Below, one piece after another: positions 1 through 64,000 of a stretch of 64,000 bases of DNA; the first letter of the stretch is position 1, and every line of letters starts with the position of its first letter. The notes beneath the pieces were generated by a model that searched no databases, had not been told where the DNA came from, and saw only the letters and a program-made list of their open reading frames with translations. The stretch lies in NCBI GenBank assembly GCA_943788235.1, contig CALSPM010000002.1:533983-597982 (forward strand), given 5' to 3'. The DNA comes from an uncultured Cyclobacteriaceae bacterium (GTDB taxonomy: Bacteria > Bacteroidota > Bacteroidia > Cytophagales > Cyclobacteriaceae). The translations under genes were made by a program, and so were the position numbers.

Positions 1-608
1 AACTGTCCATTACCAATATCGGTCACCATAGAGGTATCTAAATCCGTATATCCCGCAGTAGCATTAGATAAGTTTGTAAAAGTAATGGTCAATCCGTAGC
101 CATCATCATCCACATCCACAAAACCATTGACGCAATCAATCAAAATATTTTTGTTAGCCGTGAGCTGATTGCTGTAATAATCAACAAACCTATTATCAGG
201 ATTTAACGCCGGTGCATCATCCACAGCTGTGACAATTACACTGATCAGCTGACTCAATGTTGTCTGATCGGAAGTATTGGTAGCTGTCACTTCCACAGAT
301 GCCTGTCCGTAACCATTCTTTAGAGCACTGATGGTCAACGTGTCATCGGCCACCGTAGCGCTAATTGCCCCGTTGGCATTGATTTTATTTAACTGAAAGC
401 TGAGTGAATCATCAGATACAAACAATGAATTCAATGCATACTTTGCGTCTGCAAAATCTTCAATAAACGTGAGGGTGTCATTGCGAGTTCCATTATCTTG
501 GATGGAATCATAATTGATTGTTTGAGCGCTTACATGAAGGGTAGCGGTAAAAAAGCAGAATCCGAAGAAAAAACGGTTAACGAGTGTAGGTTTTAGTGAT
601 GATTTCAT
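1..608 (-). CDS. secreted protein with bacterial Ig/cadherin-like repeats (C-terminus outside window)
   Basis: The reading frame is open from an ATG at 608 to the window edge, about 202 codons, so only the N-terminus is seen. Residues 1-29 form a Sec signal peptide: basic start (MKSSLKPT), hydrophobic FFFGFCFFTATL, cleavage after VSAQ. The mature part is rich in Asp, Thr, Ser and Asn with phrases such as SVEVTATNTSDQTTLSQ and VIVTAVDDAP, typical of Ig-like/cadherin-like repeats in large Bacteroidetes surface or T9SS-secreted proteins. A good promoter lies about 110 nt upstream. Exact function cannot be given; the C-terminal sorting domain, if any, is off the window. Confidence 0.8.
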   Translation of the reverse strand, partial: MKSSLKPTLVNRFFFGFCFFTATLHVSAQTINYDSIQDNGTRNDTLTFIEDFADAKYALNSLFVSDDSLSFQLNKINANGAISATVADDTLTISALKNGYGQASVEVTATNTSDQTTLSQLISVIVTAVDDAPALNPDNRFVDYYSNQLTANKNILIDCVNGFVDVDDDGYGLTITFTNLSNATAGYTDLDTSMVTDIGNGQ

Positions 609-718
609 ACCTGACTAAATATTTTTAGAAAAAGTAAAACTTTAATTAACTCATAATGAATACTTTACATAGATTTTAATCATGGGTTTATTTACTATCT
701 AAAGGAATAAAAATGACG

Positions 719-750
719 CAAAAGTAAATATAAAGAACAAATAAGAGCAA
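719..750 (-). promoter_or_regulatory. Bacteroidetes-type promoter for the secreted repeat protein
   Basis: On the minus strand there is a TTG (748-750), a 21-nt spacer and TACTTTTG (719-726, followed by C), matching the Bacteroidetes -33 TTG / -7 TAnnTTTG consensus. It gives a leader of roughly 105 nt before the ATG at 608. Confidence 0.55.
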
Positions 751-904
751 TAACTATTTCGTAAGTTAACTAGTGCTCAGATTCCTCAAATCTCTGAATA
801 CTCTTACAAAAAGTAAAGTAACCCTCAGAATTTTCATTTTCACTAAAAATATTATCAATTGAGAGTATAAAATATTGAATCAAAGTTTCATTGATTCTAA
901 AACA

Positions 905-1966
905 TTATTTATAGTAGACCATTTTCATACGTACTTGTTGATCCAAAACACCCAAATTCTGAAACACAGATTTGGTAAGTCTCAGCATGACATTTTGATT
1001 CAATCCAATATTGGGCAATCGGCCTACCACCCGAACATACGCATTTTTGTTATTCATTAAATTGATTACTTCAAAAACGGCACCAATACTCAAAGTTCTA
1101 TGTAATGCTAGGTATTTTGACGTATTCAATTCCGAATCAATTTTCATAACCAATCCCTCCTCGGTATACTTTTCGACACCTCCAATCTCGTTCACAAGTA
1201 TTTTTGATCCATATTTAGAGGATATATAATTTGGCACTTTACTAATTCTTGTCATCGTACTATCATTCACTATCGACCCTGGAAAAATGATTTTTTGTCC
1301 TGTTTTTACTCGATAACTTTTTAAATTATTGTAAAACTTTATTTGATCTTTGGAAGTATTGAATTTTACTGCAATTTCTTCAATGTTTTCACCATTTTGG
1401 ACATAATAAATATAAGGTTTTGGCTCAACTTCACCATCTGTTTTAATGATAGATATACTATCGGAAGAAATATCAACAATCTTTACTTCTTCCTTTAAAA
1501 CGGGACTTGATAGCTCTTTTACATCATTCACGGCAGGAGCCTTTTTGATCAAGAGATTCTGACCTACCGATAACTCATCTGCTGTCAGAAGGTTCATTTT
1601 CCTGAGTGTATCTAAAGAAAGGTCGTATTTTTTTGCAATGGCGTATAAGGTTTCGCCTAAGGCTACTTCATGCCACCCTTCTTGCGGTCCTGAAAGGATC
1701 CGTGAGTCCTGCCAAGCTTCCTTTTCATAATATATTTCCAATACTTGCCCAATATCCAAAGTATTGCCTTTTAAACCATTCTGGCGAATAAGGTTATCTA
1801 CCGTTATATGATACCTTTGGGCCAATGAATAGACGGTTTCTCCCCCTTCCGCTTGATGGATAATAAAAAGGCTGTCTGCGCGCTGCCGTACCTTCAAAGA
1901 ATCGTAGGCATAACCGCCCAAGGCCGTGACAGACAAAACACAAAAAATACAGCCTCTATAAATCAT
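905..1966 (-). CDS. LysM-repeat protein with C-terminal RlpA-like double-psi barrel
   Basis: Predicted cell-envelope protein that binds peptidoglycan through LysM repeats. I start it at the ATG at 1966 (MIYRGCIFCV), which gives a hydrophobic signal segment and 353 residues; the longer frame from 2071 would run far into the upstream gene. Three LysM repeats are visible near residues 36-78, 98-140 and 187-230 (HQAEGGETVYSLAQRY, HEVALGETLYAIAKKY, YYVQNGENIEEIAVKF). The last ~105 residues (EEGLVMKID, YLALHRTLSIGAVFEV, VRVVGRLP) resemble the RlpA-like double-psi beta-barrel that ends many Bacteroidetes LysM proteins. It overlaps the preceding minus-strand gene by 11 nt, so the two are probably co-transcribed. 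Confidence 0.85.
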   Translation of the reverse strand: MIYRGCIFCVLSVTALGGYAYDSLKVRQRADSLFIIHQAEGGETVYSLAQRYHITVDNLIRQNGLKGNTLDIGQVLEIYYEKEAWQDSRILSGPQEGWHEVALGETLYAIAKKYDLSLDTLRKMNLLTADELSVGQNLLIKKAPAVNDVKELSSPVLKEEVKIVDISSDSISIIKTDGEVEPKPYIYYVQNGENIEEIAVKFNTSKDQIKFYNNLKSYRVKTGQKIIFPGSIVNDSTMTRISKVPNYISSKYGSKILVNEIGGVEKYTEEGLVMKIDSELNTSKYLALHRTLSIGAVFEVINLMNNKNAYVRVVGRLPNIGLNQNVMLRLTKSVFQNLGVLDQQVRMKMVYYK

Positions 1967-2771
1967 AAATTTTAATATTGTTTCTATTTTGGACAAATAT
2001 GAGCTTCTTTCCCAAGACCATGAAACTTTCTGCCGATATCCCTTGCACCTGATGATCCAAAATAAATTCATGGACGACCTTTTCTTCCTTCAACCATAAT
2101 AAATGCTTATCCAACAGATCCTTATTTTGCAGATAATAAAGAATTAAAATATGATCATCAACCTCTAAATAAGCTACTTCTTCTTTCGGCTCCCTGTTTG
2201 TTCTACTCAAATATGTAGCGACCGTTTCAAAAGGTGGCGTCGCAGGTGTAAAAATAGTGGGCAATAAGATTTCTTCAATATTTCTTTCATCCCCAATTGA
2301 AATTTCAAGATATTCAACGGCTTGCTCTTTAAATACCTTGCCTTTAATAACAGTATCTGTCAATTCACTTAATTGAAAATCTGGGATCTCTTCTAAGACC
2401 TCGTTCTTTTTCCAATCGTATCGCACCAAGGTAATAGGTCCTGGATTACGCTGATTTTTGTACACGCCTATGATCAACTGATGGCCCTTGATCCCCAATA
2501 AGGTGGACCACCAATCCATTTTAATGGGGATCTTTACTTTGGTAATCTCGTTTGAGTATATATTCATCACCGCAAAATAATGCTCCATCGTCTCTTCAGA
2601 GCGCAATTCAATTCCCAGCTGGGAGGCTACTTGATCCACCTTAATTAACCAAATAGGATCTGTAAATTCCCATGAAAAACCTACATCTGATGTTAAATTC
2701 AAATCTGTGTTGTAATTTTGTACAAATTTAACCTCAACAAGATCAATGCCAAATTTCAAACATATTTTCAT
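1956..2771 (-). CDS. DUF4905-like protein of unknown function
   Basis: About 270 residues, no signal peptide, no membrane segment, rich in beta-type sequence (VDDHILILYYL, LIFVQNRNNIKIYDL). It resembles proteins labelled DUF4905 in Cytophagales, recognised from its general pattern only; no catalytic motif is evident. The start is uncertain. The frame is open to 2813, but its 5' end is antisense to the start of nfeD; ATGs at 2771 and 2813, or a TTG near residue 38, are possible, and the conserved part seems to begin near VGFSWEFTDPIW. It precedes the LysM gene with an 11-nt overlap, which suggests one transcript. Confidence 0.6.
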   Translation of the reverse strand: MKICLKFGIDLVEVKFVQNYNTDLNLTSDVGFSWEFTDPIWLIKVDQVASQLGIELRSEETMEHYFAVMNIYSNEITKVKIPIKMDWWSTLLGIKGHQLIIGVYKNQRNPGPITLVRYDWKKNEVLEEIPDFQLSELTDTVIKGKVFKEQAVEYLEISIGDERNIEEILLPTIFTPATPPFETVATYLSRTNREPKEEVAYLEVDDHILILYYLQNKDLLDKHLLWLKEEKVVHEFILDHQVQGISAESFMVLGKKLIFVQNRNNIKIYDL

Positions 2772-4092
2772 GGCAATCCTTTCTTCTTTGTCCATTTTTT
2801 TGGTATCAGGCAAAGAAAAGACACCGCAGGTATTTCATTTGAAAGTCACCAGCGATATTGATCCAAGAAGCAATCGATATATTTCATTGGGATTGGAAAA
2901 AGCCATTGAAATGAACGTAGACTATGTTATTCTCGAATTGGATACTTACGGTGGTGCTTTGACTGATGCCGATGAAATTAGAACAGCCATACTCAACTAC
3001 GAAAGACCCATTTATGCCTTTATCAATAAAGATGCCGCCTCAGCGGGTGCTTTAATCTCCATCGCTTGTGATAGCATTTTTATGTCAACTGGATCAAGTA
3101 TAGGTGCCGCAACCGTCGTTACGGGTGAGGGTGAAGCGGCGCCTGATAAATATCAATCTTACATGAGATCCATCATGAGATCTACCGCAGAGGCTAAAGG
3201 AAGAAATCCGGAGATTGCCGAGGCCATGGTAGATGAAGAAATACGTTTAGATTCACTGATTAAAGACGATAAGGTTTTGACTTTTTCTGTCTCTGAAGCC
3301 ATTGAATACGGTTTCTGTGAAGCCGAAGTAGAAAGCATTGCTGATATTATGCTCAGATCTGGTGTTACCCAATATGATATAGATCTGTTCGAACTCAATT
3401 GGAGCGAACGATTCATTGCTCTTTTCCTGAACCCTGCCATCAGCGGCGTACTCATACTACTGATTTTGGGAGGACTATATTTTGAGCTGCAATCTCCTGG
3501 CCTTGGTTTTCCAATTATTGCCTCAATAGTAGCCGCTCTGCTTTATTTCACACCCTACTATCTCAATGGCCTGGCTGAAAATTGGGAGATTATTATGTTT
3601 TTTATAGGTCTAATGTTGATCTCACTTGAAGTTTTTATAATTCCAGGATTTGGCATCCCCGGCATTTTAGGCTTGATTTTTACCATAGGATCTCTCACCT
3701 TGGTCATGGTCAATAATGACGGCCTTAATTTTGATTTAATAGAAGCTTCTCTGCTAAAAAATGCCCTCATTACGAGTCTCATTGGATTTATAGGTGCATT
3801 ATTTCTGATGATTGTGCTGGGTGCTAGTTTGACCAAAACTTCTTTTTTCAACCGCTTTGCGCTTACAAAAGTACAGGATACTTCCACGGGATATACCTCT
3901 AGTTTCTACAACAAATCACTCATTGGCTCCATCGGAACCGTAGTAAGTGTCATGCGCCCCAGTGGACGCATCATGATAGATGATGCCATGTATGATGCCT
4001 ATACCCGAGGTGAATACCTCGAGAAAGGTGAAAAAATCAAAGTGATTGCAGCAGAGGGTACTTCTCTAAAGGTTCAAAAATTAGTATCATGA
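2746..4092 (+). CDS. NfeD-family membrane serine protease (ClpP-like domain, membrane segments, OB-fold)
   Basis: Long-form NfeD. An N-terminal signal peptide (ILSSLSIFLV) precedes a ClpP/SppA-like domain (residues ~30-215) with candidate catalytic Ser99 in DAASAGA and Lys135 in APDKYQS, a spacing like the Ser-Lys dyad of archaeal NfeD 1510-N. Residues ~225-370 hold four or five membrane segments, and residues ~380-448 look like the NfeD OB-fold (IGTVVSVMRPSGRIMIDD). NfeD usually works with an SPFH/flotillin-type partner in membrane-protein quality control, but no SPFH gene is adjacent here. The start is ATG 2746 or ATG 2770. It overlaps kdsB by 4 nt (ATGA), so translation is probably coupled. 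Confidence 0.9.
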   Translation: MPNFKHIFMAILSSLSIFLVSGKEKTPQVFHLKVTSDIDPRSNRYISLGLEKAIEMNVDYVILELDTYGGALTDADEIRTAILNYERPIYAFINKDAASAGALISIACDSIFMSTGSSIGAATVVTGEGEAAPDKYQSYMRSIMRSTAEAKGRNPEIAEAMVDEEIRLDSLIKDDKVLTFSVSEAIEYGFCEAEVESIADIMLRSGVTQYDIDLFELNWSERFIALFLNPAISGVLILLILGGLYFELQSPGLGFPIIASIVAALLYFTPYYLNGLAENWEIIMFFIGLMLISLEVFIIPGFGIPGILGLIFTIGSLTLVMVNNDGLNFDLIEASLLKNALITSLIGFIGALFLMIVLGASLTKTSFFNRFALTKVQDTSTGYTSSFYNKSLIGSIGTVVSVMRPSGRIMIDDAMYDAYTRGEYLEKGEKIKVIAAEGTSLKVQKLVS

Positions 4093-4835
4093 AAGTTCTT
4101 GGTATCATCCCTTCACGTTATGAATCGACCCGTTTTCCAGGTAAATCATTAATTGACATTATGGGTAAAACTATGATTCAAAGAGTCTATGAACAGGCAA
4201 AAAAGTCAAAAAAATTAAATGATCTAGTCGTCGCCACCGATGACCAAAGAATTTTTGAAGAGGTTAACAGTTTTGGGGGATCTGTCATCATCACGGGAAA
4301 ACATCATAAAAATGGTACCGAAAGATGTCTTGAAGTAGCCGAATCACTTCAGGCCCAATTTGTGGTAAATATTCAAGGGGATGAACCCTTCATTCAGCCA
4401 GAACAAATTGATAAATTATGTTCCATAATAAGCTCAAATACTGATTTAGCGACCTTAGTTAAGCGTATTAAAGATCCCAGTGATCTCGGGAATCCCAATC
4501 TCGTGAAAGTGGTAAAATCTATAGATGATCATGCCTTATATTTCAGTCGAAGTCCTATACCTTTTGATCGATCTATGAATAAAGAACCCACACTTCTATC
4601 GAAAAAAATTTATTGGAAACACATCGGTATCTATGCTTATCGTACAGAAGTGCTGTCACAAATAGTCAAGTTGAAAGAAAGTGCACTTGAAAAAATGGAA
4701 TCCTTGGAGCAACTCCGGTGGCTAGAAAATGGATATAAAATCAAAACGGCTGAAACCCATTTTGAGTCTATGGGAATAGATACACCCGAGGATTTAGATC
4801 ATTTAATTGCTAAAATGAAAACTGATGCTCAGTAA
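4089..4835 (+). CDS. kdsB: 3-deoxy-manno-octulosonate cytidylyltransferase (CMP-KDO synthetase)
   Basis: Activates KDO with CTP to form CMP-KDO for the inner core of lipopolysaccharide; cytoplasmic. The 248-residue length is normal. The N-terminal nucleotide-binding motif IIPSRYESTRFPGKSL and the NIQGDEPFI motif with its metal-binding Asp are intact, as is the C-terminal GIDTPEDLDHL. It starts inside the stop of nfeD (ATGA overlap), and its own last 11 nt overlap the start of a small membrane-protein gene. The presence of kdsB shows the organism makes KDO-containing LPS. Confidence 0.97.
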   Translation: MKVLGIIPSRYESTRFPGKSLIDIMGKTMIQRVYEQAKKSKKLNDLVVATDDQRIFEEVNSFGGSVIITGKHHKNGTERCLEVAESLQAQFVVNIQGDEPFIQPEQIDKLCSIISSNTDLATLVKRIKDPSDLGNPNLVKVVKSIDDHALYFSRSPIPFDRSMNKEPTLLSKKIYWKHIGIYAYRTEVLSQIVKLKESALEKMESLEQLRWLENGYKIKTAETHFESMGIDTPEDLDHLIAKMKTDAQ

Positions 4836-4989
4836 AAAGACTCTGGTTTGGATATTAATTTCACTTTCAATGATCACCTTCTTATTCTCAATTAGAACAC
4901 CAGATCATCAATTATTCTATACATTTATTGCACTTGGGATATGGGGTGTTAGTTTTGCAGTAAATAAGTATTACCATCCCAATTCATAA
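4825..4989 (+). CDS. small membrane protein, 54 residues, translationally coupled to kdsB
   Basis: A short frame beginning at the ATG at 4825, inside the last codons of kdsB, and ending TAA at 4989. The product starts MLSKKTLVWILISLSMITFL and contains two hydrophobic stretches (residues 6-23 and ~31-46), separated by RTPDHQ, with a basic/polar tail (NKYYHPNS). Signs that it is real are the start-stop overlap with kdsB, the Lys pair before the first helix, and the clean two-helix pattern. Function is unknown; LPS-related small membrane proteins are possible but not shown. Confidence 0.6.
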   Translation: MLSKKTLVWILISLSMITFLFSIRTPDHQLFYTFIALGIWGVSFAVNKYYHPNS

Positions 4990-5111
4990 TTGAATTATTG
5001 ATAGCAAGTTTTTTCCTCAGGTCAAAATATAAGTCATTAAACAAAAAGCCTTTATTATCAACAAGTAATCTGTAAATCTCCTTGAGCAACCAGTGCCACT
5101 GAAAATTTATA

Positions 5112-5999
5112 ATGAACAAGTTACCTAAGAAAATTTTATTTATAATTAATCCCATTTCAGGCAAAAGGAAACAAAAAAACATACATACAATAATCGAACA
5201 CTATCTAGATCATAGGAAATTTTCCTTTGATCTAATGTATTCAGAATATCATCAGCATGCACAAGAGATTGTCCTCGAGCAATTAAAAAACTTTGATATT
5301 ATGATCGCCGTAGGAGGAGATGGTTCTGTCAATCAGATAGGTACCTCATTGATTAATTCCTCAGTAGTATTTGGTATCATACCCTCGGGATCTGGTAATG
5401 GATTGGCGCGCCATCTAAATATTCCACTGAATTTTAAAGGCGCCATTGAGTTAATTAATTCTTATCAGCGGCCTATAAAAATGGATATCGCTAAGATGAA
5501 TGGACACTGTTTTTTATCTACGGCTGGGACTGGGTTTGATGCCCATGTCGCGTGGAAATTTTCAACTGCAACTACTCGAGGTTTTTTAACTTATGCAAAA
5601 ATTATCCTCAAAGAATTATTTAGATACAAAATAACAAAATATGAATTAGAGATCAATGACCAAACCATTAAGATGAAAGCCTTGGCAGTGACCATCGCGA
5701 ATTCAAATCAATATGGAAATAATGCTTTTGTGTCACCCCAATCCAAGTTGAACGATGGCTTTTTGCGATTGATCATCATCAAATTATTTCCTTTTTATTA
5801 TGCACCCCTTCTGATTTTTCGCCTTTTCAATAAAAGCTTACTGAAAAGTAAATTTGTTGTTCAGCATACAGTAAAAAGAATGGTCATGACCTCACCGACT
5901 GGGCACGTACAATTAGATGGCGAATCATTAACTATGGAGGGTAAACTCAACATAGAGGTTGTTCCCAAGTGCTTAAATATCATTGGTAAAATTGAATAA
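5112..5999 (+). CDS. diacylglycerol/lipid kinase family protein (YegS/BmrU type)
   Basis: ATP-dependent lipid kinase fold of 295 residues, acting at the inner face of the membrane. The family nucleotide-binding motif GGDGSVNQI is at residues 68-76 and PSGSGNGLAR at 91-100; the C-terminal half has LDGE (VQLDGESL), typical of the second domain. The substrate cannot be told: diacylglycerol, sphingoid base or another lipid. The gene stands alone on the plus strand, 122 nt after the small membrane gene, and converges on hemL. The ATG at 5112 gives the usual KILFIINPISGK opening of the family. Confidence 0.92.
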   Translation: MNKLPKKILFIINPISGKRKQKNIHTIIEHYLDHRKFSFDLMYSEYHQHAQEIVLEQLKNFDIMIAVGGDGSVNQIGTSLINSSVVFGIIPSGSGNGLARHLNIPLNFKGAIELINSYQRPIKMDIAKMNGHCFLSTAGTGFDAHVAWKFSTATTRGFLTYAKIILKELFRYKITKYELEINDQTIKMKALAVTIANSNQYGNNAFVSPQSKLNDGFLRLIIIKLFPFYYAPLLIFRLFNKSLLKSKFVVQHTVKRMVMTSPTGHVQLDGESLTMEGKLNIEVVPKCLNIIGKIE

Positions 6000-6028
6000 T
6001 TATACAAAACAGCTATTTTTGAAAAAAA

Positions 6029-7327
6029 CTATTTTATTTCATGCATCTCCAACAATACTTCCTCTGTCGCCTTTAAAATAGCGGCTACTTCAGCAGATTG
6101 AATGGCATTGGAAATAAAAAGCGATTCGAATTGACTAGGTGCTAAGTAGATGCCTCGGGACAACATTCCACGAAAATAGGCACCAAACAATTGGGTATCG
6201 GTACTCTTGGCTGTTTCAAAATTCGTCACCTTCTGATCCGTGAAAAATAAACTGTACATACTCCCTATCTGATTGATCGTATACTTGAGGCCTTGACGTG
6301 ATAAGATCTTGGTTATACCAGTAGTTATCTGGCGTGTTGTCTGTTCAACTTGTTTGTATATTTCTGGGTGTTCGTGCAGTTTCCTCAAAATGGCCATTCC
6401 TGCAGCCATCGCTACAGGATTCCCAGACAACGTACCCGCTTGATAAATCGGTCCTTCTGGAGCTATTTGATTCATGATCTCTCTCGAACCTCCATAGGCA
6501 CCGACAGGTAAACCTCCCCCAATGATCTTTCCAAAGGTGGTGAGATCAGGCTTTACTCCCAACAACTCCTGTGCACCGCCTACCGAAAGTCTAAAACCGG
6601 TCATTACTTCATCAAAAATTAATAATATTTTATGGGCATCACATCTCGCTCTAAGGCCTTCTAAAAAATCATCATTTGGAAGTACGCAACCCATATTACC
6701 CGCAACAGGTTCGACAATAATAGCACATATTTCATTTTCATTTTCGGCAAGCACACGATCAACAGCCATCAAATCATTGTATGGCGCTAATAAAGTATCA
6801 CGACTCGTTGCCTTGGTGACTCCCGGGCTATCGGGAACTCCCAAGGTTGCTGCTCCACTTCCTGCGGCTACTAAAAAAGCATCTCCATGACCGTGGTAAC
6901 AGCCCTCAAACTTGATGAATTTATTCTTTCCCGTATAACCTCTGGCCAATCGAATGGCAGACATCGTAGCCTCCGTTCCAGAATTGACCATTCTAATTTT
7001 CTCAATGGAAGGTACCATTTTAATGATTAATTCAGCAATTTCCACCTCTCTTAAACCTGGAGCTCCAAATGAAGTCGAACTTTTCACAGCTTCAAAAATG
7101 GCTTTTTCAACTTCTTCGTTGGCATGGCCTAAAATCATAGGTCCCCAAGAGTTGATGAGGTCTATATAGACATTGTCATCTTCATCATATAAATAGGCTC
7201 CTTTGGCACGAGACATGAAAATGGGATCTCCTCCTACCGACTTAAAGGCTCTTACTGGTGAGTTCACGCCTCCAGGTATCAAAGTCTTTGCACGCTCAAA
7301 TAATGCTTTACTGTTTCGGATGTTCAT
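6029..7327 (-). CDS. hemL: glutamate-1-semialdehyde 2,1-aminomutase
   Basis: PLP enzyme that converts glutamate-1-semialdehyde to 5-aminolevulinate in the C5 route of haem synthesis. All 432 residues look intact: VNSGTEATMSAIRLARG (PLP phosphate site), IFDEVMTGFR, and the PLP lysine Lys267 in TTFGKIIGGGLPVGAYGG. It begins directly after the stop of the TPR/binding-protein gene with no spacer, so it belongs to the guaA transcript. A second haem gene, hemF, lies at 45.7 kb. Confidence 0.97.
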   Translation of the reverse strand: MNIRNSKALFERAKTLIPGGVNSPVRAFKSVGGDPIFMSRAKGAYLYDEDDNVYIDLINSWGPMILGHANEEVEKAIFEAVKSSTSFGAPGLREVEIAELIIKMVPSIEKIRMVNSGTEATMSAIRLARGYTGKNKFIKFEGCYHGHGDAFLVAAGSGAATLGVPDSPGVTKATSRDTLLAPYNDLMAVDRVLAENENEICAIIVEPVAGNMGCVLPNDDFLEGLRARCDAHKILLIFDEVMTGFRLSVGGAQELLGVKPDLTTFGKIIGGGLPVGAYGGSREIMNQIAPEGPIYQAGTLSGNPVAMAAGMAILRKLHEHPEIYKQVEQTTRQITTGITKILSRQGLKYTINQIGSMYSLFFTDQKVTNFETAKSTDTQLFGAYFRGMLSRGIYLAPSQFESLFISNAIQSAEVAAILKATEEVLLEMHEIK

Positions 7328-9121
7328 TTAATTCAATCGCTTAAGCCTAAAATCTTGCATTTCTATGATGGGTACTACTTGATTATCTCGCGTACCTGGA
7401 TACCAATTTCCCTCCATGAGGTATCCTTCCATCAAATCCATATTCCAGCTGTTTTGGAAATACTTTCCATGTTCATTCAACTTACCTCCAATGAACATAA
7501 TGAATTCATAGCCCAATTGATGATAAGTTGAAGGTGACTGATGAAATTCGGAAAGAAAATCATCTCTGAATTGCTCATATACTAACGACTCTTTATCGAT
7601 AAAATCGTCGACTGCCAGTTTCACATTAAGTTTTTGTAGTAGTTCATAGTTCACCGTTCGCTCAAAAAACCAATTACCATAACCGTAAACACTCACCTTT
7701 TCATTACGATTTACTAGCGCTCCCAATAAGTTATTGATGACCGTACTTGACTCGGTAGCCATAAAAATATGGTTTATAGAATCCTTTGGAAAAATAAATT
7801 TATCTTCATAGGCAACCAGCCATTTACCCGTTTCTTGATCAATTAAATAATCAGCTACCTTATCCGCATAAATGATTTTCCTTCCTGATATTTCGGAAAT
7901 TGAATCAGCGTCATTTTTTGTGTAGTATACTTTCTTTGTTTCTATCCAATCATCTAACATAAGCTTTGAACTATTCTCATCCAAATATTTAAATCCCAAT
8001 ATATTAAATCCTTTGTCCTCTAGAAAATCTCTATAAACCTGTCCTGATATTGAATCTCGATCATTTTGATAAAATATAGCGACATTCTTGTTGGTGTCAG
8101 ATTCAGCCACAAACTCAGCTAACTTAAGAGCAACAGTTTTGGATTTGGGCTTGAACATAAAAGCAAAAGGATTATCCTTAATGAATTCTTCGTTATTGGT
8201 AAACGGATTGATAATATTGATACTATCCTTTATTGAAAGAGATTTGACGCTACTGATAGGCCCTGCGTACAAAGGTCCCACGATAAGATCTGCCTCATTC
8301 AAATAAGGCAACAAAGTATCTGTGGTACTTTGCGACTTTTGTGTGTCAAAATCATAAAAATTTAATTGGATACCTTTAGACCTAAGTAAAGATTGTCCAT
8401 GCAGCATACCTTGATAAAATTCAATGATCACTTTATTTCTGATAACTGTATTCGGATTTCCTAGGGAGTCAAACATGAAAGGTAAAGCCACTGCAATCGC
8501 GTAAGACGATGCAAATTCATCTTTTAGACTCCCATTAATTAAATTTTCATTGGTGAAATTGTATTTAGATTTCAATTGATTGACGATGGGTACATATTCA
8601 GATAAGTCTTTTTCAATGATTAATTTTCTCGCCAAAATAAGTGACAATTGACGGTAATTGGGATGCGCTCTATTGTGTTCAAGCAAATCTGTCAAGGATA
8701 AATCCAAACAGTATTTGTTGATTACCCTTGATGAAAATTTCGAATCCCTAGCATAAGCATTATAACGATCTAAAAAATTAAAAGCAGCAGCATATTCATT
8801 CAACTCAAAATATGCTAACGTTAGCCAATAAAACACCTCGTCTTGTTCTGGCCAATTGGGGAATTCCTTTTCAATTACCTCCCAATTGTCAATGGCCCTT
8901 TTATAATCTGCGTTCTTACTATAACACAAACCTTTAAAAAAATAGGCATAAACACCAAGTTGAGGGTCGGTTTTCAATACTTCAAAAGCGCTCATCGCGG
9001 ATCTAAGCTGTTGATTTGACATCAACCTTTTGGCTTCATTGAATTCGTCTCTGGGATCAGACTGCCCTAAGCCCATCAACGTATTCAATAATAAAAACAA
9101 TATGGTTATTTCTTTCAGCAT
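7328..9121 (-). CDS. TPR-repeat plus periplasmic-binding-protein (LppC/branched-chain receptor-like) protein
   Basis: Exported protein of 597 residues when started at the ATG at 9121; that A is also the last base of the guaA stop (TAATG), a coupling signal. An N-terminal signal peptide (ITILFLLLNTLMGLGQ) is followed by TPR-like helices (residues ~20-190: FKGLCYSKNADYKRAIDNWE, WLTLAYFELNEYAAAFNFLD) and then a type I periplasmic-binding fold (residues ~205-590: IAVALPFMFDS, NEADLIVGPLYAG, NVAIFYQNDRDS, FMATESSTVINNLLGAL). This arrangement resembles LpoA/LppC-type proteins, which regulate peptidoglycan synthases in Gammaproteobacteria, but a solute sensor is equally possible. The ligand is unknown. 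Confidence 0.8.
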   Translation of the reverse strand: MLKEITILFLLLNTLMGLGQSDPRDEFNEAKRLMSNQQLRSAMSAFEVLKTDPQLGVYAYFFKGLCYSKNADYKRAIDNWEVIEKEFPNWPEQDEVFYWLTLAYFELNEYAAAFNFLDRYNAYARDSKFSSRVINKYCLDLSLTDLLEHNRAHPNYRQLSLILARKLIIEKDLSEYVPIVNQLKSKYNFTNENLINGSLKDEFASSYAIAVALPFMFDSLGNPNTVIRNKVIIEFYQGMLHGQSLLRSKGIQLNFYDFDTQKSQSTTDTLLPYLNEADLIVGPLYAGPISSVKSLSIKDSINIINPFTNNEEFIKDNPFAFMFKPKSKTVALKLAEFVAESDTNKNVAIFYQNDRDSISGQVYRDFLEDKGFNILGFKYLDENSSKLMLDDWIETKKVYYTKNDADSISEISGRKIIYADKVADYLIDQETGKWLVAYEDKFIFPKDSINHIFMATESSTVINNLLGALVNRNEKVSVYGYGNWFFERTVNYELLQKLNVKLAVDDFIDKESLVYEQFRDDFLSEFHQSPSTYHQLGYEFIMFIGGKLNEHGKYFQNSWNMDLMEGYLMEGNWYPGTRDNQVVPIIEMQDFRLKRLN

Positions 9122-10650
9122 TACTCCCACTCTATGGTTGCAGGTGGTTTAGAAGAGATGTCGTATACAACCCTATTGACTCCCTTCACTTTATTTATGA
9201 TGTGATTCGACATGCGACCCAAAAATTCATAGGGCAAATAACACCAATCTGCAGTCATGCCATCTAAGCTAGATACCGCCCTTAATGCGACCACCTGCTC
9301 ATAAGTCCGCTCATCACCCATCACCCCAACGGACTGAACTGGAAGCAGCATAGCTCCTGCCTGCCAGACCTGATGATAGAGGCCTTCATCTTTTAGTCCT
9401 TGAGTAAAAATATGATCTACTTCCTGAAGTATACGTACCTTTTCGGCATTGATGCTTCCTAAAATACGGATGCCTAATCCTGGCCCGGGAAAAGGATGCC
9501 TTCCTAAGATCTCTTTTGAAATATCAAGGGTGGCCCCAACCTTTCGCACTTCGTCTTTAAACAAGGTGTTTAATGGTTCCAATATCTTTAAATTCATTTT
9601 TTCTGGCAAGCCACCGACGTTGTGATGTGATTTGATGGTTACCGAAGTCCCATTTACGGAAACGGACTCTATGACATCAGGATAAATTGTTCCTTGACCG
9701 AGCCATTTAACATTTTTGACTTTTTTAGCTTCTTGCTCAAAGACATCAATAAATACACGTCCAATGGCCTTTCGCTTGGCCTCAGGTTCTTCTAAACCTT
9801 CCAATGCATCATAGAACAATGATTTAGCATCAACGCCTTTCACATTCAAACCCAATCCTTTGTATGAAGTAAGTACTCCTTCAAATTCGTTTTTTCGAAG
9901 TAACCCGTTGTCTACAAATATACAATATAGATTCTCACCTATGGCTTTGTCTATCAGTACGGCAGCCACTGAACTATCCACACCTCCTGACAACCCCATA
10001 ACGACCTTGTCATCACCTATTTTTTCTTTCAATTTAGCTACGGTAGACTCTGCGAAAAGATCTGGAGTCCATGATTGACTCGCCCCACATATTTTTACAA
10101 TGAAATTTTCAATCAGCTGCTTGCCTTGTTCAGAATGCGTGACCTCTGGATGAAATTGAATGCCATAAACAGGTCTATCCTTCCATTTGAAAGCTGCGAC
10201 AGGTATGTTTTCAGTAGAGGCTATTTGTTCAAATACTTCGGGTAACTCCACGATGGTATCTCCGTGAGACATCCATACCGTACTCCCTATATCGATTTGA
10301 GTTAATAAATCTGATCGACCCTTCACCTGATTCAACTTGGCCCGTCCATATTCTCTATGCGCCGATTTGGCCACTTTTCCCCCCATCTTTTTGGCTAATA
10401 ATTGAGCCCCATAACAAACTCCTAATAAAGGTAGATTTCCGAAAACGTCAAGTGCCATATCCGGAGCCTCTTCATCCAGAACAGAGCAAGGGCTTCCCGA
10501 AAAAATAATGCCAATGAAGCTTTCAAGAGCCAATTCACTTGATTTATTAAAAGGGTGAATTTCACAATATACATTTAATTCTCGAACCCTTCGAGCAATC
10601 AATTGTGTATATTGGGAACCAAAATCAATAATCAGGACTTTATCTAACAT
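9121..10650 (-). CDS. guaA: GMP synthase (glutamine-hydrolysing)
   Basis: Makes GMP from XMP, ATP and glutamine; cytoplasmic. The class I glutamine amidotransferase domain spans residues 1-190 with nucleophile Cys79 (GVCYGAQ) and QFHPEV. It is followed by the PP-loop ATP pyrophosphatase ([12 protein letters not shown], near residue 218) and the C-terminal dimerisation domain ending PPATIEWE. The 509-residue length is normal. It heads a three-gene unit guaA > TPR/binding protein > hemL. The start ATG lies only 4 nt from a -7 promoter element, so the transcript may have almost no leader. Confidence 0.98.
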
Positions 10651-10654
10651 GTTG

Positions 10655-10662
10655 CAAAATTA
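10655..10662 (-). promoter_or_regulatory. -7 promoter element of guaA, very close to the start codon
   Basis: Minus-strand TAATTTTG followed by C matches TAnnTTTG, and the ATG of guaA follows after CAAC. No convincing -33 TTG is seen, so this rests on one element. If used, transcription would begin at or next to the ATG. Confidence 0.4.
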
Positions 10663-10692
10663 ATAGAATCTAATCAGCATAAAAGCCCTAGT

Positions 10693-11280
10693 ATGATTTT
10701 AGCAGAAAAAAGAATGTCTAAGTCAGAGCTTCAAAAAATATTGAAATCATTCTTCCCTAACTTAGAAGAAGAGTCTCTGGATGCCTTTATGAAATATGCT
10801 TCATATTTGAAATCTACCAAGGGTACAAAATTAATTTCTGAAGGAAAGAGACATCGTTATTTCTACTTAATCTTAAAAGGAGGTGTCAAATCTTACTATT
10901 CAAAAAAATCAAGAGATGTATGCACATGGTTCGCATTCAAAAATGAAGTTATTGGAACAATTACAACATATGAAGGCTTACCCTCAAAAGAAACGATTGA
11001 ATTATTAGAAGATTCAGAATTGATAAAATTCAATATCGAAAAAATAAAAGAGCTAACACTAACAGATTTATCCATTAGTCAGCTTATGAATGGTATTATC
11101 ATAGAACATACCCTATATCTTGAGGAAAGACTCTATCAATTGCAGTTCATGACCAGTAAAAACCGTTATAAAGTACTTTATGAATTGACTCCCGAAATAT
11201 TTCAAGAAGTCTCCCTTACTGACATCGCATCATATCTAGGAGTAACTAGAGAAACGTTGAGTAGAATAAGATCTAAGTAA
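10693..11280 (+). CDS. Crp/Fnr-family transcription regulator
   Basis: An N-terminal cyclic-nucleotide-binding-type beta barrel (TKLISEGKRHRYFYLILKGGVKSYY, residues ~40-125) is joined by a long helix to a C-terminal winged helix (SLTDIASYLGVTRETLSRIRS, residues ~172-195). It is 195 residues from ATG 10693, or 188 from ATG 10714. The barrel lacks the classic cAMP phosphate-binding RxS motif, as is common in Bacteroidetes Crp-like regulators, so the effector is unknown. It is divergent from guaA with a 42-nt gap and lies 82 nt before the amine oxidase gene, its most likely target by position. Confidence 0.88.
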   Translation: MILAEKRMSKSELQKILKSFFPNLEEESLDAFMKYASYLKSTKGTKLISEGKRHRYFYLILKGGVKSYYSKKSRDVCTWFAFKNEVIGTITTYEGLPSKETIELLEDSELIKFNIEKIKELTLTDLSISQLMNGIIIEHTLYLEERLYQLQFMTSKNRYKVLYELTPEIFQEVSLTDIASYLGVTRETLSRIRSK

Positions 11281-11362
11281 TTGCTTTGTGATAAATGTCA
11301 AATGAATTCACCTGAGAATCAATTAATCTTGTGTCTTGATAATTTTTAAAATATCTACACAC

Positions 11363-12630
11363 ATGAAAGAACTAATTAAATCTCTTATTTCATTATTATT
11401 TCTCATTCTTCCATTTTCATTTATGGCCTGCAACAAAGATGAAAATCCAAATACTTTTGGGAATACCGAAAACGAGCTTCAAGGAAATGAAAATCTAAAT
11501 ACTTCTGGAAATATCGAAAATGAGTTTCAAGGAAATGTAATCATCGTAGGTGCAGGAGCTTCTGGATTAGCTGCTGCCAAAAAGTTAGAAGAGGAAGGAA
11601 TTAGCTATCAAATATTAGAAGCAACTGACAAACTTGGTGGTAGGATCCAGAAAAATGAAAATTTTGTAGATTTTCCTATCGATTTAGGTGCTGAGTGGAT
11701 TCATGAAGATAAATCGATTTTGAACTTTTTAATAGATCAACCAGGAAATGAACCAAATGTTGAAACTATTTTATATCAACCCATGAATGTTCAGCAGGTA
11801 GTTGATAATATTATTTCACAAATTCCAAATGAAGAAATGATTGATTATTATGAAGGTTATATAACAGAATATAAATTTAAGAACACGACGTGGTATGATT
11901 TTCTTCATGAAAACTTTGCGCAAAATATCGAGCAAAATATCATCTATAATGCTAGGATTACAACTATAGACTACACGGGAGATCAAGTAGTATTAACGAC
12001 AGAAAACGGCACAGAATACCAAGCTGATAAAGTGATTTTAACTGTTTCTATAGGTGTACTTAGGTCTAATGCTATTACTTTCAACCCTCCATTACCCGCA
12101 AAAAAAATCACTGCTATTCAAGATGTTGAATTTTTACCTGGGTTTAAGTTGTTTATGAAGTTTTCTGATCAATTTCTATCCAGATGTTATTTCATCTGAA
12201 ACAAGTAGTGGAGAGAAAACATATTATGATGCTGCTTATGGTAAGGAATCGCAAGATCATGTTTTAGCGTTATTGTCTACAGGTATTTCAGCTCAAGAAT
12301 ATTATTTATTGGGCAATTCAGATGTCAATTGTAGACTCTGTAATTCAAGAGTTAGATGGTTATTTTAACGGACTTGCCTCTCAAAATTATCTAGGGTCTT
12401 ATATCTATCAAGATTGGGGTCAAAATACATATATCCAAGGAACTTGGACATCTGATTTTGATAAATCATCTAAAAAATTAAATGACTCTCTTGATGACAA
12501 AGTATATTTTGCTGGAGAAACTTATAATACTCATGGAATCACCCCCAATCGAGGTTTTTATATAATTCGCGGCTCTGTGCAAAGTGCTATACTATCGGGT
12601 TATGAAGTTGTCGATCAAATATTGGAGTAA
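11363..12630 (+). pseudogene. flavin-containing amine oxidase lipoprotein, broken by two frameshifts
   Basis: Starts at ATG 11363 with a lipoprotein signal peptide (LISLLFLILPFSFMAC, lipobox ending at Cys). After a tandem repeat comes an FAD-binding motif VIIVGAGASGLAAAKKLEEE and DKLGGRIQ, typical of monoamine oxidases. The first frame ends at 12199. One extra base near 12176 (CAATTTcTATCC) shifts reading into a second frame that continues the protein (YPDVISSETSSGEK through YYLLGNSDV). A second extra base near 12321-12326 shifts it into the frame that runs to 12630 (VYFAGETYNTHG, the C-terminal FAD motif). With both bases removed a complete protein of about 420 residues appears, so decay is very recent or the two bases are sequencing errors. 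Substrate unknown. Confidence 0.8.
11441..11536 (+). repeat. tandem duplication of 48 bp in the amine oxidase gene
   Basis: Two in-frame copies of 16 codons (ENPNTFGNTENELQGN and ENLNTSGNIENEFQGN) follow the lipidated cysteine. They differ at 6 of 48 bases, two of them synonymous. They form a polar linker between the lipid anchor and the FAD domain. Confidence 0.85.
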
Positions 12631-13130
12631 TTATATATACCACAACAACTAGCTATAACAATGGCCAGTTGTGGCTGCTATTTGCATCGATTTTAGCAGT
12701 AGAGACTATTCAAATGTAAAGTTCCAGAAAAATTTCCTAATTTCATTATCACAACTATACATGTCCAAAATTGTTAAAGGTAATTATACCATCATGATCC
12801 ACAAATGAAATCCTGTGCCAAGCCTAGTTGTTTTATTTATTTTACTAGTAATTAAGGGCAGTAGATACTGTTCAAGAGAATGTCGTGATACAACAAAAGC
12901 TTGAGTGGAGAGACAAATAAGTGGATACAAAAAACCAAAGATTCCTTCAGTTCAAGATAAATATAATCACGACTATAGGTTTGCCTTTTCTTCTGGCATG
13001 AAAGATCAGTTAACTTGCATACAATGGCATGAGAAGTGCGATAAAGGGCTAAAGAAAAGAGAAAAAATGATACAGTTTTAACCTTAAAATTGACTTAACA
13101 AATTCATTCCACCAATCTTCTACCCGTACT

Positions 13131-13160
13131 TTGAAAAGACTAAAAAAGTGCCTATAATTG
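13131..13160 (+). promoter_or_regulatory. candidate promoter for the HAD phosphatase gene
   Basis: TTG (13131-13133), 19-nt spacer, TATAATTG (13153-13160) followed by C, one mismatch to TAnnTTTG. The surrounding AAAAGTGCCTATnnTTGC is shared exactly with the better promoter before pgi. Confidence 0.4.
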
Positions 13161-13181
13161 CTCAATAGGTAGTTTTTTTTT
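13149..13181 (+). terminator. candidate intrinsic terminator (overlaps the promoter candidate)
   Basis: TGCCTAT (13149-13155) pairs with ATAGGTA (13165-13171) with one G-U pair and a 9-nt loop, followed by G and nine T (13173-13181). It could end transcription coming from the Crp/amine-oxidase side. Because the 5' arm is also a promoter-like motif, only one of the two roles may be real. Confidence 0.4.
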
Positions 13182-13278
13182 CTAAATTAATTATTGCAAA
13201 AAATACGTTTATTTAGCATCAATAAGTTGAACCAAACTTCTGAAGCCATTCTTATTATAAATCTAAAAAGATCAAAAA

Positions 13279-13935
13279 ATGAATAATACAAAAAGAATTG
13301 GATTGCTTTTTGATATGGATGGAGTCATTGTTGACAATCATATATTTCACTACAAATCTTGGCAAGCATTGGCAAAAAATTATGATCTAGATCTAAATGA
13401 AGAAGATTATCGAAATCATATGAATGGCAGAACGATCGGAGAAGTTGTCAGATTTCTCCAAAAAGATGCCTCAGAAGAAGAAGTAAAAAAAATTGGAATA
13501 GAAAAAGAGGTACTCTATCGTGATTTATATCAACCTTTCTTAACGCCTACCAAAGGATTGTGGAGTTTCCTAAGCAATGCACAAGAACACAAAATTCCTA
13601 TGTGTATAGGTACCAGCGCACCTAAAGAAAATGTCAGTTTTACCATAAACGGACTGGGCTTAGGTCATTATTTTAAATCGTTTTTAGATGATCGATCGGT
13701 AACCAAGGGAAAGCCCAATCCGGAAATATATCAAAAATGTGCCCAGTCTATTGGATTGCCCAATGAACAGTGTATTGTTTTTGAGGATGCCCTTGCAGGA
13801 ATTGAGGCAGGAAAAGCTGCGGGATCAAAAGTGATAGCTTTGGCAACCTCTCACAAAAGAGCAGAATTAAATGCTGAACTGGTCATTAATAACTTTTCTG
13901 AGATAGATGTTCAAACGTTGTATGATTTATTTTAA
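13279..13935 (+). CDS. HAD-superfamily phosphatase/phosphomutase, beta-phosphoglucomutase-like
   Basis: HAD hydrolase of 218 residues with an alpha-helical cap after motif I. Motif I is LLFDMDGVIVDN (nucleophile Asp and acid/base Asp), motif II GTSAPKENV, motif III lysine in KGKPNPEIY, motif IV VFEDALAGIEAGKAAG. This set fits the PGMB/CbbY subfamily, which acts on sugar phosphates; the substrate cannot be told. The next gene (DUF4159) begins directly at the base after its stop, so the two are probably one transcript. Confidence 0.9.
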   Translation: MNNTKRIGLLFDMDGVIVDNHIFHYKSWQALAKNYDLDLNEEDYRNHMNGRTIGEVVRFLQKDASEEEVKKIGIEKEVLYRDLYQPFLTPTKGLWSFLSNAQEHKIPMCIGTSAPKENVSFTINGLGLGHYFKSFLDDRSVTKGKPNPEIYQKCAQSIGLPNEQCIVFEDALAGIEAGKAAGSKVIALATSHKRAELNAELVINNFSEIDVQTLYDLF

Positions 13936-14601
13936 ATGAAAAAAAGGAATATTTATGGGATGATACTACTTGTCATTTTATCTGCTCGACTTTCACTTGC
14001 ACAAGAAATGAAAATTGCCCGATTAAAATATGATGGCGGCGGTGATTGGTATGCAAATAGAACCGCACTCTCAAATTTGATCGCCTTCACGAATAAAAAT
14101 ATAAAAACGGATTTGTATAAAAATGAAGATCAGGTGGATGCAGGTAGCCCTGATCTGTTTTTGTATCCCTATGTTTACATGACGGGTCATGGAAATGTCG
14201 ATTTCAACGCTATCCAATCCAGTAATCTCAGAAAATATCTGACCTCCGGGGGGTTCCTTCACATTGATGATAACTATGGTTTAGACCCCTTTATCCGATT
14301 AGAAATTAAAAAAGTATTTCCAAATAACGAGTGGGTAGAACTTCCTTTTGATCACGAAATCTACCATCAATATTATGATTTTGATAGCGGTCTTCCCAAA
14401 ATACACCAACACGATGGGCAGCCCCCACAAGGTTTTGGGATATTCCATGAAGGCAAACTCGTTGTCTTTTACACCTATCAATGTGATCTAGGCAATGGTT
14501 GGGAAGATGCCTCTATACATAATGATCCTGAAGATGTAAGGTTGAAGGCGTTGAAAATGGGCGCAAATATAATTTCCTACGCTTTCAGCGCTAATTTATA
14601 G
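13936..14601 (+). CDS. DUF4159 secreted protein
   Basis: Signal peptide (MILLVILSARLSLAQ) followed by a DUF4159 domain covering nearly all of the 221 residues: IARLKYDGGGDWYANRTALSNLI, YPYVYMTGHGNVDF, LTSGGFLHIDDNYG, ELPFDHEIYH. The fold is related to glutamine-amidotransferase-like ThuA domains, but its job is unknown. It is common in Bacteroidetes, often near MoxR/VWA-type genes, which are not present here. No spacer separates it from the HAD gene. Confidence 0.9.
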   Translation: MKKRNIYGMILLVILSARLSLAQEMKIARLKYDGGGDWYANRTALSNLIAFTNKNIKTDLYKNEDQVDAGSPDLFLYPYVYMTGHGNVDFNAIQSSNLRKYLTSGGFLHIDDNYGLDPFIRLEIKKVFPNNEWVELPFDHEIYHQYYDFDSGLPKIHQHDGQPPQGFGIFHEGKLVVFYTYQCDLGNGWEDASIHNDPEDVRLKALKMGANIISYAFSANL

Positions 14602-14700
14602 TTCACTAGAGTATTTCTTTAAATAAAGCCTTTCGTAAATTTTTTATTTTAATTTAGAGAATGCTGTCTACATATCCTAGTCGAACTCCTATCCACTGAT

Positions 14701-14708
14701 TATATTTG
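14701..14708 (+). promoter_or_regulatory. -7 promoter element of mtaB
   Basis: TATATTTG followed by C (TAnnTTTGC) ends 7 nt before the ATG at 14716. The predicted transcription start would fall within a few nt of the start codon. No clear -33 TTG. Confidence 0.45.
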
Positions 14709-14715
14709 CCCTCGA

Positions 14716-16023
14716 ATGAAAAAAGTTGCTTTCTATACGTTGGGCTGTAAGTTGAATTTTTCGGAAACATCAACCATCGCAAGATCCTTTGAAGCCAGGG
14801 GCTATCGCAAAGTACCCTTTGATCAAGCTCCGAATATCTTCATTATTAATACCTGCTCTGTAACGGAAAACGCAGATAAAAAATGCAAAAAAATAGTTCG
14901 TGAAGCTAAAAAAATTGCACCCAAATCTTTTGTAGCCATCATAGGCTGCTACGCCCAACTGAAACCCAAAGAGATCAGTAATATTGAAGGGGTTGATGCC
15001 GTTTTGGGTGCTGCTGAAAAATTCAGGATGTTTGATTATATCGAAACATTCATTCCTCAATCTAAAACTCAAGTTTTTACTTCCGAAATTAAAACCGCCG
15101 ATATTTTCAATGCGTCTCATTCTTATGGCGATCGAACACGTGCATTCCTTAAAGTCCAAGACGGCTGTAATTATAAATGTGCCTTCTGCACCATTCCTTT
15201 AGCCAGAGGTAAAAGCCGAAGTGAATCTATCGAAAACATACTTAATCAAGCCAACCAAATTGCTTTAACGGAAGTAAAAGAAATAGTCCTGACGGGAGTC
15301 AATATTGGAGATTTTGGTATTCAAGGAGGAAAGCGAAAAGAAAAATTCATCGATCTACTTCAAGTACTAGACAATGTTGAAGGCATTGATAGATTTAGAA
15401 TCTCTTCGATAGAGCCCAACTTATTAACTGACAAAATCATTGATTTTGTAGCGAAATCGAAAAGGTTTGTCCCCCATTTTCATATTCCACTTCAATCAGG
15501 AAGTGACCTCATATTGCATGATATGAAACGAAGATATGATACAAGTTTATATGCTGAACGAATTAAAAAAATCAAAGCCATCATGCCCCATTGCTGTATA
15601 GGCGTTGATGTGATCACAGGGTTCCCTGGTGAAACTAAAGCAGAATATTTGAGGACTTATGATTTTTTACGTTATTTAGATATTTCTTATTTGCACGTCT
15701 TTTCCTATTCTGAAAGAGAAAACACCCGGGCTTTTGACATGGCGAATCCAGTATCTAAAAAAGAAAGACAGGAACGATCTGTTATGCTTAGAACCCTCTC
15801 TGAAAAGAAAAAGAGGTGTTTTTATGAAACCCAAAAAGATCAAATAAGAACGGTTTTATTCGAAGACAATATTGAAGATGGGGAAATGCAAGGCTATACA
15901 GAAAATTATATTCGTATTACTGCAAAATATGATCCAATGCTCACCAATGAACTAAAAAAAGTAAGATTGTCTGAGTTAGATAAAAAAGGCAACTTTCAAG
16001 TCTTAGAAATAGAAGAATATTGA
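14716..16023 (+). CDS. mtaB: tRNA (N6-threonylcarbamoyladenosine-37-C2) methylthiotransferase
   Basis: Radical-SAM enzyme that adds a methylthio group to t6A37 in tRNA. The N-terminal UPF0004 domain has its three Fe-S cysteines Cys11 (TLGCKLNFSE), Cys47 (NTCSVTENAD) and Cys78 (IIGCYAQ). The radical-SAM cluster is Cys151, Cys155 and Cys158 (CNYKCAFC), and a C-terminal TRAM-like region follows. The opening TLGCKLN and NTCSVTENADKK favours MtaB over MiaB or RimO. Its 435-residue length is normal. FAH-family, M23 and bcp genes follow closely and may share its transcript. Confidence 0.93.
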   Translation: MKKVAFYTLGCKLNFSETSTIARSFEARGYRKVPFDQAPNIFIINTCSVTENADKKCKKIVREAKKIAPKSFVAIIGCYAQLKPKEISNIEGVDAVLGAAEKFRMFDYIETFIPQSKTQVFTSEIKTADIFNASHSYGDRTRAFLKVQDGCNYKCAFCTIPLARGKSRSESIENILNQANQIALTEVKEIVLTGVNIGDFGIQGGKRKEKFIDLLQVLDNVEGIDRFRISSIEPNLLTDKIIDFVAKSKRFVPHFHIPLQSGSDLILHDMKRRYDTSLYAERIKKIKAIMPHCCIGVDVITGFPGETKAEYLRTYDFLRYLDISYLHVFSYSERENTRAFDMANPVSKKERQERSVMLRTLSEKKKRCFYETQKDQIRTVLFEDNIEDGEMQGYTENYIRITAKYDPMLTNELKKVRLSELDKKGNFQVLEIEEY

Positions 16024-16043
16024 CCCATCCTTAAATAGAAAGT

Positions 16044-16652
16044 ATGAAACTCATTTGCATAGGCCGCAATTATGTGAAGCATATCGAAGAACTGGGAAAT
16101 GAAAAACCAGAAAGCCCCATTATTTTCTTGAAGCCAGACTCGGCGCTCATCAAAAACAATGATCCTTTTTACTATCCTGACTTTTCGACCGATATCCACT
16201 ACGAAGTTGAAATTTTGGTTAAAATTAAAAAAGTCGGTAAATCTATTCCTGCCAACTTTGCACACAAGTATTATGACGAAATTGGATTGGGCATTGATTT
16301 AACCGCTAGAGACCTACAAAGTAAAGCCAAAGCTAAAGGCTTGCCATGGGATCTAGCTAAGGGGTTCAATGGCTCAGCTCCCATTTCGAACTTTATCAAT
16401 AAGCATCCTTTTAACGTACAAGATCTCAACTTTTCATTGAAATTGAATAGCATTACCGTTCAATCGTCTAATACTTCGCTTATGCTGTGGTCTATTGATG
16501 AAATGATTGCCTACGTATCCCAATATATGACTTTAAAAAAGGGAGATATATTATTTACTGGCACTCCTGAAGGTGTAGGGCCCATCAAAATTGGAGATCA
16601 ACTTGAAGGCTTTATTGAATCCCAAAATATGTTTCATTTTGAGATACGTTAG
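16044..16652 (+). CDS. fumarylacetoacetate hydrolase (FAH) family protein
   Basis: Compact FAH fold of 202 residues. Metal ligands are visible: the ExE pair in HYEVEILVKI (near residue 53) and Asp in GIDLTARDLQ. LPWDLAKGFNGSAPIS and ILFTGTPEGVGPI are typical of the acylpyruvase/oxaloacetate-decarboxylase (FAHD1-like) group. A likely role is housekeeping hydrolysis or decarboxylation of a small keto acid. It starts 20 nt after mtaB and ends inside the start of the M23 gene. Confidence 0.9.
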   Translation: MKLICIGRNYVKHIEELGNEKPESPIIFLKPDSALIKNNDPFYYPDFSTDIHYEVEILVKIKKVGKSIPANFAHKYYDEIGLGIDLTARDLQSKAKAKGLPWDLAKGFNGSAPISNFINKHPFNVQDLNFSLKLNSITVQSSNTSLMLWSIDEMIAYVSQYMTLKKGDILFTGTPEGVGPIKIGDQLEGFIESQNMFHFEIR

Positions 16653-18489
16653 TTTCTTCATTATTGGGTTATTTCCCTTTCTTGCAAAGGCTCAAGTCAC
16701 TCCAAAATATATCTTCCCCATCAACAGTGGGTCGCAACAATACTTGGCGGGTACCATGGGAGAAATTCGACATAACCACTTTCATGCAGGCCTCGACATC
16801 AAAACAGAGGGTAAAATAGGCATTCCAGTGCTAGCCATTGCCAATGGATATGTATCAAGGATTGGCGTCAGTGAAGGGGGCTACGGTCATGTACTTTATC
16901 TAACCCATTTAGACGGGAAAACATCTGTATATGCCCACCTTCAGTGTTTTGAGGAGGGTTTAGGAAATTATACTCTTAACCAACAATATCAAAAAGAAAC
17001 TTATCATATTCAATTGTTTCCTCAAAAAAACAAATTTTATTTCAATCAGGGAGATACCATAGGTTACTCAGGGAATAGCGGCTCTTCCTCAGGACCCCAT
17101 CTTCATTTTGAAATGAGAAATGCAAAGCAAGAATTCCTCAATCCATTTGATGAGTTTTCATTTAGTGAAATTCAAGATAATATCGCTCCTAGAATAAAAT
17201 ATCTTGCATTTAAATGCCTTGATCTCGATGCTCGCGTCAATGGTGCTTATGGTACCCTATTGGTTCAAACTACTAAAAAAAATAATCTGTTTAGTATTCA
17301 AAAATCTATTCATCTCTCGGGAAATATTGGAGTTGAAATATATCATTATGACAATATGAGCGGCACTCCCAATCGAAATGGAATTCCAGAAATTATACTT
17401 AAAGTCAATCAAGATACCCTATTTCATCAACTCAAAAAATCAATGTCTTTTGCTAAACAGCGAGAGATATCAGCCCATATTGACTACCCCTATGCGATAA
17501 ACAAACACATCACTCTCAATAAATTATATAAAGCGGATGGAAATAAGCTCGATTTTTATATAAAAACTAATCAAGGTTATCTTTTTGATGAAACCCCTCA
17601 TGAAATAGAAATCATATTAAAGGATAATCATCAAAATATTTCTATCCTTCAAGCTACTATAAATAATAATGAAGGCCCTTACGATAGTTACTTCCCACAT
17701 GTGACCACCTTTGAAATAGATGAAAATCAATTGCATTATGTGAGTACTGATGCTTCATCTCAGATCTTCCTCGAGGACGCATTCATTCCCCTTCAACCCT
17801 ATCTATCAAATGAAAACCAGTATTATTATTTGTGGGATTTGAGGTCTGGATTGCCCAATTTTATCGAATCAGGAAACTTGAAGATTCAACCCCATTTTTT
17901 CACTGCAATACCTTCGGGTATCGATTATTCATTTCATAATGAAGATTTTATTCTAGAGATCAATAAAAAATCATTGTTTGATACCCTTTATTTACAGTTT
18001 ACCAAAGAATATGATTCGATACAGGAGAAGTTGGTTTATACCTTTAATGACCGAACCGTCCCTTTAAGAAAAGACGTTATCATTTCTCTCCATGATACTG
18101 ATCCTCGAAAAAATCAATACCAAGTATTTAAAGTAGATAAAAAAAATCGCTTAGATTATGTGGGAAGCGAGCAAAATACTGCAGGCCGTTTTACTTTTAA
18201 AACCCGGGAATTAGGAACGTTCACGCTAGATAATGACACCATAAAGCCCGTTATTAAACCCATATCTTGGGATAGAATGGGTCCCAAATTCATGATAAAA
18301 GATCTAAAATCAGGAATTAAGTCTTATCATGCAACTCTTGATGACCATTTTTTGTTAATGGAATATGATATTAAGAAGAATAGACTTTCAGCACGTCCAA
18401 AAAATGAGGAAAAGCCCATAAAAGGTCTTTTCGTGTTAGAAGTTGAAGATAACTTTGGTAATAAAACTAAAATTAGTAAATCCTTATGA
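16639..18489 (+). CDS. M23-family (LytM) metallopeptidase, large, exported
   Basis: I start it at TTG 16639, which gives a compact signal peptide (MRYVSFFIIGLFPFLAKAQ) and a 14-nt overlap with the FAH gene; an ATG at 16591 would give a longer, less usual N-terminus. The M23 domain occupies the first ~150 residues of the mature protein, with Zn ligands in HFHAGLD and GPHLHFEM, so it is probably an active peptidoglycan endopeptidase in the periplasm. The remaining ~440 residues, rich in beta sequence, have no recognised domain (616 in total). bcp starts inside its stop (ATGA). Confidence 0.9.
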   Translation: MRYVSFFIIGLFPFLAKAQVTPKYIFPINSGSQQYLAGTMGEIRHNHFHAGLDIKTEGKIGIPVLAIANGYVSRIGVSEGGYGHVLYLTHLDGKTSVYAHLQCFEEGLGNYTLNQQYQKETYHIQLFPQKNKFYFNQGDTIGYSGNSGSSSGPHLHFEMRNAKQEFLNPFDEFSFSEIQDNIAPRIKYLAFKCLDLDARVNGAYGTLLVQTTKKNNLFSIQKSIHLSGNIGVEIYHYDNMSGTPNRNGIPEIILKVNQDTLFHQLKKSMSFAKQREISAHIDYPYAINKHITLNKLYKADGNKLDFYIKTNQGYLFDETPHEIEIILKDNHQNISILQATINNNEGPYDSYFPHVTTFEIDENQLHYVSTDASSQIFLEDAFIPLQPYLSNENQYYYLWDLRSGLPNFIESGNLKIQPHFFTAIPSGIDYSFHNEDFILEINKKSLFDTLYLQFTKEYDSIQEKLVYTFNDRTVPLRKDVIISLHDTDPRKNQYQVFKVDKKNRLDYVGSEQNTAGRFTFKTRELGTFTLDNDTIKPVIKPISWDRMGPKFMIKDLKSGIKSYHATLDDHFLLMEYDIKKNRLSARPKNEEKPIKGLFVLEVEDNFGNKTKISKSL

Positions 18490-18941
18490 TTACATTAAAA
18501 ATAGGCGATGTCGCTCCAGAATTCTCGGCCATCAATCAAGATGGGAAAATGATCAATCTCACAGATTATAAAGGAAAAAAAGTGGTACTGTATTTTTATC
18601 CAAAAGACAATACGCCTGGATGCACGACCCAATCTTGCAACTTGCGTGACAATTATACCCAGCTACAAAAACAAGGCTATGAAATATTTGGCATCAGCCA
18701 AGATTCTGAGAAATCACATCAAAAATTTATCGAAAAGCAAGCATTACCTTTCGATTTAATCAGTGATGCAGATCATAAGGTACATCATCTTTATGGTACA
18801 TGGGAGCTAAAAAAATATATGGGTAAAGAATACATGGGGACCCTCAGAACCACTTTTGTCATCGATGAAAAAGGCCAGATTTCTGATGTTATTGAAAAGG
18901 TTAAAACGGACAATCATACTGCCCAAATTTTAGAAAAGTAA
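18486..18941 (+). CDS. bcp: thioredoxin-dependent thiol peroxidase (peroxiredoxin Q/BCP)
   Basis: Reduces H2O2 and organic hydroperoxides in the cytoplasm. All 151 residues fit the BCP family: DFYPKDNTPGC-type motif (YFYPKDNTPGCTTQSCN) with peroxidatic Cys46 and resolving Cys51, and the conserved Arg in TLRTTFVIDEKG. It starts within the stop of the M23 gene (4-nt overlap). Confidence 0.97.
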   Translation: MITLKIGDVAPEFSAINQDGKMINLTDYKGKKVVLYFYPKDNTPGCTTQSCNLRDNYTQLQKQGYEIFGISQDSEKSHQKFIEKQALPFDLISDADHKVHHLYGTWELKKYMGKEYMGTLRTTFVIDEKGQISDVIEKVKTDNHTAQILEK

Positions 18942-18949
18942 AGGCTCAC

Positions 18950-19406
18950 TCATTTATTAATAGCTACAGCTTTTGATAGGGCATCTATATTCAAACCTAT
19001 ACCTTGAATGTTAAGCCCATTGTTGATAAAATTTGGATGGCTGGGCGCCAGTCCATCTCAAGGTTCAATGGGAAATTTTTAAACTGGTATGCCTATCCTA
19101 CATCTGCCATGCGTCCTATTTTTAAAGATGCACTGCTAAATGCATAAGGTCATGCACCGACAAACCCATGTAAGACTTCTCCTTACATGTGCTGGTAAAT
19201 AAAATCCTACAAGGCATCGACACCCCCACCCCATTGGCAAAGGAAATATCTACTGGTATTCTTGTAAAATCGGTAGTAGTAAAAAAACCATCAAGAGCTA
19301 CACTACTCCCTCCGGTCACCGATCCAAACCTCAGGCCTATTTCTTGAAATTAAAAAGATAGATCAGCACCTAATAGACCAAATCCAAGTAAAAATATTTT
19401 ATTCAT
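18950..19406 (-). pseudogene. decayed outer-membrane beta-barrel protein
   Basis: On the minus strand an ATG at 19406 opens a signal-peptide-like sequence (MNKIFLLGFGLLGADLSF) that hits a stop at once. It then continues as GLRFGSVTGGSSVALDGFF, FTRIPVDISFANGVGVSM, a scrambled middle, and after a frame change DWRPAIQILSTMGLTFKV, ending at TGA 18950. These phrases match the beginning and end of small Bacteroidetes outer-membrane barrel proteins (about 150 residues). At least one nonsense change and two frame changes are needed to read it, so it is a true pseudogene. Confidence 0.7.
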
Positions 19407-19581
19407 TTGCTGAGCTGTTTTGAAACATTGTATGTCCACTGTGTTTAAATGCAATTCTTTGAGAGATAAATTAATTATATCGATCAAATAATATTAAAAT
19501 GAACATTTTTAACTACAATAATTGTTAGATTAGAGATACAATTCTGAGTATTCCTCAAACATTAGTAACGAATGAGCCATA

Positions 19582-20679
19582 ATGAAAAATGATAATTCAT
19601 CCATTAATAAAGTAGTTGATACCGCCATTCGATTGATCAGCTTGGGTCTCATCGCTTATTTATGTGTTTCAATTTTAAAACCATTCATTAATCCCCTTTT
19701 TTGGGGAGTTATTTTTGCTGTGGCCTTGGATCCATTCTATCGAAAAATAGATCAACTAATAGGGCACAAAAGCAAAATGACAAGTATCATCACGGTATTG
19801 CTTACTTTCATAGTTATTTCTATGCCACTTTATTTATTTTTAGAATCTGCGATTCGAGGTATTACAGATATTGGATCTATGTATGCTTCGGGTAAATTTT
19901 TAATTCAAACTCCTAATGAAAGTATCAAAGCCATTCCGCTCATAGGTGATTGGATCTATGATTCATGGCAATTGGCTTCTCAAAACCTCCCCTCTCTACT
20001 CAAACAATATCAAGAATATTTAAAGCAATTTGGATTATTTTTGCTGGATTCAATTCTAGGTACGGGGATCACCATTATCAATGTTGCACTTTCTGTGCTC
20101 ATCGCAGGTATCTTGCTTTATTCCAAAGGCACCAATAAAGTAGTTTATAAGTTATTTGAAAAAATAGCAGGGGACTTTGGAGTTGAATTTGCTTCCATTA
20201 CCGAGCAAACCATCAGAAATGTGGTCAAGGGGATTTTGGGAGTTGCTGTTATTCAAGCCACCTTAGCTGGATTTGGATTTTTAATGATTGATCTTCCCTA
20301 TGCCGGCCTATGGGTTTTAATTTGTTTAATTCTAACAATCATACAAGTGGGTCCTGGATTCGTCATTATACCCGTCATCATTTGGCTATTACTGACAAGA
20401 GAGTTAATACCTGCCTCGATTTGGTCCACTTATTTAGTCATTGTCATGTTATTAGATAATATTCTTAAACCTATATTTTTAGGGAAGGGAGCATCCGTTC
20501 CCACAGTAGTTATATTTTTAGGTGCCATTGGAGGTTTTCTATTTAAAGGTTTTCTGGGTTTATTTTTGGGTGCCATCATTTTATCGATCGCCTACAAATT
20601 ACTTATTACTTGGTTAGGTTTAGAAAGCGTCAATACTGAAAATACAATAATCAATGAAGAACCATCAAAGACAGAATAA
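19582..20679 (+). CDS. AI-2E (TqsA/YdiK) family membrane transporter
   Basis: Inner-membrane protein of 365 residues with about eight hydrophobic segments in the family pattern: a pair near residues 15-45, one near 63-85, a soluble insert (~90-150), and a C-terminal cluster (GILGVAVIQATLAGFGFLMI, ILTIIQVGPGFVIIPVIIW, GAIGGFLFKGFLGLFLGAII). Family members have been linked to autoinducer-2 export or Na+/H+ antiport; the substrate is not known. It has no close partner gene. Confidence 0.88.
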   Translation: MKNDNSSINKVVDTAIRLISLGLIAYLCVSILKPFINPLFWGVIFAVALDPFYRKIDQLIGHKSKMTSIITVLLTFIVISMPLYLFLESAIRGITDIGSMYASGKFLIQTPNESIKAIPLIGDWIYDSWQLASQNLPSLLKQYQEYLKQFGLFLLDSILGTGITIINVALSVLIAGILLYSKGTNKVVYKLFEKIAGDFGVEFASITEQTIRNVVKGILGVAVIQATLAGFGFLMIDLPYAGLWVLICLILTIIQVGPGFVIIPVIIWLLLTRELIPASIWSTYLVIVMLLDNILKPIFLGKGASVPTVVIFLGAIGGFLFKGFLGLFLGAIILSIAYKLLITWLGLESVNTENTIINEEPSKTE

Positions 20680-20817
20680 ACGTTAGGTAAAATAAAAAGT
20701 CATCCTAATTATTCGAATTGAGTTAAATCCAATTTCCCTAAAGGAATCTGTTTGAGTTCTTTTTAAAATACGACCATCATATCTTTAATATTATAAAAAA
20801 TAAATTCAAATTTTCAG

Positions 20818-20825
20818 TAAGTTTG
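20818..20825 (+). promoter_or_regulatory. -7 promoter element of the transketolase genes
   Basis: TAAGTTTG followed by C matches TAnnTTTGC, 19 nt before the ATG at 20845. The -33 box is not clear. Confidence 0.45.
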
Positions 20826-20844
20826 CCCAATAAAAAAAATAGGT

Positions 20845-21687
20845 ATGGGCAACATCGCTGAATTAGAAAAAATAGCCAGTCAGGTTCGAAGAGATATCGT
20901 GAGAATGGTGCATTCATGCCAATCGGGGCATCCGGGAGGTTCATTAGGATGTACAGAATATTTGATTGCACTCTATTTCTCTATCATGAAACATGATACA
21001 AAATTTAATATGAAAGGGATTGAAGAAGATCTTTTTTTCATATCAAACGGTCATATATCACCCGTATTTTACAGCGTGTTGGCTCGAGTAGGATATTTTG
21101 ATGTCTCCGAACTAGCAACTTTTCGCAAAATAAACTCAAGACTTCAAGGACATCCTGCCACTGAAGAAGGCCTACCAGGTATCCGGATGTCTGCGGGATC
21201 ATTGGGCCAAGGACTGTCTGTAGCCTGCGGTGCAGCTTTAGCCAAAAGATTAAATAATGATCCTAGAAATACCTTTTGTCTGATGGGCGATGGTGAACAA
21301 CAAGAGGGTCAGGTATGGGAAGCCGCTATGTTTGCGGCCCACAATAAATTAGATCACTTGATTGCCACCATAGATTACAATGGTCAGCAAATTGATGGGC
21401 CTGTAGATGAAGTCTTGTCCCTCGGTGACCTTGCAGGAAAATACAAAGCCTTTGGGTGGACCGTCCTTTGCTGCGAGGGCAATGATATGTCAGCGATCCT
21501 ATCAATGCTCAATGAGGCCATCGATCATACTGGAAATGGAAAACCAATTATGATCCTCATGAAAACGGCTATGGGAAAGGGTGTTGACTTTATGGAAGGA
21601 TCTCACAAATGGCATGGCATACCTCCCAATGATGTGCAATTAGAAGATGCATTGAATCAACTTGAAGAAACTTTAGGCGATTATTAA
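20845..21687 (+). CDS. transketolase, N-terminal (thiamine-diphosphate-binding) subunit
   Basis: First half of a two-gene transketolase, 280 residues. It opens with VRRDIVRMVHSCQSGHPGGSLG and SNGHISPVFYSVL and carries the ThDP/Mg motif GDGEQQEGQVWEAAMFA with the partner Asn in IDYNGQQIDG. It transfers two-carbon units between sugar phosphates in the non-oxidative pentose phosphate pathway. The second subunit follows after 1 nt. Splitting at this point is normal in many bacteria and archaea. Confidence 0.95.
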   Translation: MGNIAELEKIASQVRRDIVRMVHSCQSGHPGGSLGCTEYLIALYFSIMKHDTKFNMKGIEEDLFFISNGHISPVFYSVLARVGYFDVSELATFRKINSRLQGHPATEEGLPGIRMSAGSLGQGLSVACGAALAKRLNNDPRNTFCLMGDGEQQEGQVWEAAMFAAHNKLDHLIATIDYNGQQIDGPVDEVLSLGDLAGKYKAFGWTVLCCEGNDMSAILSMLNEAIDHTGNGKPIMILMKTAMGKGVDFMEGSHKWHGIPPNDVQLEDALNQLEETLGDY

Positions 21688-21688
21688 T

Positions 21689-22639
21689 ATGAGATATCAG
21701 TATACTGAAAAAAAAGATACCCGATCAGGTTTTGGAGATGGACTTACCGCATTAGGAAGAAGTCATCCTGGAGTAGTTGCGCTTTGTGCAGACCTCGTAG
21801 GCTCGTTAAAAATGGCCAATTTCATCAAAGAAAATCCTTCAAGATTTTTTCAAATGGGTATCTCAGAAGCCAATATGATGGGCACTGCTGCTGGCCTTGC
21901 TACAGCCGGAAAAATTCCTTTTACCGGTACATTTGCCAACTTTTCAACGGGACGTGTTTATGATCAACTCAGACAATCCATAGCTTATTCAGAAAAAAAT
22001 GTTAAAGTATGCGCCTCGCATGCTGGCCTTACACTGGGAGAAGATGGTGCCACGCATCAGATTTTGGAAGATGTGGGTATGGTCAAAATGTTGCCCAATT
22101 TCACTGTAATCGTACCTTGCGATTATCATCAAACCAAGGCAGCTACCATCGCAATAGCTGATCATGAAGGTCCTGTTTACTTGAGATTTGGAAGACCCAG
22201 CTGGCCTATTTTCACAAATCCTGAAGAACCTTTTGTGATAGGAAAAGCTCAAAAAATGATTTCTGGTAGTGACGTAACCATCATGGCCTATGGGCATATG
22301 GTATGGAAAGCAATAGAAGCAGAAGCCATCTTGGCAGCTGAAGGGTTTTCTGTTGAAGTAATTAATATGCATACCATCAAACCCCTAGATGTCTCTGCCA
22401 TCTTAGATTCTGTAAACAAAACAAGATGCATTGTCACAGCAGAAGAACATAATATCAATGGTGGATTAGGTGAAAGCGTCGCACGAGTCGTAGGTCAAAA
22501 CCATCCTTGTCCACAAGAATTCGTTGCAGTAAACGATACCTTCGGAGAGAGTGGTACTCCCGATCAATTACTAGAAAAATATGGGCTGAGTGCTAAAAAT
22601 ATAGTTACAGCCGCTAAAAGAGCTATTGAAAGAAAATAA
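21689..22639 (+). CDS. transketolase, C-terminal (pyrimidine-binding) subunit
   Basis: Second half of the split transketolase, 316 residues, one base after the first. The pyrimidine-binding domain is visible (LCADLVGSLKMANF, FFQMGISEANMMGTAAGLA, HAGLTLGEDGATHQ), and the C-terminal domain runs from about residue 190 (VTIMAYGHMVWKAIEAE). The conserved catalytic Glu lies in GISEANM. It must pair with the upstream gene product to be active. Confidence 0.95.
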   Translation: MRYQYTEKKDTRSGFGDGLTALGRSHPGVVALCADLVGSLKMANFIKENPSRFFQMGISEANMMGTAAGLATAGKIPFTGTFANFSTGRVYDQLRQSIAYSEKNVKVCASHAGLTLGEDGATHQILEDVGMVKMLPNFTVIVPCDYHQTKAATIAIADHEGPVYLRFGRPSWPIFTNPEEPFVIGKAQKMISGSDVTIMAYGHMVWKAIEAEAILAAEGFSVEVINMHTIKPLDVSAILDSVNKTRCIVTAEEHNINGGLGESVARVVGQNHPCPQEFVAVNDTFGESGTPDQLLEKYGLSAKNIVTAAKRAIERK

Positions 22640-22676
22640 ATTTAAGGTGATGGTGCGCCATCGAAAATAATACCAT

Positions 22677-23885
22677 TTGTCCAATTCTCTAACTCAACGT
22701 CAATTTTTTCAATTGGTGGCCCAAACTTCTGAAGAGCCACTCATGGTAGAAGTTGCCAATGCTGAAGGTTGTTATATCTACGATCAAAAAGGAAAAAAAT
22801 ATTTTGATCTTATCGCGGGTATTGGAGTGAGTAGTGTTGGACACCGGCATCCAGCCGTCATTGATGCCATCAAGAGTCAAGCAGATAAAAATCTTCATGT
22901 CATGGTTTTTGGTGAATTTATCCAAACACCTCAAGTAAAATTGGCAGAAGCCTTGTGTAAAACACTCCCAGATCCGCTTGACATAACCTATTTTGTAAAT
23001 TCTGGAAGTGAAGCTGCTGAGGGTGCCCTCAAATTAGCCAAACGATATACGGGACGCTTCAAAATGATTTCTTGCATTAATGGTTACCACGGATCCAGTC
23101 ACGGGGCACTATCCGCAAGCGGAAATGAAGTGCTGAAACAAAATTTTCGTCCCCTCCTTCCAGGATTTCAACACATCGATTTCGGTGATATGACTTCCCT
23201 TGATTTGATCGATTTTAAAACTGCAGCGGTAATTATAGAAACGGTGCAAGGAGAGGCGGGTGTTCGAATGGCTAATAAAACTTATTTTAAAAAGTTACGT
23301 GAAAAATGCACTGAGACAGGTGCGCTATTAATACTGGATGAAATACAATGTGGCTTTGGTAGGACGGGCAAACTTTGGGCGTTTGAGCACTATGACATCC
23401 AGCCCGATATTCTGCTGGCAGCCAAAGGTATGGGCGGCGGTATGCCCATAGGCTGCTTCATCAGTTCAAAAGAAATCATGAACTCATTAAAACATAACCC
23501 TATCCTTGGGCATATCACAACTTTTGGGGGCCACCCAATAAGCACTGCTGCTTCGCTAGCGACCCTAGAAACTATTCAAAATGAAAAGTTAATTGATCAG
23601 GTAGCCGGGAAAGCCATGCTGTTTAAGAAATTGCTCAAACATGATCTGATCAAATCTATTCGAAATCAGGGATTGCTCATGGCCGTAGAATTCGAATCTT
23701 ATGAAGTTCTTAAAAGAATCATTGACAACGCCTTAGAAGGTGGAATTATCACAGACTGGTTCTTGTTTTGTAACAACAGTATGCGGGTCGCCCCACCCCT
23801 TACTATTTCAAAAATTGAAATTAAAGAAGTTTGCCAAACTTTACTAAAATCAATTGAATGGGTATCTAAAAATCCTCTCAGTTAA
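22677..23885 (+). CDS. class III aminotransferase (PLP-dependent)
   Basis: Fold-type I PLP enzyme of 402 residues. FVNSGSEAAEGALKLAKRYTG binds the phosphate, LILDEIQCGFGRTGKLWAFE holds the PLP-contacting Asp, and AAKGMGGGMPIG holds the PLP lysine. It looks most like the acetylornithine/aspartate-aminotransferase-type proteins common next to Bacteroidetes housekeeping loci; the substrate cannot be fixed. The only possible start that keeps the LTQRQFFQLVAQTS opening is TTG at 22677, because a stop lies just upstream in frame. It lies 37 nt after transketolase. Confidence 0.88.
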   Translation: MSNSLTQRQFFQLVAQTSEEPLMVEVANAEGCYIYDQKGKKYFDLIAGIGVSSVGHRHPAVIDAIKSQADKNLHVMVFGEFIQTPQVKLAEALCKTLPDPLDITYFVNSGSEAAEGALKLAKRYTGRFKMISCINGYHGSSHGALSASGNEVLKQNFRPLLPGFQHIDFGDMTSLDLIDFKTAAVIIETVQGEAGVRMANKTYFKKLREKCTETGALLILDEIQCGFGRTGKLWAFEHYDIQPDILLAAKGMGGGMPIGCFISSKEIMNSLKHNPILGHITTFGGHPISTAASLATLETIQNEKLIDQVAGKAMLFKKLLKHDLIKSIRNQGLLMAVEFESYEVLKRIIDNALEGGIITDWFLFCNNSMRVAPPLTISKIEIKEVCQTLLKSIEWVSKNPLS

Positions 23886-23956
23886 TTAGCGCTTTGAATA
23901 ATAAAAATAGGGATGCGCATCAACACATTCCTATTTCTCCAGAAATATATCCTAAA

Positions 23957-24989
23957 TTATACTCCAGCAGATTTAACTGTTTTTATAATCACTGCTGCAA
24001 TTTTATAAGGATCACCGTTGGAAGCGGGTCTTCTGTCTTCGAGCCAGCCTTTCCAATTTTTCTCAACAGTCATTAAAGGGATTCTTATCGAAGCACCTCT
24101 ATCAGATACACCGTAGCTGAAATCTGTAATGGCAGCCGTTTCATGCTCACCTGTCAATCGCTTATCATTATCCGCACCATATACTGCAATATGTTCTTCA
24201 ACCGTAGGTCTAAAAGCTTCACAAATTTGATCATATGTCTCTTTGCTTCCACAAGTACGTAACATTTCGTTAGAGAAATTGGCATGCATACCTGAACCAT
24301 TCCAATCCGTGGCTCCTAGGGGTTTGGGATGCCAATTGATGGCCAATCCGTACTCTTCCCCCAATCGCTCAAGTAAATATCTTGCCACCCACATCTCATC
24401 CCCTGCTTGTTTTGCTCCTTTAGCAAAACATTGGAATTCCCATTGGCCTGCAGCCACCTCTGCATTGATCCCTTCGATATTAATTCCTGCATCAATACAC
24501 AAGTCAATATGCTTCTCTACCATTTCTCTTCCAAAAGCATTGGAGGCACCCACCGAGCAATAGAACTGACCTTGTGGTGTTTGATCACGTGGAAAACCTA
24601 AAGGTAACTTGGTTTCAGGGTCCCAAAGAAAGTACTCTTGTTCGAAACCAAACCAAAAATCAGCATCATCATCATCAATGGTCGAACGACCATTGGAAAC
24701 ATGAGGGGTTCCATCGGCATTGAGTACTTCTGTCATTACCAAGTATCCATTATGTTCTAGCGGGATCAGGGTAAATAGCGACTGGCTTAAGTAGGCAATC
24801 AGAGGATCCCCCATCGGCTTGCAGCGTAGAGCTTCCATCAAAGGACCACGTAGGGCAATCTTTCAACTTACCTCCAAAATCAGCCTCAATTTTTGTCTTA
24901 CTTCTTAAGTTGGCCGTTGGTGTATAACCATCTAACCAAATATATTCGAGTTTAGATGAAGGCCTTCTAAGAATATTTGCTTTTGTCAT
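23957..24989 (-). pseudogene. glnA: glutamine synthetase (type II, beta-grasp), interrupted by a one-base frameshift
   Basis: ATP-dependent glutamate-to-glutamine ligase, the entry point of ammonium assimilation. The N-terminal part (24989 down to ~24750) reads KLEYIWLDGY, CPTWSFDGSSTLQA, LKPVAIYPDP. An extra base in AGAACAT (near 24752-24758) then causes a stop, and the rest continues in another frame as NGYLVMTEVLNADGTPH, FGFEQEYFLWDPET, GATDWNGSGMHANFSN, RLTGEHETAA, DRGASIRIP to 23957. Removing one A restores ARHNGYLVM and a normal enzyme of about 343 residues. All active-site motifs are present, so this is either a sequencing error or a very fresh mutation. The gene sits downstream of the porin and amt. 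Confidence 0.9.
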
Positions 24990-25171
24990 AACAAGGTATA
25001 AATTTATGTGATTTTAATATTTTTTTAATTAATTAAATTAAATTAAGGCTTATTTTTAACCTATCTCTTCAATAATTGTGAATATAACTCGTTGTAAAGG
25101 TAAAAAATAAACCTTAATTAGAAAATAGTAAAACTTTTTATTTGCCTATTTATCTTATTTTAATGATTAGT

Positions 25172-26239
25172 CTAGAAGCTGTAAACCGCTGCAAGTACAA
25201 ATGAAGACAATGAAGAGCCCGCTGTTCCCTCTCCATCAATAAAACCATCATATGACAAAGCATCTAACCTAACTTCAGGAATAATAGTTAAACTTCCACT
25301 CGTAATCGGAGCACTGAGTGTAGTTGCAAAAACACTTTCATCTCCATCGATCGCTACGCCATTACCATCACTAAAATATTCTCCTCTTACGCCTAAAGCG
25401 ACAGCATCAGAAACTGCCAATTGTAGATAGCCTGCAGCACCATAAAAATCTCCCGAGGCATCACCTATCTGAGAGGTTGCATTGATACCCAAATAAAAGG
25501 ATTCACTTAAATCCCATCCCGTGGTCAAGTCTATCTGAAAGAAATCTTCACTTGACAAGACATTCAAGTAAGCACTGCCGGCATCGATTGAATATCCTAT
25601 TTGAAGCCCTCCAACATACTTATTTGATGGATTGAAATCGGTGTAATCTGTCGGATTCATAACCGCAACAGCCAAACTCCATTTGTCACTTAGCGTGAAA
25701 TCAGCTTTCAAACCTGTATGTGAAAAAGGTCCATATGAAAACATATATGAGGTTGAGTAATTAAAGTTAGCGGTAGGAGAAATTACCTCATAACCTAAAA
25801 AGGTATTGAAATTACCTAGAGTCAATTTAAAGTTATCGGTTACGTTATAATAAGCGTAAAGCTGGTTGACGATATTGAGTGCTGGGCCGGAAGCAAATAC
25901 GGCGTCTGCACCTCTTGGACCAAAAACAAGATCTACTACAAAACCTGCTTTTTCACCTTCGTATCCCATGACTAAGTTAGCCATACCTAAAGAGAAACCA
26001 GCACCATTAGCAAATGATGAAGAAGGCGCCAAAGTTCCACCGCTAGCAGATGTGTAACCATTACCATCATAAAGGTCGCCACCTGGATCATTAGTCCCTC
26101 CACTTAAATTGGTCCTGAAATAGGTATCTATTGATCCTGATATAGTAAAAGTAGGTTCCTCTTGTGCTACTGCGGCAGCGGAAATGAGCATCGCCACTGC
26201 GACAATCATATTTTTTTTGATTAATTTTAAATTGTTCAT
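25172..26239 (-). CDS. outer-membrane porin, BBP2 (OmpL-like) type
   Basis: Signal peptide (MIVAVAMLISAAAVAQ) followed by about 330 residues of alternating beta-strand sequence with Gly/Ser/Asp turns and a C-terminal Phe (FVLAAVYSF), as outer-membrane barrels require. Phrases such as FTISGSIDTYFRTN, FVVDLVFGPRGADA, YAYYNVTDNFKLTLGNF and FSHTGLKADFTLSDKW are typical of the beta-barrel porin-2 family. It lies between amt and glnA on the same strand, so passage of ammonium or another small nitrogen source across the outer membrane is a reasonable inference from position only. Confidence 0.85.
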   Translation of the reverse strand: MNNLKLIKKNMIVAVAMLISAAAVAQEEPTFTISGSIDTYFRTNLSGGTNDPGGDLYDGNGYTSASGGTLAPSSSFANGAGFSLGMANLVMGYEGEKAGFVVDLVFGPRGADAVFASGPALNIVNQLYAYYNVTDNFKLTLGNFNTFLGYEVISPTANFNYSTSYMFSYGPFSHTGLKADFTLSDKWSLAVAVMNPTDYTDFNPSNKYVGGLQIGYSIDAGSAYLNVLSSEDFFQIDLTTGWDLSESFYLGINATSQIGDASGDFYGAAGYLQLAVSDAVALGVRGEYFSDGNGVAIDGDESVFATTLSAPITSGSLTIIPEVRLDALSYDGFIDGEGTAGSSLSSFVLAAVYSF

Positions 26240-26290
26240 TCTGATTTATTATTTAAAAGTGATTTGTTATTTGTTAAATTAGACTTGAAT

Positions 26291-26340
26291 AGGTCTTCAC
26301 AAAGTGATTTTAGAGGTCAACTTTGCGAAGACTTTTTTTT
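26291..26340. promoter_or_regulatory. long hairpin between amt and the porin gene
   Basis: GTCTTC-A-CAAAGT (26293-26305) pairs with ACTTTG-C-GAAGAC (26320-26332): 12 base pairs, one mismatch, 14-nt loop. The T-run (26333-26340) follows it on the plus strand, so as a terminator it points against amt and the porin. Read from the minus strand it is a hairpin just after the amt stop without a U-tract, and could instead be an RNA stability or processing element giving amt and the porin different levels. Confidence 0.6.
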
Positions 26341-26342
26341 AA

Positions 26343-27662
26343 TTATTCTACTGTAATAGTATAACCTCTGATGCCATGCTCGTGACTATCAAGACCTTCT
26401 TCTTCATGCTCTTTAGAAACTCGGATACCTGTCGTCATTTTCAAAACGGTGAAGATGATAAAGGCCGCAGGAAAAGCGACTGCTGCTACGATTCCTACAG
26501 ATGTCAACTGCGTCATAAAAGAGTGATCGGCGTTGGTGGAAAAGATACCCACAGCAAGTGTGCCCCATATGCCACATGTCAAGTGTACTGAGATGGCTCC
26601 TACGACATCGTCTAATTTTAGTTTATCTAATCCCACAGCTGAGAACACGACCAAAACACCTGCAATTAGTCCTACTATTATCGAAGATCCAGGGTTAATA
26701 ACATCTGCACCAGCAGTAATCCCCACTAAACCTGCAAGAATTCCATTGAGAACCATACCTAAGTCCATTCTTTTAAAGACAAAATAGCTAGTCACAAAAC
26801 CACCGATCCCTCCAGCACAAGCGGCAAGACAAGTAGTGACCAAAACAAAAGAAGTCAGTGCTGGGTCCGCTGAAAGTACAGATCCACCATTGAAGCCAAA
26901 CCATCCTAACCATAGTAAAAAGACGCCAATAACGGCCAAGGGCACACTAGAACCTGGTTTATCGATCACCTTACCATCTACATATTTTCCTAACCTAGGT
27001 CCCAATACAAGGACACCTGCCAAGGCGCCCCATCCACCTACAGAGTGAACCAGAGTTGAACCTGCAAAATCATAAAAGCCCATCATATGAAGTGCGCCTC
27101 CACCCCATTTCCAACTACCGATAAGAGGATATACTATACCCACAAAAATTATGGTAAAAATGAGATAAGAAGATAATTTAATTCTTTCAGCTACCGCTCC
27201 TGAAACAATGGTAGCGGCGGTTGCAGCAAACATTCCTTGAAACAAAAAGTCTGTCCAATAAGTATAACCTGCTCCGGCATATCCTGCAGAAACATCTGCC
27301 TTCTCAGGCGAACCCCAAAACATGGACCAACCTGCGGAGTCAAAGGCAAACCAACCTGAGCTTCCTTCTGCAAATCCCGGGTACATCAAGAAAAAACCAA
27401 GACCAGCATAAGACAATAGACCTATGATAGGTGTCAATGTGTTTTTAAATAAAATATTGACTGTATTTTTAGCTTGGCCAAATCCAGCCTCTACACCCGC
27501 AAACCCTAGATGCATGATAAAAACCAATGCGGTAGCTAACATCATCCAAATATTATTGGCAGTAAGTAAATTTGCCTCAATGGCAGCAGTGGTGGCTGCA
27601 TCAGCTCCTCCACCATCTTGTAGTGCGTCAAAAAAAGTTAAAATTATTGATTCGTTTTTCAT
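26343..27662 (-). CDS. amt: ammonium transporter, Amt/Rh family
   Basis: Inner-membrane ammonium channel of 439 residues with the usual eleven membrane helices after a short N-terminus. Family signatures include ALVFIMHLGFAGVEAGFG, TDFLFQGMFAATAATIVSGAVAERIK, GGWGALAGVLVLGPR, FLLWLGWFGFNGGS and GAISVHLTCGIWGTLAVG with the pore His of VHLTCG. The C-terminal tail (GIRVSKEHEEEGLDSHEHG) is the segment that P-II (GlnK) proteins and channel gating use; no glnK gene is adjacent. With the porin and glnA it forms a same-strand nitrogen-assimilation cluster. Confidence 0.97.
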   Translation of the reverse strand: MKNESIILTFFDALQDGGGADAATTAAIEANLLTANNIWMMLATALVFIMHLGFAGVEAGFGQAKNTVNILFKNTLTPIIGLLSYAGLGFFLMYPGFAEGSSGWFAFDSAGWSMFWGSPEKADVSAGYAGAGYTYWTDFLFQGMFAATAATIVSGAVAERIKLSSYLIFTIIFVGIVYPLIGSWKWGGGALHMMGFYDFAGSTLVHSVGGWGALAGVLVLGPRLGKYVDGKVIDKPGSSVPLAVIGVFLLWLGWFGFNGGSVLSADPALTSFVLVTTCLAACAGGIGGFVTSYFVFKRMDLGMVLNGILAGLVGITAGADVINPGSSIIVGLIAGVLVVFSAVGLDKLKLDDVVGAISVHLTCGIWGTLAVGIFSTNADHSFMTQLTSVGIVAAVAFPAAFIIFTVLKMTTGIRVSKEHEEEGLDSHEHGIRGYTITVE

Positions 27663-28238
27663 ATTTTGTTGTGTTTTAGATTTACTATTTCTATTGCATT
27701 AGGTATTTTATAGGGCGAATGTTATATTATTTTTGTCAAAATAGAAGAGATAGGCTATTTTTTTATCCTATTTAAATAAAATTTACATTAATTTTAAAAA
27801 ATGTGGTTATTTTTAAAATGTCATTATCGACATACCTCTTAAAGACTCATAACAAGGAATATCATGACTCTTTTTTATCCTAATGACTACTAAAACTGTC
27901 TAATTTTAACTTTCAATACTATTATCAAATTTTTAATAAACATGTGCATTGTACAGTATATGATAAGGGAAATAGGTAAATATTAAAAATATGATAGATA
28001 TTCAGTGAAATGAGTATCAATTATCTGTTGGTGAGCTATTTTAGAATTGTTTCAGATCCAACCATCTATAATCGTAGAAGATCAAGCGATTCACGGGGTA
28101 AGTGACATAATAGAAAATCAAAGTAATTAATAACGCAATAGCTACACCGGATGATCAACCTTTATTTCAAGGCCACAGCTTTGCTTGCCATTCATACCAG
28201 CACTGCTGAGTACTAGTTGTCGGACCCTTCGGGAGGTT
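27663..28238 (-). other. gene-free stretch upstream of amt
   Basis: AT-rich, stop-rich sequence. The part next to amt must carry its promoter, but I see no clean TAnnTTTG element and no sigma-54 site. Between about 28,040 and 28,160 the minus strand has a short open stretch (VAIALLITLIFYYVTYPVN, then RLIFYDYRWLDL) that looks like a fragment of a membrane protein; it has no proper start and cannot be named. Confidence 0.45.
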
Positions 28239-29480
28239 TCAGGAAAAAGCGTTAATTCCGGTTATGTCTGAACCCAAAATCAATAAATGAATATCATGCG
28301 TTCCCTCATAGGTAACAACTGATTCAAGATTCATCATATGTCGCATCATGGGAAATTCCCCTGTAATACCCATACCCCCATGTATTTGTCGTGCTTCTCG
28401 AACTACATTCAAGGCTACTTCAACACTATTCCTTTTTGCCATAGATATTTGAGGCGTGGTGGCCTTGCCTTGCTCCATCAATAATCCTAATTTCCAATTA
28501 AGTAATTGGGCTTTGGTTATTTCTGTTAACATTTCTGCCAATTTTTTCTGGATTAACTGAAACGATCCTATCGGCTTCCCAAACTGAATCCGTTCTAATG
28601 AATATCTGCGAGCGGCGTCGTAACAATCCATAGCCGCTCCAATCGCTCCCCAAGCAATTCCATACCGAGCACTGTCGAGACATTGCATGGGGGCACCCAA
28701 ACCTGTTTTCCCTTGCAATAAATTTTCTTTAGGCACCTTCACGTCGCTAAAAACAAGCTCTCCTGTACAGGATGCCCGCAATGACCATTTCCCATGAGTC
28801 TCCGGCGTAGTGAACCCCTCCATCCCTCGTTCTACAATCAGACCATGAATTCTACCCTTTTCATCTTTAGCCCAAACGACGGCAATATCTGCATGAGGTG
28901 CGTTGGAAATCCACATTTTGGCTCCATTCAACAAATAATGATCTCCTTTATCTTCAAAACTTGTCTCCATCCCAGACGGGTTTGAGCCATGATTGGGTTC
29001 TGTCAAACCAAAACAGCCTAACATTTCACCTTTAGCTAGTTTGGGTAAAAACTTCATCTTCTGCTCCTCAGAGCCATAAGTGTAAATAGGATACATCACT
29101 AAAGAACCTTGAACTGATGCGGTGGATCGCATTCCTGAATCACCTCGTTCGATCTCTTGCATGATGAGCCCATAAGAAATGTAGTCCAGTCCACCCCCAC
29201 CATATTGCAGTGGAACGGTGGGACCAAAAGCTCCCATCAATCCAAACTTTGACACAATCTCATTTGGGAAGTGATTTTTCTCTGCCCAACCTTCAATAAA
29301 TGGAGTAATTTCTTTTTTGACAAAATCTCTAATAGAAGCCCGAATCATCAAATGCTCTTCACTTAGCAGCTCGTCAAGCTGATAATAATCTGGAGACTCA
29401 AAATGGTCTTGATAATTACTTGCCATTTGATGGCTCGGAGAAGATGAAGTTTTGGACATTTCGTTAACTTTGTTTGTCAT
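28239..29480 (-). CDS. acyl-CoA dehydrogenase, glutaryl-CoA dehydrogenase-like
   Basis: FAD-dependent acyl-CoA dehydrogenase (413 residues from ATG 29480). The match to GcdH-type enzymes is close: STASVQGSLVMYPIYTYGSEEQK, GCFGLTEPNHGSNPSGM, NGAKMWISNAPHADIAVVWAK, DSARYGIAWGAIGAAMDCYD, and the catalytic Glu in VVTYEGTHDIH. It would oxidise and decarboxylate glutaryl-CoA in lysine or tryptophan breakdown, but some relatives use other short acyl-CoAs. I chose ATG 29480 because a -7 promoter element lies at 29493-29500, inside the longer frame that starts at 29513. Confidence 0.9.
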   Translation of the reverse strand: MTNKVNEMSKTSSSPSHQMASNYQDHFESPDYYQLDELLSEEHLMIRASIRDFVKKEITPFIEGWAEKNHFPNEIVSKFGLMGAFGPTVPLQYGGGGLDYISYGLIMQEIERGDSGMRSTASVQGSLVMYPIYTYGSEEQKMKFLPKLAKGEMLGCFGLTEPNHGSNPSGMETSFEDKGDHYLLNGAKMWISNAPHADIAVVWAKDEKGRIHGLIVERGMEGFTTPETHGKWSLRASCTGELVFSDVKVPKENLLQGKTGLGAPMQCLDSARYGIAWGAIGAAMDCYDAARRYSLERIQFGKPIGSFQLIQKKLAEMLTEITKAQLLNWKLGLLMEQGKATTPQISMAKRNSVEVALNVVREARQIHGGMGITGEFPMMRHMMNLESVVTYEGTHDIHLLILGSDITGINAFS

Positions 29481-29492
29481 TAAATTATATTC

Positions 29493-29500
29493 CAAATTTA
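29493..29500 (-). promoter_or_regulatory. -7 promoter element of the acyl-CoA dehydrogenase gene
   Basis: Minus-strand TAAATTTG (TAnnTTTG) 12 nt before ATG 29480. It supports the shorter start. No clear -33 box. Confidence 0.4.
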
Positions 29501-29566
29501 CTTTGCAATGCATTCACTTAATCCTTTTTATGAAAAAATATTTTATCAGATTTTAATATTTTAATT

Positions 29567-31324
29567 ATGGATAAAAATTATTATTTCCCCTTTTTTTTCT
29601 TATTCTGGACTCCCATCTGTCAGGGACAATTATTACTTCAAAAAAACTATTTTGACGAACAAAATCGAAGAATTGAAAGTGTCATAAGTATTTCTATTAA
29701 TGACTCAACATTGGAAGGGCCTTACCTTGCTTATTATCCAAATGGACATAAAAAAATCGAAGGATTTTATCATTTTAATCATGCAGATAGCCTTTGGAGC
29801 TATTATCATGACAATAATTATAAAAAAGCCGTTGGCTATTTTATGAACAATAAGCAACATGGACTTTGGCAATATTATGACAGCTCAGGGATCAAACAAA
29901 GAGAAGTCACATTCAATAATGGGCTGAAGAGTGGTATTTACAAAGATTACTTCAGTGAAGAAAAAATAAAATCATCAGGTGAATTATTAAATAACAAAAA
30001 AATAGGTCTTTGGAAAGAATATAATCGAGAGGGTCTTCTAAATAATACCAAATGGATTCAGAATGATACCGTCGTAGTACAACGCTACTTTTATTCCAAT
30101 GGGAATGTAAAAAGTCAAGGAACAAAAATAAATAGGGTAAACTCTGGTCAATGGATCTTTTTTTTTGAAAATGGTCAAGTGGCCAGTGAAGGTTTTTTTA
30201 AAGATGACAAGCAAGAGGGTACTTGGGTTTATTGGAATGAGAATGGTGTAAAAAAGGCTGAAGGAAATTACACGTTGGGAAAGAAAAAAGGTTATTGGGA
30301 ATTTTTTGATGAAAATGGTATCCTCAAAAGTTCAGGTGATTTCTCAAATGACCTCGGTAACATAAAAGCTTTCAACACTGCCGGCAATATTCAATCTCAA
30401 GGAAGTCTTTTAAATGGTGAAAAATGGGGTGATTGGATTTACTTTGATAATGATGGAGAAATGATTGGTAAGGCCATTTTTGAAAATGGATTAGGTTTCT
30501 ATAAAGGTTTTTATCCCGATGGTTCTTTACATACTAGCGGTACCTTAGAAAGCGATAAAAAAATTGGGGAATGGATGATCTATGATAAAAAAGGAAATTT
30601 GCAAGGTAGGTATACCCCTTTCTATAGTAATTCATCAGAAATCCAATCTCAAACGGTCTTCAACAAAATCATCCATCAAAACTTAGAAGCACAAAATCCT
30701 GATTCTTTTTATAAGCCCAATTTAAATAGATACTTTAACAAAAGGAACCAAGAATACAGGGGATTTATTCTCACCTCAGGTCTTCTCAATCCTCTATTCA
30801 ACCAAATATCCATGGGTATAGAATTGTATTTTCAAGAACGATTGGGTTATGAAATCCTTTACAGTTATTATCGTGATCCCATCTTCAAAAAATTCTCATA
30901 TATCGATGATTATAAGCCATATGAATATGGTCATAATCTCATTTTTAAGCAAAAATTCTATCAAAAAGATAGTGATTTGGGTATGGCTTATTTTGGACAT
31001 CAAATTTCTTTAATGATACACAAACACCAATTAAATGGACTAGATCAAACAGTACTTCCCTTTCAACCCCTATTCATCCAAAGTCGCGAAATATCTCTCG
31101 AGTATGGTATCTATATTGGATATAAATGGATGAAAAAATCAGACGGGAAAGGTTTTGTCTTAGATGCCTTTACTGGGGTAAATATAGGCATGACAAAATG
31201 GAAAGGATTATATAGTGACAGCATCAAATACGATAATTATTTTAACGATGTAAAACTAGAATCTTCTTTACTCTCTTTTAACATGGGTATCATGATCGGT
31301 TTTTCAACAAAAAGTTTAAAATGA
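29567..31324 (+). CDS. exported YwqK/MORN-like repeat protein with a C-terminal barrel-like domain
   Basis: Signal peptide (FPFFFLFWTPICQGQ), then roughly a dozen YwqK/MORN-type repeats in residues ~45-350, each built around phrases such as YYPNGHKKIEGFYHF, GLWQYYDSSGIKQREV and GTWVYWNENGVKKAEGNYT. From about residue 395 the sequence changes to RGFILTSGLLNPLFNQISMG, RLGYEILYSYYRDP, LDAFTGVNIGMTKW and SFNMGIMIGFSTK, alternating strands like a small outer-membrane barrel (DUF3575-like in style). YwqK repeats usually form beta-solenoids of unknown function. The combined architecture suggests a surface or periplasmic protein held by a barrel. It overlaps the next gene by 4 nt (ATGA). Confidence 0.8.
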   Translation: MDKNYYFPFFFLFWTPICQGQLLLQKNYFDEQNRRIESVISISINDSTLEGPYLAYYPNGHKKIEGFYHFNHADSLWSYYHDNNYKKAVGYFMNNKQHGLWQYYDSSGIKQREVTFNNGLKSGIYKDYFSEEKIKSSGELLNNKKIGLWKEYNREGLLNNTKWIQNDTVVVQRYFYSNGNVKSQGTKINRVNSGQWIFFFENGQVASEGFFKDDKQEGTWVYWNENGVKKAEGNYTLGKKKGYWEFFDENGILKSSGDFSNDLGNIKAFNTAGNIQSQGSLLNGEKWGDWIYFDNDGEMIGKAIFENGLGFYKGFYPDGSLHTSGTLESDKKIGEWMIYDKKGNLQGRYTPFYSNSSEIQSQTVFNKIIHQNLEAQNPDSFYKPNLNRYFNKRNQEYRGFILTSGLLNPLFNQISMGIELYFQERLGYEILYSYYRDPIFKKFSYIDDYKPYEYGHNLIFKQKFYQKDSDLGMAYFGHQISLMIHKHQLNGLDQTVLPFQPLFIQSREISLEYGIYIGYKWMKKSDGKGFVLDAFTGVNIGMTKWKGLYSDSIKYDNYFNDVKLESSLLSFNMGIMIGFSTKSLK

Positions 31325-31698
31325 AAATATACAAAAAAACGCTCATCATGGGGGCTTCACCGAATCCATCAAGATATGGAAATATGGCTGCCCTCAGGCT
31401 CCATGATGCTGGCAAATCATTTATCCCTATTGGAATAAAGCCAGGATTCATTGCTGGAAAAAAAATAGAAGATCTCGATGCCCTTAAAAAATATGATGAA
31501 ATCGATACCGTGACTCTTTATCTCAACCCAAAAAATCAATTGCCCTATGAAGATTATATTCTTTCTATGAAACCTAAAAGAATCATCTTTAATCCTGGAA
31601 CGGAAAATCCTAAGTTCATGGATCGCGCCCAAAACGAAGGCATAGAGGTTTTACAATCCTGTACCTTAGTTATGTTAGCTTCGAACACCTACGATTAA
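31321..31698 (+). CDS. CoA-binding (Rossmann) domain protein
   Basis: Single-domain protein of 125 residues with the CoA-binding fold: LIMGASPNPSRYGNMAALRL near the N-terminus, SFIPIGIKPGFIAGKKI, and IDTVTLYLNPKNQLPYEDYIL, KPKRIIFNPGTENP, VLQSCTLVMLAS. Relatives are predicted to bind CoA or an acyl-CoA; function is unknown. It starts within the stop of the YwqK-repeat gene, suggesting coupled translation, though the two have no obvious functional tie. Confidence 0.88.
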   Translation: MKIYKKTLIMGASPNPSRYGNMAALRLHDAGKSFIPIGIKPGFIAGKKIEDLDALKKYDEIDTVTLYLNPKNQLPYEDYILSMKPKRIIFNPGTENPKFMDRAQNEGIEVLQSCTLVMLASNTYD

Positions 31699-31832
31699 TT
31701 TTCGAGATAAGCCTGTTTCTCTACGTACAGCTAATCCCACTCTAAGATTTTTTTTAGATCCAAATCTTTATTCCGATAATCAAAATTTTCTCATAATAAT
31801 AAGACTATTTTTAATTACTTTTACATATATAA

Positions 31833-33800
<1,968 letters not shown>

Positions 33801-33838
33801 AAGCCTCCGTTTTGTGTTCTTTGTATTTATTTTAACGT

Positions 33839-35662
33839 ATGATTAAAACTTTATTACACCTAATTGTAGCTCTACCTTTGACGGGTCTCTCCCAACAGAC
33901 TTATTGGCAGCAAGCAGTAGATTACAAAATGGAAATAGACGTTGATGTTGAAAAACATCAATTTTCTGGATCTCAAATACTGCGCTATACTAATAACAGT
34001 CCTGATACACTTCATAAAGTTTTTTACCACCTTTATTTTAATGCCTTTCAGCCCGATGGCATGATGGATGTGCGGAGCAGATCCATAGAAGACCCCGATG
34101 ATAGAGTCATGGATCGAATTTCAAAATTGAAGGATGATGAAATTGGATATCATATCATAGAAAACCTAGTACAAGAAGGTGCTGAGTTATCATTTAATAT
34201 AGAATATACCGTGCTTGAAGTTCAATTAGCCCACCCCATCTTACCTGGATCTACAACGGAACTGAATATGAATTTCAAATCCCAAATCCCTGTTCAAATA
34301 CGCAGGTCAGGTAGAGATAACCTAGAAGGAATTTCTTATTCTATGGCCCAGTGGTATCCTAAAATAGCCGAATATGATACGCGAGGGTGGCACGCAGACC
34401 CCTATGTAGCCAGAGAGTTTTATGCACCCTGGGGCCGTTTTGATATTTCCATCACTATAGATAAAAATTATATCATAGCTGCCTCCGGAGTATTAGAGAA
34501 TAATAATGAAATAGGATATGGTTATCAAGATGATCTCTTGATTGACCAAAAGCAAAAAGGTAAAAAACTCACTTGGCATTTTTTCAATGAACAAGCGCAC
34601 GACTTTATGTGGGCTGCAGACCCTGATTATATTCATCAAATAGCACAAGTCCCCAACGGACCCAAGTTGCATTTTTTTTATCAGCAAGGGCCAGCCACAA
34701 GGCATTGGAAAAAATTGCCAGAAATACTCATAACTGCCTTTCAGTACATGAATACCCATTTTGGAGCATATCCCTTTAGTGATTTCTATGTAATCCAAGG
34801 AGGAGATGGAGGTATGGAATACCCAATGTCTACGCTCATCACCGGTCACAGAGATTTATTAAGTCTTGTAGGCGTAACGGTTCATGAGGCTTTACATAGT
34901 TGGTATCAAGGTGTATTGGCTACCAACGAAAGTTATTATCACTGGATGGATGAAGGTTACACCAGCTATGCAAGTAGTCTTACCATGGACCATTTGATGG
35001 GAGCCGAAAACAACCGATCCAATGATAGCAATTATACTAATTACTTCAGTTTAGTATCTAGTGGTAAAGAAGAGCCCATGTCCACTCATGCAGATTATTT
35101 TGAAACCAATTTTGCTTACAAAAAAGCTGCCTATTCAAAGGGTGCGGTAAGTCTGGCCCAGTTGGGCTATGTTGTAGGTAATTCATGCCTTGAAGATATT
35201 CTATTGACCTACTTCGATCAATGGAAATTTAAACATCCACATATGCATGATTTCATCAAAGTAGCTGAAAAAACTTCGTCGATAGAGTTAGATTGGTACT
35301 ATGACTATTGGGTCCACTCAATCAAAACAATTGACTATGCCATTCAAGAGGTAAAGTCACTTGGAGCTTCTACCCATATTCAACTCAAAAGAATTGACCC
35401 CATGCCTATGCCCATTGACCTAGTAGTTACTTTAAAAAACGGGACCAAAAAATCTTATTATATTCCATTAGGTATTATGCGAGGTACTAAAAAATCAGAA
35501 ACTGCCATGGCACGTCAAATAGCGAAAGATTGGCATTGGACCCACCCCACCTATGATTTAATAATAAAGCTCAATTTAAATGATATAAAATCGATAGAAA
35601 TAGACCCAAGTCAAAGAATGGCCGATGTTGATCGGTCCAATAACAACTATTCAATGAATTAA
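33839..35662 (+). CDS. M1-family zinc metallopeptidase, exported
   Basis: Aminopeptidase-type protein of 607 residues with a signal peptide (TLLHLIVALPLTGLSQ). The gluzincin motif is HEALH (His349-His353), then 18 residues, then the third Zn ligand Glu in WMDEGYTSY. The exopeptidase motif GAMEN is replaced by GGMEY, as in many Bacteroidetes M1 relatives. The first ~230 residues form the N-terminal beta domain (HQFSGSQILRYTNNSPDTLH). It probably trims peptides in the periplasm or at the surface. Confidence 0.92.
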   Translation: MIKTLLHLIVALPLTGLSQQTYWQQAVDYKMEIDVDVEKHQFSGSQILRYTNNSPDTLHKVFYHLYFNAFQPDGMMDVRSRSIEDPDDRVMDRISKLKDDEIGYHIIENLVQEGAELSFNIEYTVLEVQLAHPILPGSTTELNMNFKSQIPVQIRRSGRDNLEGISYSMAQWYPKIAEYDTRGWHADPYVAREFYAPWGRFDISITIDKNYIIAASGVLENNNEIGYGYQDDLLIDQKQKGKKLTWHFFNEQAHDFMWAADPDYIHQIAQVPNGPKLHFFYQQGPATRHWKKLPEILITAFQYMNTHFGAYPFSDFYVIQGGDGGMEYPMSTLITGHRDLLSLVGVTVHEALHSWYQGVLATNESYYHWMDEGYTSYASSLTMDHLMGAENNRSNDSNYTNYFSLVSSGKEEPMSTHADYFETNFAYKKAAYSKGAVSLAQLGYVVGNSCLEDILLTYFDQWKFKHPHMHDFIKVAEKTSSIELDWYYDYWVHSIKTIDYAIQEVKSLGASTHIQLKRIDPMPMPIDLVVTLKNGTKKSYYIPLGIMRGTKKSETAMARQIAKDWHWTHPTYDLIIKLNLNDIKSIEIDPSQRMADVDRSNNNYSMN

Positions 35663-35667
35663 TGACT

Positions 35668-36735
35668 CTAAGGTGTCTGAGCTTTCAAAGAGATTACCCG
35701 AGTTGAATTTAAGGGGTCATTGGTGAAAAGAGTTATATTTTTAAATTGACGTCCTTTTCTATTGAGTGGATTGAATTTAATCATCAAAACCGTACTATCT
35801 CCTCCGGGAATATACTCTTTTTTCAAATCCCATTCAACACAATCACAATTAGATTTTATCATCCTGATGTTGAGTACATCAACTCCTCTATTGAACAAAT
35901 TTAGTGTATAAAATTTGGGTTGATCAGCTGATGATCTACCAAAATCTATATTTTCATCAGATAATTCCAGTTTAGGATAACTCACTGAATCCTCCCTATA
36001 TGCTGATCTAACCTCAAAATATTCTTCAATCGTAGCTACCACACTGATTCGCTTTAGGGGCATCTTGACATCTGTCGTTATTATATCTAAACCATCTCTA
36101 AGAAAACCCAAATCTGCTCTACGAACAGGGTCATAATTTAGACGAAGAGTCCCTATAGATTTGGGAGGCAAGGTATCGGGCATTATCCTCAATTGAATGA
36201 AGTCTGGGATCCTAGATGAATCCATCAAAAAGGTCATCGCACTGTCTGAATTATTATAAATTTTAAAATCTTTTTTAACTCTCTTATGATGCCATATAGA
36301 ACCCATATTAAATAGTTTGTAAGGCAAAAAAAGATTTCCATAATGAGCTGGAAATATTGATATTATATCTTTTATACTATTGATGACATAACCAGTAATT
36401 TGTAAAGTAGTACTGATATTCTCACCGCTAATCACGTGAATGAGCTTATGAAAAGCACCTGATCTATTTGACGCATTAAAGCTTATGATGATTGAATCAG
36501 ATGCATTTGGAGCTATTTTTTCTCGATTATAAGCCGTTACCACGCAATCGCAGGAAGCCTTTACTGAGGTGATCTCAACACTATCTATGCCCTCATTTAG
36601 AAAGGTAAAAGTATGTCTGACCTCTTCATTTTCAATGAGTTCTCCGAAACGATGAACTGTTTCCTGAAATTTAAGACTTGACTGGCCATAGCCAAAAAAT
36701 GACAGAACTATAAAAACAATAGAAAGATGCCTCAT
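35668..36735 (-). CDS. DUF1573 protein with two DUF1573 domains
   Basis: Signal peptide (SIVFIVLSFFGYGQ) followed by two Ig-like DUF1573 units: residues ~20-115 (HRFGELIENEEVRHTFTFLN, VKASCDCVVTAYNRE) and ~245-355 (IDFGRSSADQPKFYTLNLFN, IKSNCDCVEWDLKKE). The paired CDC cysteines are the family hallmark. DUF1573 proteins are very common in Bacteroidetes and have no firm function. It converges on the M1 peptidase gene with 5 nt between stops, and is divergent from trpS. Confidence 0.9.
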   Translation of the reverse strand: MRHLSIVFIVLSFFGYGQSSLKFQETVHRFGELIENEEVRHTFTFLNEGIDSVEITSVKASCDCVVTAYNREKIAPNASDSIIISFNASNRSGAFHKLIHVISGENISTTLQITGYVINSIKDIISIFPAHYGNLFLPYKLFNMGSIWHHKRVKKDFKIYNNSDSAMTFLMDSSRIPDFIQLRIMPDTLPPKSIGTLRLNYDPVRRADLGFLRDGLDIITTDVKMPLKRISVVATIEEYFEVRSAYREDSVSYPKLELSDENIDFGRSSADQPKFYTLNLFNRGVDVLNIRMIKSNCDCVEWDLKKEYIPGGDSTVLMIKFNPLNRKGRQFKNITLFTNDPLNSTRVISLKAQTP

Positions 36736-36784
36736 GATATCCCCGCAATATTACATGAAAACTCACAATTATAGTCGTTAATAA

Positions 36785-36814
36785 TTGATTTCTCAACCAG
36801 GAATTATAGGTTTG
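36785..36814 (+). promoter_or_regulatory. promoter of trpS
   Basis: TTG (36785-36787), 19-nt spacer, TAGGTTTG (36807-36814): full match to the Bacteroidetes consensus. The ATG at 36830 follows 15 nt later. The TTG at 36785 is therefore a -33 box and not a start codon. Confidence 0.7.
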
Positions 36815-36829
36815 TATGAAAAAAGAAAA

Positions 36830-37798
36830 ATGGCCAGAATATTAACCGGAATTCAGAGTTCTGGAAAACCACATTTAGGTAATCTATTAGGTGCCATACT
36901 CCCTGCCATTGCACTTAGCAAGAAAGAGCAAAACGACTCCTATTTTTTTATTGCCGACCTTCATTCGCTCACCACTATCAAAGATCCTGAATTGCGAAAA
37001 GAAAATGTAAGATCAGTAGCTGCTGCATGGATTGCTTGTGGTTTTGATATTGAAAAAAATACGTTTTACCGACAGTCAAAAGTACCCGAAGTTTGTGAAT
37101 TAGCTTGGATTCTTAATTGCTTTACTCCTTTTCCTATGTTGGCCAATGCCCACTCTTTCAAAGATAAATCTGATAAGCTCAGTGATGTGAATGCGGGTTT
37201 GTTTGTTTATCCTGTCCTCATGGCTGCAGATATCTTGTTATATGATGCTGATATTGTTCCGGTGGGTAAAGATCAAAAGCAGCATTTAGAAATGACCCGC
37301 GATTTAGGCCTTACGTTCAATCGAAAATTTGGTGATACTTTTGTTATTCCAGAACCTCAGATCAATAATCAAATGGAGATCGTTCCTGGGATTGATGGTA
37401 AAAAAATGAGTAAATCTTATGGAAATATGCTTGATATTTTTCAACCCAATAAAAAACTCAGAAAAAATATCATGACCATTCAAACGGACAGTTTAGCCCT
37501 ACAAGCGCCCAAAAATCCTGCGACCTGTAATGTCTTTAAACTCTATGAATTACTTGGGTCTGATGAGGAAATTGAAGCCTTGCGCAAGTCTTATTTAGGT
37601 GGTAATTATGGTTATGGCAATGCCAAGCAAGAATTATTTGAACTTATTCTCAAAAAATTTGATAAAGAAAGAAGTACTTATGATAAACTCATGTCTGATC
37701 CTGAATCATTAGAGAATATGCTGTGTGAAGGCGAAAAAAAGGCCTCTAAAATCGCCCAATCCGTATTGGCTCGAGTAAAGAATAAAATAGGTTTTTAA
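36830..37798 (+). CDS. trpS: tryptophanyl-tRNA synthetase
   Basis: Class I aminoacyl-tRNA synthetase charging tRNA-Trp, 322 residues from ATG 36830. The HIGH-type motif is GIQSSGKPHLGN and the KMSKS loop is DGKKMSKSYGN; YPVLMAADILLYDADIVPVGKDQKQHLE is the family's tryptophan-site region. A longer frame from a TTG at 36785 adds 15 residues that include the promoter, so I reject it. All motifs are intact. Confidence 0.97.
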   Translation: MARILTGIQSSGKPHLGNLLGAILPAIALSKKEQNDSYFFIADLHSLTTIKDPELRKENVRSVAAAWIACGFDIEKNTFYRQSKVPEVCELAWILNCFTPFPMLANAHSFKDKSDKLSDVNAGLFVYPVLMAADILLYDADIVPVGKDQKQHLEMTRDLGLTFNRKFGDTFVIPEPQINNQMEIVPGIDGKKMSKSYGNMLDIFQPNKKLRKNIMTIQTDSLALQAPKNPATCNVFKLYELLGSDEEIEALRKSYLGGNYGYGNAKQELFELILKKFDKERSTYDKLMSDPESLENMLCEGEKKASKIAQSVLARVKNKIGF

Positions 37799-37856
37799 TA
37801 AATAAGAGCTGATCTGATCCTTTTTAAAACGCGTTACTTTAATAAAAATAGTATAA

Positions 37857-39581
37857 ATGAATTTCAAAAAAAAAGCCCAATCTTGGTTGAACTCAAGTGA
37901 ATTAAGTGATGATGCCCGTCAGCAAATTGAGCTCTTAAAAAAAGACCCCATTGCCTTTGAGGATGCCTTTTATAAGGATCTAGTTTTCGGAACAGGTGGC
38001 TTAAGAGGCCTTATGGGTATAGGATCCAATAGAATCAATGAATATACGGTAGCCATGGCGACTCAAGGATTTGCCAATTATCTAAAAGAAGCCTTTCCAA
38101 ATCAACAAATAAAAGTAGCCATTGCTCATGATAGCAGGAATAATACTGAATTATATACCCGTATTACGGCTGAGGTTTTCAGTGCCAATGAGATTCTTGT
38201 CTACCTCTTTAAAGAGCTTCGTCCTACACCCACCCTTTCTTTTGCCATAAGAACCCTCCAATGTCATGGAGGCGTCGTCTTGACCGCTTCTCATAATCCC
38301 AAAGAGTACAATGGCTATAAGGCGTATTGGAATGACGGAGCGCAATTAATCGCACCTCATGATGACCATGTTATCAATAATGTTAAACTAATTAAATCCA
38401 TTGATGAAGTAAAATTTGATAAAAAGAGTGAACTTATTAAATACTTGGACGATAACATCGATCACCAATACCTAAACATGGTCGCATCGCTGAGTCTGCG
38501 CTCCCCTCAAAAGAACAGAGCAAGTGAACTGAAAATTGTTTTTTCGCCTATTCATGGAACGGGGATTACTTTGGTTCCGTCGGCTTTGGAAAAATTTGGG
38601 TTTGAAAATATCACTATTGTTTCAGAACAGTCCCAACCAGATGGCGACTTTCCTACCGTTATATACCCTAATCCAGAGGAAGCAGAAGCTCTAGAGATCG
38701 CTCTTAAAACTGCTAAAAATATCGATGCCGACCTCGTCTTGGCAACAGATCCAGATGCAGATAGAGTCGGGATTGCTGCCAAAAATTTAAACCACGAGTT
38801 TGAACTGCTCAATGGGAATCAAACCGCTGCACTACTCATATATTATTTACTCACACAGTGGAAAGAAAAAGGACAGCTAAAAGGACAGGAATACATTGTA
38901 AAAACCATCGTTACAACAGAACTCATTAGCGCCATTGCCGCATATTTTAATGTGACCTGCTTGGATACATTAACGGGTTTTAAATATATCGCCGAAAAAA
39001 TTCGTCAACTTGAAAGTTCGCAAACTTTTATCGGTGGTGGAGAGGAGAGTTATGGTTACCTGATAGGAGACCAAGTACGCGATAAAGATGCCGTAATGTC
39101 CTGCGCGATAATTTCTGAACTAACCGCTTGGGCTAAAGATCAAGACAAAACCCTATTCGATGTCTTACTGGACATCTGGATCGAATTTGGTCTCTATCAC
39201 GAAGGGCTTATCTCAATTACCAAAAAAGGTAAAGCCGGTGCTCAAGAAATTCAACAGATCATGAAAACCCTAAGGAATACCCCTCCCATCTTCTTAAATG
39301 ATACTTTAGTAACTGATATTATTGACTATTCAAACCTTACACATTTAGAAACCAAAACAAAAATAATCCTCCCTTTAGACTCACATAAATCTAATGTTTT
39401 GCAGTTTATTACAGAAGATGGATCAAGAATATCGATAAGACCCTCGGGCACCGAACCTAAAATAAAAATCTATTTTTCAGTATATTCTTCATTGCAAAGC
39501 AAAAGCGAATTGAAAGAAAAAAAGAATCAACTTGATACCCTAATCTCAAAACTTTCAAAATCATTGTTGAAGCATTTCTAA
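37857..39581 (+). CDS. alpha-D-phosphohexomutase (phosphoglucomutase/phosphomannomutase, PGM2-like)
   Basis: Interconverts hexose 1- and 6-phosphates; 574 residues, the long PGM2-like class. The phosphoserine is Ser145 in LTASHNPKEYNGYKAYW, the Mg loop is DPDADR (298-303), the sugar-binding loop is GGEESYGYLIG, and the phosphate-binding C-terminal motif is IRPSGTEPKIKIYF. N-terminal GTGGLRGLMG is also present. Whether it prefers glucose or mannose phosphate, or acts on ribose phosphate, cannot be told. It has its own 58-nt upstream gap after trpS. Confidence 0.93.
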   Translation: MNFKKKAQSWLNSSELSDDARQQIELLKKDPIAFEDAFYKDLVFGTGGLRGLMGIGSNRINEYTVAMATQGFANYLKEAFPNQQIKVAIAHDSRNNTELYTRITAEVFSANEILVYLFKELRPTPTLSFAIRTLQCHGGVVLTASHNPKEYNGYKAYWNDGAQLIAPHDDHVINNVKLIKSIDEVKFDKKSELIKYLDDNIDHQYLNMVASLSLRSPQKNRASELKIVFSPIHGTGITLVPSALEKFGFENITIVSEQSQPDGDFPTVIYPNPEEAEALEIALKTAKNIDADLVLATDPDADRVGIAAKNLNHEFELLNGNQTAALLIYYLLTQWKEKGQLKGQEYIVKTIVTTELISAIAAYFNVTCLDTLTGFKYIAEKIRQLESSQTFIGGGEESYGYLIGDQVRDKDAVMSCAIISELTAWAKDQDKTLFDVLLDIWIEFGLYHEGLISITKKGKAGAQEIQQIMKTLRNTPPIFLNDTLVTDIIDYSNLTHLETKTKIILPLDSHKSNVLQFITEDGSRISIRPSGTEPKIKIYFSVYSSLQSKSELKEKKNQLDTLISKLSKSLLKHF

Positions 39582-39685
39582 TCACTTTGGGTGCTCTAAC
39601 GCTTATTTTTTGAACATCAATGCTTATTTTCACCTTAGGAAATTAAACAAATAGAAAAAGAGCTTTTAACGAACAAGGCTTAAGC

Positions 39686-40191
39686 ATGATGATATTTTTC
39701 AATATTATTTTAATTGTCATTGGATTTGCATTGCTCATAAAAGGAGCTGAATTTCTAATAGATGGTGACTCATCGCTGGTCTCATTTTCGGTGGCCAGCT
39801 CATTGTTGAGAATGCCGCCATAATAGCTAAAGATTTTGATGTAAGTCAAAAATTAATCGGTCTCACTATTCTCGCAGCGGGAATTTCTTTGCCCGAGCTA
39901 GCCACTTCAGCGGTCGCCGCTTTCAAGAAAAAATCTGATCTCGCTGTTGACAATATCATTAGCTCCAATATCTTTAATGTACTTCTGGTTTTAGGTATAA
40001 CAACTTTCATGCACGCCCCATTAGGTTACAACGTACAGCTCAATCTGGATTTATATATCTGTATGGGAGGTACTTTATTACTTTTCTTTTTTATGTACAG
40101 CTTCGGTAAATACAAATTGTATAGAATAGAAGGTGTCTTTTATCTTCTCGACTTTTTGGGCTACTTTATATTTATTCTTTTTAGGCAATAA
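39686..40191 (+). pseudogene. CaCA-family Na+/Ca2+ antiporter (YrbG-like), internally deleted remnant
   Basis: ATG 39686 begins a normal YrbG-type first helix (IILIVIGFALLIKGAEFLID), then breaks off after about 28 codons. After a frame change the sequence resumes as LIFGGQLIVENAAIIAKDFD, LIGLTILAAGISLPELATSA and SNIFNVLLVLG, and runs to a proper stop at 40191. About half of the usual ~310 residues, including the first alpha repeat, are missing. The second alpha repeat is also eroded: the usual GNIxGSN reads DNIISSN. Deletion, frameshift and lost conserved glycines together make this a genuine pseudogene. If any part is translated it would be the last 100 residues from 39889. Confidence 0.85.
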
Positions 40192-40840
40192 ATATTTGCT
40201 TAAAAAATAAATTGAATAAGCTTTCGAGATCAAAATAAAACAGATGTCATCAATCAATAGATGATGCTTGACAAAAAGAGTTCTTTATCAAAAAAAATCC
40301 CTCTTTGAGTAATCTTTAAATATTTTGATTTTTATAGGTCCAGACAGGTAATAATAGATAATAACTGATTGACCTAACTATTTATTACAAACTTATCAAA
40401 CAGACATCAAATGTTTGAAATGCTTTATCAACTAAAAAGTAGGCAAAATAAAGTCCAAAAAAATGATTAAAATCTCTTTAAAATTCTACTTAAAGGATGC
40501 TGCTACACAACAATACTTTACATGGGAAATAAAAGTTATCTGTTACCGATAACCTTTGTGTGATGCATTAAGAATGTCCGTTGGTATAAACGGTATTTTT
40601 AATTCCTATTAATACACTGTCGTGGTCAATTATTCTTTCTTTGCTTACCCCGAACCAGTATTCTATCAAAGAATCAAAAGCAAAAATTAAAGTGATAACC
40701 TAGAGGCATATGAATATATCTGTAGATAAATAAAAATATTCTTTTTTAACGAAATTAATCAACTTTTTTCTTGCTTACTAATACTTGGAAATGAACAGAA
40801 AAGTGCCTATTTTTGCATTAAAAGGGGATTATACATATAC
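40192..40840 (+). other. gene-free stretch upstream of pgi
   Basis: Stop-rich in all frames; no RNA gene seen. It contains an inverted repeat GTTATC-tgttacc-GATAAC (40535-40553) that could be an operator or a small hairpin, and the pgi promoter at its right end. On the minus strand around 40,590-40,690 a short open stretch (FDSLIEYWFGVSKERIID) hints at decayed coding sequence, which I cannot assign. Confidence 0.45.
40785..40815 (+). promoter_or_regulatory. promoter of pgi
   Basis: TTG (40785-40787), 20-nt spacer, TATTTTTG (40808-40815) followed by C. This is a full match to TTG / TAnnTTTG, 25 nt before the ATG. Confidence 0.65.
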
Positions 40841-42506
40841 ATGCAACCATCATCAATCAATTATTACGATCCGACCCAAACTAAAAGTTGGAAAGAACTA
40901 GATCAGCATTTTAACGAAATCAAATGTCAATCTCTTATTGATCTTTTTAAGGAAGAACCCAATCGTTTGGCACATCTTTCATTTGATGAGGGAAATTTTT
41001 ATTTTGACTTTTCAAAGAACCATCTAACTAAAAAAACTTTATACTTATTTGCATCACTAGCCAATGAAATGGGTTTAAGCGAAGCAAAAAAAGCTCTATT
41101 TCAAGGTCAAAGAATCAATAAGACCGAAAATCGTTCGGTCTTGCATACCGCCCTAAGAAACCCTGCTGATAAACCCATTATCGTTGAAGGTGAAAACATA
41201 ATGCCGCTTGTATCTACAGAATTACAAAAGATGAAGGATTTCAGTGGCCAACTTCATCAGGGTGAACATCTAGGTTATACCTCAAAAAAAATACAAAATA
41301 TCGTCAATATTGGTATTGGGGGCTCTGATTTAGGGCCGAATATGGTCTGCGAAGCCCTCAAGCCTTATTGGATTAAGGGTATACAAACGTATTTTGTTTC
41401 TAATGTTGATGCCAGTCATATAGATCCTTTGCTTCAAAAATTAGATCCTGCTACCACCCTATTTATCATAGCTTCGAAAACATTTACTACTCAGGAGACC
41501 ATGACTAATGCCATGACTGCTAGAAATTGGTTCATTGAACGTGCATCAGAACAAGAAATTAAAAAACATTTTGTTGCCGTATCCACCAATGAAGAGAAAG
41601 TCCGTGAATTTGGAATTGACCTTCAAAACATGTTCAAGTTTTGGGATTGGGTAGGTGGTCGATACTCCCTTTGGTCATCGATTGGGACTGAGTATTGTCT
41701 GTACAGTAGGTTATGATAATTTTTCAAAACTACTGAAAGGTGCCCAGGAAATGGATGACCATTTTATGCAGGCTCCTTTCGAAATGAATGCGCCTACCCT
41801 TATGGCGTTTATTGGCGTTTGGTACAATAATTTCTTTAAAACACAAACCCAAGCCATATTGCCTTATGACCAAAGATTGTCCTATTTTTCAAAATATCTT
41901 CAACAAGCCGATATGGAAAGTAACGGTAAGTCTACAGATCGAAATGGTAATCAGGTGAAATATGAAACTGGTCAAATAATTTGGGGAGAACCAGGAACTA
42001 ATGGTCAACATGCTTTCTATCAGCTAATACATCAAGGAACCAAAATGATTCCTTGTGATTTTATTGCTGCTGCACTACCTACCCATGATAAAACAGATCA
42101 TCATGACAAATTAATGGCCAATTTTATCGCACAAACCGAAGCATTAATGAAAGGGAAGAATGCCGTAGAGGTCAAGTTAGAGCTTGAGCAACAAGGGATG
42201 AGTCCTGAAGAAATCAAAGCCTTACTCCCCTTCAAGGTATTTGATGGGAACAGACCAACAAGTACCCTCTTAATGGATAAATTATCTCCTGAAAATCTCG
42301 GAAGTCTCATTGCTCTTTATGAACATAAAGTATTTGTGCAAGGATTCATATGGAACGTTTTTAGTTTTGATCAATGGGGTGTGGAACTGGGTAAGCAACT
42401 GGCTGGCAATATCTTGGATGAAATTAAAACAGGTGATATACATCAGTCTCACGATGACTCAACTCGAAAAATGATTCGAAAATACTTGTCACACCAAGGA
42501 TCTTAA
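40841..42506 (+). pseudogene. pgi: glucose-6-phosphate isomerase, interrupted by a one-base frameshift
   Basis: Interconverts glucose- and fructose-6-phosphate. The first frame (40841 to 41716) carries [18 protein letters not shown] and [12 protein letters not shown] and reaches the PGI signature [13 protein letters not shown]. There a GGG (41684-41686) in place of GG shifts the frame. The second frame (to 42506) continues [16 protein letters not shown] and contains [20 protein letters not shown] and the C-terminal [11 protein letters not shown]. Removing one G gives a normal ~555-residue enzyme with every motif present. Either one G is a sequencing error in a short G-run, or glycolysis at this step has just been lost. 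The 3' end overlaps the convergent TrmH gene by 18 nt. Confidence 0.9.
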
Positions 42507-43223
42507 TTGATACAAAAGGATATTGGCCGTCATGGCTACATTTAATGATTCTGCACTTCCATATTTTTTTATGGTCAAACGATTTTTGATCAGTGCTTGA
42601 ATGGCGGGGCTTATGCCATGAGATTCATTCCCCAAAATAAACCCGCATTTATTACAGTTTTTAAAGGTATCTAAAGGTTTTCCATCTAAATCTAAACCAT
42701 ATAGATCACCCCTAAAGTGGTTTAAATAATCATTTAAATCAACGTATAATACGGCGACCCGTGTGAAAGAACCCATTGATGCTGCTAATGTTTTTGGATT
42801 ATGGAAATCTGCACAATTTTTACTGCAAACCAGATGCTTAAATCCAAACCAATCAAGGGCTCTGATAATGGTCCCTAAATTCCCTGGATCCCCTATACCA
42901 TCTAAAATAATGGTTTGTCGCTCATTCAAAAATTGATCTGGATCAACTTCTATACACTTCGTTACTGCCAAGCAGGCATTGTTGGTATTAAAGGTTCCCA
43001 TATTCGATAATTCTTCTGGAGAAATAAGCTTACAACCATAATTATTAAATAAATTTGCATGTGTTTTTGTGCAATAAAGTTCTAAAACATCATGTTTCGA
43101 CTTTAATAATTCTTGTACATTCTTAAGTCCTTCAACGATAAACTTATTCTCTTTTAGCCTATTCTTTTTAAGTTTGAGTGACTTAACAAATTTGATATCA
43201 GATTTAGTTGCTACTTTATTCAT
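42489..43223 (-). CDS. RNA methyltransferase, TrmH/SpoU family (SPOUT)
   Basis: Methylates a ribose 2'-OH in tRNA or rRNA using SAM. It has an N-terminal L30e-like substrate-binding domain (residues ~1-95, [19 protein letters not shown]) and a SPOUT domain with the three motifs [32 protein letters not shown] and [15 protein letters not shown]. Length (244) is typical. The target site is unknown. Its start is only 3 nt from the start of the divergent tamL gene, so each promoter must lie in the other's coding region. Confidence 0.92.
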
Positions 43224-43226
43224 ATT

Positions 43227-45674
43227 TTGAGACCTATTCTTCTGTATATATCTTTAGTCCTATCCCTATCTTCTTGCATAGGGTATCGCTTCTTGCCTGA
43301 AGGGGAAAAATTACTTGTCAAAGATCCGAAAATAATTGGACTTTCATCTAATCAAGAAAAAGAGATCGAGAACTTCGTTATTCAAAAAGCAAATAAAAGA
43401 CTGACTGGCCTACTCCCGGTTGCCTATCTCGCATATATTTACGAGCTGGGTGCTCTTAAATATGACACTGCCCTTTATAGTGATGCAATAAGAATCCTAG
43501 ATGCCAATGATGATCTTGAAATGGGTAAAATCAATACTCCTCGAAAAATTAAACGTCTTCAAAAAAAGAAGAATAGAAAAAAAGATAAAATCAATACTCA
43601 GTTAACACAAGGAAATTACTTTATGCGATTGGGGGAACCCTTAGCCATATACGATAAAGAAAAACATACTAAGTCTATAGATAAAATTACACTTTACCTA
43701 TCTTCAATAGGCTATTTCAACAACTCTATAAACCTTACAGAAAAAATAAGAAATAAAAAAATAAAGCTCGACTATGAAATCAAATTGTGGAACCAATATT
43801 TCATTGACTCCATAAGATATGACATCGATGATAAACGTATAAAAGAGCTCTTAGAAGAAGATCAAGCAATCGCTTTTTTAATAAAAGGAACTCCATATGA
43901 TCAGCAAAATATCAATAAAGAACGAACACGTATATATGATTTTTTATCTGATCATGGCTATTATAAATTTGAAAGAAAATACATAACTTTTGATCTAGAC
44001 ACTACACTCATTAAAAAAAATAGTCTTTGGGTGACGGTAAAACTTTCTTCTCCACCACAACAAGACCATCACAAAGAATATACTATAAAAGCTGTTAATT
44101 TTTATTCATCAAAAAATACAGGATACAAAAAAAAGAATAAATTAATAGAAAATCAAAAGGTGCATTTTGATCAAAACAGTGATGGATACAATAAAAAAAT
44201 ATTGAGTAGAAATATTTCAATTAAACAAGATCATACATACAGTAAGTCGGAAACGCTAACAACCCAGCAGCGTTTGAATCTGCTAGATACCTATAAATTC
44301 ATTAATATTAATTACGATACTATAGATCAAAATAATTTGATCGCTCAAATTTTTTCAAGTCCGATGGATAAATATCAAACCAGTAACGAAATCGGATTTT
44401 TACAAGATGACTTCTCACAAGTTTTACCAGGACCTTTCGTTAATCTTGGGATTAAAAAAAGAAATGCATTTGGTAATTTTGAAATGGCAGAATTAAATTT
44501 AAATTTTTCACTTTTAGGCATCTCAAATATTGATTCCAGAGATCAACCTTATTCGCTTTTTGAGTATGGAGGAAGATTGGCCTTTACGTTCCATCATTTT
44601 TTATTTCCATTATCCGAAAATTTTATAAAAAAAACCAATGAATTGAATCCACGTACCAGACTCTCTTTCTATTACAGTTATGAAGATCGTACCAAAGAAT
44701 ACGAACGAAATCAAATTTTTACTGATTTCTCCTACCTGTGGTCTAAAAAGAAGGAAAAGCAGTTCATATTTACTCCTTTTGGAATTAGTTATACTGAAAT
44801 TCGTCAGATAGACCCTTCATTTCAGGCTTTTTTAAATGCACAAGATACCTTGGGCAATCGTTCATTATCTGCTGCTTTTAAACCCTCACTGACTACCATA
44901 AATTCTTTCGAAGCCATCTTCAATCAAAATAATTATGGTAATTTGTCCTCACATTCGAGTTTTTTGAGATTATTGACTGAATCGGGTGGTCTTTATGTCA
45001 ATGCTTTTGAGAACTTACTTCCAGATTCAGATTTTACTTTATTTCAATGGTTAAAATTTAATATTGATTTCAGGTCTCATCTGGTTTCTGAAAAAGGTCA
45101 AATTGCTTTTAAAATCAATTTAGGTGCTGCTTATGCTTATGGAGATGCCCAAGCACTTCCTTATGAACGTAGATTTTATGCCGGTGGTAGCAATAGTATC
45201 CGTGCTTGGCCTGTAAGAAGACTTGGCCCAGGTGCCTACGGTGAGACGACCTCTTTAGGAAATAGGGCTTTTGATGAAGTCACTCAAATAAGCTATCAAA
45301 GAGAACAAGGGGGAGATCTAATAATAGAAGCCGCTATAGAATACCGAAATAAACTAACAAATAACTTAAATTATGCTTTTTTTGCAGATATGGGGAATAT
45401 TTGGTTGCTCAATAGCAATCAATCGTTCAAAGATTATGAGGGAGATGATGGGAAGTTTCGTTTTGACTCCTTTTACAAAGAACTGGCCGTGGGCATCGGT
45501 TTAGGACTCAGATATGACTTTTCCTTTATGATATTAAGATTAGATGGTGCCATCCAGGTTGTGGATCCTGGACAGCCCATAGGCCAAAGATATATTTTAA
45601 ACGAACTCTTATCTCAAAATGGATTTTTCAGAAATAAATCTAACATAAATATTGGTATTGGATTACCTTTTTAA
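43227..45674 (+). CDS. tamL: TamL-type BamA/TamA outer-membrane lipoprotein
   Basis: Omp85-superfamily protein of 815 residues. A TTG at 43227 is the only reasonable start; it gives a lipoprotein signal peptide (ILLYISLVLSLSSC) followed by RFLPEGEKLLVKDPKI, the usual opening of Bacteroidetes TamL. Residues ~30-400 hold POTRA-type repeats (GTPYDQQNINKERTRIYDFL), and the C-terminal half is the 16-strand surface-antigen barrel (RRFYAGGSNSIRAWPVRRLG is the lid/lock RGF-like motif; C-terminal NINIGIGLPF). TamL is thought to work with TamB in outer-membrane assembly; no tamB is adjacent. hemF follows after 1 nt. Confidence 0.88.
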   Translation: MRPILLYISLVLSLSSCIGYRFLPEGEKLLVKDPKIIGLSSNQEKEIENFVIQKANKRLTGLLPVAYLAYIYELGALKYDTALYSDAIRILDANDDLEMGKINTPRKIKRLQKKKNRKKDKINTQLTQGNYFMRLGEPLAIYDKEKHTKSIDKITLYLSSIGYFNNSINLTEKIRNKKIKLDYEIKLWNQYFIDSIRYDIDDKRIKELLEEDQAIAFLIKGTPYDQQNINKERTRIYDFLSDHGYYKFERKYITFDLDTTLIKKNSLWVTVKLSSPPQQDHHKEYTIKAVNFYSSKNTGYKKKNKLIENQKVHFDQNSDGYNKKILSRNISIKQDHTYSKSETLTTQQRLNLLDTYKFININYDTIDQNNLIAQIFSSPMDKYQTSNEIGFLQDDFSQVLPGPFVNLGIKKRNAFGNFEMAELNLNFSLLGISNIDSRDQPYSLFEYGGRLAFTFHHFLFPLSENFIKKTNELNPRTRLSFYYSYEDRTKEYERNQIFTDFSYLWSKKKEKQFIFTPFGISYTEIRQIDPSFQAFLNAQDTLGNRSLSAAFKPSLTTINSFEAIFNQNNYGNLSSHSSFLRLLTESGGLYVNAFENLLPDSDFTLFQWLKFNIDFRSHLVSEKGQIAFKINLGAAYAYGDAQALPYERRFYAGGSNSIRAWPVRRLGPGAYGETTSLGNRAFDEVTQISYQREQGGDLIIEAAIEYRNKLTNNLNYAFFADMGNIWLLNSNQSFKDYEGDDGKFRFDSFYKELAVGIGLGLRYDFSFMILRLDGAIQVVDPGQPIGQRYILNELLSQNGFFRNKSNINIGIGLPF

Positions 45675-45675
45675 G

Positions 45676-46572
45676 ATGAAAACAGAGATCAGTACCAAAT
45701 TCAAAAAACTTCAAGATCAGATTTGCTTAGGATTAGAGAAAATCAATACTTCCTCCAAATTTTCTGAAGATTTGTGGGAGCGACCCGGTGGTGGTGGTGG
45801 TCGCAGTCGTACCCTCGCTAAAGGTAAAGTCATCCAAAAGGGAGGTGTGAACTTTTCCGAAGTAAGTGGACCGACGCCAAAGTCTCTTTTAAAATCTCTA
45901 GTTCTTCCACCATCAGATTTTTATGCTACCGGTGTTTCTATTGTCATTCACCCTGTAAATCCATGGGTGCCTATCATACATATGAATATAAGATATTTTG
46001 AGATGTCTGATGGTACTTATTGGTTTGGAGGAGGTATTGATCTTACGCCACATTATGTGATTGAATCAGATGCTATTTTTTTTCACAAACAACTTAAAGA
46101 AATTTGTGATCAATATGATTCCGGCTATTATGCTCAATTTAAAAAATGGGCTGATGACTACTTTTTCATAAAGCACAGAAATGAAACCCGTGGGATCGGC
46201 GGAATCTTTTTTGACCGTCTATCCTCCCAAGAGGCCAACGAAAAAGAACAACTTTGGCAATTTATCCTGAATTTGGGTAATGGATTTTTACCCATTTATA
46301 CCGAATTAATATCACGAAATAGAGATCGCCCCTTTACTATAGAACAGCAAGATTGGCAGTATCTGAGAAGAGGCAGATACGTGGAATTTAACCTTGTTTT
46401 AGATAAAGGCACGAAATTCGGATTAGATACTGATGGGAGGACGGAATCCATCTTGATGAGCCTCCCTCCTTTTGCCAGCTGGGAATATAACCATCAACCA
46501 GAAAAAGAAAGTCCTGAAGCAAGAACATTGGCCTATCTCGTCAAAGATATTGATTGGATAAATAATGATTGA
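45676..46572 (+). CDS. hemF: coproporphyrinogen III oxidase, oxygen-dependent
   Basis: Oxidative decarboxylation of coproporphyrinogen III to protoporphyrinogen IX using O2, which implies aerobic haem synthesis. I start at ATG 45676 (MKTEISTKFKKLQDQI), 1 nt after tamL, giving 298 residues; the longer frame adds the last codons of tamL. Signatures include ERPGGGGGRSRTL, IHPVNPWVPIIHMNIRYFE, WWFGGGIDLTP-like YWFGGGIDLTPHY, and RGRYVEFNLVLDKGTKFGL. The PAP2 gene overlaps its 3' end by 8 nt. Confidence 0.96.
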   Translation: MKTEISTKFKKLQDQICLGLEKINTSSKFSEDLWERPGGGGGRSRTLAKGKVIQKGGVNFSEVSGPTPKSLLKSLVLPPSDFYATGVSIVIHPVNPWVPIIHMNIRYFEMSDGTYWFGGGIDLTPHYVIESDAIFFHKQLKEICDQYDSGYYAQFKKWADDYFFIKHRNETRGIGGIFFDRLSSQEANEKEQLWQFILNLGNGFLPIYTELISRNRDRPFTIEQQDWQYLRRGRYVEFNLVLDKGTKFGLDTDGRTESILMSLPPFASWEYNHQPEKESPEARTLAYLVKDIDWINND

Positions 46573-47140
46573 ATTCATCAAATCCATAGATCTTATATTG
46601 TTAGACCTGATCAATGGTACAGGAAGACCCATTCTTGATCCCATCATGATTTTTCTGTCGGCTAAATTCGTTTGGATTCCTTTATATCTATATCTTATCT
46701 TCTTGCTTTATGCGCAGTATGGTAAACGTTTTTGGATCCCCTTACTCTTTATCCTGATCAGCTTAATTTTGTCAGATCAGTTTACTTCTTCGTTTATGAA
46801 GCCCTATTTTCAACGCTTGAGACCTTGCCTAGATCAGAGTCTTGCCATCGTTGTGGAAGTGGTGAAAGGTTGTGGTGGTAAATACGGATTTGCTTCTTCG
46901 CATGCCGCTAATACGATGGGACTCGCTGTTTTTTACCTTATGCTTTTGAAAAAAAAGAAGGAAATACTGGCTTATGCTATTTTCAATTGGGCCCTAATGG
47001 TTGGTTATTCACGTGCCTACCTAGGGGTACATTACCCTGGTGATGTCATTGTGGGTTTTTTGGTAGGTGGCTTTTTTGGGTATTTATGCTATCAATTACA
47101 TATCCTAGTAATCAAGAAACTAGGAAATTTTCTTACTTAA
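46565..47140 (+). CDS. PAP2-family membrane phosphatase
   Basis: Integral membrane lipid phosphatase of 191 residues with about five or six helices. The three phosphatase motifs are visible: KPYFQRLRP (KX6RP), SSHAANT (in place of PSGH) and SRAYLGVHYPGD (SRX5HX3D). Substrates of such proteins include undecaprenyl pyrophosphate, phosphatidic acid and lipid A phosphates; I cannot choose. It begins 8 nt inside hemF, and its 3' end overlaps the convergent ribE by 21 nt. Confidence 0.92.
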   Translation: MIEFIKSIDLILLDLINGTGRPILDPIMIFLSAKFVWIPLYLYLIFLLYAQYGKRFWIPLLFILISLILSDQFTSSFMKPYFQRLRPCLDQSLAIVVEVVKGCGGKYGFASSHAANTMGLAVFYLMLLKKKKEILAYAIFNWALMVGYSRAYLGVHYPGDVIVGFLVGGFFGYLCYQLHILVIKKLGNFLT

Positions 47141-47710
47141 GATTTTTTCAACATACTTCCCTATAATATCAAATTCAATATTGACCCTATCCCCTCCTTT
47201 GAGAACCCCTAGATTGGTATGCTCGTAGGTATAGGGAATGATCGCTACCTGAAATTGGTTTTCCGATACATTAAAACAAGTAAGACTGATTCCATTTATC
47301 GTCACACTCCCTTTTTCAACCATAAGATTATTAGGGTCATCGAATATGAAAGTAAAAAGCCAACTCCCCTGCGCATCTTCAATTGAGAGAATGCAAGCGG
47401 TCTTATCTACATGACCTTGTACCACATGACCATCAAATCTCCCATTAGCAATCATGCATCTTTCTAAATTAACTGAATCGCCGATATTTAGTGTTTCAAG
47501 ATTAGTTTTTTGCATGGATTCGTCAACGACGGTAACCCAATGCTTGTCGCCCTCCACAGACGTGACCGTCAAGCATACCCCATTGTGCGCAATGCTTTGA
47601 TCTACCTTAAGCCCCGAACTAAGCGTCGAGCTTATACAAAAGTTAAAATTACGATCTTTTTTAACAATTTCAGAAACTTTACCCTGAACCTCTACTATTC
47701 CTGTAAACAT
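47120..47710 (-). CDS. ribE: riboflavin synthase alpha chain
   Basis: Dismutates two 6,7-dimethyl-8-ribityllumazine molecules to riboflavin. It has two lumazine-binding repeats: residues 1-90 (MFTGIVEVQGKV, NGVCLTVTSVE) and 95-185 (GRFDGHVVQGHVDKTACI, NGISLTCFNV). Length (196) is normal. It is a single gene, with no FMN riboswitch in the short space to pcm. Confidence 0.97.
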   Translation of the reverse strand: MFTGIVEVQGKVSEIVKKDRNFNFCISSTLSSGLKVDQSIAHNGVCLTVTSVEGDKHWVTVVDESMQKTNLETLNIGDSVNLERCMIANGRFDGHVVQGHVDKTACILSIEDAQGSWLFTFIFDDPNNLMVEKGSVTINGISLTCFNVSENQFQVAIIPYTYEHTNLGVLKGGDRVNIEFDIIGKYVEKILSKKIS

Positions 47711-47715
47711 GTTGT

Positions 47716-47723
47716 AAAATTAT
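47716..47723 (-). promoter_or_regulatory. -7 promoter-like element of ribE
   Basis: Minus-strand TAATTTTA (one mismatch to TAnnTTTG) 5 nt before the ATG, with a TTG 21 nt upstream of it. It is probably back to back with the pcm promoter. Confidence 0.35.
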
Positions 47724-47730
47724 GGATAAT

Positions 47731-47738
47731 TAGTTTTG
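47731..47738 (+). promoter_or_regulatory. -7 promoter element of pcm
   Basis: TAGTTTTG (TAnnTTTG) at 47731-47738. Because it overlaps the ATG at 47736, it supports the later ATG at 47751 as the real start of pcm. Confidence 0.4.
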
Positions 47739-47750
47739 ATTTGCAATGAT

Positions 47751-48404
47751 ATGAATAATTTGAAAGATAGCTACAAAGCTAAAGGTTTGAGAAGACAACT
47801 AATCAAGGAAATTGAAGGAAAAGGAATAAAATCTACAAGGGTACTCACAGCTATTGGAAAAATGCCTCGACATGTCTTCTTTGACTCTGTTTTTCTTGAG
47901 CATGCTTATGAGGATAAGGCCTTTCCTATTGGTGAAAAACAAACCATCAGTCAACCCTACACCGTAGCTTTTCAAACCGAACTACTCAATGTTTCAAAAG
48001 GCGATAAAATTTTGGAAATTGGTACTGGTTCAGGCTATCAAGCGGCTATCTTATTAGAATTAGGTGCAGAAGTCTTTACCATAGAATATAATCAAAAGTT
48101 ATTTCAAAAAACAATGGATTTTTTACCTAAACTGGGTTATAAGCCTCATTTCTTTCAAGGAGATGGCTCCCTGGGCTTACCCAAACATGCTCCATATGAC
48201 AGTATTGTAGTAACGGCAGGTGCGCCTAATATCCCAGAGACCCTCATCAAACAATTGAAAATAGGCGGTGTTTTGGTGATCCCTGTTGGCGATCAGAAAC
48301 AGCAAAAAATGATCGCCCTAAAAAAGTTATCAAAAAACAAAGCCTCAATAAAAGAATTCAGCCGTTTTAGCTTCGTACCTTTACTAGGTATAGATGGATG
48401 GTAA
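47751..48404 (+). CDS. pcm: protein-L-isoaspartate O-methyltransferase
   Basis: Repairs isoaspartyl residues in aged proteins by SAM-dependent carboxyl methylation. I start at ATG 47751 (MNNLKDSYKAKGLRRQL), giving 217 residues. The SAM site is KILEIGTGSGYQAAILLELG, preceded by the family motif PIGEKQTISQPYTVAFQTEL, and a C-terminal KFVPLLG-like FVPLLGIDGW closes it. The thioesterase gene starts 7 nt before its stop. Confidence 0.95.
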   Translation: MNNLKDSYKAKGLRRQLIKEIEGKGIKSTRVLTAIGKMPRHVFFDSVFLEHAYEDKAFPIGEKQTISQPYTVAFQTELLNVSKGDKILEIGTGSGYQAAILLELGAEVFTIEYNQKLFQKTMDFLPKLGYKPHFFQGDGSLGLPKHAPYDSIVVTAGAPNIPETLIKQLKIGGVLVIPVGDQKQQKMIALKKLSKNKASIKEFSRFSFVPLLGIDGW

Positions 48405-48922
48405 AAAAAATGAAGAAAACCTGTAAGGAATCAAAAGTCACTATGACTGAATTGATCCTGCCCAATGACACAAATAATCTCAATAATCTTTTTGGTGGAA
48501 GATTGATGCATTGGATGGATATAGCGGCCGCAGTCTCTGCGCAGCGGCATAGCAATAACGTCGTGGTAACCGCATCTGTTGATAATATTTCGTTTTCACA
48601 ACCCATCAACATCGGTAACGTAATTACCATCAAAGCTTTCGTGGTTCGTACCTTTACTACCTCGATGGAAGTTTTCATCAAAGTCATCGCTGAAGACATT
48701 CCAAATGCAAAAAAAATTCAAACGCATACTGCTTTTTTTACTTTTGTCGCTGTTGATAATAAGGGGAATCCATTGAAAATTCCTGAAGTAGTACCTGAAT
48801 CACTCTTCGAAAAAGAGCTTTACAAAGGTGCCTTAAGAAGAAGGCAACTGCGTTTAGTGCTTGCCAAAAGGATGGAGCCTAAAAATGCTCTTGAATTAAA
48901 ATCTTTATTCATCGACTCATAA
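48398..48922 (+). CDS. acyl-CoA thioesterase, hotdog fold (YciA/BACH type)
   Basis: Single hotdog domain of 174 residues hydrolysing acyl-CoA esters. The typical YciA opening is TELILPNDTNNLNNLFGGRLMHWMDIAAAVSAQRHSN-like; the key stretch NNLFGGRLMHWMD holds the catalytic Asp of the family. SVDNISFSQPINIGNV and a C-terminal ELYKGALRRRQLRLVL follow. It overlaps pcm by 7 nt and is therefore probably translated from the same message. Confidence 0.92.
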   Translation: MVKKMKKTCKESKVTMTELILPNDTNNLNNLFGGRLMHWMDIAAAVSAQRHSNNVVVTASVDNISFSQPINIGNVITIKAFVVRTFTTSMEVFIKVIAEDIPNAKKIQTHTAFFTFVAVDNKGNPLKIPEVVPESLFEKELYKGALRRRQLRLVLAKRMEPKNALELKSLFIDS

Positions 48923-48932
48923 AAAATAAAAT

Positions 48933-49022
48933 ATGGAAACTTTTGGAATGACTTTTGGCTTGAGGACTATGGGTGTCAATTATGAGTTAAAAAAACGTAG
49001 AGGAATTAAAAAAAAGAGCTAA
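48933..49022 (+). pseudogene. possible remnant of a small protein gene
   Basis: A 29-codon frame (METFGMTFGLRTMGVNYELK, then a Lys-rich tail) just after the thioesterase gene. The start resembles small Bacteroidetes proteins with a short N-terminal hydrophobic stretch followed by a KKLEELKKRL-like helix, but it stops early. With decayed genes on its right it is best seen as a remnant; a real micro-protein is possible. Confidence 0.3.
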
Positions 49023-49280
49023 AAAATAGGAGACTGCCAAAATCTGAAGAAGAAGAGCTCCAATAAATTATTAACTTAAAATCTATGGATTGCCTATAAT
49101 CCAATTAAGTATTACCAAAAAAAATGAAACCTCATCTGATTTACAACTTCCTCAATCTGCTATAATCCATTGTTAGGGAAGCGTCTTGACTAGATTGATC
49201 TATTCTTATTTCTCTTGTAAGCCGGCCTAGTTGAAAAAAATATCGTTAGAGTTATTGAAAAATACCTTAATTAAGAAAAA

Positions 49281-49814
49281 ATGAGATTATAAATAAAATC
49301 AGCATTACTGTCGTAATATTGATCTTAGCGGTTCTTGACTATTTCTATTATGCCTTGATCATCAATCCAAAAAGCCCTCAAGGGATCGCAGTATTTGATA
49401 AAGATGATTTAAAGATGGAGATCACCTACTACCGGTCTTACAAAAAAGGGCGCCTTATATTCGGACATGAATCCTAAGGAGCCCTTTTGCCTTATGGAAA
49501 ATATTGATGCCTAGGAGCTAATTTAGCAACAAATTGAAGTCAATCAAGCAATCACATTTTTAGGTGTCGATTTAGATGCTGGCGGTTATCGGTTTTATGC
49601 CTATCCACAAGAAAGTTATTGGGAATTAATTGTTCATACTGATCCTTTCGGATCGAGTGCACAAGAACCTAATCTAGCAGGAATCATTGCCCGGATTAAT
49701 CTTGAAAAAAGTAGCCTAAATGAAATCGTTGAACAGTTTAATATAGACTTTGAAACATCCCCTAAAAAATTCTTTTGCATATACGATCGGATACAACTGA
49801 AATCAACATTCTAA
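49281..49814 (+). pseudogene. decayed DUF2911 protein gene
   Basis: Reading from ATG 49281, with frame changes, one sees a membrane/signal segment (ITVVILILAVLDYFYY), then IAVFDKDDLKMEITYYRSYK, then GRLIFGHES-stop-GALLPYGKY-stop-LGANLATN-stop. After a frame change it reads VNQAITFLGVDLDAGGYRFY and YWELIVHTDPFG, ending TAA 49814. The order matches DUF2911 (polymorphic metal-free domain with the GALVPYGKVWRTGANE motif). The WRTGANE motif itself is lost. Three in-frame stops and at least two frame changes show long-standing decay. The amidohydrolase remnant follows after 4 nt. Confidence 0.8.
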
Positions 49815-49818
49815 TCTA

Positions 49819-50939
49819 TTGATTCGTAGGTTGATTCGCTTTATTAAAATCTTTTTGACGGTAAGTCTTGCTTTTGCTAAAGCCGTCATTGGCATCTATT
49901 ACTCATATGATGCCATTCGTCAGCAGACCAACGTGATGGACATCGAGGAATATAAACCCATCTCTAGTTTAAAAGTACCTGAAAATACCATTACGCATTC
50001 AAAATATCCATTTGTTGATGTTTATGATCACCAATTTGACATGCATGTCAAGGATTTATCTAAAACTTGTCCATGAAATGGATGCACTGAATATGGCTTT
50101 TATAGTGAACTTAAGTGGCTTTCCAGGCTTGTATTTGAAGAAATCCTTAGCAAACATCCAAGACAACGCACCTATCCGCATCGACTTATTTTTAAATATT
50201 GATTTTGAATTGATCGATGATGCTGATTTTACTGAACAAAATGAAAAATTAATAGCTGATGCGGTTGCTCAAGGAGTTATAGGTCTGAAAGTATACAAGT
50301 CGCTGGGATTAACAGAAAAAGACCGTGATGGAAATCGTATCGCCATTGACGATCCGCGCCTAGATCCCATATGAGCAACTTTTGGAAAACATAAAATTCC
50401 TGTGCTCATTCATTCCGCCGAACCGTCCTCCTTTTGGGACCCTAACGACGAATTCAACTGACATTGGCTGGAATTATGCCAAAAACCAGGACGTTGCAGT
50501 GACCCAGAGAAAGTACCCTCTTTTGAATCTATATTGGCCAAACAACATATTTTTTCAAAAAACATTCAAATACTACCTTCATCAATATCTATTTGGGTTG
50601 GATGGGAAAAGACCTGGATCTATTGGGTGAGCATTTGGATCTATATCCTAATGTGATGACGGAAATCGGGGCAGTACTTACTGAATTGGGACGACAACCC
50701 AAAAGAGCTCGACAATTTTTTGTACCGTATCAAGATCGCATATTGTTTGGAAAAGATAGTTACAAGGTTAATGAATATAAAACTATTTTCGGATGTTGGA
50801 AACAGAAGATGAATACTTTGATTATTATCGAAAGCGTGATGCCCACTGGAAAATATATGGTCTAGGACTGCCCGATACGGTACTTCAAAAACATTATCAC
50901 CAAAATGCTTTAGCCTTATTCCCATCGATAGAAGAGTAG
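49819..50939 (+). pseudogene. decayed amidohydrolase-family (TIM-barrel) gene
   Basis: Pieces in different frames add up to an amidohydrolase-2 family protein of about 370 residues. In order: an N-terminal membrane anchor (LIRFIKIFLTVSLAFAKAVI), EYKPISSLKVPENTITHSKY, LVHEMDALNMAFIVNLSGF, AVAQGVIGLKVYKSLGLTEK, KIPVLIHSAEPSSFWDPNDE, MTEIGAVLTELGRQPKRARQ and a C-terminal NALALFPSIEE. The first metal motif, normally DxHxH-like, reads DVYDHQF. At least three frame changes and two in-frame TGA codons (one in WATFGK, one in place of a residue before HWLEL) are present. The lesions are too many for sequencing error. Confidence 0.85.
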
Positions 50940-51225
50940 CGATTTATTGAAAAAAAAGAATAAAGAATGGAGTGGTCTAAATTTTTCGATGGGTAAAAAT
51001 TGTATGGGAGTCTCTGTTTCTGCAGTTGAAATATTGATTTGTATCTTTTAGTGTGGTTTTGAATGAAATCTATTCATGAGCTTTAATAGTCATTACAAAT
51101 TCATTTATAAAATCAATTTAAGACAAAAGTCATAAATTAATGATTGTATCTAGCTGTTCCCTTTTAGGATTTCATCATCAACAGCCTTATATTGAAAGTT
51201 AGAATAGACTTTGTCAAATACTTGA

Positions 51226-51702
51226 ATGATTGACGGCAAAAAAATAATGGAAATAACAATAAAAAACCTTCATCTCATCCTCACGGAGGAATTGTATAAA
51301 GTTGATGAAATAGATAAAATAGGAGCTACGAATCAAACAAAACCTCCCGAACCTAGCCAATCTATAGAACTTCCGCTTGAGACAAAAGAGGTGACTCGAT
51401 CACCCGGTCTACAGGTCATTACCGAACCACTCACGGATACTTCTAGAACCACGCTGACCAAACTACTCAAAGCTATACACCAAGACATCGAGACCACTTC
51501 AGTGATTGAATCGTGGCAGGGTGCGATCCTTTTTGAAAAAACTATCATTTTTGGCCATCAAAATGAAAAAATTAAGCTAAATACCCTTCAAGAAAAGGAA
51601 TCTCACCAAATTTTACACACTTACAACATTCCTTTTTTAGACAACCATAAGGAAGCTAAAATTAACCTTTGGCTGATTCTCAAAGCCTGGTTTAATGCTT
51701 AA
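51226..51702 (+). CDS. hypothetical protein with polar linker
   Basis: 158 residues (or 151 from ATG 51247), not recognised. The N-terminus (MEITIKNLHLILTEELYKV) is helical. Residues ~35-75 are a Pro/Thr/Glu-rich linker, and the C-terminal half is compact (TTLTKLLKAIHQDIE, GAILFEKTIIFG, INLWLILKAWFNA). The helix-linker-domain layout and the end LW..LK.WF recall small Cytophagales proteins of unknown function placed next to tlpA or alaS genes; I do not claim more. The frame is clean between pseudogenes and a convergent gene that it overlaps by 4 nt, which argues that it is real. Confidence 0.55.
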   Translation: MIDGKKIMEITIKNLHLILTEELYKVDEIDKIGATNQTKPPEPSQSIELPLETKEVTRSPGLQVITEPLTDTSRTTLTKLLKAIHQDIETTSVIESWQGAILFEKTIIFGHQNEKIKLNTLQEKESHQILHTYNIPFLDNHKEAKINLWLILKAWFNA

Positions 51703-52802
51703 TCAAAAAGTTCTTTAAGCTTGGCTTCCAAGGTAGGACCTCTTAGTCCTTTGGCCACAATGTTTCCTTCCGGATCGATTAAGAAAGTTTGAGGTATGGA
51801 ACTTACTTGATAATCTTTTACGGCTTTAGTATTGAAATAACTTAAATCTGAAACATGAATCCACTCCAAGCCATCGTCGGCTATCGCTTTCCTCCAAGCA
51901 CGATCTGCTCGGTCCAATGAAACCCCTAAAATCTCAAAATTTTCATTTCGATATTTATTGTAAAGCCTTACCACATTTGGATTTTCTTGACGACAAGGTC
52001 TACACCATGCTGCCCAAAAATCAATCAATACATAATTGCCTTGCAATGAACTCAGATTAAACATAGATCCCGAGATGTCGGGTAAACTGATTTCAGGTGC
52101 CGGTCCGCCGATGGCGAGACTTCTCAAAGTATTGACCTTTGACATAAGATCTGAGGTAAAGATATGATCAGGTAGTGCCTTCTTATAAATAGTGGCCAAG
52201 CTGTCCACAAAACCAAAATTGCTCTCTATATCAATATAATTCAATCCGTAAATACCTGCCAATTGAGGACTAGCATCTCGTATTTGATCCATGAGATGAT
52301 CATCATGGCGCTTGTTTAGGTAATTAAATTGGTTGACTACCGCATTAAAAGTATTTATATCCCCTTGTGATCTCGCTTGCATGGCTTCTTGATTGAGCAA
52401 CTGCATATCGCTCTGCTTCTTCCGTACTGTACTGTCCATAGCAATCATCAATGAAGTCTGTATAGACCCTTCGGCTTCGACGGGAGCAGCGGATTTGATC
52501 GAGGTCCTGATGACGACTTCTTTTTTATCTTGAGGCCCTACTATCAAATTGATGTTTTTTCTTCCAAACACGTCCAAACGATAAAATTCAGAAGGTTCAG
52601 GTTCAATAAAAAAAACAGCCGTTCCTGAAGACAGCTCAGCAGAATCAATTGATACCAAGCCAATTTCTTGTACTTGCTGTAACCAAACCCACTCTCCAGT
52701 GATGTCGTCATCCAAGATAAGACTTACTTTTAACAATGATGATTCAGGACTGCAGCCTGATCCTAAGGCAAGCGTAATAATTACTAAGAAATACTTTATC
52801 AT
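51699..52802 (-). CDS. TlpA-like thioredoxin-fold lipoprotein (DUF4369 plus redoxin)
   Basis: Lipoprotein of 367 residues: signal IKYFLVIITLALGSGC with a lipobox cysteine. Residues ~25-115 form a DUF4369-like beta domain (LILDDDITGEWVWLQQVQEI), ~120-215 a helical linker, and ~225-367 a TlpA/ResA-type thioredoxin domain with the redox motif WAAWCRPCRQENPN and cis-Pro in SSIPQTFLID. Likely a periplasmic thiol-disulfide reductase. Its ATG overlaps the stop of gatB by 4 nt; the operon order is alaS > gatB > tlpA-like. Confidence 0.92.
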   Translation of the reverse strand: MIKYFLVIITLALGSGCSPESSLLKVSLILDDDITGEWVWLQQVQEIGLVSIDSAELSSGTAVFFIEPEPSEFYRLDVFGRKNINLIVGPQDKKEVVIRTSIKSAAPVEAEGSIQTSLMIAMDSTVRKKQSDMQLLNQEAMQARSQGDINTFNAVVNQFNYLNKRHDDHLMDQIRDASPQLAGIYGLNYIDIESNFGFVDSLATIYKKALPDHIFTSDLMSKVNTLRSLAIGGPAPEISLPDISGSMFNLSSLQGNYVLIDFWAAWCRPCRQENPNVVRLYNKYRNENFEILGVSLDRADRAWRKAIADDGLEWIHVSDLSYFNTKAVKDYQVSSIPQTFLIDPEGNIVAKGLRGPTLEAKLKELFD

Positions 52803-54244
52803 TTTATCTTATCTATAGTTCCTTTAATCATTTCATTAACTTTCTGAGGGTCTATTCTACCAACCGCTTTTTTCATGATCAAACCCATGAACATCCCTAT
52901 AACGCCTTTTTTTCCATTATGGTATTCTTTAACTTTAATTGGATAAGCTGCTAAAACATCTTCTATTAGCTGTTGCATTTCAGAAAAATCATCTAGTTGA
53001 GCCAGACCCAAAGTTGCAATGGATTTGCTCACTTCAATCTGTGGATGATTCAAAATATACTTAAAAGCTTGTTGTGTGGCATCTGAATGGCTGATCTCTT
53101 TTTCCTGAACCGCATGGATCAAGTCTGCTAATTTTGAGGGGGTCAAATTCAAGGTGTCTATACCCATTTCATTTTCATTCAAATAAGATTTCACAGGGCC
53201 CATGATCCAATTTGATATGAGCTTATAATGCTTACAAAAACTTGCCGTTTTGAAAAAATACGCTGCGGTCGAACGATCATCGCTCAATAAGTTGGCATCA
53301 TAATTGGGCAAGCCATAATCCTCAATCAATGTCTTTTTAACCTGGGCTGGTAAGATTGGAAGCGACTTTTTTACAGATTCGTACCATTCATCACTGATCA
53401 CAATCGGACTGATATCGGGCTCCGGGAAGTATCTGTAATCATTCAATACTTCCTTGTTACGCATACCTGAAGTAGTATTGCTCTCAGGGTTATACGTTCG
53501 TGTCTCAGAAATAATGGTTTTTCCGGCAACCGTCATTTTTGTTTGACGCTCAATCTCATGATCGATGGCCTTGCGGACATTCTTGATTGAATTCATGTTT
53601 TTGACTTCTACTTTGCTCCCTAGAGGAGCTCCGGGTGGTCTCACAGAAATATTGGCATCGCAGCGCAAGGATCCTCGCTCCATATTCCCATCGCTGATGC
53701 CCAAATACCTTACTAATTTTCTGAGTTCAATTAAACACAAGCCGGCCTGCTCGGAAGAGGTAATAACAGGCTCCGTCACAATCTCTAACAAAGGAACCCC
53801 TGACCTATTGAGATCTACATTGGTAAAATCTGCATTCTGAACATGTATGGATTTCCCTGCGTCTTCTTCCAAATGAATTTTGATCAGCTCAATATCAAAA
53901 TGCGGAAAATCATCACTCCTGATTTTTACAATACCCCCCATACATATGGGTGTGGCATCTTGAGTAATTTGATAACCTTTGGGAAGGTCGGGGTAAAAAT
54001 AGTTTTTGCGATCAAAAATTAAATTTCTGTTAATCCTACCTCCCAAAGCAAGTCCCAATTTCATACCCATGTCAATGACCTCTTTGGAAACCATCGGCAA
54101 GGTGCCGGGGTGTGCTAGGGTAATGGCACCAACGTCTGAATTGGGATAATTTCCAAAATCATTGTGATCGTAAGAAAATATTTTACTTTTCGTATTCAAT
54201 TGGACATGTACTTCCAGTCCTATTACTGTTTCTAAAATAGTCAA
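52799..54244 (-). CDS. gatB: aspartyl/glutamyl-tRNA amidotransferase subunit B
   Basis: B subunit of GatCAB, which amidates Glu-tRNA-Gln and Asp-tRNA-Asn. 481 residues with the full set of motifs: VIGLEVHVQLNTKSKIF, HPGTLPMVSKEVIDMG, DRKNYFYPDLPKGYQITQ, LRCDANISVRPPG and the C-terminal YqeY-like tail domain (GMFMGLIMKKAVGRIDPQ). gatA and gatC are not in the window. It follows alaS by 5 nt. Confidence 0.98.
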   Translation of the reverse strand: MTILETVIGLEVHVQLNTKSKIFSYDHNDFGNYPNSDVGAITLAHPGTLPMVSKEVIDMGMKLGLALGGRINRNLIFDRKNYFYPDLPKGYQITQDATPICMGGIVKIRSDDFPHFDIELIKIHLEEDAGKSIHVQNADFTNVDLNRSGVPLLEIVTEPVITSSEQAGLCLIELRKLVRYLGISDGNMERGSLRCDANISVRPPGAPLGSKVEVKNMNSIKNVRKAIDHEIERQTKMTVAGKTIISETRTYNPESNTTSGMRNKEVLNDYRYFPEPDISPIVISDEWYESVKKSLPILPAQVKKTLIEDYGLPNYDANLLSDDRSTAAYFFKTASFCKHYKLISNWIMGPVKSYLNENEMGIDTLNLTPSKLADLIHAVQEKEISHSDATQQAFKYILNHPQIEVSKSIATLGLAQLDDFSEMQQLIEDVLAAYPIKVKEYHNGKKGVIGMFMGLIMKKAVGRIDPQKVNEMIKGTIDKIK

Positions 54245-54249
54245 TGTGC

Positions 54250-56874
54250 TTAAATTTTTTCTTTCAATATTTGATTTCCTATCTCCAAAGCTACGGTCAG
54301 ACCTTCTGTATTTTTACCTCCAGCCGTTGCATAAAAGTCTTGTCCACCCCCACCACCTTGGATAGACTTAGCCATCTGCTTGATCAATATTGAGGCATTC
54401 AGATCATTCTGCTGAACCAATTCTTCTTGAATCATTAGGGTTAAAAGAGGCTTCCCTTTCACGTTGGCTCCAATCAATAAAATCAAAGAATCTATCTCTT
54501 TTTTGAGATCAAAAGCAATTTCTTTGACGGAAGCAGCATCAGGGAATGCACCTTCAAAACTAATGATGTTTACGCCCTTGTAGACTTCGACAGCTTCCAT
54601 CATCGTCTTTTTCAACTCTTTTGTTTTGGCTTTATTAAAAGCCTCAATTTGCTTGATCAAGTCATTTTTCTCATTGAATAACAATTGTAAAGCCTTTAAA
54701 GTATCCTTAGGGTACTTTAGGGTTTGCTCGATTTGGTCTAGCAATCCTATTTTTTGCCACAAAAAAGATTCTGCCATATCGGCCGTAATGGCCTCAATCC
54801 TTCTTATACCCGTCGATATGGAACTTTCAGATGTGATTTTAAACATACCTATGTGGCCGGTAGACTTAACATGAGTGCCTCCGCACAACTCTACTGAATA
54901 AGGGGCATCGAAAAGAATCATGCGTACATGGTCTCCATATTTCTCTCCAAATAGGGCCATAGCTCCTTCCTCCTTAGCCCTTTCAATCGGAACCGATCTG
55001 TGCTCCATCAAAGAAATATTCTTTCGGATTTTTTGATTAACCTGCTGCTCAACGGCCAACAGTTCTTCAGCACTCAATTTAGTAAAATGCGAAAAGTCAA
55101 AACGTAAAGATTGATCATTTACTAAAGATCCTCTTTGTTGTACGTGATTTCCCAATACCTCTCTTAAAGTCGCATGGAGTAAGTGGGTAGCTGTATGATT
55201 GTTCTCAATTAAACTACGTTTTTCTTGATTGACCTCTGCTCTAAAAATTCCTTCCAAGCTTTTTGGAAGCCTTTTGGCCTTATGAATGAACAAATCATTC
55301 TCCTTTTTGGTATCTATGATATCAATTGTTTCATCAATCCCTATCAGTTGACCTGAATCACCGATTTGACCCCCACTTTCGGCATAAAACGGAGTCGTAC
55401 TTAGCACCAACTGGTAGAATACCGTATCTTTTTGCTTTATTTCACGCCAACGAATGATTTGGGTATCAGTCACCAGTAGATCATACCCTACAAATTCAGA
55501 AGCAACAGATGTCTCATGTACCAAATTCCAATCGCCCATATCCTGAATAGCTGCATTTTTGGATCGGCTCTTTTGCTTGCCCATTTCCTTTTCAAATCCT
55601 GATAGATCTACAGAAAGACCATTCTCTTTGGCAATCAATGCCGTCAAATCAATGGGAAAACCATAGGTATCATACAACTCAAAGGCATCCGCCCCAGCGA
55701 TCTGTTCTTTGACCTTCTTTTTTAGCATACTAAATCTAGCGAGACCCTTCTCAAGGGTACGCAAAAACGCTATTTCTTCTTCTTTGACCACCTTTGCGAG
55801 GAATTTCTCTTGCGCTTCTAGTTCCGGGAAGGTTTCGGAGAATTGATGAGATAATATAGGTAGCAATTCAAATAAAAAGGGCTCATTGAATTTTAAAAAT
55901 GTATAGCCATATCTCACGGCCCTTCTCAAGATTCTCCTGATTACATAGCCTGCCTTAGTATTGCTAGGTAGTTGGCCATCTCCAATGGTAAATGCGATTG
56001 CACGAATGTGATCTGAAATCACACGGATAGCCACATCAGTAGCGTCATCAGCTCCATATTGGACTTGGGCACGTTGGGCTACTGCTTGAATCAAGGGTTG
56101 AAATACATCTGTATCATAATTGGATTGCTTTCCCTGTAAGGCCATGGCCAAACGTTCAAAACCCATACCCGTATCTACATGCTTTTCTGGAAGATTTTGC
56201 AAAGCTCCAGAGGTCAAACGATTAAATTCAACAAAAACGATATTCCAAATCTCTACTACTTGAGGGTGGTCTTTATTTACCAAGCTAGCCCCTGGGATCA
56301 ATTTCAACTCCTTTTCATCACGTAAGTCTACATGTATTTCTGAACAGGGGCCGCAAGGTCCTACTTCACCCATTTCCCAAAAATTATCTTTCTTGTTACC
56401 ATTGATGATCCGATCTTCAGGTATATGAGTCCGCCAAAAATCTCTCGCCTCTGTGTCCGTCTCAAGTTGCTCCTTTTCATCCCCCTCAAAGACGGTTACG
56501 TACAAACGCTCCTCAGACAGTCCAAACTCTTTGGTCAATAAATCCCATGACCACGCGATGGCTTCCTTTTTAAAGTAATCGCCAAAAGACCAATTACCCA
56601 ACATTTCAAACATAGTATGATGATAGGTATCAAAACCAACTTCTTCAAGATCATTGTGCTTCCCAGACACACGCAAGCATTTTTGGGTATCTACCACGCG
56701 TTTTTGGTTAACTCTCTTATTTCCCAAAAAGTAATCTTTGAACTGATTCATACCTGCATTTGTAAACATGAGGGTAGGGTCATTTTTTACTACAATAGGT
56801 GCAGAAGGTACCCATTGATGTGATTTTGCTTTGAAATATTCAAAAAATTTCTTTCGTATTAACTTAGACTCCAT
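54250..56874 (-). CDS. alaS: alanyl-tRNA synthetase
   Basis: Class II synthetase charging tRNA-Ala, 874 residues, all domains present. The N-terminal catalytic domain includes PTLMFTNAGMNQFKDYFLG and ERLYVTVFEGDE. The editing domain has the zinc motif HTATHLLH and CGGTHVKSTG, and the C-terminal DHHA1 domain ends QGGGGGQDFYATAGGKN. It heads the alaS > gatB > tlpA-like unit and is divergent from the M23 peptidase gene. Confidence 0.98.
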   Translation of the reverse strand: MESKLIRKKFFEYFKAKSHQWVPSAPIVVKNDPTLMFTNAGMNQFKDYFLGNKRVNQKRVVDTQKCLRVSGKHNDLEEVGFDTYHHTMFEMLGNWSFGDYFKKEAIAWSWDLLTKEFGLSEERLYVTVFEGDEKEQLETDTEARDFWRTHIPEDRIINGNKKDNFWEMGEVGPCGPCSEIHVDLRDEKELKLIPGASLVNKDHPQVVEIWNIVFVEFNRLTSGALQNLPEKHVDTGMGFERLAMALQGKQSNYDTDVFQPLIQAVAQRAQVQYGADDATDVAIRVISDHIRAIAFTIGDGQLPSNTKAGYVIRRILRRAVRYGYTFLKFNEPFLFELLPILSHQFSETFPELEAQEKFLAKVVKEEEIAFLRTLEKGLARFSMLKKKVKEQIAGADAFELYDTYGFPIDLTALIAKENGLSVDLSGFEKEMGKQKSRSKNAAIQDMGDWNLVHETSVASEFVGYDLLVTDTQIIRWREIKQKDTVFYQLVLSTTPFYAESGGQIGDSGQLIGIDETIDIIDTKKENDLFIHKAKRLPKSLEGIFRAEVNQEKRSLIENNHTATHLLHATLREVLGNHVQQRGSLVNDQSLRFDFSHFTKLSAEELLAVEQQVNQKIRKNISLMEHRSVPIERAKEEGAMALFGEKYGDHVRMILFDAPYSVELCGGTHVKSTGHIGMFKITSESSISTGIRRIEAITADMAESFLWQKIGLLDQIEQTLKYPKDTLKALQLLFNEKNDLIKQIEAFNKAKTKELKKTMMEAVEVYKGVNIISFEGAFPDAASVKEIAFDLKKEIDSLILLIGANVKGKPLLTLMIQEELVQQNDLNASILIKQMAKSIQGGGGGQDFYATAGGKNTEGLTVALEIGNQILKEKI

Positions 56875-56905
56875 ATTGGGTAAAATTCTTAATTTTAATC
56901 CTAAT

Positions 56906-56936
56906 TTGCTATTATTTCTTTAAAACTATAAGTTTG
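56906..56936 (+). promoter_or_regulatory. promoter of the M23 peptidase gene
   Basis: TTG (56906-56908), 20-nt spacer, TAAGTTTG (56929-56936) followed by C. This is a full consensus match, about 67 nt before the ATG at 57004. Confidence 0.6.
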
Positions 56937-57003
56937 CAATTGTTTAAAGAGATCAGTTTAATTTTTATTGCCTTGCACTGCAAAATTACTTTTATAAAAA
57001 TCA

Positions 57004-57987
57004 ATGGCAAGAATAAAGTATTATTACGACACTGAATCCTGTAGATACGAAAGAATTCGTACCTCTAAATGGGATATATTCATCAACTTCCTTGCTTTTT
57101 TGACTGTAGCAACGGTCATCGCGACCGGTTTGGTCTTTGGATACATGGTGTATTTTGAATCTCCCGAGGAATTGCAGTTAAGAAAAGAAAATCAAGAATT
57201 GCTCATGTACTACAACCTCATGGGCAAAGATATGGAAAGTATTTCTCAGGTACTGCAGAGTATGCAAGAGCGAGACGACGATATCTATCGAGTGATCTTT
57301 GGCGTAAATCCTCTTGCTGATGAAATTAGGACGGGAGGTACTGGAGGAGCCCACAAATATAGGGCGCTAATGGAAAAAGGTCTATCACGAGAAGAGCTCA
57401 TCGTAAATGACCTTCAAAAAATTGACGCACTAAAAAAGCAGATGTACATACAAACCAAGTCTTATGATGAAATCGTTGAATTGGCCAAAAATAAAGAAGA
57501 TTTTTTAGCGGCACTTCCGGCCATTCAACCCGTATCAAATAACGATCTTAAACGTCTTTCTTCAGGTTTTGGATATCGAATCGATCCTTATTTAAAAACC
57601 AGACGAAAGCATCCAGGAGTTGATTTCTCTTTGGAGGTGGGCAATCCCGTGCGTGCCACCGGAGACGGCAAAGTCAAATTTACTAAAAGTTCACTGAGTG
57701 GATACGGAAAACAAGTACATATTGACCACGGTTTTGGTTATGAAACGAAATATGGACATTTAGACAAAATATTAGTAAAAAAAGGTCAAAGGCTCAAACG
57801 AGGAGATCTCGTTGGCTACTCTGGACATTCGGGCAAATCTACGGCACCCCATTTACATTATGAGGTTATCAAAAATGGTGTAAAAGTAAATCCAATTCAT
57901 TATTTTAGCCGTGATTTATCAGCTGAAGAATATGAAGAAATACTCAGATTAGCGTCGATTGAAAATCAAGCTATGGGTTCCTACTGA
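57004..57987 (+). CDS. M23-family (LytM) membrane-anchored peptidase
   Basis: 327 residues. A cytoplasmic N-terminus (MARIKYYYDTESCRYERI) is followed by one membrane helix (residues ~25-47), a coiled-coil-type stretch (~50-165) and a LytM/M23 domain (~175-305) with Zn ligands in RKHPGVDFS and APHLHYEV. The architecture (membrane anchor, coiled coil, LytM) resembles cell-wall hydrolases or their regulators in Bacteroidetes, often located next to alaS. Both Zn motifs are complete, so it is probably an active endopeptidase. Confidence 0.93.
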   Translation: MARIKYYYDTESCRYERIRTSKWDIFINFLAFLTVATVIATGLVFGYMVYFESPEELQLRKENQELLMYYNLMGKDMESISQVLQSMQERDDDIYRVIFGVNPLADEIRTGGTGGAHKYRALMEKGLSREELIVNDLQKIDALKKQMYIQTKSYDEIVELAKNKEDFLAALPAIQPVSNNDLKRLSSGFGYRIDPYLKTRRKHPGVDFSLEVGNPVRATGDGKVKFTKSSLSGYGKQVHIDHGFGYETKYGHLDKILVKKGQRLKRGDLVGYSGHSGKSTAPHLHYEVIKNGVKVNPIHYFSRDLSAEEYEEILRLASIENQAMGSY

Positions 57988-58753
57988 TTGGAATATAGAT
58001 GACCTTTGTATCCTAACCCACAATAAAATACTTCATGCCTTCATCAAAGCCTTTCCGGCTTCCACTCTGTGGGTGAGTGCTTCTCTGAGTTTTCCTAAAG
58101 ATCAAAAGTTTACTGAACATAGGGCATAGACTCGCGATATAATCAAACTTGGTAATTGGAATGATTATCATTCAGGAAAAATCTCACTATATCTCTTTGA
58201 TTATAGAAGTAAAAGCTTAACTCGTCTACGTACGTAATTTGATAATGTAGGCCAGCCTCTGCTCTCAAATCAATCTTCAGATAGCATATACCTTGTGGGC
58301 TGAATAGATTCTATACTGATTACTTTCGGTAGCTTGGAAGGGACATTCTTGTTAAGAAAAGAACCTTAATTTATTTATGATTTTAGCTATTCCCTAATTG
58401 ATGCGGGCGCAGATATATTGATCGGACATAGTCCACATCTAGTCAGAGGGATTGAAGCCTACAAAAGCAGCATCATCGCCTTCAATCTTGGGATTTTTTT
58501 GACCTATGGCGAATTCAATTTAAATGGCTTGAATGCGCTAACCCCACTATTGGAACTTAATATGAGTATTGATGGTTGAGGATAAAATAACGAATTTATT
58601 TTTTTACAAACCTATGACGTTCAGCCGAGGATAGATGAAGAAAATAAAGCAGCTTTATGTACGAAGGAAATAAGTAAAATTTATTTTTCAAAAAAGTGCA
58701 TAATCATTAATGATTTTAGGGGAATTAATTACCTTAACATAAAAATAGAGTAA
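57988..58753 (+). pseudogene. decayed genes, including a CapA (poly-gamma-glutamate synthesis-type) C-terminus
   Basis: The right part (about 58,375-58,753) reads in one frame SLIDAGADILIGHSPHLVRG, IEAYKSSIIAFNLGIFLTYG and ALTPLLELNMSIDG. It then meets two stops (TGA, TAA) and continues to a TAA right before the MerR gene. This is the C-terminal part of the CapA metallophosphatase-like family, with the usual GNF reading GIF. The left part has another fragment (IKLGNWNDYHSGKISLYLFD) with several stops, which I cannot assign. No start or N-terminal domain remains. Confidence 0.7.
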
Positions 58754-59098
58754 GTGCCCTACAAAGAGAAAGAGATAGAGAAAAAATATTTTACCATCGG
58801 TGAAGTTGCTAGAAGCCTCAAGGTGGCAACCTCTCTTATTCGATTTTGGGAAAGTGAATTTGATATTATCAAACCGAAAAAAAATCGGAAAGGAAACCGA
58901 CAATTTACCCGTGAGGATATCAAAAACATCAAGCTGATTTATCATCTTGTAAAAGAAAAAGGTTTTACATTGCAAGGCGCACGAGATTTCATTGCCCAAG
59001 GGACCGAGAGTATTCAGGATAAACTAGAACTCATCAAGTCACTACAGAGTGTTCGTGATTTCCTGATCAAATTGAAAAATGAGTTACCAAAAACTTAA
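58754..59098 (+). CDS. MerR-family transcription regulator (small)
   Basis: 114 residues with a GTG start at 58754 that gives the family's MPYKEKEIEKKYFTIGEVA opening. The MerR winged helix occupies residues ~12-82 (FTIGEVARSLKVATSLIRFW, GNRQFTREDIKNIKLIYHLV) and is followed by a short helix, without the usual effector-binding domain. Such mini-MerR proteins are widespread in Bacteroidetes; target and signal are unknown. It starts one base after the stop of the CapA remnant, so it has probably lost its former promoter gene partner. Confidence 0.9.
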   Translation: MPYKEKEIEKKYFTIGEVARSLKVATSLIRFWESEFDIIKPKKNRKGNRQFTREDIKNIKLIYHLVKEKGFTLQGARDFIAQGTESIQDKLELIKSLQSVRDFLIKLKNELPKT

Positions 59099-59782
59099 TT
59101 TTTTAATAGATTTCACTTAATGCTTCAAAGTACAGGCTCATGCCTTTTTATAGTCGATTTACATAGTCTTCAATTAGATGGGAAAATAACAATTTCCACA
59201 ATTACATTAACTCCAAAAGTTTTCCAATACAGCTAACCATACTGAAGAGATCATATCAGCACTCTTACCCGAGCTCTCATCAAATACTCCTAAAATAAAA
59301 CCAAATGCTACCAGACGACTGTAAATAGTAAAATAGAACCCACTGATGAACTGATAATAACTAAAATCACCCCTATTGATCTTCATTTGCTAGCAGGAAA
59401 AGTCAAGCTTTATAGCCATATAAATTCAGCTTAATATCTTCAAATAAGTAATTCAATACATCAATTTAAACATTCATGTAAGGTAATTGATAGGTAGAGA
59501 TCTTTTGAGTAGTTTAAAGTGATGGAGGAAAGAGAGGATTGGATCTGGCTACCTAAAAATGAATACGATGAATACCCCCCTAGCACTAATTGTTCGCTTT
59601 TCCTCCTATTCCACTTTCTTTAAAACTTTCCTGAAAGTTACCCATAAAAGTCCCTTGAAATTTAAAAATAGCTTGGATTAACATCTCGATTAACTCCAAG
59701 GTCCCCTTCAATTTTTTATTGGAAATTCAAATAGTAAAAAAGGAGCTCACTAGGATTATCGCAATTAATGCTAACCCAAAGA
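59099..59782 (+). other. gene-free stretch between the MerR gene and metH
   Basis: No complete frame and no RNA gene seen. On the plus strand the pieces ELSSNTPKIKPNATRRL and SKIEPTDELIITKITPID, then LHLLAGKVKLYSHINSA, lie in nearby frames separated by stops, looking like a decayed gene that I cannot name. No terminator for metH is evident. Confidence 0.45.
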
Positions 59783-62434
59783 CTATTTATAACCCAATAC
59801 TGGTGCCAACCAACGTTCAGCTTCTTGCTTATCCATTGCCTTCCTATTTGCATAATCATCCAGTTGGTCCTCTCCGATTTTTCCTAAACCAAAATATCGG
59901 GCCTTGGGATGCGAGAAATAAAAGCCACTGACTGACGATGCTGGATACATGGCATAGGATTCTGTCAAGGTAATCCCTGTATTTTCTTCAACTTGTAGTA
60001 ATTCAAAAAGTGCTTTTTTCTCTGTATGATCAGGGCACGCGGGATAGCCTGGCGCCGGTCTGATTCCTTGATACTTTTCCTTGATCAAAGCCGAATTTTC
60101 AAAATCTTCTTGTGGTGCATAGCCCCAGTATTCTTTTCTTACCTTCTTGTGCATTAATTCAGCAAAGGCTTCAGCCAGTCGATCGGCAATCGCTTTTACC
60201 ATGATGACATTGTAGTCATCATGATCTGCTTCAAAATCAGCTATTAATTTTTCAATACCTATCCCTGCCGTAGTCGCAAAACCACCGATATAATCTTGTT
60301 TTTTGGAGGATTTAGGGGCAATATAATCTGCTAATGAAATATTAGGAATTTTTGATCCCTTCTTACCCTGCTGCCGAAGAAAATGAAGCCGATTTACGAC
60401 GTTATTTTTGATCTCAACATCATCTTGAACTACTTGTGCTTCAAAGAAACCAATGACTGCATTGGCCTGAAGCGAGCCCTGCGCTATGATTTGATCGAGC
60501 ATTACATTGGCCTCCTTGAAAAGTGTCTTTGCCTCACTTCCCACGATCGCATTTTCAAAAATTTGAGGATATTTTCCCTTCAACATCCATGTGGAGAAAA
60601 AAGGCGTCCAATCTATATATTTTCTGATTTCCTCTAATGAGTAGCTTTCAAATTTTTTAGTCCCCAAAAAAGAAGGTTTAAGTACTTCATGTTCTTGCCA
60701 ATCAATCTCTACTCGATTCGATCTGGCAGCACCTATCGTGATTAATGTTTTGGCTTCTTGCCTGCTCTGATGGTCCACGGCCAATCCCTCATATTCAGAC
60801 CGAATCGAAGCACTGAAATCGGCTGTATCTTCACCCAAAAGTCTGGAAGCTACGGCCACAGATTTTGAAGCATCCAGCACGTGAATCGTCGAGCCACTGT
60901 ATTTAGGTGCAATTTTTACTGAAGTGTGGATTCTTGAAGTCGTAGCCCCTCCGATGAGCAACGGAATTTTCATTCCCTTACGCTCCATTTCAACTGCCAC
61001 GGTCACCATCTCATCCAAAGAGGGAGTAATCAAACCGCTCAAGCCGATGATGTCTACTTGATGATTTACAGCTTCTTCTAATATTTTTTGAGCAGGAACC
61101 ATCACACCCAGATCTATGATATCATAATTATTGCACCCCAGCACTACGCCTACAATGTTTTTACCAATATCATGTACATCTCCTTTGACCGTAGCTATTA
61201 ATATTTTTCCCTTACTGCTGTTATTTTCTGTCTTATCAGCCTCTAAATAAGGTAAGAGATAAGCGACCGCTTTCTTCATGACCCTTGCACTTTTCACCAC
61301 TTGAGGTAAGAACATTTTACCACTACCAAACAAATCCCCAACGGTATTCATGCCAGCCATCAAGGGCTGCTCTATTACATGAAGGGGTTTTGAGTATTTG
61401 AGTCGGGCTTCTTCGGTATCTTCCAATACATGATCAATGACGCCTTTGATCAAGGCATGTGCCAATCTTTCTTCTACCGTTCCTTTCCGCCACTCATCAT
61501 CAACGATTTTTACTTTACCGGTACCCGTGACGCTTTCGGCAAAATCTACCAATCGCTCGGTAGCATCCTCACGCCTGTTGAGTAATACGTCTTCTACATG
61601 AAGTAATAGTTCTTTGGGAATCAAGTCATAAATCTCCACCAAGCCCGCGTTTAAAATCCCCATATCCATTCCATGGTTGATAGCATGAAATAAGAACGAG
61701 GAATGCATAGCCTCTCGAACGACATTATTGCCTCGAAATGAAAAAGAAACATTGCTTACTCCTCCACTTACTTTGGCTCCCGGTAGATGAGTTTTAATCC
61801 ATTCTGTAGCCTTAAAAAAATCAATGGCGTAATTGTTGTGCGCAGGAATTCCGGTAGCTACAGGAAAAATGTTGGGATCGAATATAATATCCTGTGGTGG
61901 AAATTTGACCTGGTCTACCAAAACTCGATAAGCCCGCTCACAAATTTGAATCCGCCGATCGTAGGTATCTGCCTGACCGTCTTCATCAAAAGCCATCACG
62001 ACGGTCGCAGCTCCGTATTGCTTGATCTTTCGGGCCTGATCAATGAAAATCTTTTCTCCTTCCTTGAGTGAAATAGAATTGACCACTCCCTTTCCTTGAA
62101 CACATTTCAGACCTACTTCGATGATTTCCCATTTGGATGAATCTATCATGATGGGTATTCTGGCGATCTCAGGTTCAGAAGCGACCAGATGTAAAAACTT
62201 AACCATCGCCGTTTTACCATCCAACATGCCATCATCCATGTTGACATCTAAAATTTGAGCGCCTCCACGTACCTGATCCAAGGCTACTTCTATCGCCTCA
62301 TCATACTTTCCCTCCTTTATCAAACGAGCAAAACGCAGGCTTCCAGTCACATTGGTACGTTCCCCTACATTGACAAAGTTAGTTTCAGTAGTAACAATTA
62401 ACGGCTCAAGGCCCGATAACATCAGGGGTTTCAT
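59783..62434 (-). CDS. metH: methionine synthase, folate-, cobalamin- and SAM-binding part
   Basis: 883 residues, lacking the homocysteine-binding domain, which is encoded two genes upstream. Domains in order: pterin-binding TIM barrel (~1-290: [44 protein letters not shown]), cobalamin cap (~300-400), B12-binding Rossmann domain with the cobalt ligand His in [12 protein letters not shown], and the SAM-dependent activation domain ([20 protein letters not shown]). It transfers methyl from methyl-tetrahydrofolate to B12 and then to homocysteine bound by the partner protein. It follows the QueF-family gene by 25 nt. Confidence 0.97.
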
Positions 62435-62459
62435 CTATTTGAAAAAAGGTTTATAAAAA

Positions 62460-62897
62460 TTACATAACAACTTGCCATGAATCGTCAGATCCACCATGCA
62501 ACCAATCCTTAAATTTTTCTTCACCTCCACGAGTCGCCCAATCAGAATCTATGGTCAACCTCGAGCTGATGCCCCCTCTTGGATTGCAATTCATCACAAT
62601 ACGAAGCCGTTCAGGATCATATACCTCCATCAGGTGATCATAAAAAACATTTATTAACCGCTCATAAGAGACTACTATGTCACGTAAATGGAAGGCATAT
62701 TGCTTCAAAGACTTTAACTCAATGACCTTACCTTTTGGATAAAAAGTAAGATATATATTGGCGAAATCCGGCTGTTCTTGAACACCCAAAAAGGTAAATT
62801 CAGGGATTTTTATTTTTATTTCGTAAGCCTCCTTGGTCGGATTAGGAATGGCTTTCAAAATACTTTTGTCAATGGCTTGATGTACTTTAATGGGCAT
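62460..62897 (-). CDS. QueF-family (T-fold) protein lacking the catalytic cysteine
   Basis: 145-residue T-fold protein related to the NADPH-dependent nitrile reductase QueF (preQ0 to preQ1, queuosine pathway). Conserved parts include PEFT (32-35), QPDFA (42-46, Asp44), ELKSLK (60-65), the Glu of SYER (Glu79), and NPRGGISSRL with DSDWATRGG. Where QueF has the thioimide-forming Cys (EFTSxCPxTGQPDF), this protein has EFTFLGVQEQPDF: the Cys position is Gly38 and one residue is missing. The His that precedes the substrate Glu in QueF is Tyr78. By known chemistry it should not reduce preQ0. It overlaps the 3' end of the homocysteine-methyltransferase gene by 11 nt and precedes metH, inside a SAM-riboswitch operon. 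Confidence 0.85.
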   Translation of the reverse strand: MPIKVHQAIDKSILKAIPNPTKEAYEIKIKIPEFTFLGVQEQPDFANIYLTFYPKGKVIELKSLKQYAFHLRDIVVSYERLINVFYDHLMEVYDPERLRIVMNCNPRGGISSRLTIDSDWATRGGEEKFKDWLHGGSDDSWQVVM

Positions 62898-63885
62898 ATG
62901 CTATTTTTCTAGGTTTATAATTTTTAGCCAATGTGGCAATTGCTTGAATGTGATCAGGCGTCGTTCCACAACAACCACCAATGATATTGACCATATGGTC
63001 TTCTAAATAGGCGGTGATCTGATCTACCATTTCTTCAGGAGTCTCATCATATTGGCCAAACTCATTGGGCAGACCGGCATTGGGATGAGCACTGACTATG
63101 AAGTCAGATTTATCTGATAATATTTTTAAAAAAGGCCGCATCATTTCGGCACCAAAAGCACAATTTAACCCCACACTGAACAGCTCACAATGTGAAATAG
63201 AGATCAAAAAAGCTTCAGTGGTTTGACCAGAAAGTGTCCGTCCTGAAGCATCTGTAATCGTACCCGAAACCATGATCGGTGTATTGATATTGCGCTCTGC
63301 TTTGACTTCTTCAGCGGCAAAAAGTGCTGCCTTGGCATTTAGAGTATCGATGATGGTTTCAAAAAGTAGTAGATCCACTCCACCATCCAGTAAGGCCTCA
63401 ATTTGATGTCGAAAGGCTAATTTCAATGCGTCAAAAGTCACCGCTCTAAATCCTGGATCATTGACATCGGGCGATAACGAAGCCGTCGTATTGGTAGGGC
63501 CAATGGAACCTGCAACAAACCTGGGTTGATTACCGTCTAGTGCTGTATAATGATCCGCAGCAGCGCGGGCAACGCGGGCAGACTCATAATTGATTTTATA
63601 TACCCAATCTTGCATACCATAATCCGCTTGTGCTATGGTCGTACTTGAGAAGGTATTGGTCTCTATGATATCAGCACCTACTTCTAAATAGGCTTCATGA
63701 ATTGATTTGATAATGTCAGGACGGGTCAGAGACAATAAGTCATTGTTCCCTTTGAGAGAAATAGTATGTTCCTTAAGTGCCTCGTTTCTGAAATCTTCTT
63801 CCTGCAGGTCATGCCGCTGAATCATGGTGCCCATGGCACCATCGAGGATCAATATTCTTTCTTTGATAACTTCTTGAATCGTCAT
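62887..63885 (-). CDS. metH: homocysteine S-methyltransferase domain of split methionine synthase
   Basis: 332 residues from ATG 63885 (MTIQEVIKERILILDGAMGT); the longer frame from 63924 runs into the riboswitch leader. It is a Pfam S-methyl_trans TIM barrel with Zn ligands Cys in SVGLNCAFG and the CC pair in IIGGCCGTTPDHI. It binds homocysteine through zinc and accepts the methyl group from the cobalamin of the larger MetH part. In most bacteria this domain is fused to the rest of MetH. The operon order is riboswitch, this gene, QueF-like, metH. Confidence 0.95.
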   Translation of the reverse strand: MTIQEVIKERILILDGAMGTMIQRHDLQEEDFRNEALKEHTISLKGNNDLLSLTRPDIIKSIHEAYLEVGADIIETNTFSSTTIAQADYGMQDWVYKINYESARVARAAADHYTALDGNQPRFVAGSIGPTNTTASLSPDVNDPGFRAVTFDALKLAFRHQIEALLDGGVDLLLFETIIDTLNAKAALFAAEEVKAERNINTPIMVSGTITDASGRTLSGQTTEAFLISISHCELFSVGLNCAFGAEMMRPFLKILSDKSDFIVSAHPNAGLPNEFGQYDETPEEMVDQITAYLEDHMVNIIGGCCGTTPDHIQAIATLAKNYKPRKIAYAH

Positions 63886-63927
63886 TTCTATATGTTGAAC
63901 TATCAAGAAAGACGTTAAAACCACGTT

Positions 63928-64000
63928 TGTTATCTTCCTTCAACTATCTGAAGCAGGAGTTGGCACCTTTCTTTACAGGGGTTGCCAAGGTTTCAATGGG
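63928..64000 (-). ncRNA. SAM-I (S-box) riboswitch, 5' part outside window
   Basis: Minus strand upstream of the homocysteine methyltransferase gene. From the window edge it reads the conserved core TGAAACCTTGGCAACC, then AAAGGTGCCAACTCCTGC, then a P4 stem (CTTCA-gatagt-TGAAG), then GGAAGATAAC, the 3' strand of P1. These blocks, in this order and spacing, are the 3' two thirds of the S-box aptamer. The 5' strand of P1 and the GGAGGGACTGGCCC region should lie just past position 64000. There is no U-tract before the ATG at 63885. Confidence 0.92.

Follow-up and report, generated by a model that had tools for sequence, protein, structure and literature searches.

A cysteine-less QueF-family protein encoded in a split metH operon and its proposed role as a methylenetetrahydrofolate reductase

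Why would a relative of QueF, one that lacks the cysteine by which QueF holds preQ0, be encoded between the two halves of methionine synthase? This is the arrangement in the window, the stretch of 64,000 nucleotides that we analysed from an uncultured Cyclobacteriaceae bacterium. The initial annotation of this DNA favoured a role in methyl, folate or cobalamin metabolism rather than in queuosine, and it left a folate- or pterin-linked function as an open idea. Here, we take up that idea using the operon, the protein, its relatives and the genomes that carry them. We call the gene Q.

59783..62434, minus strand: metH C-half, with the Pterin_bind (methyl-THF), B12 and activation domains, from the ORF and profiles; begins 25 nt after Q
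62460..62897, minus strand: Q, a Cys-less QueF-family gene of 145 amino acids, proposed methylene-THF reductase, from the ORF, profiles and family alignment
62887..63885, minus strand: metH N-half, homocysteine S-methyltransferase (S-methyl_trans), from the ORF and profiles; overlaps Q by 11 nt
63927..64000, minus strand: the part of a SAM riboswitch (RF00162, 75.2 bits) inside the window; continues to window-equivalent 64029

Q begins with ATG on the minus strand, and its overlap with one metH half and close spacing to the other suggest that all three are cotranscribed. The listed frame of the N-half begins at GTG 63924 (345 amino acids); we took its start as ATG 63885 because the N-half of close relatives has 332 amino acids, with the GTG a possible start. 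A SAM riboswitch leads the operon, as the initial annotation had recognized. It straddles the window end (L003 2965-3067), and because of this crossing a scan of the window sequence alone gave no match. The methyl-THF domain of MetH is intact by profile search, so the cell needs methyl-THF.

The only Pfam family matched by the Q protein is QueF, PF14489 (E 3.8e-17; 62.7 bits against a cut-off of 27.3), with no match to the MetF family PF02219. Its score with the NCBIfam preQ(1) synthase model TIGR03139 is 86.1 bits, narrowly below the cut-off of 86.9. Together with the flanking MetH parts, this bears out the first description of Q as plainly a QueF relative between methionine synthase halves. 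We assigned equivalent residues by aligning the Q protein with Bacillus subtilis QueF (PDB 4f8b, 4fgc).

62784..62786, minus strand: codon of Gly38, where QueF has its thioimide Cys; from the B. subtilis QueF alignment
62766..62768, minus strand: codon of Asp44, equivalent to QueF Asp62 and the proposed proton donor; alignment, invariant in 57 of 57 rows
62703..62720, minus strand: ELKSLK, residues 60 to 65, the QueF ESKSLK motif; alignment, E60, L61 and K65 invariant in 57 rows
62661..62666, minus strand: Tyr78-Glu79, a His-to-Tyr change and the retained substrate-anchoring Glu; alignment, both invariant in 57 of 57 rows

The alignment agrees with the residues read earlier from the sequence. 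The catalytic Cys is absent, with Gly38 in its place and a one-residue gap after Gln40, and the substrate-site His is Tyr78; the Asp, the Glu and the motif are kept, with Glu60 aligned on the QueF-motif Glu78. The His that Tyr78 replaces is presumably His96. An AF2 model (pLDDT 79.8, pTM 0.76, final 12 residues below 50) has the sequence strand-strand-helix-helix-strand-strand, which is the T-fold order, the likeness being one of the order of elements only. A published survey (PMC5372742) numbers the B. subtilis residues Cys55, Asp62, Glu97 and Glu78, gives the QueF motif an NADPH-binding role in QueF, and counts as non-QueF any sequence without Cys55, Asp62, Glu97 or the motif. By this rule the Q protein is a QueF relative and not a QueF, because Cys55 is absent.

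The Cys-less proteins form a real and conserved family. A scan of genome contigs returned 145 bacterial relatives, of which we used the best 80 loci; the scan employed two peptide patterns, one of which holds the Gly, so that a close Cys-bearing relative could escape that pattern. A viral scan added 13 Cys-less members (L098-L110). Identity to the window protein is 65-99% across the best 80 of 145 bacterial relatives and the viral members, and 65-73% for the viral members. Record titles place the family in Bacteroidota, Gammaproteobacteria, deltaproteobacterial groups, Marinimicrobia and one Chlorobiota metagenome-assembled genome (MAG). The Cys place is occupied by Gly in 96 of 96 rows, made up of the best 80 of 145 bacterial loci, the 13 viral loci, the window genome, G038 and G308; 92 rows were counted, and four absent from the gene table were read by eye (L056, L063, L065, L067). 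The alignment also shows a conserved C-terminal stretch of the family's own, rich in W and RGG. Comparison of Q with six genus copies gave dN/dS of 0.01-0.11, meaning strong purifying selection, and four more distant copies (L024-L027) gave no value, dS being saturated. A decayed QueF copy is ruled out by this range. These are not the scattered, pseudogene-like copies without metH linkage that the initial annotation had considered as the contrary case, given both the selection and the recurrent metH linkage, although about half of the loci lack that linkage. The Cys-less rows group tightly, as the annotation had asked, though the branch dividing them from Cys-bearing rows has an SH-aLRT of 92, below the 95 mark, in a tree of few columns with just six Cys-bearing rows, five of them viral, on very long branches (L092 was excluded for unread letters). 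The current name of the family is probably wrong.

The distribution of the family is patchy. Nine of 59 relatives, the window genome included, had a match, and eight of these were Cys-less; the ninth (G043) has the Cys and adjoins what reads by sequence as a QueC-like gene. A phylum-wide draw of 395 genomes gave two matches with E of 1e-20 or below, and the window genome is one of the two. Because the family is patchy yet so high in identity, its distribution suggests spread by horizontal transfer.

How often the Cys-less members lie beside metH was a question raised at the outset, and the answer is that they do so recurrently. By tblastn, 39 of the best 80 of 145 bacterial loci have metH in the fetched stretch, 10 have thyX and 31 have neither. 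Gene tables cover 37 of the 39 metH loci, and metH is a direct neighbour of Q on at least one side in all 37. Other arrangements are found as well. Three gammaproteobacterial loci (L071, L074, L077) have a full-length metH as divergent neighbour. In a Marinimicrobia locus (L089) the gene directly upstream is Pterin_bind (PF00809), and L091 has a clustered homologue in the same place. In G308, the neighbours of Q are a Cys/Met-metabolism PLP enzyme on one side and homoserine dehydrogenase on the other. Of 15 loci scanned, 10 have a SAM riboswitch upstream, and these fall into two operon types: eight loci of the split-metH type, plus L015 (the G308 locus) and L094, which is like L015 by gene sizes. 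The other five (L016, L022, L064, L077, L089) had no SAM riboswitch at the gathering score. The thyX loci, found by tblastn, are all deltaproteobacterial (L051, L058, L062, L064, L065, L068, L069, L073, L078, L088), and thyX is directly upstream of Q in nine of the ten, L065 being outside the gene table. No metH, metF or thyX was detected by tblastn in the fetched stretches of any of the 13 viral loci. A Pfam scan of 134 of the 157 viral ORFs of at least 90 aa, with L107 left out, showed DUF2452 in eight and S-adenosylmethionine decarboxylase in four, among the matches listed (25 of 102 families). The viral members do not discriminate between the readings considered below.

If Q serves methionine synthesis, what of the enzyme that ordinarily makes methyl-THF? 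We scored MetF as absent where a genome has no PF02219 match, a profile that, according to PMC7857596, does not detect the flavin-free reductase Mfr; many of the compared genomes are incomplete MAGs. In the window genus, PF02219 is missing in six of six carriers tested, including the window genome (G000), and it is also missing in G038; G008, a seventh carrier alongside these genus mates, stands outside the six-of-six count. It was found in 29 of 29 tested relatives without Q, chosen from 50 (in G041 by a partial match). The same association appears in the family of G455 (Crocinitomix algicola; Crocinitomicaceae by tree label), where, among 120 genomes drawn evenly, MetF is missing in 12 of 15 carriers versus 8 of 105 non-carriers (Fisher p=4.4e-9). 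All 12 of these carriers have MetH. Four of the eight non-carriers have no MetH (G497, G502, G557, G593) and four have MetH or part of it (G537, G572, G580, G595). G572 (L132) has both metH halves and a match to neither Q nor MetF, pointing to an incomplete genome or another solution.

Among the 21 MetF-less carriers of the survey that took in the window genus, 18 have full-strength MetH, MetH-like modules occur separately in two Marinimicrobia (G478, G479), and no MetH match was obtained in G464. In the gammaproteobacterial family of G474 (Pleionea sediminis; 40 genomes), MetF is missing from 10 of 17 carriers versus 7 of 23 non-carriers (p=0.11), and from five of six carriers in which metH adjoins Q. 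Combining the three sets gives 37 of 65 carriers versus 15 of 157 non-carriers without MetF, figures that are descriptive, as the sets are unlike in sampling and related by descent; a PF02219 protein is retained in the other 28 of 65 carriers. The replacement pattern is thus strong in the window's own group and the G455 family, and not significant in the G474 family.

The operons themselves may record how this came about. In relatives without Q the order is metH-N/metH-C/metF (G010, and also G023, where small ORFs intervene) or metH/metF (G032). The order metH-N/Q/metH-C/metF is found in Marinoscillum pacificum, Marinoscillum sp. MHG1-6 and Alg240-R148. In the window genus and in L024, L027, L028 and L029 it is metH-N/Q/metH-C, and their genomes give no PF02219 match. 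This series suggests that Q was added and that metF was then lost. It can be followed clearly on the Cytophagales side only, because metF stands alone in two Crocinitomicaceae genomes without Q (L129, L130).

The missing MetF sharpens the open pterin or folate idea to one reaction, the conversion of methylene-THF to methyl-THF. We therefore propose that Q is probably a flavin-free, NADPH-dependent 5,10-methylene-THF reductase on a QueF (T-fold) scaffold, which would feed MetH and would have displaced MetF in the genus. The argument is one of comparative genomics throughout, built on the family and its residues, the metH linkage, the SAM riboswitch, the absence of MetF and the operon series. 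For the wider family, we put at somewhat better than even the chance that it constitutes a new class of methylene-THF reductase on the T-fold, derived from QueF by loss of the Cys, spread horizontally to several phyla and phages, and replacing MetF.

The substrate, cofactor and mechanism that we infer would run as follows. Glu79 would hold the pterin by its aminopyrimidinone, as Glu97 holds preQ0, and the ELKS motif would bind NADPH. Asp44 or a neighbour would serve as the acid, opening the imidazolidine ring to give the N5=CH2 iminium, and one hydride would pass from NADPH to the exocyclic iminium carbon. By chemical reasoning, N5 of THF would roughly match C7 of preQ0, both being beside a ring carbonyl, which would put the hydride-accepting carbon in an equivalent place. 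In QueF, the Cys converts the nitrile to a reducible thioimide, as PMC5372742 describes; the iminium is already reducible and would need no thioimide, so the change of Cys to Gly could be tolerated. The product, 5-methyl-THF, would go to the MetH whose halves flank Q. According to PMC11094777, the 5-iminium cation in MTHFR, Mfr and Mer is formed by an acid, an Asp of MTHFR contacts N3 and the exocyclic amine, and the hydride in Mfr comes directly from NADH. By analogy, the Q residues appear to fit the iminium mechanism of these known reductases (PMC11094777).

Several observations count against this reading. They are the PF02219 proteins kept by 28 of 65 carriers, the p=0.11 of the G474 family, thyX-linked carriers without full MetH, G464 without MetH, the four genomes that have MetH or part of it and neither MetF nor Q, and the presence of neither metH nor thyX in 31 of the best 80 of 145 bacterial loci and in all 13 viral loci. 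Alternatively, Q could be an accessory of MetH or the methionine pathway, one that binds folate, pterin or NADPH (perhaps serving in MetH reactivation or as a sensor) and is not a methylene-THF reductase. Such a protein would sit well with the metH linkage, the SAM riboswitches and the co-occurrence with MetF in those 28 carriers. However, it would leave the missing MetF unexplained and require a second unknown gene that tracks Q, and it does not account for thyX and Pterin_bind neighbours without MetH. We regard it as unlikely.

The thyX-linked carriers raise another alternative, that Q reduces dihydrofolate or another pterin, using the same pocket and NADPH on a ring C=N and serving the folate pool of both MetH and ThyX organisms. 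Divergent PF02219 proteins occur in all six thyX-linked genomes tested; MetH is represented there by pterin- or B12-binding parts only, and FolA and full MetH are missing. Because there is no FolA and no full MetH, the pattern would equally suit a dihydrofolate reductase, and thyX occurs in 10 of the best 80 of 145 loci. However, ThyX organisms often have no FolA in any case, and most carriers other than those linked to thyX do have FolA. Two DHFR_1 matches come from the window genome (G000:C13:10482-10973 and G000:C1:380153-380527, the second spanning profile positions 1-120 only). This rules out replacement of dihydrofolate reductase as the sole explanation, and MetF loss and the SAM riboswitches would go unexplained, which makes this role for Q, in our judgment, distinctly improbable.

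A search for a second queF and for tgt, suggested by the initial annotation, gave a divided answer: Tgt is present in the window genome (and in 42 of 43 carriers overall), and Q is the sole QueF-family protein there above the Pfam cut-off. A second, weak QueF-family match is a GTP cyclohydrolase I by sequence reading. At L002 (G000:C1:253594-256770), an ORF resembling 6-pyruvoyl-tetrahydropterin synthase lies just before a GTP-cyclohydrolase-like ORF, both named by sequence reading. The best QueC match in the window genome is 21 bits, against 249-270 bits for true QueC, so no preQ0 is expected. With no QueC and no second QueF-family protein above the cut-off, we reject a queuosine role in the window genome as unlikely although Tgt is present, much as the annotation's preference for methyl, folate or cobalamin metabolism had implied. 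PF14489 membership, the retained Asp, Glu and motif, and the prevalence of Tgt might suggest that Q is a QueF which still reduces preQ0, or some related deazapurine, in a different way. This is highly improbable given that all 96 rows lack the Cys, that strong QueC matches occur in only 15 of 43 carriers and none of six genus genomes, and that the operons are those of methionine and folate rather than queuosine.

If Q is the proposed methylene-THF reductase, it would supply the step of methionine and one-carbon metabolism that is missing in genomes with MetH and no MetF, and a central reaction would have a further, structurally unrelated solution. It would be a clear case of a scaffold shifting from nitrile to iminium reduction through loss of a nucleophile, and the preQ(1) synthase annotation of such proteins would need correcting. 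Within the open PMC literature, with subscription papers and non-PMC preprints outside its scope, our search found no paper joining QueF or the T-fold with methylenetetrahydrofolate reductase.

How does Q compare with known systems? MetF/MTHFR (PF02219) would share its reaction and pathway place, and MetF adjoins metH in relatives' operons, but the sequence families are unrelated and, according to PMC11094777, MetF is a barrel-fold flavoenzyme. Mfr, the flavin-free methylene-THF reductase of mycobacteria, has a barrel fold. Mfr has no known relation to the T-fold. Unimodular QueF (PF14489, TIGR03139; PDB 4f8b, 4fgc) is of the same Pfam family and has the Asp, the substrate-anchoring Glu and the NADPH motif in common with Q. 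In contrast, Q has Gly with a one-residue deletion, Tyr for His and its own W- and RGG-rich C-terminal stretch, and it lies in a methionine and folate context in a genome without preQ0 synthesis. The QueF-Like archaeosine synthase of Crenarchaeota is reportedly a QueF relative with a changed reaction, as we propose for Q. Its substrate is preQ0 in tRNA and it retains the Cys, whereas Q would have given up both.
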